Assembly (NCBI GenBank): GCA_036265815.1
Contig: DATAOI010000024.1
Coordinates: 1 to 57,026 of the forward strand
Source: Gemmatimonadales bacterium
GTDB lineage: Bacteria > Gemmatimonadota > Gemmatimonadetes > Gemmatimonadales > GWC2-71-9
DNA: 57,026 nt
Direction: 5' to 3'
Part shown: positions 1-57,026 of the stretch, piece by piece
Layout of the letters: every line of letters starts with the position of its first letter
Numbering within the stretch: position 1 is the first letter of the stretch
Translations under genes and position numbers: made by a program
The notes under the pieces: model-generated
The model's input: the letters and a program-made list of their open reading frames with translations, nothing else
Databases searched by the model: none
What the model was told of the DNA's origin: nothing

Positions 1-701
1 TCGTGGATTACACCACCGGCGTGTCCCCCGGGATGGTGGTGCTCGACGCGATTCACCAGATCCAGGCGGAACAGGCCAACGACCTCGCTGTCCGCTGGAA
101 CTGCAAGGCCGGCAAGTGCGGCTCCTGCTCGGCCGAGGTGAACGGCATGCCGACGCTCATGTGCATGACCCGGCTCAACCAGCTCCCGCTGGACAAGCCG
201 GTCACCGTGGAGCCGATGCGGGCCTTCCCGCCGATCAAGGACCTGGTCACCGACGTCTCCTGGAACTACGCGGTCAAACGGCGGATCAAGCCGTTCAAGC
301 CCCGCCCGCCCGATGCTCCCGACGGCACCTGGCGCATGGCGCAGACGGACGCCGACCGGGTGCAGGAGTTCCGCAAGTGCATCGAGTGCTTTCTCTGCCA
401 GGACGTCTGCCACGTCCTGCGGGACCACCAGCTCCATGACGACTTCATCGGCCCGCGCTTCCTGGTGCACGTGGCCGCGCTGGAGATGCATCCGCTGGAC
501 GCGGAAGACCGGGTGGAGGAGCTCCGGCGGGCCCACGGTATCGGCTACTGCAACATCACCAAGTGCTGCACCACGGTGTGCCCCGAGCACATCACCATCA
601 CCGACAACGCGATCATCCCGCTCAAGGAGCGGGTGGTCGACCAGTTCTTCGACCCGCTGGGCCGGGTGCTGAAGGTGTTCAGCCGGAGACCCGCGCAGTG
701 A
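1..701 (+). CDS. sdhB: Succinate dehydrogenase/fumarate reductase iron-sulfur subunit, 5-prime partial
   Basis: This is the electron-transfer subunit of the membrane-attached succinate:quinone oxidoreductase, which passes electrons from the flavoprotein to quinone. All three cluster-binding regions are visible: CKAGKCGSCSAEVNG for the 2Fe-2S cluster (about residues 34-48 of the visible part), KCIECFLCQDVC for the 4Fe-4S cluster, and CNITKCCTTVCPEH for the remaining cluster. The reading frame is open at the window edge. About 232 residues are visible against a usual 240-250, so only the extreme N-terminus and the start lie outside; the GTG at position 3 is probably internal. The gene overlaps the next one by four bases (GTGA), suggesting translational coupling. 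The flavoprotein and membrane-anchor genes, if linked, must lie upstream. Confidence 0.93.
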   Translation, partial: VDYTTGVSPGMVVLDAIHQIQAEQANDLAVRWNCKAGKCGSCSAEVNGMPTLMCMTRLNQLPLDKPVTVEPMRAFPPIKDLVTDVSWNYAVKRRIKPFKPRPPDAPDGTWRMAQTDADRVQEFRKCIECFLCQDVCHVLRDHQLHDDFIGPRFLVHVAALEMHPLDAEDRVEELRRAHGIGYCNITKCCTTVCPEHITITDNAIIPLKERVVDQFFDPLGRVLKVFSRRPAQ

Positions 702-1201
702 GCTTCGAGCCCAAGCCGATCTCGCGGGAGAGCGTGGCCGCGGCGCTGCAGAAGGCCGAGCGCTACCGGCTCATCAACGATCCCTCGTCGGCGGAAAGCA
801 TCTGCCTCGACGTGCTGACGGTGGACCCGGCCAACCAGCAGGCCCTGGTGAGTCTGCTCCTGGCCATCACCGACCAGTTCTCCGAGGCGCCGACCGCGGG
901 CGTGCACCGGGCCCGCGAGCTGCTCCCCCGCCTGAGCGACGACTACAAACGGGACTATTACGGCGGGATCATCTGCGAGCGGTGCGCCAAGGCGTACCTG
1001 CGCCTGGGCACGCCCGGCTCGGGAGAGAAAGCCTACCACTGGCTGCGCGAGGCGATGAGGTGGTACGAGCGGGCCGAAGCACACCGGCCGGCCGGGAACG
1101 ACGAATCGATACTGCGGTGGAACACCTGCGCCCGGCTCCTCGCCCGCTACCCCCAGCTCAAGCCCCGCGAAGAGGAGCCGTTCGAGCCGAGCCTGGAGTG
1201 A
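698..1201 (+). CDS. TPR-like protein coupled to sdhB
   Basis: The predicted protein has 167 residues, is soluble and has no signal peptide. I chose the GTG at 698 because it overlaps the sdhB stop as GTGA; the longer frame back to 563 only shadows sdhB. The sequence is mostly helical and charged. Its N-terminal half (AAALQKAERYRLINDPSSAE, then ICLDVLTVDPANQQAL) resembles a tetratricopeptide repeat, and the second half (CAKAYLRLG, YHWLREAMRWYERAEAH) looks like a second helical-repeat pair. The function is unknown. Position suggests a role linked to succinate dehydrogenase or simple co-expression. It overlaps the next gene by GTGA as well, so three genes form one coupled unit. Confidence 0.75.
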   Translation: MSFEPKPISRESVAAALQKAERYRLINDPSSAESICLDVLTVDPANQQALVSLLLAITDQFSEAPTAGVHRARELLPRLSDDYKRDYYGGIICERCAKAYLRLGTPGSGEKAYHWLREAMRWYERAEAHRPAGNDESILRWNTCARLLARYPQLKPREEEPFEPSLE

Positions 1202-2628
1202 CGAACCTGGGCTTCGGCTGCCTCGCCCTCTTTCTCCTGCCATTCGCCGCCGCGGGAGTGTTCGCCGCGGTCCAGGGCGTCCGCTCCGCGACGTCCGGCG
1301 ACTGGGCTCAGGCGGGTCTGCTCGCGGTCTTCGCGCTCACATTCGGAGGCGTCGGCTTCGGCGGACTCGCGGCCACGCGGGTGGGACGCCGCCGCGCCGG
1401 GGAGGCGGCGGCGCTCAAGGCCAGGAATCCCGCCGCCCCCTGGCTCTGGCGGCCCGACTGGGCAGCCGGGTGGGTGGACGATTCGAGTCGCGGGACCATG
1501 TGGTTCGCCTGGATCTTCGCGACCTTGTGGAATCTCATCAGCCTCCCCGGCGTCGTGCTCGCAGTGCGCGCGGCGGTCTGGAAACAGAAGCCCGCCGCGC
1601 TCCTGATCCTGCTCTTCCCCGCCATCGGCATCGCTCTGCTGGTCTGGGCCATCCGTGCGACCTTGCGGTACCGCCGGTTCGGCGTGTCGCGGCTGGAGCT
1701 GGATACCCGTCCCGGGGTCGTCGGCCACAGCCTGGCAGGAACGGTGCGGACCACCGTCCCGCTGCGGCCGGTCGAGGGGTTCGAGGTCGTCCTGCGCTGT
1801 ATCCGGCGGGTGACCAGCGGCAGCTCCAAGAATCGGTCTACCACCGAAAGCGTCCTCTGGCAGGAAGAGCGCCGGGTGGCCGGAGAGGTGGCCCGGGACG
1901 CGAGCGGGATGGGCACCAGGATCCCGGTCGGATTCGCTCTCCCTCCCGACGCGCGGGCCTGCGATGACAGCGTCTCGGATGACCAGATTCTCTGGCGGCT
2001 GGAGGTGACGGCCGGGGTTCCGGGTATCGACTACGCCTCGAGCTTCGAGGTGCCAGTCTTCCGGACCGAGCTGAGCAAGGAGCCGCCGACCGTGAGCGAG
2101 GCCGCCCTGGGAGCACCGGTGGCGCTCGACACCTACCGCCAACCGCCCGGGTCGCGTATCGAGGTCAGCACAACCAGGCGAGGAACGGAGATCTTCTTTC
2201 CCGCCGCCCGGAATCCGGGGGTCGCCTCGGGTCTCACGCTCTTCGCGGCGCTGTGGGGTGGCGTGGTGTGGGCCCTGATGCATTCGCGCGCGCCGCTCGT
2301 CTTCCCCATCGTGTTCGGGGGATTCGGCGTGCTCCTGCTGGTGGGCGTGCTGGAGCTCTGGCTCAGGGAGTCCCGCGTGGTGGCGGGGAACGGCAGTCTC
2401 ACCCTGGCGAGCGGCTACCTCGTGACCGGCGGCGGCCAGACTCTGCCGGCGTCCGCCGTCGACGACGTCACCACCCGCATCACCATGCAGTCGGGGACGC
2501 GGCCCTATTACGACATCGTGGTCCTGACCAAGGCGGGGAAGAAGCTCACCGCCGGCCGCGCGGTCCGCGACAAGCGGGAGGCGGAGTGGCTGGCGGGCAC
2601 GGTCAAACAGGCGCTCGGGGTGAAGTGA
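1198..2628 (+). CDS. Membrane protein of unknown function, DUF3592-like
   Basis: The protein has 476 residues from the GTG at 1198, which overlaps the preceding stop (GTGA). Two hydrophobic segments lie near the N-terminus (about residues 5-25 and 40-60), followed by two more around residues 100-150 and a hydrophobic pair around 345-385. Between them sits a beta-rich soluble domain (about residues 165-300) of the kind seen in DUF3592 or arrestin-like proteins. The C-terminal 75 residues look like a small beta domain ending in a charged helix. It is probably an inner-membrane protein. No catalytic motif is visible and I do not assign a function. Confidence 0.7.
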   Translation: MTNLGFGCLALFLLPFAAAGVFAAVQGVRSATSGDWAQAGLLAVFALTFGGVGFGGLAATRVGRRRAGEAAALKARNPAAPWLWRPDWAAGWVDDSSRGTMWFAWIFATLWNLISLPGVVLAVRAAVWKQKPAALLILLFPAIGIALLVWAIRATLRYRRFGVSRLELDTRPGVVGHSLAGTVRTTVPLRPVEGFEVVLRCIRRVTSGSSKNRSTTESVLWQEERRVAGEVARDASGMGTRIPVGFALPPDARACDDSVSDDQILWRLEVTAGVPGIDYASSFEVPVFRTELSKEPPTVSEAALGAPVALDTYRQPPGSRIEVSTTRRGTEIFFPAARNPGVASGLTLFAALWGGVVWALMHSRAPLVFPIVFGGFGVLLLVGVLELWLRESRVVAGNGSLTLASGYLVTGGGQTLPASAVDDVTTRITMQSGTRPYYDIVVLTKAGKKLTAGRAVRDKREAEWLAGTVKQALGVK

Positions 2629-2783
2629 GGCCGTTCCTGGTCCTGCGGCACACAGCCTCGGCTGCCAGGTGAGATTCCGGTGATTTCGGCGTGATTCGGT
2701 CGGGCTATCGTGGGCTCATCGAAAACGGGGGTGGCGCCGGGAGGATGACCACCGCAACCGATGAACCGAGCAAGGAGTCCACG

Positions 2784-2885
2784 ATGCGCCCACTCTACGC
2801 ACCCAGCACCATGCCGCTGCCGCCGGCGCCGGATCCTCTGCTGGTCTTCATCCGCCAGGCCCAGCTCGAGCTGGTCTATAAGTAG
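2784..2885 (+). CDS. Small peptide (33 aa), member of a repeated family in this window
   Basis: This is a 33-codon ORF with a strong ribosome binding site (AAGGAG at 2772-2777, six bases before ATG). The peptide has a proline-rich first half and a C-terminal motif DPLLVFIRQAQLELVY. A second ORF at 19925-20044 on the other strand encodes DPGPLLLFIQQAQLALVY, also behind an AGGAGG site. The shared pattern is an N-terminal R-x-L-[YF]-x-P-S, a proline-rich linker, then P-L-L-x-F-I-x-Q-A-Q-L-x-L-V-Y close to the end. The two nucleotide sequences differ, so the match is at protein level. No known family is recognised. An in-frame ATG at 2691 exists but has no ribosome binding site. Function unknown. 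Confidence 0.68.
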   Translation: MRPLYAPSTMPLPPAPDPLLVFIRQAQLELVYK

Positions 2886-2935
2886 GTGGCGGCGGCCCTT
2901 AGGAGTTGGCGGCTGATCGTGAGCATCCCGCCGGA

Positions 2936-3157
2936 TCAGAGCGGGCGGCGCCCCTCGCGGATAGCATCCAGGATCTCGTCCCGGCCGAGACGCGCGCCGA
3001 TGGCCGGCACGTCCAGGGGCGAGCCCGAAGACACCTCCGGCCGCACCACGAACACCTGCCCGTCCTTGCGCCTGATCCGCACCGCCCCTTCCCGCCGCGC
3101 GCGCTCCAGCAATGACGCCAGCCGCTGCCGAGCCTCGGAATAGGTGAACTCCTTCAT
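2936..3157 (-). CDS. Phd/YefM-type antitoxin
   Basis: The 73-residue protein has a Phd/YefM-like N-terminal domain (TYSEARQRLASLLERARR, then a beta strand VRIRRKDGQVFVV), typically a DNA-binding dimer that also binds its cognate toxin through a C-terminal tail. The tail here (IGARLGRDEILDAIREGR) is amphipathic, as expected for toxin wrapping. Its ATG overlaps the stop of the PIN-domain toxin gene as ATGA. It therefore lies downstream of the toxin, the reverse of the usual antitoxin-first order. Confidence 0.8.
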   Translation of the reverse strand: MKEFTYSEARQRLASLLERARREGAVRIRRKDGQVFVVRPEVSSGSPLDVPAIGARLGRDEILDAIREGRRPL

Positions 3158-3549
3158 CCCACCTCCAGCACCTGTACGCCCGCCTCCTGTGCCGCCCGCC
3201 CGAGCCGCGCATCCAGCGTCAGCAGGGGTGCCCGCTGACGCCGGGCGCAGGCCATGAGATAGGCGTCGTAGGCGTAGAGCCCGAACCGATCCGCCAGCTC
3301 CAGCGCGGCGCCCAGCTCGACCTCCACCACCCGGATCGGGATCGCGGCGTACGCGGCGAGCGCGGCCTGGACCTCCGCCAGCTTCAGCCGGCGGCGCTTG
3401 AGCAAGGCCGAGAACGCGGTCCCGATCTCCCAGTGCACCGAGCCCGGCGCGAGCAGCTCGGCTCCCTGAGTTCGGGCGATGAGGCGGTCCCGCGCCGTCT
3501 CTCCCGTGAGCACGGCAATCAGCACGGACGTGTCGACGACGAGCTCCAC
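3154..3549 (-). CDS. vapC: PIN-domain ribonuclease toxin, VapC-like
   Basis: The 131-residue protein is of normal VapC length. PIN-domain acidic residues are visible: the N-terminal VVDTSVLIAVL, a central HWEIG, and the YDAYLMACA and LLTLDARL segments near the C-terminus. VapC toxins are Mg-dependent RNases that cleave tRNA or rRNA. I chose the GTG at 3549 because it has AGGGAG five bases upstream; the ATG at 3606 would add a tail that runs across a palindromic operator. The gene precedes its antitoxin, with an ATGA overlap. Confidence 0.85.
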   Translation of the reverse strand: MELVVDTSVLIAVLTGETARDRLIARTQGAELLAPGSVHWEIGTAFSALLKRRRLKLAEVQAALAAYAAIPIRVVEVELGAALELADRFGLYAYDAYLMACARRQRAPLLTLDARLGRAAQEAGVQVLEVG

Positions 3550-3564
3550 GGCGGCTCCCTGGTG

Positions 3565-3580
3565 ATGTACAATTGTACAT
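3565..3580. promoter_or_regulatory. 16-bp perfect palindrome, probable toxin-antitoxin operator
   Basis: ATGTACAATTGTACAT is a perfect 16-bp palindrome, AT-rich in a GC-rich region. It lies 15 bases upstream of the vapC GTG and touches a probable -10 box. Type II modules are commonly autorepressed by the antitoxin-toxin complex at such palindromes. The role is inferred from position and symmetry. Confidence 0.65.
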
Positions 3581-3606
3581 AGTACCAGGGTGGCCAGGCG
3601 ATGCAA
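3579..3606 (-). promoter_or_regulatory. Probable promoter of the vapC/phd module
   Basis: Read on the minus strand, TTGCAT (3601-3606) and TACTAT (3579-3584) are separated by 16 bases. The -10 box overlaps the edge of the 16-bp palindrome, so a repressor bound there would block transcription. Confidence 0.4.
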
Positions 3607-3667
3607 GACTGCTGTGTCCTCGAGGTGCGCGATCGGCTGCCAGGGTCATCAGCCGGTCGGGAACAGC

Positions 3668-4123
3668 CTAGCTTGCCGCCCCGTACCCCCTCGCCATCCC
3701 CGTCGCCGCCAGCACCATGAGCACCACGAGCGCCGCCTGCAGGAAACTGGTCTGCGCGAGCCGGCCCGCCGCCCTCGTATCGGGCAGCTCGCCGCGCCCG
3801 ACCTGCGCCCTCCAGCGGATGAGAGTGACCATCGGCGAGATCTCCAGGATCAGGATCATCAAGAGCAGCGTCATCTTCCCCCAGAACAGGTGATTGTGCA
3901 GGTAGTAGGCACTCCCCTTCTCCAGCCCACCGAAGGCGCGGACCAGGCCGGTGGAGATCCAGACCAGGGCGGCGATGCCCCACCAGGTATCGGCATAGAA
4001 GACCCGGCGGAGCCCGGCCGGGTCCAGCTCACCGCGGAGCGCACGCCCGCGAGCCCAGACCGCGCCGAGGCCGAGCCCCAGGCCCAGAAGGTGGAGCGCC
4101 GCGAACAGCCAACGGATAGACAT
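3668..4123 (-). CDS. DUF2214 family membrane protein
   Basis: The protein has 151 residues and four predicted transmembrane helices, the layout of the DUF2214 inner-membrane family. Recognisable features are an N-terminal LHLLGLGLGLGAVWARGRAL helix, a conserved-looking FYADTWWGIAAL segment, LHNHLFWGK with histidines at the membrane edge, and a basic loop before helix 4. I chose the ATG at 4123 because it has GAGGAGG upstream. The function of the family is unknown. The gene stands alone and is divergent from the DUF711 gene. Confidence 0.8.
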   Translation of the reverse strand: MSIRWLFAALHLLGLGLGLGAVWARGRALRGELDPAGLRRVFYADTWWGIAALVWISTGLVRAFGGLEKGSAYYLHNHLFWGKMTLLLMILILEISPMVTLIRWRAQVGRGELPDTRAAGRLAQTSFLQAALVVLMVLAATGMARGYGAAS

Positions 4124-4276
4124 TGGATCCTCCTCAGCGGATGCCGGTGTCGACCGCGGCAATATGATCGGTTGGGTCTGCTCGCTCTAGCTCACGCCAT
4201 CGATCGGGCGTAGTATCCGGGCTCCATCCTGCTGGTGCATCCGTCACGCCACCGACTCCCGACGCTAAAGGTGCTG

Positions 4277-5548
4277 ATGAGTGGGCAATCGCGTAGAGAC
4301 TTTCTGGGCCGGTTGGTCGCGACGGCGCTCTCGGTGAGCGCAGTGGATCCCACCGGCCGACCTGCCGAGCCGACCGTGCCCCCAGCCAGGCCCTTCCGGG
4401 TTCGTACCATCACGGCCGGCGTCGGCCTCACTTCCACCACAGAGCTCGACCGCGTCGAGGCGGCGATCGCAGTGCTGCAGCGGGGCAGGAAGTTGTTCGA
4501 AGACGAAGGCTACGAGGTCGAGACGCTGCGCGTCGCCACTCCTCCCCTGGTGGCCGATCTCACCGGGGCCGCGCGAGACGCCGCGCTGACCGACCTTCGA
4601 GCGCTCGACCGGCTGGCGCAGGACAGGGACGTCCTGGTGGCCATCGGCCCGATCCTCCTCGCCGACCGAGCCGACCCCGGCCTCGCCGCCTGGGCGGCGG
4701 AGCTGGCCCGGACCACGACCAAGCTCAGCTTCTCGGTGACGGTGGCCGCGCCCGGCACCGGTACCCAGCCTCACGCGATCCAGACGGCCGCCGAAGTGAT
4801 GCTCGCCATCTCCCGGTCGACTCCCGGCGGCCTTGGCAACTTCCGCTTCGCGGCGGCAGCCCACATTCCCCCCGGTACGCCGTTCTTTCCGGTGGCCTAC
4901 CATGCGGGCCCGGACTCGTTGGCCATCGGACTGGAATCGGCCTCCCTGGTGGAGGCGGCGCTCCGGTCGGCCCGGGACCCGCGCGACGCCACCGCGCGGC
5001 TCCGGACGCGGCTGGAGGAGTCCCTTGGCCCGGTGGAGCGGACCGCCGCCGCGTTTGCGCAGCGGGAGGGCCGGAGGTATCTGGGGATCGATCCGTCGCC
5101 CGCGCCTGCCAAGGATCGCAGCATCGGCGCGGCCATCGAGGCGCTGACCCACCGGCCGTTCGGCAGTGCCTCTACGCTGGATGCCTGTGCCGCCATCACC
5201 GGGGCGTTGAAGTCGCTGCGGGTCCGCACCTGTGGCTACGCCGGTCTCATGCTGCCGGTCCTGGAAGACCCGGTCCTCGCACAGCGGGCCACTGAGGGCC
5301 GGTACGGCGTTCACGAGCTCCTGCTCTACTCCAGCGTGTGTGGCACCGGGCTGGATGTCATTCCGCTCCCGGGAGACATCCCCAGTGAGACGGTCGCTCG
5401 CCTCATCCTGGACGTGGCCGCGCTGGCGGACCGGCTCCAGAAACCGCTCGCGGCTCGCTTGCTACTCCTGCCCGGCAAACGGGCGGGAGATCTCGCCCGG
5501 TTCGATGATCCGTTGCTGGCCGATTGCGGGGTGATGCGGATCGATTGA
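4277..5548 (+). CDS. DUF711 (UPF0210) family protein with a Tat signal
   Basis: The protein has 423 residues from the ATG at 4277. It begins with a twin-arginine motif SRRDFLG followed by a hydrophobic stretch (LVATALSVSAV), so export in folded form is likely. The remainder matches the DUF711/UPF0210 family: RTITAGVGL near residue 35, GNFRFAAAAHIPPGTPFFPVAY in the middle, and a conserved C-terminal core with CGYAGLMLPVLEDPVLAQRA and SVCGTGLDVIPLPGD. Family members resemble glycyl-radical-fold proteins in structure, but their reaction is unsettled. Most homologues I know are cytoplasmic, so a Tat-exported copy is unusual. It is convergent with the DUF427 gene (20-bp gap). Confidence 0.85.
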   Translation: MSGQSRRDFLGRLVATALSVSAVDPTGRPAEPTVPPARPFRVRTITAGVGLTSTTELDRVEAAIAVLQRGRKLFEDEGYEVETLRVATPPLVADLTGAARDAALTDLRALDRLAQDRDVLVAIGPILLADRADPGLAAWAAELARTTTKLSFSVTVAAPGTGTQPHAIQTAAEVMLAISRSTPGGLGNFRFAAAAHIPPGTPFFPVAYHAGPDSLAIGLESASLVEAALRSARDPRDATARLRTRLEESLGPVERTAAAFAQREGRRYLGIDPSPAPAKDRSIGAAIEALTHRPFGSASTLDACAAITGALKSLRVRTCGYAGLMLPVLEDPVLAQRATEGRYGVHELLLYSSVCGTGLDVIPLPGDIPSETVARLILDVAALADRLQKPLAARLLLLPGKRAGDLARFDDPLLADCGVMRID

Positions 5549-5568
5549 GATGTGGGCCAGGGCCAGCC

Positions 5569-6126
5569 TCACCACGCCTCGGATCCCGGCACTCCCTTGA
5601 AGGGGCCGACCAGATCAGGCGTGACCCAGCCGCCGTAGTAGAAGCCGGGCTGCGGGGTGACCCGGTGCTCGCCCACGTAGCACCCGTCCACGCGGCGGGG
5701 ATAGAAGGACAGATAGTCGCGGATCGCCTCGTAGCCCTCGTCCGGCTCCGGGTAGCTCCAGCCGGCGTCTTTGGCCATCCGGCCGGCCGACTGGACGGTC
5801 CAATACCGGGCGACGCCCTTCCACTCGCAGAAACTGGTGCGTTGGCTCGGCGCCACGCACTCGAGATCGATGTCGGACGGCGGCACGTAGTACACCGGCG
5901 GACTCGAGGTCTCACACACCCGAAGTGCCCGGGTGCTGTCCGCCACGACCCGCCCTCCGAGCTCCACGCGCACGCGCGCGAGCACCGACTCGACCCGAGG
6001 CGGCCGCGGGTAGTCCCAGACCGATTCCTGTCCCGGACCGGGGGCAACGATATCGGGCGGCCGCACCCGCGGGAAGTTCCGCCACTTCGCACGTTCGGCC
6101 GCATAGCTGTCGGCATCGAGGGACAC
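5569..6126 (-). CDS. DUF427 domain-containing protein
   Basis: The 185-residue soluble protein has DUF427 features: VRVELGGRVVADSTRALRV, VYYVPPSDIDL, then TSFCEWKGVARYWTV and YPEPDEGYEAIRDYLSFYP. The family forms a small beta-barrel, sometimes annotated as nucleotidyltransferase, with no firmly established reaction. I chose the GTG at 6126 because AGGAGG lies seven bases upstream. The gene is transcribed alone, divergent from the DsbA-like gene. Confidence 0.85.
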   Translation of the reverse strand: MSLDADSYAAERAKWRNFPRVRPPDIVAPGPGQESVWDYPRPPRVESVLARVRVELGGRVVADSTRALRVCETSSPPVYYVPPSDIDLECVAPSQRTSFCEWKGVARYWTVQSAGRMAKDAGWSYPEPDEGYEAIRDYLSFYPRRVDGCYVGEHRVTPQPGFYYGGWVTPDLVGPFKGVPGSEAW

Positions 6127-6254
6127 GGCAATCCTCCTGGAGGAAGTCTCACCTGCGCTCAGCGGGTGAACGCCGCGCAAGCCGGGCCGGTTCCAATCGG
6201 TGACTTCCGTGCGGCGGCTCTGGCCGGGCCTATCGACGAGGCGTATACTCCGGC

Positions 6255-6299
6255 ATGATCGGAGCAGACCTCTCTATGGCCAGCGCCCGGCGCTGGTGA
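6255..6299 (+). CDS. Possible 14-codon upstream ORF coupled to the DsbA-like gene
   Basis: An ATG at 6255 lies six bases after a good -10 box (TATACT, 6244-6249). It opens a 14-codon frame (MIGADLSMASARRW) whose TGA overlaps the GTG of the next gene as GTGA. The layout fits a leaderless short ORF that delivers ribosomes to the GTG, which itself lacks a clear ribosome binding site. The -35 region is poor, so this remains a hypothesis. Confidence 0.3.
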   Translation: MIGADLSMASARRW

Positions 6300-6835
6300 G
6301 TACGCTCGATGGCGAGGTGGGCGAGCGCGATCACGTCCTGGGCGGGGCCGACGCACGAGTGACGCTGGTGGAATACGGCGACTTCGAGTGTCCCGATTGT
6401 GGCCGAGCGTACCCGGTCCTCAAGGCGGTGCAGAAGGCGCTGGGACCCAACCTGCGGTTCGTCTTCCGTCACTTCCCCCTACCAGCCTCCCATCCCCACG
6501 CCGCCGCGGCCGCCGAGGCCGCCGAGGCGGCGGCAGGACAGGAACGGTTCTGGGAGATGCACGACCGGCTGTTCGAGCACCAGACGGCGCTGGACGAGAG
6601 CGATCTGCGGAAGCATGCTCGGAAGATCGGCCTGGACCTGGAGCGATTCGAGAATGACATGCGTTTGCACACACACGAGAGGCGGGTGCGCGAGGATCTC
6701 GCCAGCGGGTCCACCAGCGGCGTCCACGGCACCCCGACGCTCTTCATCAATGGCCAGCGCTACGACGGCCCGCGCGAGCGCTCGGCGCTGGTGGCGGCGC
6801 TGGCACGGGCGGCGCTCACGCTCCCGGTAGCATGA
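6296..6835 (+). CDS. DsbA-family thioredoxin-fold protein
   Basis: The 179-residue thioredoxin-fold protein has the active-site motif C-P-D-C (residues 32-35) after VTLVEYGDFE, an inserted helical domain (ERFWEMHDRLFEHQ, HARKIGLDLERFE), and the cis-proline loop GVHGTPTLFING. This is the layout of DsbA/DsbG-like or Na/H-antiporter-associated oxidoreductases. No signal peptide is evident from the GTG at 6296, so it may act in the cytoplasm. A longer frame from 6200 exists but its first 32 residues do not look like a signal peptide. It overlaps the next gene by ATGA. Confidence 0.85.
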   Translation: MSTLDGEVGERDHVLGGADARVTLVEYGDFECPDCGRAYPVLKAVQKALGPNLRFVFRHFPLPASHPHAAAAAEAAEAAAGQERFWEMHDRLFEHQTALDESDLRKHARKIGLDLERFENDMRLHTHERRVREDLASGSTSGVHGTPTLFINGQRYDGPRERSALVAALARAALTLPVA

Positions 6836-7836
6836 CGACGCCTGCCCAGAGCGCCCGAGCGGAGCCGTCGGCCTTGCGCGTCATCGGCCGGGTGACGGTG
6901 ATGCGCCTGATCGGGTACTACCTCGCGGCGGGGCTGGTGCTTCTGGTCCTCACGGCGGTATTTCCGGTCAACGAGGCACCGGCCGGAGCTTCTTCTCCGG
7001 TGGACATGAGCGGGGCGCTCACCTGGGTGCGGTCACAGCTGGCCCTCTATCCGAAGGGCGCGCCACGCTGGCTGGACGCGGCCGTGCAGATGCTGGGGGC
7101 GCTGCTGCTGGTGCTGCCGATCTCGTTCGTGTACGTCCGGACCCGCACCCGGCTCAAGTACGACCACTCGCTGGTCCAGACCGTCATCATGCTCCCCATC
7201 GTGGTGACCGCGATCCTGGTCGTGGTGCGCGATAGCCTGGCGCTCGCCTTCAGTCTGGCGGGAATCGTGGCGGCGGTGCGGTTCCGCAACACGCTCAAGG
7301 AGTCGGGCGATACGGTCTACATCTTCGGCTCGATCGGGATCGGCTTCGCCACCGGGATCCACGCGCTCGCGGTGGCCACCGTGCTCTCGATCTTCTTCGT
7401 GACGGTCGAGCTGGCCCTCTGGAAGTTCAACTTCAGCGCCGAATTCGAGCGCACCTTCGCCCGGCTCTGCATGCCGTCGGGGGCCGATCTCGCGGCGATC
7501 TCCAGCGCAATCGGGGAGCCGGCCGCAAAAGAACCGAGCAACGGCCAGGCTCCGCTCGGGGCCGGGCCTGTCGCGTCGGAGGATCGCACCAGCCTCCTCC
7601 GGATCTATGTCGACGGAGAGGTGCAGGCGCGCCCGCCGGTCGAGGCAGTGCTGGAGCGCGACACCAAGCGCTGGGCCCTCGCCAACGTGATGCCGGGTGA
7701 CGGCGGACCGACGGTGCTGGAGTACCGGGTGCGGCCGAAGAAGCGGGTGGGCCTGGACATGCTGCGGGAACACCTGCTCAAGGAAGGCGCGCCGCATGTC
7801 GTCGCCGCGGACGAGGGGGAGCGCGGCACCCAGTAG
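6832..7836 (+). CDS. DUF4956 membrane protein
   Basis: The 334-residue protein has four to five transmembrane helices in its first 200 residues (about 23-45, 85-105, 120-138, 140-160 and 175-195). It carries the DUF4956 signature around VAAVRFRNTLKESGDTVYIF, then a soluble C-terminal domain of about 130 residues. DUF4956 proteins often accompany VTC-type polyphosphate polymerases, but no such gene is present here. It is coupled to the DsbA-like gene by an ATGA overlap. Confidence 0.85.
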   Translation: MTTPAQSARAEPSALRVIGRVTVMRLIGYYLAAGLVLLVLTAVFPVNEAPAGASSPVDMSGALTWVRSQLALYPKGAPRWLDAAVQMLGALLLVLPISFVYVRTRTRLKYDHSLVQTVIMLPIVVTAILVVVRDSLALAFSLAGIVAAVRFRNTLKESGDTVYIFGSIGIGFATGIHALAVATVLSIFFVTVELALWKFNFSAEFERTFARLCMPSGADLAAISSAIGEPAAKEPSNGQAPLGAGPVASEDRTSLLRIYVDGEVQARPPVEAVLERDTKRWALANVMPGDGGPTVLEYRVRPKKRVGLDMLREHLLKEGAPHVVAADEGERGTQ

Positions 7837-7926
7837 CCACTTTGGGCTATTGCCGCCCGCGCCGAGAACGTCTAGGATTATCGCTCCGCACTAAACGACT
7901 TCAAGAGTCATCTGTTCAATACAATG

Positions 7927-7950
7927 CCCTCCCCTCATTTGGGGGGAGGG
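7927..7950. terminator. Hairpin between convergent genes
   Basis: CCCTCCCC (7927-7934) and GGGGAGGG (7943-7950) form a perfect 8-bp stem with an 8-base loop between the convergent DUF4956 and cobalamin-binding genes. There is no clear T-run, so it may be a weak or factor-assisted bidirectional terminator. Confidence 0.4.
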
Positions 7951-7986
7951 TCCCTCCTTGTATCCGGGCCGATCGAACCCCCCCGG

Positions 7987-8904
7987 TCATTGCAAGTTTG
8001 CTCTTGAGCCGCAGAGAACCTCGTCCAGCCGCTCCAGGCTGTCGACCAGGCTGGGACCGGGCCGGCTGAAGAGCGAGACGCCGTCGGCCACGTACACTCG
8101 CCCATTTCGGACGCAGGGGAGCTCCGGCACTCCAGGCTGCGCGCGGAACCACGCCAGCTCCCGTCGGGTCCGCTCGGCGGAGTAGCCACAGCACGCCGCC
8201 ACCAGCACCTCCGGTTCCCACGCCAGCAGCTCGTCCCAGGAAATTGTTCGGCTCGGCATTCCGGGCCGGCCGAGGCCGTCCTCTCCGCCGGCCAGCGCCA
8301 CCAGCTCCGGATTCCAGTGGCCGCCCGAGATGGGTGGATCGATCCATTCCAGAAACGCCACCCGAGGGCGCGGTGCTCCTGCCGGATGGCGCGCGCGGAT
8401 CGCATCCACCCGGCGACGGAGGCTGGCGGCGACCCGCTCGGCGCGGTCGCGGACGCAGGCTGCCGCTCCCACGCGAACGATGGCGCCGAACGTCTCCTCC
8501 AGTGTGTGGGGGTCGAGCACCAGCACCTCGGGTGAGGACTGGAGCGATGGGAGTGCGCGCTGCACCTCTGCCGGGCCGACGGCGCACACCTCGCAGAGAC
8601 CCTGCGTGACGATGAGGTCGGGTGCCAGCTCGTCGAGCCGTTCAGCATCCACCTGATACAGGGATTCGCCCCTGGCGAGCGCCGAGCGGACCACGCGATC
8701 GATCTCGCGACTCGGCGCGTCGACCGGGATGCGGGTCCGGGTGACCCGCGGCAGACGAGAGACGCGCCCGGGGAAATCGCAGGAGTGGCTGACGGCGACC
8801 AGCGCGTCCTCCAGCCCAAGCGCAAGCACGATCTCGGTGGCGCCCGGCAGCAGGGATGCGATCCGTCGACGCTGGCGCAGCTCAGATCGGGAGGAGATCA
8901 GCAT
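7987..8904 (-). CDS. Cobalamin-binding BtuF-like protein without signal peptide
   Basis: This 305-residue protein is of the periplasmic-binding-protein fold COG0614: RIASLLPGATEIVLALGLED, then HSCDFPGRV, APDLIVTQGLCEVCAV and a C-terminal SLFSRPGPSLVDSLERLDEV. Residues 1-12 are polar and basic, with no signal sequence or lipobox, so it is predicted to be cytosolic, unlike the BtuF-like lipoprotein encoded at the start of this operon. Its role may be to bind an incoming corrinoid after transport. The start overlaps the end of the DUF71 gene by 23 bases. It is the last gene of the riboswitch-controlled unit. Confidence 0.85.
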   Translation of the reverse strand: MLISSRSELRQRRRIASLLPGATEIVLALGLEDALVAVSHSCDFPGRVSRLPRVTRTRIPVDAPSREIDRVVRSALARGESLYQVDAERLDELAPDLIVTQGLCEVCAVGPAEVQRALPSLQSSPEVLVLDPHTLEETFGAIVRVGAAACVRDRAERVAASLRRRVDAIRARHPAGAPRPRVAFLEWIDPPISGGHWNPELVALAGGEDGLGRPGMPSRTISWDELLAWEPEVLVAACCGYSAERTRRELAWFRAQPGVPELPCVRNGRVYVADGVSLFSRPGPSLVDSLERLDEVLCGSRANLQ

Positions 8905-9559
8905 AGACGAAGCCTTCCCGGTCCACGATCTCGCCGGCCATCACCGGCAGCCGCCGGCGGAGCATCGGCCCGGCGGTGACGAAGGTGTGGAACTCGCCCC
9001 GCTCGCCGCAGGGATCGACCGCGGCGGGAAGCCCGGCCAGCAGCCCGGCATCCAGCGCCTGGCCTGCGAGCTCCCGGTCTACCCGTTGCGGGTCGAGGCA
9101 CACGATCCGAGCCTCGACTCCCTCGCGCAACATCGTCTGCATGAGAGGGCCGGTCGGCTCCAGCCAGAGCGGAAAGAGCGGGGTGAGCCCCGTGCCCTCG
9201 AGCATCCGCTCGCGGTACGCTCGCACGTCCGCCAGAAAGAGATCGCCGAAGGCCACATGCGTCACGCCGAGCCGGGTCCGGAGACTCGCCAGCGCCGCAC
9301 CCACCCGCTGCTCGTACTCGGCGTTGGTGCTCGGCCAGGAGAGCGGCACCTCCACCAGCTCGATCCCCGCGGCGGCCGCCTGAGCGCGGAGCAGCTCGGC
9401 CCTGACACCGTGCATCGCGATCCGGTCGAAGGCGGAGACCACGGTGGTCACCAGCGCGACCACCTCCACCGCCGGCATCTTTCGAAGTCGATGCAGCGCC
9501 CAGGCGGCATCCTTCCCGCCGCTCCAGCTCAGCGCGACGCGCACCGGCTCAGCGGACAT
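8882..9559 (-). CDS. DUF71/COG2102 ATP-pyrophosphatase in a B12 operon
   Basis: The 225-residue protein has a PP-loop near its N-terminus (ALSWSGGKDAAWALHRL, residues 9-25), then FDRIAMHGVR and a conserved GDLFLADVRAYRERML. It matches the Dph6-like family (diphthine-ammonia ligase in eukaryotes), which adenylates a carboxylate before amidation. Bacteria make no diphthamide. Bacterial members in B12 gene clusters have been predicted by comparative genomics to act in corrinoid salvage, for example re-amidation of side chains. Its place between a BtuB-like receptor and a cytosolic BtuF-like protein behind a cobalamin riboswitch fits that prediction. It overlaps both neighbours. Confidence 0.85.
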   Translation of the reverse strand: MSAEPVRVALSWSGGKDAAWALHRLRKMPAVEVVALVTTVVSAFDRIAMHGVRAELLRAQAAAAGIELVEVPLSWPSTNAEYEQRVGAALASLRTRLGVTHVAFGDLFLADVRAYRERMLEGTGLTPLFPLWLEPTGPLMQTMLREGVEARIVCLDPQRVDRELAGQALDAGLLAGLPAAVDPCGERGEFHTFVTAGPMLRRRLPVMAGEIVDREGFVYADLLPI

Positions 9560-11534
9560 GGGTCGTGACGCCCACGAGAATCGTCCGCCCGGGCGAGCGG
9601 AAGTTGGCCGCCTGCTCGTACGACTTGTCGAACAGGTTCTCGACCCTCGTGGTCAGGTCCAGGCCGGGCACGCCGCCGCCCGGAAGCAGCACGGCCACGC
9701 TGCCGCTGAGATCGAGGGTGGCGTAGCTCGGAAGCGTCAGGCGCTTCGAGGGGTCGGGGAAGGAGGCGAACCGCACGTCCTCCCGGCTGCCGACCACCGT
9801 CAGCACCGCCCCGACTCGGCCACGCCGGGCCACCGTGGACTGCAGTCCGAAGGTGAGCATGTCGTCGGGGCGGCGGAGCAGGCGCTGGCCGTTCACGAAC
9901 GTCGCGTCTTCCCCCGAATCGAAGCCCGCGTCGGTCACTTCGGTGTGCAGGTGGGTGTAGGCGGCGTCCGCCTCCACGCCGGCGGTCGGACGGAGCTTCA
10001 CCCCGATCTCCACGCCCGCCACCCTGGCGGCCGCGACGTTGAAGAAGTTCGGCGCGCCCGGCGAGGGCGGCGCGAAGGTGAACTGGATCAAGTCTCGGAA
10101 CCGCTGGGCGAAGCCGGTAGCGGAGACACTGACGCCGGTGCCCGGTACGTCCTGGGTCACGCCGCCCTCCACGCTGAACGTCCGCTCAGGGCGAAGGTCC
10201 GGATTGCCCGTCGCGAAGCCGGTGGCGAAGTTGTCGAAGAACGAGGGCTCCTTGAAGCCCGTTCCCACCGACGCCCGGATCCGGGTAGACGGAGTGACGA
10301 ACGCGAGCGCGCTGGTCCGATAGGTCCAGAAGCTCCCGAAACGCTCGTTCTGGTCCAGCCGTCCGCCGGCCGTGAGCTGAAGGCGGGCCACCGGCATCGC
10401 GGAGCCCTGCAGGAAGAACCCCCAGTTGGTCCGCTCCGGTGAGGGGTCGACCCGCGTGAGCGGGTCCTCGGCAGCCGAGCGCTGAAGGTTGGCCTGGCGC
10501 TCGTGGTCCAGACTCACTCCGGCCAGGCCGCGGATGTCTGCCGGTAGCCGCAGCTGGCCGCGCGCCTCGGCGGTCCAGCGCCGGGTGTCGATGCGCGAGT
10601 CGCTGAAGCCGTTGAAGTCGGTGGCGGAGTCAGGCGGGTTCACGAACTCGTTGTTCGCCGCGTGCCGACCCACCAGGAGCTGTCCTTCCACCGCGCTGGA
10701 GAACCGGTGAGTGACGTCCAGCGAGACCGTGGTGGTCCGCTCGGTGTTGAACTGATTGTGATCGGTGGGCGCGCCGGTGAAGTCGGTGGGAAAGTGGAAC
10801 GCGCCGTCCGCGAAGCGGGCCGAGAGCGCCGCCCCGGTGCGCCCGCCGGCCGCCGCCCGGACCCGCCCGCTCGCCACGGTGTTGTGATAGTCGCTGTTGA
10901 AGCCGTAGATCCCGTCGGTGGTCCTGCGGGATACCGCCGCCGACCAGCCCAGTGCCTCGCCACCGCCGAGCGCCTCGGCCTCCCAGCGGAAGGAGCCGTA
11001 GGTACCGCCCTCCCCGGTCGCGCTCAGCTCGGTATCTCCGCGGCCATCGCGGGTCACGATCTGGACCACGCCGGAGATCGCGTCCGAACCGTACAGCACG
11101 CTACCGGGGCCCCGAACGACCTCGATCCGCTCGATGTTGTCGGTGGTCAGGTTGGCGAAGTCGTAAGAGCCGCCGGGCTGGTTGACGGCGACACCGTCCA
11201 CCAGGACCTTCACGTAGTCGCTTTCGCCTCCGCGGAGAAACAGCGAGGTCTGCGCCCCGAATCCGCCCCCCTGCACCACCTGCGCGCCGGGGACCTGCCG
11301 GAGCGCGTCTGCCACCGAGCGAATGCCCTGGGCCCGGAGATCCTCGCCCCGCAGCACCGTCACGGTGACACCCACCGAGTCCGCGCTCACCGGATAGCGC
11401 GTCGCCGTGACGACGATCTCGGGAAGCACGGTGGTGTCGCTCCGCTCCTGGGCAGCGAGGATGGGGGCGGTCGCGACGAGGAGCGCGGCGGCGGCACACC
11501 ACCGGATCGGGAAGGCTGGACGAGCGCGGATCAT
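9549..11534 (-). CDS. btuB: TonB-dependent outer-membrane cobalamin receptor, BtuB-like
   Basis: The 661-residue protein has a signal peptide (about residues 1-28, ending ILAAQ) and a TonB-box-like LPEIVVTATR (about 36-45). The plug domain shows VTVLRGEDLRAQGIRSVADAL, FLRGGESDYVKVLVDGVAVN and IERIEVVRGPGSVLYGSDAI, followed by a long beta-barrel and a final strand ending HVR. The length fits a BtuB-type receptor. Substrate assignment rests mainly on the upstream cobalamin riboswitch and the flanking BtuF-like genes. No BtuCD permease or ATPase gene is seen in the window. Confidence 0.9.
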   Translation of the reverse strand: MIRARPAFPIRWCAAAALLVATAPILAAQERSDTTVLPEIVVTATRYPVSADSVGVTVTVLRGEDLRAQGIRSVADALRQVPGAQVVQGGGFGAQTSLFLRGGESDYVKVLVDGVAVNQPGGSYDFANLTTDNIERIEVVRGPGSVLYGSDAISGVVQIVTRDGRGDTELSATGEGGTYGSFRWEAEALGGGEALGWSAAVSRRTTDGIYGFNSDYHNTVASGRVRAAAGGRTGAALSARFADGAFHFPTDFTGAPTDHNQFNTERTTTVSLDVTHRFSSAVEGQLLVGRHAANNEFVNPPDSATDFNGFSDSRIDTRRWTAEARGQLRLPADIRGLAGVSLDHERQANLQRSAAEDPLTRVDPSPERTNWGFFLQGSAMPVARLQLTAGGRLDQNERFGSFWTYRTSALAFVTPSTRIRASVGTGFKEPSFFDNFATGFATGNPDLRPERTFSVEGGVTQDVPGTGVSVSATGFAQRFRDLIQFTFAPPSPGAPNFFNVAAARVAGVEIGVKLRPTAGVEADAAYTHLHTEVTDAGFDSGEDATFVNGQRLLRRPDDMLTFGLQSTVARRGRVGAVLTVVGSREDVRFASFPDPSKRLTLPSYATLDLSGSVAVLLPGGGVPGLDLTTRVENLFDKSYEQAANFRSPGRTILVGVTTHVR

Positions 11535-11556
11535 GATGAGATCTCCTGAAGCGGGG

Positions 11557-12492
11557 TCACTGCAGCACCGGCTGGAGGCGGTGCCGGAGCATGGCCACGG
11601 CGGCGGGTGCCCGCGGACTGGGCCGATTGAAGACGGATTCGGTGAGCGCGAGGAGACGGTGCCGCCGAACCGCGCGCAGGGCCTGCCATTCAGGGCGCGA
11701 GGCGAAGCCGGCGCTCATCGCGCCCACCGTGACGATGGCGAGCGGACCGCGCGCCACGACCGATTCGAGCGTGACCGGGGCGGAAGGCAGTGATAGGTCG
11801 TCGAACACGTTGCGTGCGCCGGCCAGCTCCAGCAGCTCGCTCACGAAGCTGCCGGCGCCGAGTACGATGAGCGGCTGGTCCCAGGCGAGGAGCAGCACCC
11901 CGGGAGCCAGTGCAGGCTCGGCCGACCGGCGCAGGCGGCCGAGTGCCGCCTCGAACGTTCGCGCCAGCGAGTCCGCCGCGTGGTCTGCGCCCACCACGCG
12001 CCCCAGCAGCCGGGCCAGTCTGGGCACGTCGGCGAGGTGGTCGGTGCGAAGGGCCAGCACCGGGATACCCATCGACCTGAGCCGGGCGCGGGCGCCGGCG
12101 TTGGTCGGGCCGTCGTACAGCAGGACCAGGTCGGGTGACCGCGCGGCTACGGCTTCGACGTTGGGCGGGAGCCAGGCCCCGACGCTCGCCACCCGCAGAG
12201 CGGCCACGGGGTAGTCGCACGCGTCGGTGCGGCCGACCAGGCGGTCGCCGGCGCCCAAGGCGAAGAGGAGCTCGGTAGTGGTGGGATTGAGCGAGACGAT
12301 CCGACGCGGCGGCCGGTCGATGCGGAGCGTGTTCCCCGCGTCATCGGCGACCGAGGTGGCCGCCTCGTCGGTAGCCGAGGCGCTAGCCGAGGCGGCAACC
12401 ACCGCGGCCTCAAGGTCCGGCCGGCGGCCGGGCTGGTGGCACGCGACGAGCCCCGCGGCACAGAGTGCCGCGAGCCGGAGACGGGCCGTCAA
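11557..12492 (-). CDS. btuF: BtuF-like cobalamin-binding lipoprotein
   Basis: The 311-residue protein has a lipoprotein signal (lipobox AGLVAC, Cys at residue 18) and a low-complexity Ala/Ser linker. The helical-backbone binding domain follows: RRIVSLNPTTTELLFALGAG, TDACDYP, SVGAWLPPNVEAVAA, SPDLVLLYDG. It would capture corrinoid at the inner membrane or periplasm for an ABC importer. The only start that gives the signal peptide is a TTG at 12492, with no clear Shine-Dalgarno site. A perfect 10-bp hairpin ends five bases upstream and may control access. It is the first gene after the cobalamin riboswitch; the receptor gene follows after 22 bases. Confidence 0.88.
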   Translation of the reverse strand: MTARLRLAALCAAGLVACHQPGRRPDLEAAVVAASASASATDEAATSVADDAGNTLRIDRPPRRIVSLNPTTTELLFALGAGDRLVGRTDACDYPVAALRVASVGAWLPPNVEAVAARSPDLVLLYDGPTNAGARARLRSMGIPVLALRTDHLADVPRLARLLGRVVGADHAADSLARTFEAALGRLRRSAEPALAPGVLLLAWDQPLIVLGAGSFVSELLELAGARNVFDDLSLPSAPVTLESVVARGPLAIVTVGAMSAGFASRPEWQALRAVRRHRLLALTESVFNRPSPRAPAAVAMLRHRLQPVLQ

Positions 12493-12496
12493 TGCA

Positions 12497-12530
12497 TCCG
12501 CCCATCCCCGGGGAACCGAAGATGGGCGGA
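12497..12530 (-). promoter_or_regulatory. Hairpin just before btuF start, possible riboswitch expression platform
   Basis: Arms at 12497-12506 and 12521-12530 are perfectly complementary over 10 bp (TCCGCCCATC/GATGGGCGGA) with a 14-base loop. The structure ends five bases before the TTG start and has no T-run. A translation-blocking expression platform is more likely than a terminator. Confidence 0.5.
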
Positions 12531-12574
12531 CACAGGCGTGGAGGCCGGAGTCGCCACCGTTTCCCTCCCCCGAG

Positions 12575-12745
12575 GGTCAGTGAGGTGGCGCGAGGGCGAG
12601 GTCTCCTGGCTTCGGGCCCTCGCTCGCCTTCCCGGTTTCCCAGTGGCGTCTCAAGCGAGGTGGACTGCTGCCCGTTACAGTGGCGGGGCCGCGCCGGATT
12701 CACACCGGCTTCCGAGTATCGCTGCTCGCGTAGAACTGTTGTCGA
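12575..12745 (-). promoter_or_regulatory. Cobalamin (AdoCbl) riboswitch
   Basis: On the minus strand the conserved elements occur in order: GGTGTGAATCCGGCGC (12691-12706), the B12-box region GCCACTGTAACGGG (12671-12684) and, after a variable arm, CCAGGAGACCTC (around 12598-12609). This is the class I cobalamin riboswitch pattern, and it lies directly upstream of the btuF-btuB unit. Boundaries are approximate. Confidence 0.93.
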
Positions 12746-12753
12746 CGGCGGAG

Positions 12754-12782
12754 ATCATACCGGTTCGATCGGCGGCACGCAA
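12754..12782 (-). promoter_or_regulatory. Probable promoter of the cobalamin operon
   Basis: On the minus strand TTGCGT (12777-12782) and TATGAT (12754-12759) are separated by exactly 17 bases. Transcription would start near 12747, just before the riboswitch. Confidence 0.5.
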
Positions 12783-12803
12783 GAGCGGGCGGAGCGCCGG
12801 TGC

Positions 12804-13985
12804 TCAGAACTCGAACCCGGCCGCCAAATTGACGTGCGCCGCGCTCAGTCTTCCGACCGCCGGTGCGTAGCGAGTCCACAGCCCCCGCACCTCCAGCCCG
12901 ATCACCGCGGGCGCGTGCCGCCAGTGCACATGCCCTTCGACGCCGACGTTCCGCCGGCGGGAGCCCAGGGCAAGATCGTCGTCGTCCGGATCATCGATCC
13001 CGCCACCGCCGCCGACTTCCCACGCGGGGGTCGGGCGAAGGTTGAGCTGCGCCCATCCGCCGCTGGTGTGCACCGGCACTCCATCGAGCACCATGCTCTG
13101 CCCGATCCCACCTCCGCCGAGTCCCGCCAGCGCCTGCCCGACGAACGCCTCCGCGCGGAGCTCGGCCCAAGTCGTGAGCGGAGTCCACACGCTTGCGACC
13201 AGCGCCCGGCTCGGCACCCGGCCGCCCGAGGAATCCACCAGCCAGCCATAATGTCCGCCCACGCTCAGCTCGCCCTGCTGGTCTTCGGCGCCCCAGCGGG
13301 CCCGGAGTCTGCCCTGGAAATAGGGACGCCCGCTCCGCTCAGCGATATCGGGTTGGGTGAAAAATGGACCCTGCGCCTCGCCCGAGGTCGGCGCAAGCAC
13401 CGCGACCTCGGCGCCGACCCGCACCCCGCCTGCCGGCGCCAGGTCCCCGCTCAGCCGAATCTGCGGAATCCAGAGCCACAGATTTCCCGCACCCGCGAAA
13501 TCGGGGAAGCCAATGCTGGCGAGCGAGGAGGGGCTCACCGCGGCGATCGGCGGCGACTCCTGGCCGATCAGCAGCGCCGCCCGCCGCCAGGTGAGCTCCG
13601 CGAACGCGCGCCGGATCCGGAGCAGCGGGAAGGTGCGTCCCCCGCTCGACGGCTGCTGTCCGCCGAAGAAATCGAGGTCCAGGATGCCGCTCAGTGCCCC
13701 CCGGCCGAACTCAGGCACCAGCGCCGTCAGGGTGACCCGCGACTGCCGCACCGCGGCGCTGGTGGCACTGGTGCGAGAGCTGGCGGCCGCCGGGATCACA
13801 AATTGGGGGACGTCGCTGTTGTTGACCGCGTTGCTGGTATAGAACGCGTTCATCAGCACCAGGCCGTGCAGGTGCGCCTCGATGTCGGGCTGCTGGGCTC
13901 GGAGCGGTGCCGCCAGCAGGGGCAGCGCGACCAGAACAGCCCGGCGCGTTGACGCGCTCCGCGGCGATCGGTAGTCTTTGACCAT
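12804..13985 (-). CDS. Outer-membrane porin-like protein
   Basis: The 393-residue protein has a signal peptide (STRRAVLVALPLLAAPLRAQ, about residues 13-32) and then a beta-rich sequence with alternating hydrophobic strands. It ends in AAGFEF, the terminal Phe typical of proteins inserted by the Bam complex. Motifs such as GILDLDFFGGQ and RIRRAFAELTWRRAALLIGQ resemble phosphate-selective or alginate-type porins, but no close family is claimed. The ATG at 13985 overlaps the divergent cupredoxin ATG by two bases and has no Shine-Dalgarno site, so the start is uncertain. Divergence from the cupredoxin/sensor-kinase pair suggests a shared function. Confidence 0.7.
   Translation of the reverse strand: MVKDYRSPRSASTRRAVLVALPLLAAPLRAQQPDIEAHLHGLVLMNAFYTSNAVNNSDVPQFVIPAAASSRTSATSAAVRQSRVTLTALVPEFGRGALSGILDLDFFGGQQPSSGGRTFPLLRIRRAFAELTWRRAALLIGQESPPIAAVSPSSLASIGFPDFAGAGNLWLWIPQIRLSGDLAPAGGVRVGAEVAVLAPTSGEAQGPFFTQPDIAERSGRPYFQGRLRARWGAEDQQGELSVGGHYGWLVDSSGGRVPSRALVASVWTPLTTWAELRAEAFVGQALAGLGGGGIGQSMVLDGVPVHTSGGWAQLNLRPTPAWEVGGGGGIDDPDDDDLALGSRRRNVGVEGHVHWRHAPAVIGLEVRGLWTRYAPAVGRLSAAHVNLAAGFEF
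13949..13977 (+). promoter_or_regulatory. Promoter giving a leaderless cupredoxin transcript
   Basis: TTGACG (13949-13954), a 17-base spacer, then TAGTCT (13972-13977). The ATG at 13984 begins six bases after the -10 box, at the expected transcription start, and no ribosome binding site is present. The transcript is therefore probably leaderless. Confidence 0.5.
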
Positions 13986-14658
13986 GCGAGGTAAAGTACA
14001 GCGCGGCGACAGGTTCCGCCGAGTCCTGCTGGCCGCCGCGATGGCGCTGCCGGTCGCGGTGGTGGTGGGTGGGCGCGTCACCATGCTGGACAAGGGCGAT
14101 CATCCGGGCGACGTGGGCCAGGCGGTGATCTGGCTCGCCACTCCCGCGGCGGAGGCGGTGGTGCCGGTGCGCGCCGAGATCGGGACGGCGGACAAGGCGT
14201 TCTCGCCGCATCTGCTGGTGGTGCCGGTCGGCTCCACCATCTCCTTTCCCAATCACGATCCGTTCAACCATAACGTCTTCTCGCTCTCCGAGGAGAATCC
14301 GTTCGACCTGGGTCTCTATGGCAGGGGCGAAGCGCGGTCGGTCAAGTTCACCCGGCCGGGAATCATGCGGGTCTACTGCAACGTCCACGCGCAGATGAGC
14401 GCGATCGTGGTGGTGCGGGACAATTCCTATTTCGCCCAGCCCGCCAGCGACGGGACCTTCTCGCTGCCGGCGGTGCCGCCAGGCAGCTACCAGCTCCACG
14501 CCTGGCATGAGCGGGCGCCCGAGGTCATCCGGCAGCTCACGGTTCCCCCCGCCGGTCTCCAGAACCTCGCCCTGGAGCTGGATGCGCGCGGGTACCACTT
14601 CAAGCCTCACCTCAACAAGTTCGGCCAGCCGTACCCGCAGCGAGGACGGCGCTACTGA
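13984..14658 (+). CDS. Cupredoxin-like copper protein with C-terminal beta-sandwich domain
   Basis: The 224-residue protein begins with a basic stretch and a hydrophobic segment (RRVLLAAAMALPVAVVVGG, about residues 13-31) that should export it or anchor it in the membrane. The cupredoxin domain shows the type 1 copper ligand pattern: His in ISFPNHDPFNHNVFS, then Cys, His and Met in RVYCNVHAQM. A carboxypeptidase-regulatory-like beta sandwich follows (FSLPAVPPGSYQLHAWHERA). Proteins of this layout are often labelled methylamine utilisation or plastocyanin-like. It could carry electrons or sense copper or redox state. The downstream sensor kinase starts eight bases after its stop. Confidence 0.82.
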   Translation: MRGKVQRGDRFRRVLLAAAMALPVAVVVGGRVTMLDKGDHPGDVGQAVIWLATPAAEAVVPVRAEIGTADKAFSPHLLVVPVGSTISFPNHDPFNHNVFSLSEENPFDLGLYGRGEARSVKFTRPGIMRVYCNVHAQMSAIVVVRDNSYFAQPASDGTFSLPAVPPGSYQLHAWHERAPEVIRQLTVPPAGLQNLALELDARGYHFKPHLNKFGQPYPQRGRRY

Positions 14659-14666
14659 CCGCCCGC

Positions 14667-16667
14667 ATGCCCTCGCGCCTGGGACAGAAGATCTTCCTCG
14701 GCACGGCGCTGGTGGTGGTCGCCGTGCTCGGCGCGGCTCTGCTGGTGACCAAGCGCCAGGCCGACAGCGCTGCCGACGCCGCCTCCACTCGCGCCCTCCA
14801 GGCCACCCAATCGGCCATCGGCGATGCTCTCGCCGGCCGCAGCCAAACCCTGCGGCGGCTGGCCGCCGCGCTGGCGCAGGTGCCAGCCTACGTGTCCCGC
14901 ATCGGCGAATCGCTCCGCGCCGGCACCCGGGCCAACCTGCTCGACCAGGCCGATGAGCTCCGGGCCCAGACCGGCGCCGACTGGGTGCTCATCACCGACG
15001 GCGCCGGCGTGCTCCAGGCATGGACCGCCAACCGGAGCGCGTTCGACGAAGACTTCTCTCGGGGGGCGCTGATCGGCCGGGCGCTCGAGGGGCAGACCAC
15101 CGAGGGCGTCTGGATCGAGCCGGGCCAGGCGGGCGACGAGCTCTACCAGGCGGTCGGCGTGCCGGTAGTCGATCCGGGGAGCGCCCGCCCCTTCGGGGTG
15201 GTCGTCGCGGCGCTTCGGATCGACAGCGCCTTTGCCCGGCAGCTCCGCCGTCACACCAACTCCGAGATCGTCTTCTTCGCCCGCGACACGCTCGGCGTGC
15301 CGCAGGTGATCCTGTCGACGCTCCCCCTGGACCAGGTCCAGGCCGCCGTCCGCGCGATCCCGGCCGACAGCGCCGCGCGCGAGTCCGTCACCCGCTTTCG
15401 GCTCACCACCCGGGGCACCCGATACGAGGGAGCCACCGGGCTGCTCGCCACGGCGGACGGAGTGCCGATCGGCGGATACGTCGGTCTGCACTCGCGGGAC
15501 GCGGATCTCGCGGCGTACCATCAGCTCAGCCGCACGATCGGCTGGGCGTTCGTGGTGGGTCTGGTGCTCGCGCTCGGCGTGTCGGTGCTGATGGCGCGGC
15601 AGATCACCCGCCCGGTGAATCGTCTGGTCGAAGTGACCCGAAGAGTGAGCGAGGGGCAGTACACCGGCCGCATCGAGGTTACCAGCCGGGACGAGATCGG
15701 CGAGCTCGCCACCGCCTTTCGCCGGATGGTGGAGGAGCTGCGGGAGAAGGACCGGCTGGTCACCTATCTCCGCACCGGAACGCACCAGATCGAGGACGGC
15801 CCGCGGACCTTCGGCCGGGGCGAAGGGAGGCTGGTGGTCGGGGCCCGGTTCGCCGGGCGCTACGACATTCAGGAAGCGATCGGCGCCGGGGGGATGGGAG
15901 TGGTGTATCGCGCGTTCGACCGCGAGGTCGGCGAGACCGTGGCCATCAAGGCGCTCCGCCCGGAGCTGGACCAGTTCGACCCCACCATGCTCGAGCGGTT
16001 CAAGCAGGAGCTCCGGCTGGCGCGCCGGATCACCCACCGGAACGTGGTGCGGACCTTCGATATCGGCGAGTTGGACGGGGTCTACTACATCACCATGGAG
16101 TTCGTGCGCGGGACCACCGTGGCCACGCTGATCCGGGAGGCCGGCCGGCTGGCGGTCCCGGCGGCGCTCACCATCGGGAAGCAGGTCTGCCGGGCCCTGG
16201 AGGTGGCGCACGAGGAGGGGATCGTCCACCGCGACATCAAGCCGCAGAACCTGCTGGTGGATCCGACCGGGTTCCTCAAGGTGATGGACTTCGGCATCGC
16301 TCGGCTGACCGAGCGGCGGTCGGGCGGCTCGGAGACGCTCACGGCGGCTGGGGTGGTGGTGGGAACGCCGCAGTACATGGCGCCGGAGCAACTGTTCGGC
16401 GAACCGGTGGACCATCGGAGCGACCTCTACGCCACCGGCGCGGTGCTGTTCGAGTGCGTCACGGGCCGGCACGTGTTCGAGGCGCCGACCCCGATGGCGC
16501 TCCTGGCCCGACACATGAACGACGCGGCGCCGGACCCGATCGACCTGAATCCCGAGATCCCCGCCGCGCTCGCCCACATCATTGCGAAGGCGCTCGAGCG
16601 CCGACCGGAGAACCGCTGGGGGAGCGCCACCGATATGCTTCACGCCCTGGAGCAGGTGGAAGCCTAG
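14667..16667 (+). CDS. Transmembrane sensor Ser/Thr kinase: Cache-like domain, HAMP, kinase
   Basis: The 666-residue protein has TM1 at residues 8-28 and a periplasmic domain of about 260 residues (30-288) with double-Cache-like features (DWVLITDGAGVLQAW, GVVVAALRIDS, IGGYVGL). TM2 is at 291-310, HAMP at about 311-363 (RQITRPVNRLVEVTRRVSEG, SRDEIGELATAFRRM), and a complete kinase domain from about 399 to 660. Kinase residues are present: GAGGMG, Lys428, HRDIKPQN (521-528), DFG (541-543) and an APEQ segment. Most bacterial kinases of this class place the kinase first and the sensor after a transmembrane helix. Here the chemoreceptor/histidine-kinase layout is used with a Ser/Thr output. Eight bases separate it from the cupredoxin gene, so that protein is the likely signal partner. 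Confidence 0.9.
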   Translation: MPSRLGQKIFLGTALVVVAVLGAALLVTKRQADSAADAASTRALQATQSAIGDALAGRSQTLRRLAAALAQVPAYVSRIGESLRAGTRANLLDQADELRAQTGADWVLITDGAGVLQAWTANRSAFDEDFSRGALIGRALEGQTTEGVWIEPGQAGDELYQAVGVPVVDPGSARPFGVVVAALRIDSAFARQLRRHTNSEIVFFARDTLGVPQVILSTLPLDQVQAAVRAIPADSAARESVTRFRLTTRGTRYEGATGLLATADGVPIGGYVGLHSRDADLAAYHQLSRTIGWAFVVGLVLALGVSVLMARQITRPVNRLVEVTRRVSEGQYTGRIEVTSRDEIGELATAFRRMVEELREKDRLVTYLRTGTHQIEDGPRTFGRGEGRLVVGARFAGRYDIQEAIGAGGMGVVYRAFDREVGETVAIKALRPELDQFDPTMLERFKQELRLARRITHRNVVRTFDIGELDGVYYITMEFVRGTTVATLIREAGRLAVPAALTIGKQVCRALEVAHEEGIVHRDIKPQNLLVDPTGFLKVMDFGIARLTERRSGGSETLTAAGVVVGTPQYMAPEQLFGEPVDHRSDLYATGAVLFECVTGRHVFEAPTPMALLARHMNDAAPDPIDLNPEIPAALAHIIAKALERRPENRWGSATDMLHALEQVEA

Positions 16668-16715
16668 GCGCCCGCGCGGGGGCGAAGGCATCCACCTATC
16701 GGGTCGCGCGCTCGC

Positions 16716-19376
16716 TCACTCGCTGCGCAGCGCCGTGACCGGATCTACCCCAGCGGCTCGCCTGGCCGGCAGATAACACGCAAGCAATGCCACCGCGGCC
16801 AGACCCACCGGCACCGTGACGAACGTCAGCAGGTCGTTGGGGTTTACCCCGAAGAGCTGGCTTCGAATGAGCCGTGCCGCCCCGGCCGAAAGGAGCAGCC
16901 CGAGCAGGGCGGCCCACGCGGTGATCCGCGCTCCACGTCCCAGCACCATCGCCAGCACCCGGCCGCGAGCCGCGCCGAGCGCCATGCGGATGCCGATCTC
17001 CCGGGTGCGCTGCGCCACCGCGTAAGACATGACGCCGTAGACTCCGACCGCCGCGAGCACCACGGCCAGCAGGGCAAAGGAGCCGGCCAGCAGCATGGTG
17101 AATCTCTGCGGGGCCAGATCCCGCTCGACCAGCGATCGCAGCGAGCGAATCTTCCACACCGGCTGATCCCGGTCCACCGACCAGATGGCCGCACGCAGCC
17201 CGCCGGCGAGCGCCATCGGGTCGCCGTCGGTGCGCGCCGCGACGCTGGCGAAGATGCCCGAGACCTGGGGTTTGGGCTGGTAGAGCTGCGCTCCGTCCGG
17301 CTCGCCCAGCGTGAGCTGCTTCACGTTGCCTACTACACCGACGACCGTGGCCCAGACATCCGGCGACCCATAGATCTTGAGCCGCTGGCCCAGCGCGGAT
17401 TGCCCGGGCCATGCCCGGCGAGCCAGCTCCTGATTGACAATCGCGACCGGTGGCGAGTCGGCTCGATCGGTGGCCAGGAATTCGCGCCCTTGGAGCAGTG
17501 GGATCTTCATCGTTCGGAAGTACCCGTCGGTGACGCCATTGACCCGCGCCGTGGGCTGGAGGCCGGGGCCGGGCGCCGGCTGCCCCGCCGCCAGGTATCC
17601 GGTGCTGGCCCAGTTGCCGCTCAGCGGGACCGCGCCGAGCAGCGCTGCCGAGCGGATGCCGGGCACGGCCCGGATGGCGCCGAGCGCCTGGGTCATGAAC
17701 GCGTCGATCTGCTCGGGCGTGTCATACTTGATCGCGGGCAGCCGGAACTCCGCCGTGAGGATGTGGTCCGGATCGAATCCGAGATTCACCCGCTGCAGCG
17801 CCAGCAGACTGCGGGTGAGGAGTCCCGCGCCCACCAGAAGCACGATGCTGAGCGCCAGCTGAAGCGCCACGAAGGCGTGGCGGATGTCGCCCCTGCCACC
17901 GAGCGAGCCGTCACCGGCTCGGGATCTCAGTGAATCGTTGAGGTCGGCACGCGCGGCGTGCATGGCCGGCACCGCCCCGAAGAGCAGGCCGGTGGCGATG
18001 GTGATCGCCGCCGAGAAGAGCAGCACGCCGCGATCGAGCCCGACCTCGCCGAACACGGGCAGCCCCTCCGGCACGGCGGCCAGCAGCCCTCGGATCATCC
18101 AGTAGGCCAGGACCAGTCCGGCACCGCCACCGATGAGGGAGAGGACCAGGCTCTCGGTGAGGAGTTGCCGGACCAGCCGCGCGCGGCCAGCACCCAAGGC
18201 CGCTCGGAGCGAAATCTCGGTCCGGCGCGAGGCGGCTCGTGCAAGCTGCAGGTTGGCCACGTTGGCGCAGGCGATGAGCAGCACCACCCCGACGAACCCG
18301 AGCAGGATGAGCAGGGCCGGCCGGACCTGCCCGACGAGGTTGTCCCGGAGGGAGAACACCGACGCGTCAGACCCGGCATTGCTGGCAGGATACTCTTGGG
18401 CCAGCCGGCGGCTGATGGCGGAGAGATCGCCCTGCGCCTGGGCCAGCGTCACGCCCGGCTTGAGCCGGCCGACGGCCCAGACGGAAGGGTTGTCCCGGGT
18501 GAACCAGTTAGGGTTGGGCGCGGAGGTGATCGGGAGCCAGACGTCCGGCTGATCGAACAGGTCGCGAAACTCGGGATCGGTCACCCCGATCACCACGTGA
18601 GGGCGGCCATTCAACAACAGGATGCGCCCCAGTATGCGTGGGTCGCTGCCGAACCGAGTCTTCCAGGCCTGCTGAGAGAGCACGGCTACCTGCTGTCCGG
18701 TCCCCTCGGTGGTCTCCTCCTCGGTGAACAGTCGCCCGAGCGACGCCCGGGCACCCAGCAGCCGAAGCGTGGGGGCGGTGACGAAGCTGCCCAGCAGGCG
18801 GTCGGGCGCCTCGCCACCCGTGAGGTTGACGCTCTGCGACCGGACGATTCCGATATCCTCGAAGCTGTGATTCCGGGCGCGCCACTCCTTCACGTCCGGA
18901 ATGGAGACCAGGAGCTGCTTTTCGCCGGCACTCGCGGCCCAGACAACCGCGAGACGATCGGCATCCGGATAGGGCAGCGGCCGGAGCAGCACGGCGCTCA
19001 CCACGCTGAAGATCGCGGTGTTGGCTCCGATCGCGAGCGCCAGCGTGAGAATGGCAATGAGGGCGAAGGCGGGAGACTTCCGGAGCTGGCGCACCGCGTG
19101 GGCGCCATCCTGCCGCAGCTCGTCGAGGTACTCGGTGCGACGCAGCTCCCGCTCGTGCTGGAGGCCGATCGTCCGACAGGTGGCGGTGAGTGCGGGGAGA
19201 TCGCCGAAGCGCTGGAGCGCCTGCGCGCGCGCCGCCTCCCGGCTCAGGCCGGTCTCCATCAGCTCGCGGGTGAGCATCTCGAGATGGAACTCCAGCTCCG
19301 CGTCGACCTGCTCCGCGATGCTGTCGCGCCAGATCAGCGACTTGAACTGGCGGCCCACCGTTCGGATCTGCGGCAT
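16716..19376 (-). CDS. FtsX/MacB-type ABC permease (ADOP family)
   Basis: The 886-residue protein starts with a soluble permease-prefix region (AELEFHLEMLTRELMETGLS, EAARAQALQRFGD). TM1 follows (about residues 100-125), then a MacB-like periplasmic domain and a three-helix FtsX domain (LRAALGAGRARLVRQLLTES). A second periplasmic domain and a second FtsX domain (GIRMALGAARGRVLAMVL) follow, ending ARRAAGVDPVTALRSE. This duplicated single-chain layout is typical of acidobacterial duplicated orphan permeases, which usually lack a neighbouring ATPase; none is seen here. A peptide, drug or lipid efflux role is possible. The gene lies 37 bases after padR and has GGAGGG before its start. Confidence 0.92.
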   Translation of the reverse strand: MPQIRTVGRQFKSLIWRDSIAEQVDAELEFHLEMLTRELMETGLSREAARAQALQRFGDLPALTATCRTIGLQHERELRRTEYLDELRQDGAHAVRQLRKSPAFALIAILTLALAIGANTAIFSVVSAVLLRPLPYPDADRLAVVWAASAGEKQLLVSIPDVKEWRARNHSFEDIGIVRSQSVNLTGGEAPDRLLGSFVTAPTLRLLGARASLGRLFTEEETTEGTGQQVAVLSQQAWKTRFGSDPRILGRILLLNGRPHVVIGVTDPEFRDLFDQPDVWLPITSAPNPNWFTRDNPSVWAVGRLKPGVTLAQAQGDLSAISRRLAQEYPASNAGSDASVFSLRDNLVGQVRPALLILLGFVGVVLLIACANVANLQLARAASRRTEISLRAALGAGRARLVRQLLTESLVLSLIGGGAGLVLAYWMIRGLLAAVPEGLPVFGEVGLDRGVLLFSAAITIATGLLFGAVPAMHAARADLNDSLRSRAGDGSLGGRGDIRHAFVALQLALSIVLLVGAGLLTRSLLALQRVNLGFDPDHILTAEFRLPAIKYDTPEQIDAFMTQALGAIRAVPGIRSAALLGAVPLSGNWASTGYLAAGQPAPGPGLQPTARVNGVTDGYFRTMKIPLLQGREFLATDRADSPPVAIVNQELARRAWPGQSALGQRLKIYGSPDVWATVVGVVGNVKQLTLGEPDGAQLYQPKPQVSGIFASVAARTDGDPMALAGGLRAAIWSVDRDQPVWKIRSLRSLVERDLAPQRFTMLLAGSFALLAVVLAAVGVYGVMSYAVAQRTREIGIRMALGAARGRVLAMVLGRGARITAWAALLGLLLSAGAARLIRSQLFGVNPNDLLTFVTVPVGLAAVALLACYLPARRAAGVDPVTALRSE

Positions 19377-19413
19377 GGACCCTCCGCCACGCGAATCGCG
19401 GTCGATCCGGGTG

Positions 19414-19755
19414 TCAGCTGGGGAGCAGTATTGGGGAGACGGCCGCGACGAACTGAACGAAGCGCTCGGTCTCTGCCGCGAGCTGCCGTCGGCCTTTCGG
19501 CGTCAGCCGGTACACCCGTGCCTTGCGGCCCAGCTCCGAGATGCCCCACTCGGCTTCGATCCACCCCTGCCGCTCCATGCGGTAGAGCGCCGGGTAGAGC
19601 GATCCCTCCTCCACCTGGATGGCCTCGGCGCTGCTGTCCCGGAGCCAGCGGGTGATGGCGTAACCGTGGCGGGGGCCCCAGCTCAGGGTCTTGAGGATGA
19701 GGGCGTCGAGCGTGCCGTGGAGGCGGTCTTTGGTGGCGGGGATGGAGACAGGCAT
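19414..19755 (-). CDS. PadR-family transcriptional regulator
   Basis: The 113-residue protein has the PadR winged-helix: LHGTLDALILKTLSWGPRHG, YAITRWLRDSSAEAIQVEEG, SLYPALYRMERQGWI, and the wing YRLTPKGRRQL. PadR proteins are repressors released by small phenolic or drug-like ligands and commonly control adjacent exporters. I chose the ATG at 19755; the longer frame to 19812 runs through the operator and promoter. The protein probably represses itself and the following permease through the 13-bp inverted repeat upstream. Confidence 0.92.
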   Translation of the reverse strand: MPVSIPATKDRLHGTLDALILKTLSWGPRHGYAITRWLRDSSAEAIQVEEGSLYPALYRMERQGWIEAEWGISELGRKARVYRLTPKGRRQLAAETERFVQFVAAVSPILLPS

Positions 19756-19770
19756 GAATGCAATCCCATA

Positions 19771-19812
19771 GATGTCTAGGTATATAATGTCACCCGCATA
19801 CCTAGACGTCAA
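19771..19812 (-). promoter_or_regulatory. padR promoter with overlapping inverted-repeat operator
   Basis: Arms at 19771-19783 (GATGTCTAGGTAT) and 19798-19810 (ATACCTAGACGTC) are complementary at 12 of 13 positions, with a 14-base spacer. On the minus strand TTGACG (19807-19812) and CATTAT (19784-19789) are 17 bases apart, so the repeat overlaps the -35 box and spacer. This fits PadR autorepression. Confidence 0.7.
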
Positions 19813-19924
19813 GGTATCAAGCTGCTCGCGCGCGCTGGTGTCTGGATGGGTCAGGACCGTACGGCTGCCCGCCGTTGACGCGGGCGGTACCGCGCCTCAT
19901 ACATCGAGGCGCTCAAAGACGCTC

Positions 19925-20044
19925 TCAATCCAATCGCTCGCGCCGGTAGACCAGCGCCAGCTGGGCCTGCTGAATGAAGAGCAGGAGTGGCCCCGGATCG
20001 GGGATCTCCGGGATCGAGCTGGGCGTGAAGAGCGATCGGTACAT
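19925..20044 (-). CDS. Small peptide (39 aa), second copy of the 2784 family
   Basis: This 39-codon ORF is preceded by AGGAGG seven bases before the ATG. The peptide starts MYRSLFTPSS and ends LLLFIQQAQLALVYRRERLD. It shares its N-terminal pattern, proline-rich middle and F-I-x-Q-A-Q-L-x-L-V-Y segment with the peptide at 2784-2885. It lies within a long antisense frame (to 21904), but the ribosome binding site and the cross-locus protein match single it out. It is divergent from the secreted TPR gene. No transmembrane or secretion signal is convincing, although the C-terminal helix is amphipathic. Function unknown. Confidence 0.68.
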   Translation of the reverse strand: MYRSLFTPSSIPEIPDPGPLLLFIQQAQLALVYRRERLD

Positions 20045-20137
20045 CTTACGGTCCTCCTGTTGAAGGCTGCACGCCTCGGGCGTTCCATTGGGGTAGCGCA
20101 TGGGAGCCGCGAAAGGTTCCATCGCATCGGAGAGTCT

Positions 20138-21793
20138 ATGCACCCCGTGACTGTGTCGCCGTGCATGCGCGTCACGATTCGGCTCACTACCCTCGTCGCG
20201 CTCGCGTTCGCGCCGGCGGTCTGGGCCCAGGAAGAAGAGGCGCACCAGCACGGGATGGGTCGGCTCGGCCAGGTTCACTTTCCTGTCTCGTGTACCGCCG
20301 AGGCGCAACGCCGGTTCGAGCACGCGATGGCCGTGCTCCACTCGTTCTGGTGGGAGGAGGGCGAGCAGGCGTTCAACGCGGTCATTCAAGCCGATTCCAC
20401 TTGCGCGATGGCCTACTGGGGTCTGGCCGTCAATGCCTGGGGTAATCCATTCGTCGGCGGTCCGGCTGGTGCCGCGCTCCGCCGCGGGGTTGAGGCCGCG
20501 GAGCGCGCCGCCTCGCACCCTGCCCCGACCAGGCGGGAGCAGGGCTTCATCGCGGCGAGCATGGCGCTCTATCGCGACGCCTCCAGCACGTCCAACGCCG
20601 TCCGGCTGCAGGCCTATGCCGACACTATGGCGCGGCTCTATCGGGAGCTCCCGCGGGAGACCGAGGTCGCCATCTACTACGCGCTGGCGCTGCTGGCGAC
20701 GGCTCCTCGCACCGATACGTCGCTGGCGCAGGAGCGGAAGGCCGCGTCCATCCTGGCTCCGCTTTTCGCCCGGTACCCGGACCACCCCGGGCTCGCCCAC
20801 TACACGATTCACGCGACCGACTCGCCCCGGCTGGCCTCCATGGGACTGGATGCTGCCCGCCGCTATGCGCGCATCGCTCCGGCGGTACCACATGCCCAGC
20901 ACATGCCGTCGCACATCTTCGTCCGGCTGGGCCTCTGGGAGGAGACCGTCGCGTCGAACCGGAAGGCCTATGAGGCCGGCGCCAACTACGCCAAGACGTT
21001 GGAGCTCGCAGGCATGACTCCCGAAGAGCTCCACACCCTGGACTACGCCGTCTATGGCTATCTCCAGCTTGGCCAGGACTCGGCCGCACGTGCCGCGGTC
21101 GCCACCGGCCAGCACCTGGTGATCGCACCGGGGAAGGACAATCTGGTGAGCGCCTACAATCGCACCGCGATGGCGGCGCGGATTCTCCTGGAGCGAGGTG
21201 ACTGGCGGGCCGCGGCGGAGTTCCCGGCATCGGGTGCAGCGGACAGCGGAGTGTCGGTGATGCTGCGCCGCTTTACCCGAGCCCTCGGCGCCGCGCGAAG
21301 CGGGCGGCCGGCGACGGCGCGCGTCGAGATCTCCGCGCTCGATTCGCTCGCCACCGCGCTCGCCGCACAGCACGAGCCGTACTGGGCCAGAGTTGCGGCC
21401 ATCAAGCGGGACGTGGCCGACGCCTGGATTCGCTTCGGCCTGGGAGACACGACCGCCGCGCTCGCTCTGGCGCGGGAGGCGGCTGACGGGGAGGACGTCA
21501 CCGGCAAGCACCCGGTGACGCCGGCCGAGCTGCTGCCCGCGCGAGAGCTGCAGGCCGACATGCTCCTTGCCGCGGGTCGGTACGTGGAAGCCGGTGCGGC
21601 CTACCGCGCCACCCTCCAACGTGAGCCCGGCCGGGCGCGAAGCCTGTTCGGTCTCGCGCGCGCGGCCCAGCTTGCGGGTGACCGATCGGCCGCCCGTACA
21701 GCTTACCGGGACTTGCTCAGGCTCATGAGCCGCTCCGACGGCGATCGCCCCGAGCTGGCCACGGCGCGGGAGTTCGTGCGACCCGGCCGATGA
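20138..21793 (+). CDS. Secreted TPR-repeat protein
   Basis: The 551-residue protein has a signal peptide (hydrophobic core LTTLVALAFAPAVWAQ, about residues 16-31) and then His-rich HQHGMGRLGQVHF. Several helical repeats of TPR type follow (EHAMAVLHSFWWEEGEQAF, DSTCAMAYWGLAVNAWG, and C-terminal ALAREAAD, LLAAGRYVEAGAAYRATL, RDLLRLM). I chose the ATG at 20138 because GGAGAG precedes it; an in-frame ATG at 20165 is the alternative. The conserved segments GLAHYTIHATDSP and PHAQHMPSHIFVRLGLWEE are characteristic of a poorly described family of secreted TPR proteins. Its end overlaps the serine hydrolase gene by ATGA. Confidence 0.82.
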   Translation: MHPVTVSPCMRVTIRLTTLVALAFAPAVWAQEEEAHQHGMGRLGQVHFPVSCTAEAQRRFEHAMAVLHSFWWEEGEQAFNAVIQADSTCAMAYWGLAVNAWGNPFVGGPAGAALRRGVEAAERAASHPAPTRREQGFIAASMALYRDASSTSNAVRLQAYADTMARLYRELPRETEVAIYYALALLATAPRTDTSLAQERKAASILAPLFARYPDHPGLAHYTIHATDSPRLASMGLDAARRYARIAPAVPHAQHMPSHIFVRLGLWEETVASNRKAYEAGANYAKTLELAGMTPEELHTLDYAVYGYLQLGQDSAARAAVATGQHLVIAPGKDNLVSAYNRTAMAARILLERGDWRAAAEFPASGAADSGVSVMLRRFTRALGAARSGRPATARVEISALDSLATALAAQHEPYWARVAAIKRDVADAWIRFGLGDTTAALALAREAADGEDVTGKHPVTPAELLPARELQADMLLAAGRYVEAGAAYRATLQREPGRARSLFGLARAAQLAGDRSAARTAYRDLLRLMSRSDGDRPELATAREFVRPGR

Positions 21794-22914
21794 GCTGTCG
21801 CCGAGCCCGGCTGTTCCTATCGGCCCTGGTGGTTGGCTGGGGCATGGTCGGGTGTGCACCCGGCTCGTCGGTACAGGGCGCCGCGCCGCAGAGCCCCGCC
21901 GCATTCCAGTCCACCATCGCCCAAGTGCGCCGTTTCATCCTCGACACCATGCGGGTGCTCGGCGCGCCGGGAGCATCGATCTCGATACGGAAGAATGACC
22001 GCCTGGTGTGGAGCGAAGGTTTCGGCTCGGCAAACCTGGAGCAGCACGTGCCGGTCACGACCCTGACCCGTTTCCGCATCGGGAGCGTGTCCAAGCCGCT
22101 TACCGCCACCGCGCTCGGCCTCCTCAGCGAGCAGGGCCGGCTCGACTGGGACGCGCCGGTGCAGCGCTACGTACCCAGCTTTCCGATGAAGCGCTATCCC
22201 ATCACCGTGCGCCAGGTGGCGGGGCATCTCGCCGGGATTCGACACTATGCCCCCGGTGAGTTCGAGAACCAGAAGCACTACGGCTCGGTCCTGGAGGGTC
22301 TCACGATCTTTCAGAATGACTCACTGCTCTTCGAGCCGGGCACCCGGTATGCCTACTCGAGTTACGGCTGGAACCTGCTGAGTGCCGTCGTCGAGGGGGC
22401 ATCCGGGGAGCCGTTTCTCGAGTTCATGGCGCGCCACGTGTTCGGGCCTGCCGGGATGACCCATACCATCGCCGACCACCCGGACAGCATCATCCCGGAT
22501 CGGGCCCGGTTCTACACCCGGTCGGACTCGGTGGGTCCCGTGCTCAACGCGCCTTACGTCGACAACAGCTACAAGTGGGCCGGCGGCGGTTTCCTTTCGA
22601 CCACTGAGGATCTCGCGCTCTTCGCCGAGCGACTCCTGGGCGGGCGCCTCCTCCAACCCGCCACGGTCACACTGCTCTGGACCACCCAGCACACCTCCGA
22701 CGGCAAGGCTACCGGATACGGTATCGGCTGGAGCGTAACCCTGGACGATCACGGCCGGCGGCGAATCTCCCATGCGGGCGGCTCGGTCGGGGGCACCGCC
22801 AACCTGCTCATCTATCCGGCGGAGCATCTGATTGTGGCGCTACTGGTGAACAGCGACCGCACCTTCGTCGACGCGGTGGGCCGGTATGCGGAGCCGTTCC
22901 TGGCGACGAGGTAG
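21790..22914 (+). CDS. Serine hydrolase of the class C beta-lactamase/PBP4-like family, lipoprotein
   Basis: The 374-residue protein has a lipoprotein signal (GWGMVGC, Cys at about residue 22). The catalytic S-x-x-K is seen in RIGSVSKPLTATALGLL, a YSS segment takes the place of the usual Y-x-N (YAYSSYGWNLL), and a third motif H-A-G-G follows (ISHAGGSVGGTANLL). These place it in the beta-lactamase-related family (Pfam Beta-lactamase), whose members include DD-peptidases and esterases as well as lactamases. True beta-lactamase activity cannot be inferred. It is translationally coupled to the secreted TPR gene. Confidence 0.9.
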   Translation: MSCRRARLFLSALVVGWGMVGCAPGSSVQGAAPQSPAAFQSTIAQVRRFILDTMRVLGAPGASISIRKNDRLVWSEGFGSANLEQHVPVTTLTRFRIGSVSKPLTATALGLLSEQGRLDWDAPVQRYVPSFPMKRYPITVRQVAGHLAGIRHYAPGEFENQKHYGSVLEGLTIFQNDSLLFEPGTRYAYSSYGWNLLSAVVEGASGEPFLEFMARHVFGPAGMTHTIADHPDSIIPDRARFYTRSDSVGPVLNAPYVDNSYKWAGGGFLSTTEDLALFAERLLGGRLLQPATVTLLWTTQHTSDGKATGYGIGWSVTLDDHGRRRISHAGGSVGGTANLLIYPAEHLIVALLVNSDRTFVDAVGRYAEPFLATR

Positions 22915-23076
22915 ACCCGGTGCGATTCTTCCTGAGCAAGGCCACGGGCCTCGGAACCGCCCTGGTGGCCGGGATCGCCCTCAGGTTCTGATGCTGGCCG
23001 CTGCCGCCCTGGCGGCGGGCCTCACATGGCGCCGCTTGACGCCGAACGGCGCGAAACCTCACCCAGGAGACGCTCC

Positions 23077-24411
23077 ATGAGACCGGCCGGTCTGCTGCTG
23101 TTCCTCGCCTTGCCTCTCGAACTTCTCGCCGCCCAGCAGCCGCAGCCCGTCACCGCCGTTCGCGCCGGTGTCCTGATCGACGGCACCGGCAACGCTCCGA
23201 TCAGGAACGCCGTCATCCTGGTGCAAGGCGACCGGATCACCGGCCTGGGCCCCGGCCTGGCCATCCCCAAGGGCGCCACGGTGGTGGATCTCTCGGGTGA
23301 GACCGTGCTTCCCGGCTTCATCGACGCGCACGTGCACCTGATCGGCCGGACCATCGGCGACGGCGACTGGCAGCACTCCGGCGTCACCGAGCTGCCGAGC
23401 GAGCTGACGCTGCTGGGCGCTGCCCACGCGCAGCAGACGCTCGAGGCCGGCTTCACCATGGTCCGCATCGTCGGGGCGGACGGCTTCGCCGATCTGGGCC
23501 TGCGCAACGCCATCAACGCCGGCTGGGTGCCCGGCCCCAGGATCCTTGGTGCCGGCATCGCGCTGGGCGCCCGGGGCGGGCACTGCGACGGTACAGCCGG
23601 CTTCAATCCGGGGACCTTCGGCCATGAGGCCGGCTTCCAGGACGGCGTGGCCGATGGGGTCGATCAGGCGCGGAGCGGCGTGCGGTACATGGTGAAGTAC
23701 GGCGCCGATGTCATCAAGATCTGCGCGACGGGCGGCGTGCTCTCTCCCACCGACTCGGTCGGGTTGCAGCAGTACACCGAAGAGGAGATGCGCGCGATCG
23801 TGGAGACCGCGGCGATGCTCCGGCGCAAGGTCGCCGCCCACGCACATGGCACCGAAGGGATCAAGGCGGCCGTCCGCGCGGGCGTCGCCTCCATCGAGCA
23901 TGGATCGATGTTGGACGAGGAGGCCGTGCAGCTCATGAAACAGCACGGCACCTATCTGGTGCCGACCCTGCTCGCGGGCTTCACCGTCGAGTCGCTGGCC
24001 ACCGCGAAGAAGCTGCCGCCGGCCATCGCCGCCAAGGCGCTCGCCATCGCCCCCCGGATCCATCAATCATTCAAGCTGGCGCTCGATGGCGGGGTGAAGA
24101 TCGCCCTCGGGACCGACGCCGGGGTGATGCAGCACGGCACCAATGCCCGCGAGTTCGCGCTCATGGTGAAGTACGGCATGACGCCCATGCAGGCGATCCA
24201 GGCAGGCACGCTGAGCGCTGCCACGCTGCTCGGCCGGGACGCCGACGTGGGCTCGCTCCAGCGGGGCAAGCTGGCCGATCTGGTGGCGGTGAAGGGAGAT
24301 CCCCTCAAGGACATCACGGTGCTGCAGCATGTCGATTTCGTGATGAAGGGAGGGGCCGTGTTCAAGCAGAATGGCCGGCTGGAGCCGCGGAGCGACAGCT
24401 GGGTGCCCTGA
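23077..24411 (+). CDS. Secreted metal-dependent amidohydrolase (Xaa-Pro dipeptidase/imidazolonepropionase-like)
   Basis: The 444-residue protein has a signal peptide (LLLFLALPLELLAAQ). Amidohydrolase metal-ligand motifs are in order: DAHVHL after VLPGFI, a Lys in KYGADVIKIC, HAHG in VAAHAHGTEGI, IEHGS, and GTDAG near residue 345. The fold is a TIM barrel flanked by a small beta domain (VLIDGTGN at the N-terminus, LADLVAVKGDPLKDI at the C-terminus). Related proteins act on prolyl dipeptides or N-acyl amino acids. I chose the ATG at 23077 because it follows AGGAGA. The 162 bases upstream contain only weak short frames. Confidence 0.9.
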   Translation: MRPAGLLLFLALPLELLAAQQPQPVTAVRAGVLIDGTGNAPIRNAVILVQGDRITGLGPGLAIPKGATVVDLSGETVLPGFIDAHVHLIGRTIGDGDWQHSGVTELPSELTLLGAAHAQQTLEAGFTMVRIVGADGFADLGLRNAINAGWVPGPRILGAGIALGARGGHCDGTAGFNPGTFGHEAGFQDGVADGVDQARSGVRYMVKYGADVIKICATGGVLSPTDSVGLQQYTEEEMRAIVETAAMLRRKVAAHAHGTEGIKAAVRAGVASIEHGSMLDEEAVQLMKQHGTYLVPTLLAGFTVESLATAKKLPPAIAAKALAIAPRIHQSFKLALDGGVKIALGTDAGVMQHGTNAREFALMVKYGMTPMQAIQAGTLSAATLLGRDADVGSLQRGKLADLVAVKGDPLKDITVLQHVDFVMKGGAVFKQNGRLEPRSDSWVP

Positions 24412-24425
24412 GGGGCGAAACGAAC

Positions 24426-24454
24426 GCGGCGGGCCACTTCCGTGGGCCCGCCGC
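24426..24454. terminator. GC-rich hairpin between convergent genes
   Basis: GCGGCGGGCC (24426-24435) and GGCCCGCCGC (24445-24454) form a perfect 10-bp stem with a 9-base loop, 15 bases after the amidohydrolase stop and 30 bases before the end of the convergent VOC gene. It lacks a T-run. Confidence 0.55.
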
Positions 24455-24483
24455 GCCGTCTACGCTCTCGCTTCGCTTGGCTG

Positions 24484-24966
24484 CTACGACGCCGTCTGCA
24501 TCTGCGAGAAGAATTGCTCTCCCCTCTGCTGCAACTCCTCGGGAGTCAGATCTTCCTTGTGCTGGGCCAGCCACCAGTGGTGTCCGAACGGGTCCTCGAG
24601 GCAGCCGGTGCGGTCACCCCAGAACTGGTCGACAAGGGGCATGATCTCCTTGGCGCCGGCATCGACCGCGCGCTTCCAAGCCGCATCCACGTTCTCCCCA
24701 TAAACAAAGAAGCTGACCGGCGTGCCGCCGATCTGCCTGGGGCCCCTGGAGCCGTGCTCGGGCATCTCGTCGGTCAGCATGATGATCGAGTCGCCGACCT
24801 TGATCTCGGCGTGCATGATCTTCCCGTCAGGCCCGGGAAACCGCGTCAGTTCCTGCGCGCCCAACGCCTTCTTGTAGAAGTCGATAGCCTTTGCCGCGCC
24901 GGCCACGACGATGCTGGGTGTCACGGTGTGATACCCCTTGGGAATCGCCTGTGCTTTCTGAGCCAT
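24484..24966 (-). CDS. VOC family protein, PhnB/glyoxalase-like
   Basis: The 160-residue protein has the two beta-alpha-beta-beta-beta modules of the vicinal oxygen chelate fold: TPSIVVAGAAKAIDFYKKAL, HAEIKVGDSIIMLTDE, then VDAAWKRAVDAGAKEIMPLV and GDRTGCLEDPFGHHWWLA. The pattern is PhnB-like, a group of uncertain reaction often annotated as glyoxalase or bleomycin resistance. It is a single gene, divergent from the kinase gene at 25362. Confidence 0.88.
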   Translation of the reverse strand: MAQKAQAIPKGYHTVTPSIVVAGAAKAIDFYKKALGAQELTRFPGPDGKIMHAEIKVGDSIIMLTDEMPEHGSRGPRQIGGTPVSFFVYGENVDAAWKRAVDAGAKEIMPLVDQFWGDRTGCLEDPFGHHWWLAQHKEDLTPEELQQRGEQFFSQMQTAS

Positions 24967-25361
24967 GATGGTCTCCTACCGCAAAAAAGTGAGAGGGAGA
25001 ATATTGGAAGTTCGGGCCTGCCGAGCAACCCTCGGGCGTCTCGGATGTGAACGTGGAATGTCACAAAATGATCATCCCCGCGGATCCGATGTGAGCGATG
25101 AACAGCGATCATCCTCGCGCTATCGTGAGTTCCCACCCCCAGCGGATCTCCGCGACCGTGTGGCGGGTACCTGGGTGCATCGGGTAGGCGTCGCGAGCAG
25201 TCACCCGCAGCCGTGGCCGGAGTTCAAAATCTGGCCCTCCGACCGTGCCGGCCGTCGAGCTACGGGGCCCGGTGGAGGTGGCTGTCCCATGAGTCCGATG
25301 TATCTTTGCAGCATCCCGGCTCCTCTCTCGACACGGCTTCCACGAGGCTCACCCGGCCCCG
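24967..25361. other. Intergenic region between divergent VOC and kinase genes
   Basis: No convincing gene is seen in these 395 bases. Two imperfect direct copies of a composite element occur: CGGATGTGAACG (25042-25053) with GATCATCCCCGCG (25070-25082), and CCGATGTGAGCG (25086-25097) with GATCATCCTCGCG (25107-25119). TGTGA and TCACA also form an inverted pair 10 bases apart (around 25046-25065). These could be regulator sites for either gene. Confidence 0.35.
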
Positions 25362-28244
25362 ATGCCGTCGCTGCTGGAACATCTGCAGGATGCGGTCGCG
25401 CCAGCCTTCACGGTCGAGCACGAGATCGGCCGAGGCGGGATGGGCATCGTCTTTCTGGGTCACGACGTCGCCCTCGACCGCCCGGTGGCGATCAAGGTCC
25501 TCCAGCCCGAGCTCGCCTCCTACCACGCTGCGGCGCGTTTTCTTCGGGAAGCGCGCCTGCTGGCCAAGCTGAGCCATCCGAACATCGTTCCGATCCATCA
25601 GGTGGGCGAGAAGAACGGACTCTTCTACTACGTCATGGACTACATCCCCGGCGACACTGTGGCGGTGCGCCTGGAGCGCGGATTGATGAATCCGGCGGAG
25701 GTCGTGGCGCTGGGCGCCGATCTGCTGAGCGGCCTGGAGGCCGTCCACCGGTACGGCATCGTCCATCGTGACGTGAAGCCGTCCAACATCTTTCTCCTCC
25801 CGGACCGCGCCATCCTCGCCGACTTCGGCATCGCCCAGCCATCGTCCGATCCTGACACCACGCTGACAGGCCCCGGTGAAGTCGTCGGTACGCTCCGGTA
25901 CATGGCGCCCGAGCAGCGGGTGGGGAGCGAACGAGTCAACCACCGGGCAGACCTCTATGCAACCGGTGTCGTCCTGTATGAGGCGCTCACCGGCCGAGTG
26001 CCTCGCCTTCCGGGACACGAGAGCATCAACTGGTCGGGCATCCCGATGGACCGGCGCCGGGTCTTGCGGCGAGCTCTGGAGCCCGATGCCTCGCGGCGAT
26101 GGGAGAGCGCCCGGGCGTTCAGGGCAGCGCTGATTCATCCCCGCCTCTTGCGCGCGCGCATGGGCATAGCAGGCCTCGGCGCCTTCGTCGGAATCATGCT
26201 GACGGTCTGGCTCACGGGCGAGGCCAAGCCGGTTGCGCCTTCGGTTCCGGCCGACCTCGCGGTATTGCCGTTTGAGAGTTTCCCCGCAGGACGGAGCAGC
26301 AGCGATAGCATCGGCGGCACGGGACGCGAGCTCTCCCGCTACACCGGGGACCGCCTGCAATGGTTCACCCGCTGGCGGTTCCAGCCCAGCTCCCGCACCT
26401 TCGCCTGGGCCGACTCGGTGGCTCCGGCCGAGCGGCCGGAGCGCGCACCGCGGGAGCTCAAGGCCGCCTACATCGCGGGCGGGCGGCTGGTCGAATTCGG
26501 TGGCGGTCTCGTGCTGGAGCTCACCATTCGGGACTCCTCGGGCAGGGCGCTGAACCCGACTCCGATGCGAGTGGCTGGGCAGCCTGACGACCTGCCGGCC
26601 TGGAGCCAGCAGGTGGCCGACTCGATTGTCGGCCGGGCGTTTCCGGAGCTTGCCGCACGATTCAGGGAGTTGAGCCGGCGCACCAGCGCCGACACCCGTG
26701 CGTACGACGAGTACTTCAAGGGCGAGGACGCGTTCCAGCGTGACGCCTACGACGAGGCCGACGGCTACTACCGTCGCGCCCTCCAGCGGGATCCCGCCTT
26801 CGTGGAGGCCGCGCTGCGGCTCGCCATCGTGCGGCGGTTCCGGCGGGTGCCGTTCGAGGCCGACCTCAAGGCGCTGTATGATGTGAGCGGGAACGAGCTC
26901 CCGGAGCAGCACCGGCAATTGATCGAGGCGCTGCTCGAGCCCGATCTCGATCGCCGCTTCGAGCGTTACCGCCAGGTGGTGGCGGCGTTTCCCACCGATC
27001 CGACAGTCCGATTCGTTTACGCCGATGAGTTGTTCCATCGCGGCCCCCTCGTCGGTGTTCCGCTCGACAGCGCCGTCGCCGAGCTGAAGCGCTTGACGAT
27101 GCTGCACGCCGACCTGGAGCAGGCCCCGACCTACGATCATCTGCTCTGGGGACACTTGCGCCTCGGCCGGCGAGCGGACGCGGACTCCAGCCTGCGCGAG
27201 CGGTTGCGCATCCCGTTCTCGGGCGAGGCCGAGGAGGCGCGCCGGCGGCGTTTTCTCCAGCTCGCCTATGACGAGCGGTTTCGGCCTGCCGTCGCATGGG
27301 TCAAGTACCGCTGGTTGCGGCTCTGGACCGATTCGACGATGCTCGATGGGATGCAACGGTACGCCCGGTTGGGGAATGCATTCGACCTTCCTCGTGCCCA
27401 GCTGATTCTCGGCGGGATCCTCGCGCAGAAGGGAAAGAGTTTGCCGGCGCGCGCGAGCGGCCAGCGTGCTCAGGGGCTCGCCCTTATGCTCCTGGGCCGG
27501 CCCGCCGAGGCGATGGGCCATCTCGACAGTGCAGTGATCTGGCTGGCACAGCCGGACAGCGCGTTGGAGCGCGCGGAGTGGCGCATCCTGCCGGCCATGC
27601 TCGGGCTGCCGTTGTGGGCGTCGACCGATCGGGACACGAGCATTGCTCGGCTGGAGGCGCTGAGTCGAGCCGGAGACCCAAGCGCCCGGCCAGCGTGGGC
27701 GCTGGCTCTGGAGGCCACCCGTACGGGCGACACCAGCCGCGCGGCCCGCTGGGCCGATCTGGTGGATCGGGCGGCCCCTGGCCATCGGGGCGCGGCGCGT
27801 CTCGCCCTCGAGCTTGCCGCGGTCCGCGCGGCGTCACGGGGCCGACTGGATTCCGCGCTTACGCTCTCCGCGCCGCTCCTCGCCTACGACTCCAGCGGCG
27901 TGGTCGACGATCCCTTCGCCCGGGCGGTGCTGCACTGGGAGCGCGGCCACTGGTTTCTCGCCCTGGGCGATACCGCGAAGGCCGACCGCGAGCTGCTCTG
28001 GTACGAGAACTCCGATTCGGGCATCGAGGGCTGGCTGCACAGCGAGGTACAACCCGGCGAGGTTGACGCGGTGACCAGCGGCGTGGTCCGGCTGTTCCGC
28101 GGCCGGCTCGCCATGGCGCGTCACGACACCGCCCGAGCGTGCGGATTCGTACCCCGGGTTGCCGAGCTGTGGGCCGCCGCCGAGCCGCCCTATGCTGCGC
28201 TGCTGGGCGAGGCCCGGACGCTCGCCAAGAGCTGCGACCAATGA
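25362..28244 (+). CDS. Ser/Thr protein kinase with TolB-like and TPR domains
   Basis: The 960-residue protein has its kinase domain at residues 17-260: GRGGMGIVF (23-31), Lys45, HRDVKPSN (135-142), DFG (154-156) and MAPEQ (181-185). One transmembrane helix is at about 267-285. A TolB/FlgO-like segment follows (starting LAVLPFESF near 298), and then about 500 residues of TPR-like helices (YDEADGYYRRALQRDPAFVE). The C-terminal part should face the periplasm and act as sensor or scaffold. The stop overlaps the ATG of a BTAD-type regulator (ATGA, 28241-28244), so that regulator is a candidate substrate. No clear ribosome binding site is seen before the ATG. Confidence 0.9.
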   Translation: MPSLLEHLQDAVAPAFTVEHEIGRGGMGIVFLGHDVALDRPVAIKVLQPELASYHAAARFLREARLLAKLSHPNIVPIHQVGEKNGLFYYVMDYIPGDTVAVRLERGLMNPAEVVALGADLLSGLEAVHRYGIVHRDVKPSNIFLLPDRAILADFGIAQPSSDPDTTLTGPGEVVGTLRYMAPEQRVGSERVNHRADLYATGVVLYEALTGRVPRLPGHESINWSGIPMDRRRVLRRALEPDASRRWESARAFRAALIHPRLLRARMGIAGLGAFVGIMLTVWLTGEAKPVAPSVPADLAVLPFESFPAGRSSSDSIGGTGRELSRYTGDRLQWFTRWRFQPSSRTFAWADSVAPAERPERAPRELKAAYIAGGRLVEFGGGLVLELTIRDSSGRALNPTPMRVAGQPDDLPAWSQQVADSIVGRAFPELAARFRELSRRTSADTRAYDEYFKGEDAFQRDAYDEADGYYRRALQRDPAFVEAALRLAIVRRFRRVPFEADLKALYDVSGNELPEQHRQLIEALLEPDLDRRFERYRQVVAAFPTDPTVRFVYADELFHRGPLVGVPLDSAVAELKRLTMLHADLEQAPTYDHLLWGHLRLGRRADADSSLRERLRIPFSGEAEEARRRRFLQLAYDERFRPAVAWVKYRWLRLWTDSTMLDGMQRYARLGNAFDLPRAQLILGGILAQKGKSLPARASGQRAQGLALMLLGRPAEAMGHLDSAVIWLAQPDSALERAEWRILPAMLGLPLWASTDRDTSIARLEALSRAGDPSARPAWALALEATRTGDTSRAARWADLVDRAAPGHRGAARLALELAAVRAASRGRLDSALTLSAPLLAYDSSGVVDDPFARAVLHWERGHWFLALGDTAKADRELLWYENSDSGIEGWLHSEVQPGEVDAVTSGVVRLFRGRLAMARHDTARACGFVPRVAELWAAAEPPYAALLGEARTLAKSCDQ

Positions 28245-30166
28245 TCAGCTGCCGCACCCTGGGCCCGATCGAAGTCCTGGTGGACGATGCCCCCGCACCG
28301 CCTGAGCTGCTCTGGCGCAAGCACCTGGGCCTGCTGCTCTATCTCGCGCGGTCCGTCCCGAAGGCGCGCACCCGCGACCACATCATCGGTCTCCTCTGGC
28401 CCGACCGCCCCGACGCGTCCGCCCGCCATTCGCTCAACGAGGCGATCCGGGTGCTGCGGCGGTTCACCGGAGAGGAGGGAGTGGTGTCGAGCGGCGGGCA
28501 GATCCGGCTCCTGCCGGGGACGGTGCAGCTCGATCTGGACGAGCTGACCCGCTCCATCTCGGAGGAAGACTGGGCCACGGCGACTGGCATGATCGCCGGC
28601 GAGTTCATGGAGGGCTTTACCCTGCCGGGTGCCTCGGCGTTCGAGGATTGGCTTGCGGCGGAGCGGGAGCACTGGCGGACTCAGTCGGTGAACGTGCTGG
28701 TTCAGCAGGCCGACGAGTTGGAGCGCAACGGGCGAGTGGGCGACGGCGCGAGCTGCGCGCTGCGCGCGCTGGGACTCGACCCGCGCTCGGAGCGCGCCAT
28801 CCGAAGCGCCATGCGCTGTCTCGCGCTGGCCGGCGACCGGACCGAAGCGCTGCAGCGCTACGAGAGCTTCCAGGCGAGACTCAAGGCCGATCTCGGGGCG
28901 ATGCCGGAGGCGGCCACCAAGGCGCTGGCGGACCGGATCCGGCAGGAGCGGAGCGTGCGGCCGCCAGGCGCCACGACCGACTCGGCCCGTGCGACCGAGG
29001 CCGGCGGGCGGGCCCCGCTGGTGGGCCGCGAATCCGAGCTGCGCGCGCTCCTGGACGTCGCGAACGCCTGCTTTCGCGACCGGCGACCCGCCGTGCTGGT
29101 GGTGGGGGGCGACACTGGTGCCGGCAAGACCCGTCTGGTGGAAGAGCTTGCCTCCCGGCTCCGGCTGGAGGGCGTCACGGTGTGCCTGGCCCGGGCGGTC
29201 GAGGCCGACCGGGAGCAGGCGAGCGGCGCACTGCTCGCGCTGGCCCGCGGCGCGCTGGTCGACGCGCCGGGTGTCGCGGGGGCGCAGGCCGGATCGATCG
29301 CCCTGCTGGCACAGCTCCTTCCCGAATGGCAGGAGCGCTTCCCCCAGGCCCACGGTGCCGGCCCTCCTCGCTCCCTGGCACAGGCGCTCGGGGACGTGGT
29401 CCGGGCCGCGGCGGAAGAGCGTCCGCTCCTGCTGGCGATCGATGACGCGCACTGGCTGGACCACGATTCGGCGCTGGCGCTGAGCGCGCTGGTGCGGGAT
29501 CTCGCCACGGTACCGATGGCGTTGCTGCTGGCGGTCCAGCCGCGCTGGCCGCGGCCCGAGCTGGACGAGCTCAGCGCCCGCATCGGTCGGGACGCGGGGG
29601 GATTGGCGGTGTCGCTGTCGCCGCTGGGGCGCGAGCCGCTCCGCTCCCTCGCCCGTCACCTGCTGCCGGACTACACCGGCATCGAGCTCGACCGGGTGGT
29701 CCGGCGGGTCAGCATGGACTCCGCGGGCCTGCCGCTCCTGGCCGTCGAGCTGCTCCGCGCGGTCGCGGTGGGGCTCGATCTGGGGAACGTCACCAGCGTA
29801 TGGCCCGAGCCCTCCAGGACGCTGGATCAGACGTTGCCCGGCGGTCTGCCCGAGGCGGTCGTGGCCGCGCTCCGAGTGACCTTCCGCCGGCTGAGTCCTG
29901 GCGCCCAGCGAGTGCTGGCCGCGGCGGCCGCGATCGGTGACCGGGTGCGGGCCGATCAGCTCGCCCGGGCCACCCAGCTTCCGCTGGCGGAGGTCACGGC
30001 CAGGCTGGATGAGCTGGAGTGGCACCAGTGGCTGACCTCGGACCCGCGGGGTTACGGGTTCACCGCCCGGCTGGTTCGCGACGTCATCTCCCGCGACATG
30101 CTGACCGCGGGCCAGCGCCAGCGTATTCGCGAAGCCCTGGCGGCCGACGGCGCGCCGGCGCGCTAG
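28241..30166 (+). CDS. SARP/BTAD-type regulator with AAA ATPase domain
   Basis: The 641-residue protein has an N-terminal winged-helix (RKHLGLLLYLARSVPKARTR, LLWPDRPDASARHSLNEAIR; about residues 1-95). A bacterial transcriptional activator domain of helical repeats follows (about 96-235), then a signal-transduction ATPase with Walker A GDTGAGKT (290-297) after LVGRESELRALL, and Walker B LLLAIDDAHWLD near residue 400. The C-terminal TPR array found in AfsR-like proteins is absent; the coupled kinase upstream carries TPRs instead. Activators of this kind bind direct repeats near promoters. It is coupled to the kinase by ATGA and its end overlaps the convergent aldehyde dehydrogenase by four bases. 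Confidence 0.88.
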   Translation: MISCRTLGPIEVLVDDAPAPPELLWRKHLGLLLYLARSVPKARTRDHIIGLLWPDRPDASARHSLNEAIRVLRRFTGEEGVVSSGGQIRLLPGTVQLDLDELTRSISEEDWATATGMIAGEFMEGFTLPGASAFEDWLAAEREHWRTQSVNVLVQQADELERNGRVGDGASCALRALGLDPRSERAIRSAMRCLALAGDRTEALQRYESFQARLKADLGAMPEAATKALADRIRQERSVRPPGATTDSARATEAGGRAPLVGRESELRALLDVANACFRDRRPAVLVVGGDTGAGKTRLVEELASRLRLEGVTVCLARAVEADREQASGALLALARGALVDAPGVAGAQAGSIALLAQLLPEWQERFPQAHGAGPPRSLAQALGDVVRAAAEERPLLLAIDDAHWLDHDSALALSALVRDLATVPMALLLAVQPRWPRPELDELSARIGRDAGGLAVSLSPLGREPLRSLARHLLPDYTGIELDRVVRRVSMDSAGLPLLAVELLRAVAVGLDLGNVTSVWPEPSRTLDQTLPGGLPEAVVAALRVTFRRLSPGAQRVLAAAAAIGDRVRADQLARATQLPLAEVTARLDELEWHQWLTSDPRGYGFTARLVRDVISRDMLTAGQRQRIREALAADGAPAR

Positions 30167-31917
30167 GCTCGCATCGCCGCTGCCACCACCCCTGGAACCT
30201 TGGCCCAGCTCGCCGTCTGCTCCAATACGGTGAGCCGCCGGAGCAAGGTGTGCGCGGTGCGATGGCTGGGAAAGGTCACCGGCTTGGGCATGATGGTGAC
30301 CGGATGGCGCAAGACGGTTTTCTCTATGCCCTCGAGCATGGGGGTGTTATGCACCCATCCGCTGCCACTCTGGATATCCGCCGGAGACGAGCTCGGATGG
30401 CCGCCCCACGGCGGGGTGCCCAACGCGAAACTCAGTCCGGTCCACGCATTGAGCGCGACGGAACCGTACCGCAGCCGACTGATGGCCTGCTCCACGGCCT
30501 GGCCGAGGCGCGGGTCCTTGAGCGTCTTGGGGTGCACCACCACGGTCGCCGCGAGTGTTCCCCAAACCCGGTTGTTGGCAAAATCTACGGCGCGCTCCAG
30601 GTACTCGATCGGATCGTCGCTGCCGACCGCCGTCTCCGACAGCACCGCGCAGAGCGGCTCGCCGGAGAACGCCGGCTCGGCCGAGTCCATCGGATCGAGG
30701 CCAGACAGCAGCGTCCACGGAAGCTGACCTTGGCCGGCTCGGCCGATCGTTCGCACCGCCTGGCGGTCCTGGGTGAATCGCTGCCACCGCTCCTCGGCTC
30801 CGGGATAGTAGGCCTGGCGCGTCGGGGTGGCGGCCAGCACGCGCTCGATGGCGGAGAGGAGGCGTGCCCGTCCGGTCCACCCCTTGGCTGAGAGGACGAG
30901 CTTCGCAGAATTACAGTTGAATGAGGCGTTGTGTACCATCGCCCCGGCGATCGCTTCCGCCTGGAACGCGAGATCCTTATCGCGGTAAGGGCCCGGAATG
31001 ACGAGCACGGGCGAAACGTTCCCCAACTCCGCCGTGACCGGCTTGGTCAGAACTGGTGTATTGCGTACTTTCCGCGCCTCCCGCTCGGGACCAGGCGGGC
31101 CCCATACCAGCGCATCGTATGTCTGAGCCGATCCGGTGAGATGGATTTCGTCGATGCCAGGATGTCTGGCAAGATAGGCGCCCCCCTCCGCGCCCCCGTA
31201 CGCCACCGCGAGGAATCCTCGCGCGATCGGCTCGGCAAACGCCTCCTCCAAGTACGGTCCATGGTAGGAATTGACCGGGCTCATCTTGAGGAGGCAGACC
31301 TTTCCCTCGTTGAACATCTTGCTGATCACGTCCATGGCCGGGATCATCGTGAGATTGCCCGGGCCGAGGACCAGCACGGTTCGACCCTGGTGCCAAGGGG
31401 CCTTGTAGAAGCTCGCGCGGGAACGTTGCATCGTCTCCGCGGTCACCCCGGCGTTGGTGTGGACTTCCGCCGAGATTCCGGAGAAGAGCACCCCGTCAAT
31501 GCCGTTGGCAGGGAAAACCCGGATGGAGAGCCGCCCGTCGACGGTTTCGCTCACCGGACCGATCGGTGTGTTGCCGGTCCGCTGAAGCGCGTGGAGCGAC
31601 TCGGTGATGAGGCGCAGGTGACGCACGACGCACCACGGATTCGTCCACTCTTCACCCTCCGCGGGCGTGCCGAGCGGGAGGCCCTTGGCCGCGCAGGCCG
31701 CGTGAACGCTTCGCTCGGCAATGGCGAGATAGCCCGCCTGCATGCTGCGAGCGAGGGCAATCCGATCCGCCAACGAGAGTTTGGCGAAGACCGGAGCGCC
31801 CTCGCCAAGCCGGGCGACCATGCTATCAAGTAGTCGGTCGGCGGTCGGCCGCGGGGGCTGCGCGGCGCGGGCCGGGTCCGCCGCCGACGGACTGTCCTTG
31901 AGGCCATGGGGGCTCAT
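30163..31917 (-). CDS. Aldehyde dehydrogenase superfamily protein, long form
   Basis: The 584-residue protein is longer than the usual 480-500. The catalytic core shows the nucleophile region NASFNCNSAKLVL and the preceding TAELGNVSPVLVIPG containing the general-base Glu. Cofactor and C-terminal segments are also visible (LVLGPGNLTMIPAMDVISKM, LTGSAQTYDALV, NAWTGLSFALGTPPWGG). About 90 N-terminal residues precede the core. The ATG at 31917 has AAGGAG upstream. It is flanked by two kinase/BTAD-regulator modules and may be one of their targets. Substrate unknown. Confidence 0.87.
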   Translation of the reverse strand: MSPHGLKDSPSAADPARAAQPPRPTADRLLDSMVARLGEGAPVFAKLSLADRIALARSMQAGYLAIAERSVHAACAAKGLPLGTPAEGEEWTNPWCVVRHLRLITESLHALQRTGNTPIGPVSETVDGRLSIRVFPANGIDGVLFSGISAEVHTNAGVTAETMQRSRASFYKAPWHQGRTVLVLGPGNLTMIPAMDVISKMFNEGKVCLLKMSPVNSYHGPYLEEAFAEPIARGFLAVAYGGAEGGAYLARHPGIDEIHLTGSAQTYDALVWGPPGPEREARKVRNTPVLTKPVTAELGNVSPVLVIPGPYRDKDLAFQAEAIAGAMVHNASFNCNSAKLVLSAKGWTGRARLLSAIERVLAATPTRQAYYPGAEERWQRFTQDRQAVRTIGRAGQGQLPWTLLSGLDPMDSAEPAFSGEPLCAVLSETAVGSDDPIEYLERAVDFANNRVWGTLAATVVVHPKTLKDPRLGQAVEQAISRLRYGSVALNAWTGLSFALGTPPWGGHPSSSPADIQSGSGWVHNTPMLEGIEKTVLRHPVTIMPKPVTFPSHRTAHTLLRRLTVLEQTASWAKVPGVVAAAMRA

Positions 31918-32096
31918 CGGATGCTCCTTCGTGTCGAGTGATGGACATAACCGACGTGGCGTCGCTCCCTTGATTCGCGAGAACCAGGTTGCTGGCACGC
32001 GCCCAGCATACACTATACGAGTCAGATATTCCTCAGATGGCCGGCTGCCGGGGTTTCCCCCCCAGCCCTTCTGGACCGAGACGAGAGGGATTTGGG

Positions 32097-32125
32097 TTGC
32101 CTCGCGTCGTACCGGCACGTAGTAT
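32097..32125 (+). promoter_or_regulatory. Candidate promoter of the BTAD regulator/kinase pair
   Basis: TTGCCT (32097-32102), a 17-base spacer and TAGTAT (32120-32125). This would give a leader of about 45 bases before the ATG at 32179. Confidence 0.35.
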
Positions 32126-32178
32126 AAACCATTGACCCACATGCACATCAGCTAAGCCTCAGTGGGGCCAGATCTCCG

Positions 32179-33339
32179 ATGCTGCACCTCAAGACCCTCG
32201 GAGCCGTCGTACTCCAGGGCGATGCCGGGCCACTGGGAGGCGCTGCCGCGCAACGGAAATCCCTGGCTCTCCTCGCGTTGCTCGCCCCGGCCGGGGAGCG
32301 GGGAGTGAGCCGGGACAAGATCATCGCCTATCTCTGGCCGGACGTCGACGGGGAGCGGGCCGGGCACCGGCTCACCCAAGTGCTCTACGCCCTCCGACGA
32401 GAGCTCGACCTGGACGACCTTTTCGTCGGCTCCGCCGATCTGCGATTGAACCCGTCACTCCTGAGCTCCGATGCGTGCGAGTTCCGTGTGGCCCGCCAGG
32501 CCGGGAACCTGGCCTGTGCCGTGTCGCTCTACGCCGGTCCCTTTCTCGATGGCTTTTTCTTGACCGGCGCGCCGGAGTTCGAATATTGGGTGGAGAGCGA
32601 GCGGGCCGGATTCGCTCGCGAGTACGTGGAAGCCCTGGAGACGTTGGCAGCGGAGGCTGCCGCGCAGGGCGACGCCCGCCAGGCCGCCGGGTGGTGGCAG
32701 CGAATCGCCGACCACGATCCCCTCAGTTCGCGGGTGACGATCCACTTGATGTCGGCACTGGCGGCGGCGGGCAATCGAGCCGCGGCGCTGGAGTGGGCCC
32801 GCGTCCATCAGGAGCTGCTTCAGCGCGAGCTCGAGGCGGCCCCCAATCCGGCGGTCCTCGCCTTGGCCGATCAGCTTCGTCAATGGCCGGAGCGCACGGC
32901 GATGGCGAGGGCAGCGCGACCGGGCGAGGTCTCCATTGCCGTGCTTCCGTTCGCCAACCTGAGCTCCGTCACCAGCAACGATTTCTTCTCCGAGGGACTC
33001 ACCGAAGAGCTCATGAGCGGCCTCGCCCAGCACTCGGGCTTGCGAGTGGCCGCGCGCACGTCGGTCGACGCATTCCGAAAAGACCAGCCGGACGCCTGCG
33101 AGATCGGCCGTCGCCTCGGCGTGGCGATGTTGTTGGAGGGGAGCATTCGGCAATCGGGTGACCGCATCCGACTCAATGCGCACCTCATGGCGGCATCGGA
33201 CGGATGTCATCTCTGGTCCGAGAAGTTCGAGCGCCGAGTCGAGGACCCGTTCGCGGTGCAGGATGAGTTGGCTCAGGCGATCGTCCAGGGGATTTGCAAT
33301 GCCTTGACCCGGCTCACGGCCAGATCCTCTGTGACATGA
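32179..33339 (+). CDS. SARP/BTAD-type regulator with C-terminal TolB-like domain
   Basis: The 386-residue protein has a winged-helix DNA-binding domain (QRKSLALLALLAPAGERGVS, IIAYLWPDVDGERAGHRLTQ; about residues 1-95) and a BTAD helical domain (about 96-235). A TolB/FlgO-like domain follows (SIAVLPFANLSS, FFSEGLTEELMSGLAQHSG, LLEGSIRQSGDRIRLNAHL; about 253-380). It ends right after this domain, where longer homologues continue into TPRs. Its TolB-like domain closely resembles that of the kinase encoded next (EGLTEELMSGLAQ versus DGMTDEIINALAQ). It overlaps that gene by ATGA. Confidence 0.87.
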   Translation: MLHLKTLGAVVLQGDAGPLGGAAAQRKSLALLALLAPAGERGVSRDKIIAYLWPDVDGERAGHRLTQVLYALRRELDLDDLFVGSADLRLNPSLLSSDACEFRVARQAGNLACAVSLYAGPFLDGFFLTGAPEFEYWVESERAGFAREYVEALETLAAEAAAQGDARQAAGWWQRIADHDPLSSRVTIHLMSALAAAGNRAAALEWARVHQELLQRELEAAPNPAVLALADQLRQWPERTAMARAARPGEVSIAVLPFANLSSVTSNDFFSEGLTEELMSGLAQHSGLRVAARTSVDAFRKDQPDACEIGRRLGVAMLLEGSIRQSGDRIRLNAHLMAASDGCHLWSEKFERRVEDPFAVQDELAQAIVQGICNALTRLTARSSVT

Positions 33340-35597
33340 TCGACCTACTCGACTCTATACGCGCGAGTTTTGCCGGACGCTATCAGATCGAGCGTGAGCT
33401 TGGCCGGGGTGGCATGTCCACGGTCTACCTCGCGCTGGACCCGAAGCACGGACGCCAGGTGGCGCTGAAGGTGTTCGAGCCCGACCTTGGCCCGTCCGTC
33501 GGTTCGGACCGCTTTCTGCGCGAGATCCGGGTCGCCGCCCGGCTCACCCATCCACACATCCTGCCGCTCCACGATTCGGGCGAGGTGGACGGGCTGCTCT
33601 ACTATGTCATGCCCTACATCGAGGGCGAATCACTGCGGGCCTGGCTGCAGCGGGAGCACCGGCTCGCCCTGCACGAGGCGCTGGACCTGGGACGCCAGGT
33701 GGCCGATGCGCTCGACTACGCGCACCAGCACGGCGTGGTACACCGGGACATCAAGCCGGAAAACATCCTGATCGCGAATGGCGAGGCCGTCCTGGCCGAC
33801 TTCGGGATCGCCCGTGCACTGGGCGCTGGCACCGAGCTGCTCACCGGGGGCGGCATGGCGGTGGGCACGCCGATGTACATGAGTCCCGAGCAGGCCGCGG
33901 GCGAGCCCGACATCGATGGCCGCAGCGACATCTACAGTCTCGGGTGCGTGTTGTTCGAGGCCCTCGCGGGAGTGCCCCCGTTCTCGGGGTCCAGCGTGCA
34001 GGCCATCCTGGTGCAGCGGCTGCTGGAGACGCCGGCGCGCCTGCGCAGCATACAGCCGGAGGTCCCCGAAGCTGTCGAAGCAGCCATCGCCCGTGCACTC
34101 GCCCGGAAGCCGGCCGACCGGTTCGCCACCGCCGCCGGTTTCTCCTCTGCTCTGGCCGACGTGGCGGGGGGTCGCTCGGGGGGAGGGATCACCCTGGTCC
34201 CGGGCCCCCAAACGACCGCTGAGGCATCCGTGGCGGTGCTGCCGTTCCTCAGCTTGAGCTCCGATCCGGAGAACGAGTACTTCAGCGACGGCATGACCGA
34301 CGAGATCATCAATGCGCTCGCCCAGATCCCCGGCCTCCGGGTTACTGCGCGAACCTCATCCTTCATGTTCAAGGGAAAGAGCGTGGACGCCCGCGAGATC
34401 GGTGAGCGGCTCAAGGTGCGCACCCTGCTCGAAGGGAGCCTGCGCAAGGCCGGCAACCGAATTCGCATGTCCGTGCAGCTCATCAACGCGTCAAGCGGGT
34501 ATCACCTCTGGTCCCACACGTACGAGCGGACGCTCGATGACGTCTTCGTGATGCAGGACGAGCTCACCCGGGCGATCGTCACCGAGCTGACCGCCCGGGT
34601 GGTGGGGACGCCGAGCGACCTGCTGGTCCGCCCCGCCACGGCTGTCCCCGAGGCGTACGCGCTTTACCTCCAGGGCTGCTATTTCCTCAACAAGCGCACG
34701 GCGGAAGGATTCGTCGCTGCCATCGAGCACTTTCAGCAAGCGATTGAGCGGGACCCAGAGTATGCAGCGGCATACGCCAACCTGGCGTACTGCCTCGCTA
34801 TGGCCGGCTTCGACACGTTCGGTGTCATGTCTCCCCTGGAGGCGATGCCGCAGGCCCAGGCGGCGGTATCGAAGGCGCTGGAGCTCGATCCAGCCCTTGC
34901 CGAAGCGCACGGTGCCCAGGCGATCGTCGCCGCGCTCTTCCACTGGGACTGGGCCCAAGCGGAACGCGAGTTCGATCTGGCGCTCAGCCTTGGCGGAAAA
35001 TCGCCGCCGACCCATGTGTGGCACGCGCTCTTCCTTTGCGCGATGGGTCGCCCCGAGGAGGGGCTCCAGATAGTCACCACGGCGTTGGCATTCGACCCCC
35101 TCTCACTCGGCCTCCACCTGACCGTGGGACGCTGCCTGGTGTGGGCTGGTCGATATCGGGAGGCGCTGGCGAAACTGCTGGCCACGCTGGAAATGGAGCC
35201 CACCCATCCGCCGACCTACTGGGAGCTCGGCCGGGTGTATCAGCTCCTGGGGATGCACACGCAGTCGGCCGCGATCCTGGAGCAGGGCATCCAGCTGATC
35301 GGCCGAGCGCCCATTCTGTTGATGTACCTCGGATCGGCGTACGCCAAATTGGGACAGCGGGAACGAGCGCTCGACATTGTTCGCGAGCTCCGGGAGCTCG
35401 CCGGGCAGCACTACCTTTCGCCCCTCTATGAGTCGCACGTGCTCGCTTCGCTGGGCGACCTGGATGGAGCCTTCGACCTGATTGAGCGCGCCTATGCGCT
35501 GCGCAGCGGTTGGCTCAGCTTCTTCCGCGTCGATCCGGCCTGGGACCCGCTGCGCCACGACCTACGCTACCTCGCCTTGCTGGAGAAACTCGGCTGA
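33336..35597 (+). CDS. Ser/Thr protein kinase with TolB-like and TPR domains
   Basis: The 753-residue protein has a complete kinase domain (about residues 16-275): GRGGMSTVY (23-31), Lys45, HRDIKPEN (136-143), DFG (155-157) and MSPEQ. A TolB/FlgO-like domain follows (VAVLPFLSLSS from about 299 to 420), then TPR repeats to the end (AIEHFQQAIERDPEYAAAYA, ALELDPALAEAHGAQAIVAA). No transmembrane helix is evident, so it is probably cytosolic. It is translationally coupled to a BTAD regulator that carries the same TolB-like domain, suggesting that the two proteins interact. The related kinase at 47148 shares the same architecture. Confidence 0.91.
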   Translation: MIDLLDSIRASFAGRYQIERELGRGGMSTVYLALDPKHGRQVALKVFEPDLGPSVGSDRFLREIRVAARLTHPHILPLHDSGEVDGLLYYVMPYIEGESLRAWLQREHRLALHEALDLGRQVADALDYAHQHGVVHRDIKPENILIANGEAVLADFGIARALGAGTELLTGGGMAVGTPMYMSPEQAAGEPDIDGRSDIYSLGCVLFEALAGVPPFSGSSVQAILVQRLLETPARLRSIQPEVPEAVEAAIARALARKPADRFATAAGFSSALADVAGGRSGGGITLVPGPQTTAEASVAVLPFLSLSSDPENEYFSDGMTDEIINALAQIPGLRVTARTSSFMFKGKSVDAREIGERLKVRTLLEGSLRKAGNRIRMSVQLINASSGYHLWSHTYERTLDDVFVMQDELTRAIVTELTARVVGTPSDLLVRPATAVPEAYALYLQGCYFLNKRTAEGFVAAIEHFQQAIERDPEYAAAYANLAYCLAMAGFDTFGVMSPLEAMPQAQAAVSKALELDPALAEAHGAQAIVAALFHWDWAQAEREFDLALSLGGKSPPTHVWHALFLCAMGRPEEGLQIVTTALAFDPLSLGLHLTVGRCLVWAGRYREALAKLLATLEMEPTHPPTYWELGRVYQLLGMHTQSAAILEQGIQLIGRAPILLMYLGSAYAKLGQRERALDIVRELRELAGQHYLSPLYESHVLASLGDLDGAFDLIERAYALRSGWLSFFRVDPAWDPLRHDLRYLALLEKLG

Positions 35598-35657
35598 ACC
35601 AGTGAAACAAGCATCGGTGGACGACGTACACCTAGATCAGCTCCGCGAAGGTTCGGC

Positions 35658-36695
35658 GTGAGCACACCCGTTCCAAGCGTCCGCGCTGGTTTCGTCCGCT
35701 ACGGGGCAGACCGGATCCGCGGCGCCGTTGGATTCGAGGACCTGACGGACCCGGTGGCCCGCGCGCTCGCCGACTACAGCCGCGGCCTCGGTGAGGCGCC
35801 GGTCGCCATGTTCGCGCCGATGGGGCACGACGGCGACGTCCACGTGAAGTCCGCCTGGCTCCCGGGTCGCTCCATCTTCACGGTGAAGATCGCCACCTGG
35901 TTCACCGCGCGCGCGGAGAGCGGCCGACTGCCGGGTGGCGGGGTCGTGGCCGCGTTCGACGCGCGGACGGGTGACCTGCGGGCCGTTCTGGAGGACGAGG
36001 GTCATCTCACCGACGTTCGCACGGCGGCCGCCGGGGCGCTCGCCGCGCGCCTCCTGGCCAGGAGCGATGCGTCGGTCCTGGGCGTCCTGGGTTCTGGGGT
36101 TCAGGCGTATCTCCAATCCCTCGCGGCCGCCGCGGAGCGTCCCGTGCGAAGCATCCGCATCTGGGCTCGGAAACGGGCCCGGGCCGAGCGTCTCCGTCAG
36201 GCGGTCCTCACCCGGCGGCCGGATCTTTCGATCGACCTCGTCGAGACCCCCCAACAGGTGTGCCATGGAGCGCACATCGTGGTGACCACCACCGCCAGCC
36301 TCGAGCCGCTGATCGAGGGACGCTGGCTCGAGCCCGGGATGCATGTCACCGCCGTGGGCGCCGACGACGCGACCAAATGCGAGCTCGCGCCCGACTGCCT
36401 GGCCACCGCCGATCGCATCGTGGTGGATAGCCGGACCCTCTCGGCAGAATTCGGCGACGTGGCCCGGGCCCTTCGAAGTGGTGCCATCGACCCGAGCGGC
36501 ATTGCGGGGGAGCTCGGCGAGGTGGCGGCCGGCACCACGCCGGGCCGGACCGGTGACGATGAAATCACCATCTGCAAGCTGATCGGGCTGGGCGTGCAGG
36601 ACCTGGCCGCGGTGGAGGTAGCGCTCGAGCGGATGGAACGCAGATCGGCGAGCGCGGGACGGCCCGCGAGCGCGCTCGATCTCGGGCCCGCCTGA
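35658..36695 (+). CDS. Ornithine cyclodeaminase/mu-crystallin family protein
   Basis: The 345-residue protein has an N-terminal dimerisation domain with VHVKSAWLPG and FTVKIATWF, in which the Lys corresponds to the substrate-binding lysines. An NAD-binding Rossmann domain follows (TDVRTAAAGALAARLL, VLGVLGSGVQAYLQSLAA), and then TVVTTTASLEPL-like and TAVGADDATKCELAPD segments. Members deaminate ornithine to proline or reduce cyclic imines. The exact substrate is unknown. The start is a GTG with a weak ribosome binding site. It may be co-transcribed with the next two genes. Confidence 0.87.
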   Translation: MSTPVPSVRAGFVRYGADRIRGAVGFEDLTDPVARALADYSRGLGEAPVAMFAPMGHDGDVHVKSAWLPGRSIFTVKIATWFTARAESGRLPGGGVVAAFDARTGDLRAVLEDEGHLTDVRTAAAGALAARLLARSDASVLGVLGSGVQAYLQSLAAAAERPVRSIRIWARKRARAERLRQAVLTRRPDLSIDLVETPQQVCHGAHIVVTTTASLEPLIEGRWLEPGMHVTAVGADDATKCELAPDCLATADRIVVDSRTLSAEFGDVARALRSGAIDPSGIAGELGEVAAGTTPGRTGDDEITICKLIGLGVQDLAAVEVALERMERRSASAGRPASALDLGPA

Positions 36696-36710
36696 GCCGG
36701 CGGCCAAGCG

Positions 36711-37301
36711 ATGAGCAAGGGCAGGCTCGAGGCGTTCAGCGACGGCGTCATCGCCATCATCATCACCATCATGGTGCTGGAAATGAAAGTGCCACACGGC
36801 ACCGATCCTGCCGCGCTCCGGCCCCTGGTCCCGGTGTTCCTGAGTTACGTGCTGAGCTACGTCATCGTCGGCATCTACTGGAACAATCATCACCACCTGC
36901 TGCACGCGGCCCGGCAGGTAAACGGCCGGGTGCTGTGGGCCAACCTCCTGCTGCTGTTCTGGCTCTCGCTGTTCCCCTTCTGCACCGGCTGGATGGGCGA
37001 GAACCACTTCGCCTCGCTGCCGACGGCGGTGTACGGGGTCGTGCTACTGATGGCGGCGTACTCCTATCTGGTGCTGCAGAGCGCGATCGTCGCCATCGAC
37101 GGGCCGTCGTCGCAGCTGGCCAAGGCGGTCGGCGCCGACCGGAAAGGCCTGGTGTCGCGGCTCATGTATATGGCGGGAATCGTGGTGGCGTTCGTCCGTC
37201 CGTGGATCGCGTGGGCGCTCTACGTCGCGGTGGCGCTGCTCTGGTTCGTGCCGGACCGGCGGATCGAGCGGGTCCTGAGGGGTGAGGAGGCGGGCGGCTG
37301 A
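36711..37301 (+). CDS. TMEM175-like (DUF1211) potassium channel family protein
   Basis: The 196-residue protein has six hydrophobic segments. The first helix carries the family signature R-x-x-x-F-S-D-G-V (RLEAFSDGVIAIIITIMVLE), and YWNNHHHLLHA in the following loop is also typical. Bacterial members form tetrameric potassium-permeable channels. The gene lies 15 bases after the cyclodeaminase-like gene, and its stop overlaps a probable CTG start of the next gene (CTGA). Confidence 0.9.
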   Translation: MSKGRLEAFSDGVIAIIITIMVLEMKVPHGTDPAALRPLVPVFLSYVLSYVIVGIYWNNHHHLLHAARQVNGRVLWANLLLLFWLSLFPFCTGWMGENHFASLPTAVYGVVLLMAAYSYLVLQSAIVAIDGPSSQLAKAVGADRKGLVSRLMYMAGIVVAFVRPWIAWALYVAVALLWFVPDRRIERVLRGEEAGG

Positions 37302-37876
37302 GCGAGACCCGTACGGAACCCTTGTTCGTCGCCAAGCGGCGCTTCGATCCTGGCGCGGGCGAGCGCTGGATGCGCTACATCGCCTGGTCCGGACTCACTC
37401 AGCTTTCCGAGGTCGTGTCACTCGACGAGATCCTCTGCCCCACCGTGCCGGAGACGCTCACCGCGGCGGACTGGGAGCACAACGTCCATGCTGACTATCA
37501 GACCTCGTACTTCCGCTCGCTGCCTTATCTGCGCCAGCGGGTCGCGGGTGAACCGGACCTCAACCTCCTGGCCGTGCTCCAGAACCCATCGGCCGCAGAG
37601 CTCGAGCGCACCCTCCTGCCCGGTTTTCGATTCGTCGGATTCGATCTGCTCGATGTTCACGGCGATGTAAGCGCGCTGACCAACTGCGGAGGCTACGACG
37701 AGCTGTTCGCGGGAGGGGAGCTTTCGGATCAAGGGCTGCTGTCGGACCTGGAGCGAGCCTACGAGATTCAACGCGGGCTGCGGGCGCTGATTCCGCAATC
37801 ACACGCGGACTGTGATGTGTGGGGGGTATGGAGACAGGGTGAGGCAAGGTGGGGCAAGGTGGGGCAGGGTGACTGA
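37298..37876 (+). CDS. Protein of unknown function with a probable CTG start
   Basis: About 192 residues if translation starts at the CTG at 37298, which has GAGGAGG seven bases upstream and overlaps the preceding stop as CTGA. The alternative TTG at 37322 has no ribosome binding site. No other start is possible because an in-frame stop lies at 37283. The protein is soluble, acidic and Trp/Tyr-containing (YIAWSGLTQLSEVVSLDEIL, DYQTSYFRSLPYLRQRV). I do not recognise the family. The last 13 or so residues are encoded by the left arm of a large inverted repeat, which may have replaced the original C-terminus. Confidence 0.7.
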   Translation: MSETRTEPLFVAKRRFDPGAGERWMRYIAWSGLTQLSEVVSLDEILCPTVPETLTAADWEHNVHADYQTSYFRSLPYLRQRVAGEPDLNLLAVLQNPSAAELERTLLPGFRFVGFDLLDVHGDVSALTNCGGYDELFAGGELSDQGLLSDLERAYEIQRGLRALIPQSHADCDVWGVWRQGEARWGKVGQGD

Positions 37877-37930
37877 GGCGACGGCATTTCCCCTGCCTCA
37901 CCCTGCCCCACCTTGCCTCACCCTGTCACC
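37833..37930. repeat. Large hairpin built of 10-bp units, locus A
   Basis: The left arm (37833-37872) contains tandem units of the form GGTGRGGCAR, and the right arm (from 37894) contains the complementary CCYTGCCYCA units. Positions 37833-37856 and 37904-37927 are perfectly complementary over 24 bp. The right arm enters the stop codon of the minus-strand DUF4384 gene, and the left arm encodes the end of the plus-strand gene. A related structure is at 38658-38764. Confidence 0.85.
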
Positions 37931-38585
37931 TTCTCTCACCTGCCCGCCGCACCGGCTGGACCACTATGATCCGCCTGGTGACCAGCGGCGAGGGGTATCC
38001 CCACCAGGCGCTGTAGCCTCCCCACCCAGGCCACCCGTAGGGGTGGTATGGGTACAGTACGCGCACATAGTGCGGCGCCGAGACCGTGTAGACGGCGAGG
38101 TCGTAGTCGAAATGCGCGCTGGGCGCCCGCATGTCGTCGACGATACTCATGAGCTGGGCCTCGGCGTCATCCGAGCGCTGCCCTTCTGCCGAGAGTGCAT
38201 CCAGGTCCCATCGTCCGTCCTTCACGTAGCGGTCGAAGGTAAACGGCGTCTTCGACCAGGCCGCGAGCACGGTGCCCTGCCCGGAGGTACCTTCGGCCAC
38301 GAACGCCTCGCGGTCACCGCGACCCTTCAGTTCTACCTTCTTCCCGCCACTCACGTGCTGGTCTCCGTCGGGATCGACTGGCGAAAGTACCCGCACCTGT
38401 CCATTCAGGCCCGCTCGCAGCACGACCATATATCCGCTCTCGGCCGCGCGGGCGTACACCTTGGCACGGTCACCGTAGGCGAAGTCGCCGGCGGAGCTGT
38501 ACCAGACACGAATCGGGGGGTCCTGCTTCGCGGACGGGGAGACGAGTCCTGCAGTCGAGGCCAGCAACAACAGTGATGTCAGCAT
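37926..38585 (-). CDS. Exported DUF4384 domain protein
   Basis: The 219-residue protein has a signal peptide (MLTSLLLLASTAGLVSPSA). A DUF4384-like beta domain follows (PIRVWYSSAGDFAYGDRAKV, YMVVLRAGLNGQVRVLSP, KKVELKGRGDREAFVAEG). The C-terminal third is rich in Tyr, Trp, Pro and Gly (YPYHPYGWPGWGGYSAWWGY) and ends in a basic tail. I chose the ATG at 38585 because GGAG lies upstream. The longer frame to 38741 runs through the neighbouring repeat. Function unknown; an envelope role is likely. Large hairpins lie on both sides. Confidence 0.8.
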   Translation of the reverse strand: MLTSLLLLASTAGLVSPSAKQDPPIRVWYSSAGDFAYGDRAKVYARAAESGYMVVLRAGLNGQVRVLSPVDPDGDQHVSGGKKVELKGRGDREAFVAEGTSGQGTVLAAWSKTPFTFDRYVKDGRWDLDALSAEGQRSDDAEAQLMSIVDDMRAPSAHFDYDLAVYTVSAPHYVRVLYPYHPYGWPGWGGYSAWWGYPSPLVTRRIIVVQPVRRAGERR

Positions 38586-38657
38586 ATGACGCTCCAGCAA
38601 CTCCATTCGATTGTGTATCGGGGGTACACCACGGAGCTGGGGAACGTTGGGGGACGG

Positions 38658-38764
38658 AAGGTGGGGCAAGGTGAGGCAAGGTGGGGCAGGGTGACGGGCC
38701 CCTTGCCGCACCTTGCCCCACCCTGCCTCACCCTGCCTCACCCTGCCTCACCTTGCCCCACCTT
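38658..38764. repeat. Large hairpin built of 10-bp units, locus B
   Basis: The left arm has three GGTGRGGCAR units, and the right arm has six tandem units of the form CCYTGCCNCA (38701-38760). Positions 38658-38678 and 38744-38764 are perfectly complementary over 21 bp. The right arm ends exactly at the stop codon of the minus-strand gene 38765-39862. The unit sequence matches locus A. Confidence 0.85.
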
Positions 38765-39862
38765 CTAAAAGCTGACCTTCAGAATCCTCCCCTCCGTCCC
38801 CACCAGCCACCCCGCCTTGTGCCCGGCGAACGCGACCGCCCAGAAGTCGTGGACGCCGGGCAGAGTGGACCAGGACGCGCCTTCGTCGGGAGACCAGGCG
38901 GCGCCGGCAGGTCCGGTAGCCACCACCGTCCGCTGGCCGAAGTCGGGGACGTAGCTCAGTCCATAGACCGCGCCGGGAAACGGCGTGCCCGCGGCCAGCG
39001 TCCAGGTCTTTCCACCATCCTTCGACACCGCCACGTTGTCGGACAGAGCGTTCGGCGCGCCCAGGTCGCCGCCGGCAACGATCCCGCGGAATGGATCGCG
39101 GAATGCAATGCTGAAACCGCCGGATCCCGGGGTCCCTTGCACGATGGGCGTATCGTACGCGGCCCAGCTATCGCCGCCATCGGTGGTAGCGAGGACGCGC
39201 GACTTGGTCGCGCCACCGGTCACGATCCACGCCCGCTTGCCACCCTGTGCGGCGACGCAGGTCCCGCTCGAGGCGAACCCCGCCTCGGCCGGCTGCGCGG
39301 CCGGAAGCCGGTCGCCGATGTCCTGCCAGGTCTCGCCATCCGTGGTGCGGCGCACGGGGAAGCGGCCGTCGACCGCGTCGCTGAACACCAGCGCACGCTT
39401 GGGCGTCCAGAAGGCGAAGCAGTCGTAGAAAGCCAGGGGAATCTGGTTCTGGAACTGGAGGTCCCAGGTGCCCCCGCCGTCTTCCGTCTTGTAGATCCGC
39501 GAATCCGTGCCGTTGCCGATCGATAGCACATAGGCCGCCCGGGCACTGAGGCCTTCGACGTCGCGGAAATCGACGGCCTCTGCCCCCGGCACCACACCGG
39601 CCCGCCAGGTGTTGCCGCCGTCCGTGGTGAGGGTGAAGGTCCCATGGGCGCCCGCAGCCCAGGCCACCCGTGCATTGACGGGGCTGATCGCCACCAGCTG
39701 GTTGGTCGTGCCGCTCTGCTGCGGCGTGAGGGTAGGACCGCCCTTGGCCTTCTTAGCAGCCACGAGCGAGTCGGGAGAGGGATCGGAGGCATCGGAACAG
39801 GCAACGGTGACGCCGCCAGTCAGCCCGGCCACCGCGAGGGACAGCGAAAGGGAGCGTAGCAT
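38765..39862 (-). CDS. BNR/YCF48-like beta-propeller lipoprotein
   Basis: The 365-residue protein has a lipoprotein signal (lipobox VTVAC). At least five Asp-box-like repeats follow (TTDGGNTW, TEDGGGTW, TTDGETW, TTDGGDSW, SKDGGKTW, and a degenerate SPDEGASW), typical of sialidase-like or Ycf48/HCF136-like propellers. No glycosidase catalytic residues are evident, so a binding or assembly role is more likely. I chose the ATG at 39862 because it is preceded by GGAGACC. Confidence 0.85.
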   Translation of the reverse strand: MLRSLSLSLAVAGLTGGVTVACSDASDPSPDSLVAAKKAKGGPTLTPQQSGTTNQLVAISPVNARVAWAAGAHGTFTLTTDGGNTWRAGVVPGAEAVDFRDVEGLSARAAYVLSIGNGTDSRIYKTEDGGGTWDLQFQNQIPLAFYDCFAFWTPKRALVFSDAVDGRFPVRRTTDGETWQDIGDRLPAAQPAEAGFASSGTCVAAQGGKRAWIVTGGATKSRVLATTDGGDSWAAYDTPIVQGTPGSGGFSIAFRDPFRGIVAGGDLGAPNALSDNVAVSKDGGKTWTLAAGTPFPGAVYGLSYVPDFGQRTVVATGPAGAAWSPDEGASWSTLPGVHDFWAVAFAGHKAGWLVGTEGRILKVSF

Positions 39863-39944
39863 GTGAGGTCTCCGAGAGAGAGTCATCCGGAGGAGCCTGG
39901 GCACACTATCGCAGCCCGCTGGCGTCCGCAAGTTGTGCTGCCGC

Positions 39945-40703
39945 TCAGTGGCTGAGCTGCGTGAGCACCAGATGCGCCGTGCCTCCCTGCACGTCCTGCT
40001 CCTTTACCTGCCCGATGCCCGGGCAGTAGAACTTGACCTCTCTCACTCCCGGCTCCAGCGGGGTGAACTCCTCGGTCTCGATGCAATGGTTGAACGAGCC
40101 ATACGGCACCGACACCTTGAGTCCCAGATGGAGCACCCGCGCCATGTCCTCGGCGACACCGGGCGCGAACTCCTGCTGCATGCTCTGGCCCACATGGGGG
40201 TGCGCGGACATGATGATGCCGGGCTTCGCGCCGTTCTTCCCGGCTTCCCAGGAGCCCTCGGTGCTGACGACCTCACCGTCCTCGATCTCCCGCGAGTCCT
40301 CCCCGAAGTACCAGACGTTGCCCTTCTTGTCCTGGGCGTACCAGTCAAAGGTCTGCTCGGTGAGGGAGCCGCTCTGATAGACCCGATCCAGCACGACGGT
40401 GACGTTGACGCCGAGAATGGTCTTCTGCTGGTGGGTGACCACGGTGACGTCCCGCTCGGGCTCACCGTCCTCTTCGCCGACATACACGAAGCGGGTACCC
40501 GGCAGCCAGGGCAGGTACTTGTTGTCGACCACATCCACGAAATCGGCGGGATCGAATTGGGACTTCGATGCCGCGGGCTGGAGGTCGGGTGCTGGGGTGT
40601 CGGCAGGGAGATCGGCCGGTTGGGTCGGCTCGTTCCGGTCACAGGCGAGTATGAGAGCAGCGGTCAGGGCGGCCACGAGCGATGGAACTGATTGGCGACG
40701 CAT
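39945..40703 (-). CDS. Lipoprotein of unknown function
   Basis: The 252-residue protein has a lipobox (ALILAC) and a Pro/Thr-rich linker. A beta-rich domain follows (YLPWLPGTRFVYVGEEDGEP, TFDWYAQDKKGNVWYFGEDS, GSWEAGKNGAKPGIIMSAHP, VREVKFYCPGIGQVKEQDV). The repeated Tyr/Trp strands and the internal Cys suggest a secreted single-domain protein. I recall similar sequences only as hypothetical proteins. AAGGAG precedes the ATG at 40703. It lies downstream of the ECF sigma/anti-sigma pair on the same strand and may be one of its targets. Confidence 0.75.
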   Translation of the reverse strand: MRRQSVPSLVAALTAALILACDRNEPTQPADLPADTPAPDLQPAASKSQFDPADFVDVVDNKYLPWLPGTRFVYVGEEDGEPERDVTVVTHQQKTILGVNVTVVLDRVYQSGSLTEQTFDWYAQDKKGNVWYFGEDSREIEDGEVVSTEGSWEAGKNGAKPGIIMSAHPHVGQSMQQEFAPGVAEDMARVLHLGLKVSVPYGSFNHCIETEEFTPLEPGVREVKFYCPGIGQVKEQDVQGGTAHLVLTQLSH

Positions 40704-40809
40704 GATCGGGGCTCCTTCGTCCCAGAGACGTACGGTGGGTGCCTTCTGTCTAGTGGAACCCACAGAGCATCCGTCTTGTGACAGCTCAAGGCGGACGCTG
40801 CCGGGCGGC

Positions 40810-41550
40810 TTACGGTGTCGGCTGGTCGAGCGGCACGAGGTAGCGGCCTTTGCTATCTGCCGGATATCGGGTCTCCACGCCGGACGCCGTCACCAGCAGC
40901 ACCCGGCGATCGCCCACTCGGATCTCGACAGACGGAGCAGCGCGCGGAATCAGGATCTCGAATTGGCCGGGCGGCCCTCGATGCACGACCGCCAGGCGAT
41001 CCACCTCGGAGGTGAAGACCGTCGTGCCGCCCTGCGCGCGGACCACGACGTCGGCCCCATCGGTCAGGGAGACCGTGGCCCACCCGCCGGATCGCTCGAA
41101 GGCGAACCCGATGGTGAGCCGTTCCCCCGGCGCCACCGCGATGCCTGCCTGCGCTCCTCCCGTCCCCGGCCGCGGAACCCCAGACCCCGGCTGCCTGGTG
41201 GACCCTCCGAGCCACGCCACGATGTGCTGCAGCACGCCGCGGAAGGGCGAGCCGGGCGCCGCGTAGGCGACCCCGATCGCGGTGAGCGTCAGGAATACGG
41301 CCGCTGCCAGTCGCTCCCATCCCGCGCGTCGGCGCCGGCCCCGCGCCGCGACCGACTCGACCGTCACCGGCGGCAGCGTGTGGTCCATTTGGCGCAGCCG
41401 CTCGAGGACCCAGGCCTCCTCCCGCTCAGCCAGGGCGACTCTGGACCGGCACTCCTCACACCCCGCGAGATGATCGCGCGCCAGAGTTCCGTCCGTCGGC
41501 GACGTCTCCCCGTGCAGCAGCCGCTGAACCTGTTCCTCGTCAAGGTGCAT
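40810..41550 (-). CDS. Anti-sigma factor with zinc-finger-like N-terminus
   Basis: The 246-residue protein has an N-terminal zinc-binding anti-sigma domain (H-x3-C-x2-C in DHLAGCEECRSRV, about residues 26-38). One transmembrane helix is at about residues 80-98 (LAAAVFLTLTAIGVAYA), followed by an external beta-rich domain (ERLTIGFAFERSGGWATVSL, VVRAQGGTTVFTSEVDRLAV) that resembles FecR-type sensor regions. I chose the ATG at 41550 because GGGAG lies upstream. It overlaps the sigma gene by 11 bases, the usual arrangement for a cognate pair. Confidence 0.85.
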   Translation of the reverse strand: MHLDEEQVQRLLHGETSPTDGTLARDHLAGCEECRSRVALAEREEAWVLERLRQMDHTLPPVTVESVAARGRRRRAGWERLAAAVFLTLTAIGVAYAAPGSPFRGVLQHIVAWLGGSTRQPGSGVPRPGTGGAQAGIAVAPGERLTIGFAFERSGGWATVSLTDGADVVVRAQGGTTVFTSEVDRLAVVHRGPPGQFEILIPRAAPSVEIRVGDRRVLLVTASGVETRYPADSKGRYLVPLDQPTP

Positions 41551-42052
41551 CGGATTCGCTCCCATACGCTTCGCGGAACTGCCGCTTGGCCCGGGCCAGG
41601 AGCGTTCCGATGCTGGACTCGTTCAGCTCCAGCGCCGCCGCGATGTCCCGGTACCGGTAGCCCTCCGCGTGGAGCAGCAGCATCCGTCGCTCCCGCTCGG
41701 GCAGCTGGTCGATCGCGAGCCGCACGCGCTCGCTCGACTCACCGGCATCCGCGGCCTGCGCCGGCGTCGGCGGCGGGTCCGCCAGGACCGACTCGGCACG
41801 CGCCGCCGTGAGCAGCCGGCGGCGGCGCGCACCGGTGGACCTCACGTTTCGGAAGAGGTTCAGGGCCACGGTGATCAGCCAGAGCTCCGGCCGGTCCGGC
41901 ATCGCCCCCCGGCGGTGCAGCCGGACGAACGCCTCCTGCGCCAGGTCGGCGGCAAGCTCCGGCTCACCCGACACCCGGTCCAGGTACCGGAACAATCGGG
42001 GGAACTCCGCCTCGAACAACGCCACGAAGCGCTCCGGAAAGGGGAGTGTCAT
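41540..42052 (-). CDS. ECF-family RNA polymerase sigma factor
   Basis: The 170-residue protein has sigma region 2 (FPRLFRYLDRVSGEPELAAD, LAQEAFVRLHRR) and region 4 (AIDQLPERERRMLLLHAEGY, YRDIAAALELNESSIGTLLA) separated by a short linker, the standard ECF layout. It probably controls envelope genes on receipt of a signal through the overlapping anti-sigma gene. It follows a TonB-dependent receptor gene by 53 bases on the same strand. Confidence 0.93.
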   Translation of the reverse strand: MTLPFPERFVALFEAEFPRLFRYLDRVSGEPELAADLAQEAFVRLHRRGAMPDRPELWLITVALNLFRNVRSTGARRRRLLTAARAESVLADPPPTPAQAADAGESSERVRLAIDQLPERERRMLLLHAEGYRYRDIAAALELNESSIGTLLARAKRQFREAYGSESDAP

Positions 42053-42105
42053 CTGGAGATGGAGCCGGTGATCCGCTCGGGTTGTGACAGCGTGGGCGTC
42101 GCGGG

Positions 42106-44361
42106 TCAGAATCGCCAGTCGAGGCCGGCCACGAGCGGTCCGAACGGCCGCATCTCGACCGGCGCGCTTTGGCCAGTGGCCGGATCGGTCGCGAACGCCA
42201 GCACGTTGGTGCGGCCCAGCAGGTTGCTGACGGCGCCAAAGACAGCCAGCATCACGTCCCGGCCCCCCAGGTTCACATGCCAGTGCTTGCGAACACTCAG
42301 GTCGAGTCGGACATAGGCCGGAAGACGGCTGTGGCCCAGCGCACCCGTGCTTCGGGGACTGCCACCGAACTCACATCCACGGTCGAGCAGGTTGCAGGAC
42401 TCCCATTCGAACGCTCCGGCGATGCCGGTTGCCGAACGCCCGATGGCACCCGTGGCGGCCAGCCGAATCGATGAGGTCGCCGACGGGAAGATGACCGCCC
42501 CCAGCTCGAAGAGGTGACTGGTCCCGTACTCCGGCGTGTAGCTCGAGTCGGCGTGCTCCAGGCGAATCCGCTGCCAGCCATAGCTCGCGAGCAGCCCGTA
42601 GCGGGTTCCGGCCTGCACCGCATCGATCGAGAATCCCCGCGCGATACCTGAGCCGGTGGCGAAGCCGGAGGTGGCGAACGGTTCCGCCGTTCGCGGCGCC
42701 ACCAGCACGAGTCCGGCATACTCGCTCAGATACGCCTGCACGCCCAGCCGGATTCCGGCGCGCGGCCGGTAGTCGAGCGCGAGCACGCCTCGGTCGCTGC
42801 GGGCAACCGGAACGCCGGGAGCACCGGCACCGATGTAGAGGTCGGCGGGGAAGACGTTGCCGACCACCGACTCCGAGTTCCGAAGAGACTGGGAGAACTG
42901 ATGCGCTCGCGCGTAGGTCGCAGTCAGCAGCAGGGCGGCTGACGGACGCCAGCGGAGCGCGGTCTGCGGGTTGAGGCGGACCCCGCCAGCGGCCGCGGTG
43001 GCGGAGAGGGCGAGATTGCCGGTGAGTCGGCGTCCGAGCGCGCGCTGGTGCTGGAGAAACACCGTCCCCGTCGGCGTCTCGGCGCGCAGCGCGAGGCCGG
43101 AGCTCGCACCGGTCACGGGCTCGACGCGATAACTGGTCCGGCTCGCCTGGATCCGGAGACCCCCAGCGCTGATCGCTGATCCCGCGCGCCGCTCGACTAC
43201 GCCGAGGAGCCCCAGATCCCGCCGCTCGGCCGCCAGTACGATCACCGACGCGCTGTCCGGAGCCCACATCGCGTCGGCCTCGCCCCAGGCACCCCAGGCC
43301 TGGATTCGGATCTCCGCGCTTCCCGCGGCACCGGTCCAGCCGGCGCCCATGGACCGGCTGTGCCAGCGGAAGCTGTTACGCAGAGGCGCCACGCGCACCG
43401 AATCCGGCGCGGCCGCCGCGGCATCGATCCGGTTCCCGCTGTCATAGAGCAGCAGGTGGACCCGGCCGCCGAGCAGCGGGCTCTCCAGCTTACTCACCAG
43501 GTCCCGAGTCTGGCCTCTTACATAGGAAGGATCACGGTGCGGAGCCACCAGCTCAGGAAAGCCGCCCCGGGCGCTCACCAGGTAACCCGCGCCTCCCCCG
43601 CCGATCGGTCCGTCGAAAGCGACATGCGCCTGCGTAGTGCTCACGCCTCCCTGACCCCGAACCACCGGGCCCGGTGTGCGGGTCACCGCGGCCACGGTGC
43701 CGGCAAGCGCATCGGGAAAGACCGGCGATGGCGAAGACGACGAGGCCTCCAGGCGCTCGAGCGCGTCCGGATTCCACGCGCTGAAGGTCCCGGCGCTGTG
43801 GTAGGGGCTGAAGACCGGAATTCCGTCGAGCAGGTAGCCGGTCTGGTCGGAGGCGGCGCCCCGGAGATGAACGCCACTGGGAGACTCGGGGCTCGCGCCG
43901 ATCTCGCCACCACTCAGGGCCAGGAGCCCATCGGGCTCCGAGAGGCGGGGATCGTTCCGCACGGCTGCCATCGAGACACTGCGGTCGGGGAAGGAGGCGG
44001 TGTCGCCGACGTCGAGGCCCCGGAGTGACACCCTCGAGCGCACCACGATGGCCGGCAGCTGCATCGGCGCCGGCCGGAGCGCGATGTTGATCTCCAGCTC
44101 GCCCTCTGCCGGGACCAGTGCATCGAGCGTCCGTGGCGCGTAGCCGACCCGGCGAACCGTGAGGTGCTGCGGCCCGGGCGGCACGGCGAGGAACCGGTAC
44201 CGCCCGCCGGCATCCGAGATGACCGAGCGGTCCAGGTCGGCGAGCGCTACGGTGGCCTGGGCGAGCGGCTCACCGCTCTCCCCGTCCCGGACGGTGCCGG
44301 TGACCGCCGGCTGCGTCACCTGGAGCACCAGGAGCATCTCGACCGCGGCCAGAACAGCCAT
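42106..44361 (-). CDS. TonB-dependent receptor with carboxypeptidase-regulatory-like domain
   Basis: The 751-residue protein has a short signal sequence (MAVLAAVEMLLVLQ). A carboxypeptidase-regulatory-like domain follows (VTGTVRDGESGEPLAQATVA, GRYRFLAVPPGPQHLTVRRV; about residues 19-95), then a plug (GVHLRGAASDQTGYLLDGIP, FSPYHSAGTFSAWNPDALER) and a barrel ending in LDWRF. The start lies only six bases after the terC stop, so it is probably read from the thiC TPP-riboswitch transcript, and the ECF sigma pair follows. A thiamine-related substrate is possible but unproven. Confidence 0.88.
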   Translation of the reverse strand: MAVLAAVEMLLVLQVTQPAVTGTVRDGESGEPLAQATVALADLDRSVISDAGGRYRFLAVPPGPQHLTVRRVGYAPRTLDALVPAEGELEINIALRPAPMQLPAIVVRSRVSLRGLDVGDTASFPDRSVSMAAVRNDPRLSEPDGLLALSGGEIGASPESPSGVHLRGAASDQTGYLLDGIPVFSPYHSAGTFSAWNPDALERLEASSSSPSPVFPDALAGTVAAVTRTPGPVVRGQGGVSTTQAHVAFDGPIGGGGAGYLVSARGGFPELVAPHRDPSYVRGQTRDLVSKLESPLLGGRVHLLLYDSGNRIDAAAAAPDSVRVAPLRNSFRWHSRSMGAGWTGAAGSAEIRIQAWGAWGEADAMWAPDSASVIVLAAERRDLGLLGVVERRAGSAISAGGLRIQASRTSYRVEPVTGASSGLALRAETPTGTVFLQHQRALGRRLTGNLALSATAAAGGVRLNPQTALRWRPSAALLLTATYARAHQFSQSLRNSESVVGNVFPADLYIGAGAPGVPVARSDRGVLALDYRPRAGIRLGVQAYLSEYAGLVLVAPRTAEPFATSGFATGSGIARGFSIDAVQAGTRYGLLASYGWQRIRLEHADSSYTPEYGTSHLFELGAVIFPSATSSIRLAATGAIGRSATGIAGAFEWESCNLLDRGCEFGGSPRSTGALGHSRLPAYVRLDLSVRKHWHVNLGGRDVMLAVFGAVSNLLGRTNVLAFATDPATGQSAPVEMRPFGPLVAGLDWRF

Positions 44362-44367
44362 GCCCGC

Positions 44368-49427
<5,060 letters not shown>

Positions 49428-49446
49428 CGATCGGCGCTGGCCCGAC

Positions 49447-49839
49447 TCAGACGCTGTAGAACTCCCAGGCAATCCCGTCCGGATCCTTGAACCCGACGTA
49501 GCGTTTCCCCAGCGCCTCATCCAGCTTGATGCCGGTGTTCTCGACGCCCGCTGCCGTCAACGCACCAGCCACCCGTTTCAGTTCCAGTTCGTCGGCACAT
49601 CCCAACGCGACGTGGTCGAGCCCGACCCGAAACGGATTGAAGCGATCGCCTGGCGGGGTATTCGCCGCCGGACCGCGGACGCCTACTGCCGTGCCCCCGG
49701 CGGCGAAGAGAAACACCTCCGGAAAGTCGAGCAGAACTGGAAAGCCGAGGGTTTCCGTGTAGAACTGCTTGGCACGCGCGAAATCCCTGACTCGCAAACC
49801 TACGTGGTGAATACCAGGCGTCTGTGGTTTGATGCTCAT
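49447..49839 (-). CDS. VOC family (glyoxalase/dioxygenase-like) protein
   Basis: The 130-residue single-domain protein has IHHVGLRVRDFARAKQFYTE (first metal-ligand His), VGLDHVALGCADELELKRVA (second His), and a C-terminal FKDPDGIAWEFYSV with the acidic ligand. This is the layout of lactoylglutathione lyase-like metalloenzymes. Substrate unknown. GAGGAGGAGG precedes the ATG. It is convergent with the kinase gene. Confidence 0.9.
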   Translation of the reverse strand: MSIKPQTPGIHHVGLRVRDFARAKQFYTETLGFPVLLDFPEVFLFAAGGTAVGVRGPAANTPPGDRFNPFRVGLDHVALGCADELELKRVAGALTAAGVENTGIKLDEALGKRYVGFKDPDGIAWEFYSV

Positions 49840-49860
49840 ATACCTCCTCCTCAGGATACA

Positions 49861-51225
49861 TTATCGGATCGGCGTGCGATCGCCGACCCTCGCCAGCACC
49901 GCTCGAAGCGCCTCGATGAATCGCTCGAGCTCCGTTTCTCCCAGCGCGGTCGAGATCGTGCCCACGCCCCGCGGGTCGATCAGCACGCCTTCGTTGTGGA
50001 GCCCGAGAAAGATCCGGTGCCGGAGCGCCGTATCCACGTCGAGCGTATCCCGGAAGTCCCGCACCGGATGGCCGGTCAGGTGAATGCCGAAGAGCGAGCC
50101 GAGCCCGGTGATCTCCGCCGCGACCCCCGCTTCGGCGAACGCGCCGCGCATCCTGCCGCGCAGTGACTCGCCGCGGCGGTTGATCGTCTCGATCGCGTCG
50201 CGGGTCAGGAGCTCCAACGTGGCGATCCCCGCGGCCAGGCTGATGGGATTCGCGTTGAGGCTCCCGGGGTGCGGAATGCCGGGGCGGCCCGCGCTCGGGT
50301 CGAAGAGTGCCATGACGTCCTGCCGTCCGCCGAACGCGCCGAGCGGGAAGCCACCGCCGATCAGCTTCCCCAGGATGGTAAGATCGGGTACCACCCCGAA
50401 GTGCTCCTCCCCGCCTCCGTAGGCCACCCGGAAGCTCACCACCTCGTCGAAGATCAGCAGGACGCCCAGGCGGCGAGTCACCTCGCGCAGCGTCTCCAGA
50501 TAGCCCCGCTCGGCCGGGATCATGCCGGCTGAGCCGAGCACCGGCTCGACCAGCACGGCGGCGAGCCGGTGGTGCTCAGCCTCGATCACCCGCGCGGCGG
50601 CGGCGCCGTCGTTGAACGGGATCACCACCACGTTCTCCAGTGTCCTCGGCGCGAGGCCCAGCGCGCTCGGCTGCGAGCGCGGGCGCGAGCGTTCACCGGC
50701 GTCCGGGCCGGTCGGATGAGTGCTCACCAATGCATCGTCCGAGGTACCGTGATAACCGCCTTCGACCTTGGCCACCTTGGGCCGGCCGGTAAAGGCGCGG
50801 GCCGCCCGGATGACGTTGGCTGCCGCCTCGGTGCCCGAGCTGGTGAACCGCACCCGCTCCACCGAACCGATGCGCTCGACGAGCATCCGCGCGAGCCGCA
50901 CCTGCGGCTCGGTCGGCCCGGGAAAGCAGGTGCCCCGCTCGAGCTGCCGCTCAACCGCCCCGAGCACGTGCGGGTGCCCGTACCCGAGCGCCAGCGCCGA
51001 GTGGTTGCCGGTGAAGTCGATCAGCTCGTTGCCGTCCAGATCGAACAGCCGGCAGCCCTCCCCCCGGTCCATGACGGCTGGATAGGGAGAGTAGAAGAGC
51101 GGACTCCTCGAATCGCCGCCGGGCAGGTAGCGGCGAGCCTCGATGTAGCAGCGCTCCGAGGCGGGCGTCCGGCGGCGGTAGCGCTCCTCCTCGACTCCGA
51201 GGGAGGCAGGACTGGATAGAGGCAT
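49861..51225 (-). CDS. Class III PLP-dependent aminotransferase, glutamate-1-semialdehyde-aminomutase-like
   Basis: The 454-residue protein has PLP-binding features: FTSSGTEAAANVIRAARAFT, EGGYHGTSDD, the Asp in LLIFDEVVSFRVAYGGGEEH, and the Schiff-base Lys in LGKLIGGGFPLGAFGG. The pattern is close to HemL, but variable segments and the location next to a threonine-dehydratase-like gene suggest a paralogue acting on another amino acid rather than the tetrapyrrole enzyme. I chose the ATG at 51225 because AGGA lies seven bases upstream. It follows the dehydratase gene by 89 bases. Confidence 0.88.
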   Translation of the reverse strand: MPLSSPASLGVEEERYRRRTPASERCYIEARRYLPGGDSRSPLFYSPYPAVMDRGEGCRLFDLDGNELIDFTGNHSALALGYGHPHVLGAVERQLERGTCFPGPTEPQVRLARMLVERIGSVERVRFTSSGTEAAANVIRAARAFTGRPKVAKVEGGYHGTSDDALVSTHPTGPDAGERSRPRSQPSALGLAPRTLENVVVIPFNDGAAAARVIEAEHHRLAAVLVEPVLGSAGMIPAERGYLETLREVTRRLGVLLIFDEVVSFRVAYGGGEEHFGVVPDLTILGKLIGGGFPLGAFGGRQDVMALFDPSAGRPGIPHPGSLNANPISLAAGIATLELLTRDAIETINRRGESLRGRMRGAFAEAGVAAEITGLGSLFGIHLTGHPVRDFRDTLDVDTALRHRIFLGLHNEGVLIDPRGVGTISTALGETELERFIEALRAVLARVGDRTPIR

Positions 51226-51314
51226 GACGATTCCTATACCGGCCGGCGGCTCCGACGCAAGAACCGGCTCGGTCAGGCCCGCCGGGGGCGAGCTCTTCGG
51301 CCCCTTCGTTCGCC

Positions 51315-52298
51315 TCAGCACGCTGGGAGCACCTCGGCGAGGTCATGAAGTCCGAGGTGCGATCCGCTCAACAGCAGAACGGTGCTCCCCCCGCGATAGC
51401 GCGGGCCCGCACCGAGCAGCGCCGCCACCGGCAGCGCCGCCGCTCCCTCGATCAGCAGCGAATGCCGCTCCAGGATCAGCCGCACCGCCGCCCGAAGCTC
51501 GGGCTCCTGGACCGTCACCCACTCGTCCACGCAGCGCTGGCAGACCGGGAAGGTGATCGCGCCCGGCTCCACCAGGCCGAGGGTGGCGTCCGAGAGCGAT
51601 GGGCCGGAGGGCAGCTCCACGATGCGACCGGCGGCGACGCTGGCGGCAAGCACCGGCGATGCCGCCGGCTGGCAGCCAACGACCCGGATGGCCGGACGCT
51701 CCGCCTTGAGCATTGCCCCAACCCCGGCGATCAGGCCCCCGCCGCCCGCGGGCACCAGCACGGTGTCCACCCCCTCCAGGTCCCGCAGCAGCTCGATCGC
51801 GATGGTGCCCTGGCCGCCGATCACCTGGGGGTCGTTGTATGGCGAGACGAACACTCTGCCAGTGTCGGACGCCTGCGTCCGCGCGAGGGTCTCCACCCGA
51901 CCCGGATCGGCGTCCACCAGGCGGAGTTCGGCTCCGCGGCTCCGGAGCGCCTCGAGCTTGAGGGGGGAGGCCGTGCTCGGCAGGAAGATCTCGCCCCGGA
52001 TGCCGAGCAGCCCGAGCGCGTGCGCCATGGCGAGCGCATGATTGCCGGTGGACGCGGTGACCACTCCCGCCGCCCGCTCCTCCTCGGTGAGGGAGAGCAG
52101 CTTGTTGAACGCGCCGCGCGCCTTGAAGGAGCCGGTGACCTGGAGGTTCTCCAGCTTGAGGTAGACCGGGCTTCCGGCGGCGGCGCTCAGCGTGGGGGAG
52201 TGCTCGAGCGGCGTCTCGCGCACGAACCCGCGGATGCGGGATTTCGCCAGGGTGACCTCGCGCACGACGTCGGCAGGGGAGAACTCGATCGCAGGCAT
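51315..52298 (-). CDS. Threonine/serine dehydratase-like PLP enzyme
   Basis: The 327-residue protein is a catalytic-domain-only type II PLP enzyme. The Schiff-base Lys is in GSFKARGAFNKLL, the substrate loop is TASTGNHALAMAHA, and the phosphate-binding glycine loop is VPAGGGGLIAGVG. It lacks the C-terminal regulatory ACT-like domain of biosynthetic IlvA, so it is a catabolic or threo-3-hydroxyaspartate-type dehydratase. AGGAGG precedes the ATG. It is divergent from the cysteine-leader promoter and probably co-transcribed with the aminotransferase. Confidence 0.9.
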   Translation of the reverse strand: MPAIEFSPADVVREVTLAKSRIRGFVRETPLEHSPTLSAAAGSPVYLKLENLQVTGSFKARGAFNKLLSLTEEERAAGVVTASTGNHALAMAHALGLLGIRGEIFLPSTASPLKLEALRSRGAELRLVDADPGRVETLARTQASDTGRVFVSPYNDPQVIGGQGTIAIELLRDLEGVDTVLVPAGGGGLIAGVGAMLKAERPAIRVVGCQPAASPVLAASVAAGRIVELPSGPSLSDATLGLVEPGAITFPVCQRCVDEWVTVQEPELRAAVRLILERHSLLIEGAAALPVAALLGAGPRYRGGSTVLLLSGSHLGLHDLAEVLPAC

Positions 52299-52345
52299 CA
52301 GGCCTCCTGGAGTGCGCGCCCCGAGGGCTGTGGCGGCCGCCCGTG

Positions 52346-52374
52346 TTGACAACCTTCCCATGGAGCGGTAACCT
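52346..52374 (+). promoter_or_regulatory. Promoter of the sulfate-assimilation operon
   Basis: TTGACA (52346-52351), exactly 17 bases, then TAACCT (52369-52374). The expected start of transcription (about 52380-52382) coincides with the ATG of the leader peptide at 52381. Confidence 0.65.
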
Positions 52375-52380
52375 ACCCTC

Positions 52381-52491
52381 ATGAGCCTCCGTTGCACGCT
52401 CGTCCCTGAACTCGCCTCGCCCGCCGCCACGCGCGCGGGTGCCATGGCGTGTTGTTGTATGGCCACTCTCCACACTTACGGGACGACCTAG
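52381..52491 (+). CDS. Cysteine-rich leader peptide (leaderless)
   Basis: The 36-codon ORF starts at the predicted transcription start. It contains a run of three identical Cys codons (TGT at 52450-52458, residues 24-26) plus Cys at residue 5, and ends at TAG 52489-52491. A shorter in-frame start (ATG 52444) would give MACCCMATLHTYGTT. It precedes an intrinsic terminator and the operon for cysteine-directed sulfate reduction. The expected role is a cysteine sensor: slow decoding of the Cys run would change folding of the downstream RNA. Confidence 0.62.
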   Translation: MSLRCTLVPELASPAATRAGAMACCCMATLHTYGTT

Positions 52492-52559
52492 CGGCTCGCG
52501 TTTCACACGCATTTCCATGCCAAGCCCGCAGGTACCGTCCTGCGGGCTTTTTCTTTTTT
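52487..52559 (+). terminator. Intrinsic terminator with possible antiterminator (attenuator)
   Basis: The terminator stem AAGCCCGCAGG (52522-52532)/CCTGCGGGCTT (52539-52549) is a perfect 11-bp hairpin with a 6-base loop and a long T-run (52548-52559, one C interruption). CCTAGCGGCT at 52487-52496, which includes the leader stop codon, can pair with AGCCCGCAGG with two single-base bulges. That would be a competing antiterminator that a ribosome at the leader stop would mask. The terminator lies 23 bases before cysH. Confidence 0.75.
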
Positions 52560-52581
52560 GCTACCTCGAGCTGGAGCGGAC

Positions 52582-53307
52582 ATGTCCGTGGAGACGCTTG
52601 AGACACCGATGGTGGGAGAAGACGCGCCGCCGGAACAGATCGTGGCCTGGATGCTGGACCACTTCGCCGACCGCAACCTGGTGCTCACCACCTCGTTCGG
52701 GATGGAGGGCTGCGCGCTGATCGACATGGTGGCGCGGCACGGCGGCACGATCCCGGTCATCTATCTCGATACCAAGTTTCTCTTCCCGGAGACCTATCGG
52801 CTGCGGGACATCATGGTCGCGCGCTATTCCCAGCTCCGCTTCGAGAACCGCGGAAGCTCGCTCTCACCCGACCAGCAGGCCGCCCAGTACGGGCCCGAGC
52901 TCTGGCGCCGGAATGCCGACGCCTGCTGCCGCCTGCGCAAGGTCGAGCCGATGCGCCAGGCCCTCGCCGGCGTGGACGTGTGGGTGACCGGCCTGATGCG
53001 GAGCCAGTCAGCCTCCCGCGCCGCCATCCGGGTGGTCGAATGGGACTGGCAGTACCAACTGATCAAGGTCAACCCGCTCGCCGGGTGGGACCGCCAGCGG
53101 GTGTGGGATTACATCAGGCAGCACGACGTGCCCTACAACGAGCTGCACGAGCGGGGCTACCCATCGATCGGCTGCACCCACTGCACCATCGCGGTGCTGG
53201 GTGCGTCGCCGACCCATTACTCCCGCGCCGGCCGCTGGTCCGGGACCAGCAAGACCGAGTGCGGGCTCCACACCAACGGCCTCGAGCTGGTCAGGAAGGA
53301 GGCCTGA
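52582..53307 (+). CDS. cysH: Adenylyl-sulfate (APS) reductase, assimilatory CysH type
   Basis: The 241-residue protein reduces activated sulfate to sulfite in the cytoplasm. It has TTSFGMEGCALIDMVARHG, the PP-loop-like segment, and IPVIYLDTKFLFPETY. The cluster cysteines are a CC pair in ADACCRLRKVEP and C-x2-C in IGCTHCTIAVLG, which identifies the 4Fe-4S, APS-preferring form. A terminal thiol-transfer Cys is seen in SKTECGLH. I chose the ATG at 52582 because GGAG lies upstream. It is the first gene of a three-gene operon behind the cysteine attenuator. Confidence 0.93.
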   Translation: MSVETLETPMVGEDAPPEQIVAWMLDHFADRNLVLTTSFGMEGCALIDMVARHGGTIPVIYLDTKFLFPETYRLRDIMVARYSQLRFENRGSSLSPDQQAAQYGPELWRRNADACCRLRKVEPMRQALAGVDVWVTGLMRSQSASRAAIRVVEWDWQYQLIKVNPLAGWDRQRVWDYIRQHDVPYNELHERGYPSIGCTHCTIAVLGASPTHYSRAGRWSGTSKTECGLHTNGLELVRKEA

Positions 53308-55037
53308 TGACCCCTAGAGTCACCGCGGAATCGAAGGTCGAGGTCGCCAAGCGGGAGGGGAGACATCTTCGCGGCACCATCGGGGAGACGCTCGCCTCCG
53401 AGGCCGCCCGCTTCGGCGAGGACGACGTCAGCCTGCTCAAGTTTCACGGGACGTATCAGCAGGACGACCGCGACCTCCGCCGGGCGCGGGAGACCGCCGG
53501 CGAGGGCAAGGCCTACAGCTTCATGGTGCGGGTCGCCATTCCCGCTGGCGCCGTCACCGCCGAGCAGTACCTCGGTCTGGAGGAGATCGCCGACCAGCAT
53601 GGCAACTACACCCTCCGGGTCACTACCCGCCAGGGATTTCAGTTCCACGGCGTCCTCAAGGGCGACCTCAAGGCCACCATCGCGGGGGTGAACCAGAAGC
53701 TGCTCACTACCATCGCCGCCTGCGGCGACGTGGAGCGCAACGTGATGGGCTGTTCCGCACCGTTGGGCGACGCCGATCACGCGGCCGTCCGCGAGGTGGC
53801 GAGTGCGATCGCCCGCGAGCTCCGCCCCGCCACCCGCGCCTACCACGAGATCTGGCTGGACGGCGAGAAACAGATCTCCACCGAAGAGGAGGAGCCGTTC
53901 TACGGCGACCGCTACCTGCCGCGGAAGTTCAAGACCGCGGTGGGCCTGTCGAACGACAACTGCGTCGACATCTGGTCTCAGGACGTCGGACTGCTCGCCA
54001 TCGTCTCCGATGGCCGGCTGCAGGGATTCAACCTCCTGGTGGGCGGCGGGCTCGGCATGACCCACAACAAGGGCGATACCGCTGCCCGACTGGCCGAGCC
54101 CCTCGGCTTCGTGCCGATCCTCAACGGGGTCGAGGCGGTGCGCATCGTGGCGGCCATTTTCCGCGATCACGGCAACCGGGCCGACCGGCGGCACGCGCGG
54201 CTCAAGTACCTGCTCGCGGAGTGGGGCATTCAGCGGTTCAGGGAAGAGTTCCAGCGGCGTGCCTCGTTCCGGCTCGGCCCCGCGGTGGCGCTCCCTCCGC
54301 TGCCGTTCCACGATCATCTCGGCCGGCACCGGCAGAACGACGGACGCTTGTTCTATGGCGTCTTCATTCAGAGCGGGCGCATCGTGGACACGCCGGGTCA
54401 CGCGCTCAAGACGGCGTTGCACGAGATTGTCACCCGGCTCCGGCCGGGCGTGCGGCTGACGGGGCAGCAGAACCTGCTGCTCACCGATCTCGACGCGGAT
54501 GGTATCGAGACGGTGGCGCGGATCCTCCAGGCCCACGGCGTGGCGCTGCCGACCGCGCTCTCCGCGGCGCGTCGCTTCTCCATGGCCTGCCCCGCGCTCC
54601 CGACCTGCGGCCTGGCGGTGGCCGAGTCGGAGCGCGCCATCCCCGGCATTCTCGACGAGTTCGAGGCGGAGCTCGACGTATTGGGCCTGCGGGATGCCCC
54701 GATCACCATCCGGATGACCGGCTGCCCCAACGGCTGCGCGCGGCCCTACACGGCGGACCTCGCCTTCGTCGGCCGCTCGCTGGGCCTTTACAACGTCTAC
54801 GTGGGCGGCGGCCTGGCCGGCGACCGCCTGGTCGACCTCTACCGGGCGGATGTGCCCCAGGAGGCGCTGCTCGCTGCCGTCCGGCCGCTGCTGGTGCGCT
54901 GGGCCGCGGAGCGGGCCCAGGGGGAAGGCCTGGGCGACTTCTACCAGCGGTTGATGGGCCTCCGTGCCCGGCGCACCACCCTGACCGGCCGGGAGCTGCC
55001 GACCATCGACCGGATCCCGGTCGAGGTGGCGCGATGA
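53307..55037 (+). CDS. cysI: Sulfite (or nitrite) reductase hemoprotein, CysI-like
   Basis: The 576-residue protein has the duplicated ferredoxin-like and siroheme domains of sulfite/nitrite reductases: YTLRVTTRQGFQFHGVLKGD, ERNVMGCSAPLGDADHAAVR, NLLVGGGLGMTHN. The cluster-binding cysteines are in ACPALPTCGLAVAES and MTGCPNGCARPYTAD. The arrangement C-x5-C ... C-x3-C bridges siroheme and the 4Fe-4S cluster. With APS reductase upstream and siroheme synthesis downstream, sulfite is the likely substrate. The ATG overlaps the cysH stop by one base (TGATG) behind AAGGAGG. Confidence 0.93.
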   Translation: MTPRVTAESKVEVAKREGRHLRGTIGETLASEAARFGEDDVSLLKFHGTYQQDDRDLRRARETAGEGKAYSFMVRVAIPAGAVTAEQYLGLEEIADQHGNYTLRVTTRQGFQFHGVLKGDLKATIAGVNQKLLTTIAACGDVERNVMGCSAPLGDADHAAVREVASAIARELRPATRAYHEIWLDGEKQISTEEEEPFYGDRYLPRKFKTAVGLSNDNCVDIWSQDVGLLAIVSDGRLQGFNLLVGGGLGMTHNKGDTAARLAEPLGFVPILNGVEAVRIVAAIFRDHGNRADRRHARLKYLLAEWGIQRFREEFQRRASFRLGPAVALPPLPFHDHLGRHRQNDGRLFYGVFIQSGRIVDTPGHALKTALHEIVTRLRPGVRLTGQQNLLLTDLDADGIETVARILQAHGVALPTALSAARRFSMACPALPTCGLAVAESERAIPGILDEFEAELDVLGLRDAPITIRMTGCPNGCARPYTADLAFVGRSLGLYNVYVGGGLAGDRLVDLYRADVPQEALLAAVRPLLVRWAAERAQGEGLGDFYQRLMGLRARRTTLTGRELPTIDRIPVEVAR

Positions 55038-56608
55038 GCGGACGCGCCCTGGTCCTGGCAGCCCACGGGTCGCGGCGGGATCCGGCCGCCAACGCACTGG
55101 TGCGCCGGATGGCGGAGGCGCTCCGCGGGCGCCGGCTGTTCGACGAGGTCGCGGTGGCGTTTCACCAGGGTGAACCGGGATTCGATACTGTGCTCGACGA
55201 GCTGACGGCCGACGAGGTCACCGTGGTGCCGTTCCTCACCAGCGCGGGGCACTATAGCGATGTCGTCCTGCCGGAGGGGCTTGCGCGTAACCGGCGATAC
55301 ACCGAGATCCGGCTGAGCCGCACCCCGCCGGTCGGGAGCCATCGGGGTATCGCCCCGCTGGTGGCCCGCCGGGTCACTGAGCTCCTTCGGGAGCAGCAGG
55401 CCGACCGCTCCCAGGTCTCGCTGGTGCTGGTGGGCCACGGCACCCGGCGGCACCCCGAGAGCACCACATCCACTCACGCTCTGGCGGAGACCCTCCGGAG
55501 GCGGCGGGTTGCCGGCGAGGTGCTGGCGGCGTTTCTGGACGATGATCCACCGGTGGACGAGGTGTTGCACCGGACCCGGATGCCCAATGTGATCGCGCTG
55601 CCGTTCCTGATCGGCGGCGGAATCCACGCGCTGGAGGACCTCCCGCACCGGCTCGGTCTGCCCGACGGTGGGGTGCCCCGGCGCGGCCGGGTCGGCTCCC
55701 GCCTCGTCCTGGTCGACGCGGCCATCGGCGAGAATCCCGGACTGGAGGAGATCGTCGTCGACCTCGCCCGCCGGCACGCTCCGCCGCCGCCGCCACGATC
55801 TCGCGGGCGTCCCGGCCGCCCGGCGCACCGCGTCTCCGGGGAGGTGCACCTGGTGGGCGGTGGTCCGGGAGATCCCGGCCTGATTACCTCGCGCGGTCTC
55901 GAGCTGCTGCGGCGGGCTGACGTGGTGGTACACGACCGGCTGGTGGCGCCCGAGCTGCTGAACGAAACCCGGGCCGGCGTCGAGCTGATCGACGTGGGCA
56001 AGGGCGCCGGCCTCGCGCCCTACTCGCAGCAGGAGATCAACACGCTCCTGGTGGCCCACGCCCGGCTCGGCCGGACCGTGGTGCGGCTCAAGGGCGGCGA
56101 CCCGTTCGTCTTCGGGCGAGGGAGCGAGGAGGCCTCGGCCTGTCGGCAGGCCGGCGTGAAGGTCTACGTCGTTCCGGGCGTTTCAAGCGCCATCGCCGGA
56201 CCGGCGGCCGCCGGCATACCGGTCACGGCGCGGGGGCTGGCCCGCTCGTTCGCGGTGGTCACTGGGCACCAGGCAGGTCCGGACGATGAGACGTTCGATC
56301 TCCGCGGCCTTGCCGCCGTGGACACCCTGGTGGTGCTGATGGGACGTGCGTCGCTCGCTCGTCTGACGGCACAACTGATGGAGGCGGGGCGTGACCCGGA
56401 CACGCCGGCGGCGTGCATCCAATCGGCCACCACGCCCGAGCAGCGGGTGACCCGGGCTACGCTGGCAACCATCGCGGATGCGGCGGACCGCGAGGGGCTG
56501 GAGGCGCCGCTGGTCACGGTGATCGGTGCCGTGGCAGCGCTGGACGACGCGCCGGCCTGGGCCGCCGAATCAACCGGCGGCGCGCGGACTCGCCTGGGTG
56601 CGGGCTGA
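55034..56608 (+). CDS. Sirohydrochlorin chelatase (two CbiX domains) fused to uroporphyrinogen-III methyltransferase
   Basis: The 524-residue fusion has its first CbiX-like domain at about residues 3-120 (LVLAAHGSRRDP, metal-binding His11) and its second at about 125-245 (LVLVGHGTRRHPEST, LPFLIGGGIHALEDL). After a Pro/Arg-rich linker, a SUMT domain runs from about 270 to 510 (VHLVGGGPGDPGLITSRGLE, VVRLKGGDPFVFGRGSEEAS, VVPGVSSAIAGPAAAGIPVT). It would carry out the first (bis-methylation) and last (iron insertion) steps of siroheme synthesis. The precorrin-2 dehydrogenase that acts between them is absent from this protein and from the window. It is coupled to cysI by ATGA, matching its role in supplying siroheme. 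Confidence 0.93.
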   Translation: MSGRALVLAAHGSRRDPAANALVRRMAEALRGRRLFDEVAVAFHQGEPGFDTVLDELTADEVTVVPFLTSAGHYSDVVLPEGLARNRRYTEIRLSRTPPVGSHRGIAPLVARRVTELLREQQADRSQVSLVLVGHGTRRHPESTTSTHALAETLRRRRVAGEVLAAFLDDDPPVDEVLHRTRMPNVIALPFLIGGGIHALEDLPHRLGLPDGGVPRRGRVGSRLVLVDAAIGENPGLEEIVVDLARRHAPPPPPRSRGRPGRPAHRVSGEVHLVGGGPGDPGLITSRGLELLRRADVVVHDRLVAPELLNETRAGVELIDVGKGAGLAPYSQQEINTLLVAHARLGRTVVRLKGGDPFVFGRGSEEASACRQAGVKVYVVPGVSSAIAGPAAAGIPVTARGLARSFAVVTGHQAGPDDETFDLRGLAAVDTLVVLMGRASLARLTAQLMEAGRDPDTPAACIQSATTPEQRVTRATLATIADAADREGLEAPLVTVIGAVAALDDAPAWAAESTGGARTRLGAG

Positions 56609-56700
56609 GCGCGTTTCGAGCAAGCCAGGGCGCGTGGATCTGCTGCAGAATCGGGCGAATTGTCGCGCCGTCCGCGACCCGAGATATGCTGTATCCGGGC

Positions 56701-56892
56701 TCATGATTCCCTCTTCAACCCACGGTTCCAGCCCAGGGCGGCATAGAGCGGGCAGTGGCCCGTGAGTGCGGTACCCAGGGGAATCAAGCCCACCAGCGTC
56801 AGATAACGCCATGGGGGAGTCAGTGCTCCGTACAAGCCCAGGAGCAGCACGCCGAGAATAAGCCGCGCCAGCCGCTCCATGTTGCGGCTCAT
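56701..56892 (-). CDS. DUF2892 small membrane protein
   Basis: The 63-residue protein has two transmembrane helices and the DUF2892 pattern NMERLARLILGVLLLGLYG ... LVGLIPLGTALTGHCPLYAA. The family occurs alone or fused to rhodanese, as in YgaP. AGGAGG precedes the ATG at 56892. It follows the universal stress protein gene by nine bases, so the two are co-transcribed. Confidence 0.88.
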   Translation of the reverse strand: MSRNMERLARLILGVLLLGLYGALTPPWRYLTLVGLIPLGTALTGHCPLYAALGWNRGLKRES

Positions 56893-56901
56893 CGGGCCCT
56901 C

Positions 56902-57026
56902 CTACAGTGGAATGGTGAGCACCGCGCACGGCGCGGTGTGGGACACCCGCCGGGCGGTGCTCCCCGCCTCGATCACGCCGGCTGGTCCACCACGATGACA
57001 GCCCAGCACCAGCACGTCGGGCGGAC
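56902..57026 (-). CDS. Universal stress protein, 3-prime part only
   Basis: The frame is open to the window edge. It encodes the C-terminal 41 residues of a UspA-type domain (PDVLVLGCHRGG, then GSTARRVSHTAPCAVLTIPL), including the G-x2-G-x9-GS-type nucleotide-binding loop region. The start lies outside the window. Confidence 0.82.
   Translation of the reverse strand, partial: PPDVLVLGCHRGGPAGVIEAGSTARRVSHTAPCAVLTIPL

Follow-up and report, generated by a model that had tools for sequence, protein, structure and literature searches.

Two short open reading frames (ORFs), lying in inverse orientation within a window of 57,026 nucleotides (the whole stretch of DNA analysed here), raise the question of whether they encode one previously undescribed small protein, whether that protein is made and, if so, what it might do. 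The first-pass annotation had described them as ORFs of 33 and 39 residues, each with a strong and correctly spaced ribosome binding site, and these particulars hold. Small protein gene 1 (2784..2885, + strand) encodes 33 amino acids (MRPLYAPSTMPLPPAPDPLLVFIRQAQLELVYK) and small protein gene 2 (19925..20044, − strand) encodes 39 (MYRSLFTPSSIPEIPDPGPLLLFIQQAQLALVYRRERLD), both translations being as described. Both genes have a start codon and a properly spaced Shine–Dalgarno sequence, which can be read directly from the DNA: AAGGAG at 2772..2777 (+), with a 6-nt spacer to the ATG, for gene 1, and AGGAGG at 20053..20058 (−), with an 8-nt spacer to the ATG, for gene 2. Gene 2 could also be taken as the tail of a 659-residue ORF (19925-21904); we rejected this reading because that ORF is antisense to the gene for a TPR protein and because gene 2 has a ribosome binding site of its own.

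Genomic setting of the two genes

Each copy is a short gene of its own within an intergenic gap. The gap of copy 1 is bordered on one side by a membrane-protein gene and on the other by a VapBC-like pair (a weakly Phd-like antitoxin and a PIN-domain toxin, 2936-3549, −) that is directly convergent with gene 1; no same-strand gene is found within 1.3 kb downstream. Copy 2 lies between the TPR-protein gene and a PadR gene, 169 nt upstream of the latter and on the same strand. Between copy 2 and PadR there is a separate sigma-70-like promoter site (TTGACG-17-CATTAT, with TG before the −10 element; 19784..19812, −), located within a palindrome read from the sequence (TCTAGGTAT...ATACCTAGA). This palindrome is a likely operator at which the PadR/MacB-like permease operon would be autoregulated. 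The genes adjoining either copy are SdhB-like, membrane-protein, VapBC-like, PadR, MacB-like permease, TPR-protein and beta-lactamase-like genes, and no conserved neighbour pointing to a partner was seen beside either copy.

Elsewhere, the window contains a cobalamin riboswitch (12601-12713, −; 72 bits) upstream of clustered same-strand genes for periplasmic-binding-protein-like proteins and TonB-dependent receptors, and a TPP riboswitch (46889-46990, −; 59 bits) upstream of thiC (45135-46784, −). A membrane sensor Ser/Thr kinase (14667-16667, +) unites a dCache-like sensor, a HAMP domain and a protein kinase domain in one protein; an arrangement of this sort is commoner among histidine kinases. 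Two arrays of a 10-bp unit (GGGGCAAGGT or its complement), at 37828-37940 and 38650-38775, are each followed by their inverted counterpart; they lie about 800 bp apart on either side of a gene (37926-38585) and could form long hairpins.

The two copies are homologous

The two proteins are 59% identical over 32 residues (BLASTP, 39.7 bits, E = 2e-12), and gene 1, used as a single query against the whole of its own genome, recovered gene 2 at E = 5.4e-7. By comparison, the best pairs of short ORFs in ten Markov-shuffled windows scored 22.3–24.6 bits. One comparable pair was obtained from the reversed window, at 38.5 bits, and was traced to two homologous protein-kinase genes, so that scores of this level indicate homology. 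At the DNA level, an 86-bp stretch (2793..2878, +) is 72% identical to 19947-20032 (−); it falls inside the ORFs, and the limits of similarity coincide with them. Over 160 bp before and 120 bp after the ORFs, the flanks resemble each other no more than shuffled sequences do, and their comparison revealed no shared promoter or untranslated region. The claim of a homologous small-protein pair in unrelated DNA contexts is thus borne out: on the sequence evidence, the two ORFs are paralogous genes of one small protein.

Evidence for translation

Annotation usually misses genes of fewer than 40 codons, and for an orphan there is no cross-species conservation by which to judge coding. Where a single genome holds two diverged copies, they can serve as an internal coding test, and both copies pass it. 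With twelve genes of the window as the training set for a codon model, we obtained in-frame scores per codon of 0.28 for gene 1 and 0.29 for gene 2; pieces of true genes score 0.27 ± 0.12 and wrong frames −0.44 ± 0.16. The other forward frames scored −0.54 and −0.65 in gene 1 and −0.37 and −0.40 in gene 2; host codon usage is therefore found in the coding frame only. Since this evidence is separate for each copy, it does not rest on their similarity. An unprompted gene call combining the codon model with ribosome binding sites also retains both genes.

The pattern of substitution points the same way. Half of the differences between the genes (15/30) are at third codon positions, with pS of 0.48 and pN of 0.25 for this single pair. 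Identical residues number 19 of 32, compared with 14.4 ± 1.8 expected if equally many substitutions were randomly placed (P = 0.007, a value that is only modest when all six frames are counted and that concerns two sequences only). Other reading frames of the pair keep fewer residues or contain stops. No shared RNA structure was seen in the copies, the fold z-scores being −0.26 and −2.48 and the shapes different. Codon usage, ribosome binding sites and the excess of pS over pN thus make it very probable that both small genes are translated, as the first-pass annotation had proposed.

The family is confined to this genome in the collections searched

A profile built from the two copies found only these two in their own 4.59 Mb genome, the third match having an E-value of 1.7 over 11 positions only; a pattern search allowing three mismatches gave the same result. 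The profile found no member in any of the collection's 102 genomes from the genus and family or 288 from the order, nor in samples of the class (394 genomes) and phylum (395 genomes). Weak matches in relatives (E down to 5.9e-4) were read singly, and no comparable short gene was among them: the best is antisense to a long ORF that, judged from its translation, reads as an acyl-CoA synthetase, and the others lie inside long ORFs, cover part of the profile only or contain stops. In 394 genomes, matches to FIxQAQ[LF] either fall within unrelated long proteins or are not accompanied by the remaining motif. The pattern F[IV]xQAQ[LF]x[LF][VIM]Y occurs six times in 84,980 species genomes, close to the 5–6 occurrences calculated for chance, and each time the remainder of the motif is missing. 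Searches of phages, plasmids and viral contigs (IMG/VR) found nothing related, the viral pattern matches being judged unrelated. Neither small protein matches an entry in Pfam, NCBIfam, PHROGs or PADLOC, and searches of the PDB by sequence and by fold gave no match. No family in the libraries searched thus corresponds to the small proteins; orphan small-protein families of this sort are common in bacterial genomes.

Relatives of the same genus have both the gene upstream of copy 1 and the TPR gene that lies beside copy 2, but other sequence follows or precedes these genes, and neither gap contains a counterpart. Between the paralogues, dS is 0.77 (an estimate from few sites, with a wide error); for neighbouring genes, the values between this species and its relatives in the genus are of similar size (0.75–1.87), so the duplication was not a recent event. 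The distribution then reflects either the loss of both copies in each of the nine relatives sampled, or the acquisition of two copies that had by then diverged, or a gap in the sampling of close relatives. Because the collections may omit records very near the genome of the window, further members may exist in the same species or in those closest to it.

The first-pass annotation had expected a family with further copies and had regarded their absence from relatives as evidence against its proposal. That absence is what we find, with exactly two members, both in this genome, and the expectation of a wider family is not supported; translation is still backed by the codon evidence, which is independent of it. 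The family as it appears here is real, lineage-restricted and two-membered. The pair alone settles no open question, but it is a concrete case of very short, lineage-limited proteins arising or arriving and then duplicating.

Peptide architecture and proposed role

The consensus of the two peptides is MxRxL[YF]xPS[ST][MI]PxxPxPxPLLxFIxQAQLxLVY[KR]. Its N-terminal half (MxRxL[YF]xPS[ST][MI]PxxPxPxP) is rich in proline, and its C-terminal part (PLLxFIxQAQLxLVY), in which QAQ is invariant, holds the strongest residue conservation. AlphaFold2, run on the two-row alignment, predicts coil for residues 1–17 and a helix for residues 18–38, with block pLDDT values of 97 and 91, in line with the proline-rich middle and C-terminal helix described before. 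Isolated peptides are often predicted to be helical, and a predicted helix is no proof of a partner. The helix is not amphipathic, its hydrophobic moment (0.08–0.16) lying below that of its own shuffles. The hydrophobic stretch spans about 15 residues with the polar QAQ in its middle, and the overall charge is near 0. A helix that is hydrophobic all round and carries an invariant QAQ is unlikely to lie on a surface as an amphipathic helix, and it is short for a membrane span. These features suggest that the helix may be buried in a partner or a bundle.

We propose that the two genes form a lineage-restricted pair whose products act as partner-binding subunits, with a regulatory or stabilising role, and we assign this statement as a whole a probability of about 0.5. 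The product of each copy would probably be a peptide, soluble or at the membrane edge, composed of an extended proline-rich N-terminal half and a single predicted helix. The hydrophobic helix, with its invariant pair of glutamines, would most likely pack into a partner protein or a membrane helix bundle, and the small protein might thereby serve as a regulatory or stabilising subunit of that partner. We infer this partner-binding or membrane-edge role as simply the best of the functional guesses that remain. The pair might even represent a new class of small regulatory subunits, in which a proline-rich arm and a Gln-containing hydrophobic helix dock on a specific host protein, occurring as two diverged copies and only in this lineage, in unsampled relatives or in mobile elements; we regard this broader idea as doubtful.

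Other explanations were weighed against the same features. The peptides could be precursors of a secreted signal or of a RiPP, cut or modified and then exported, a guess made in the first-pass annotation that we now consider unlikely. Size and duplication would suit precursor genes, but there is no signal peptide and no double-Gly motif, and both ends of the peptide are conserved, rather than a leader followed by a variable core. Moreover, no lanthionine, YcaO, lasso or radical-SAM RiPP enzyme was found among the genes scanned (the only radical-SAM match among them being ThiC), and no RiPP modification or export gene is present among the annotated neighbours of either copy.

A membrane-acting small toxin of type I-like character, or another selfish toxic peptide, is similarly improbable. 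A short hydrophobic helix, two dispersed copies and a patchy distribution could be so explained; against this, the hydrophobic stretch, interrupted by its central polar residues, is shorter than a membrane span usually requires, the peptides carry almost no overall charge, and a scan for the sigma-70 consensus found nothing promoter-like on the antisense strand of either copy.

It is quite unlikely that the ORFs encode leader peptides (attenuator or arrest peptides), in which stalling of the ribosome on the proline-rich stretch would switch a downstream gene. The peptides are short, contain proline-rich runs (PPAPDP; PDPGP) and have good ribosome binding sites, and the position of copy 2 ahead of PadR on the same strand would fit. 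However, PadR has a promoter-like site of its own, and copy 1 faces convergent VapBC-like genes; a cotranscribed same-strand gene directly downstream is not evident for either copy. The untranslated regions of the two copies have nothing in common, and it is the C-terminal helix, rather than the prolines, that shows the highest conservation.

A noncoding repeat, a recombination site or a chance similarity is very unlikely. The copies do lie as an inverted pair separated by 17 kb, have no relatives found anywhere and include one with low fold energy; but chance pairs reach at most 24.6 bits, both copies look coding in one and the same frame by codon usage, reading frame and substitution pattern, and they have no common RNA fold.

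Comparison with known systems

Bacterial type I toxins such as TisB, Hok and Ibs are small, have one hydrophobic helix and occur in several copies, and the present proteins resemble them in all three respects. They differ in having no clear transmembrane span, no antisense promoter that we could see and a long proline-rich half. Leader and arrest peptides of the SecM and TnaC kind are likewise short ORFs with good ribosome binding sites and prolines, as are the genes described here; unlike them, copy 1 has no regulated gene downstream, and what is conserved is a helix and not a stall site. A further parallel is provided by the global microbial smORF catalogue (GMSC), in which 39.7% of the analysed families are species-specific, most without a Pfam domain (PMC11364881). 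Like those species-specific families, the pair is short, carries a coding signature, has no Pfam domain and is distributed in one species (PMC11364881). Unlike a single orphan smORF, it comprises two diverged paralogues in one genome, and this is what allows its coding nature to be tested.
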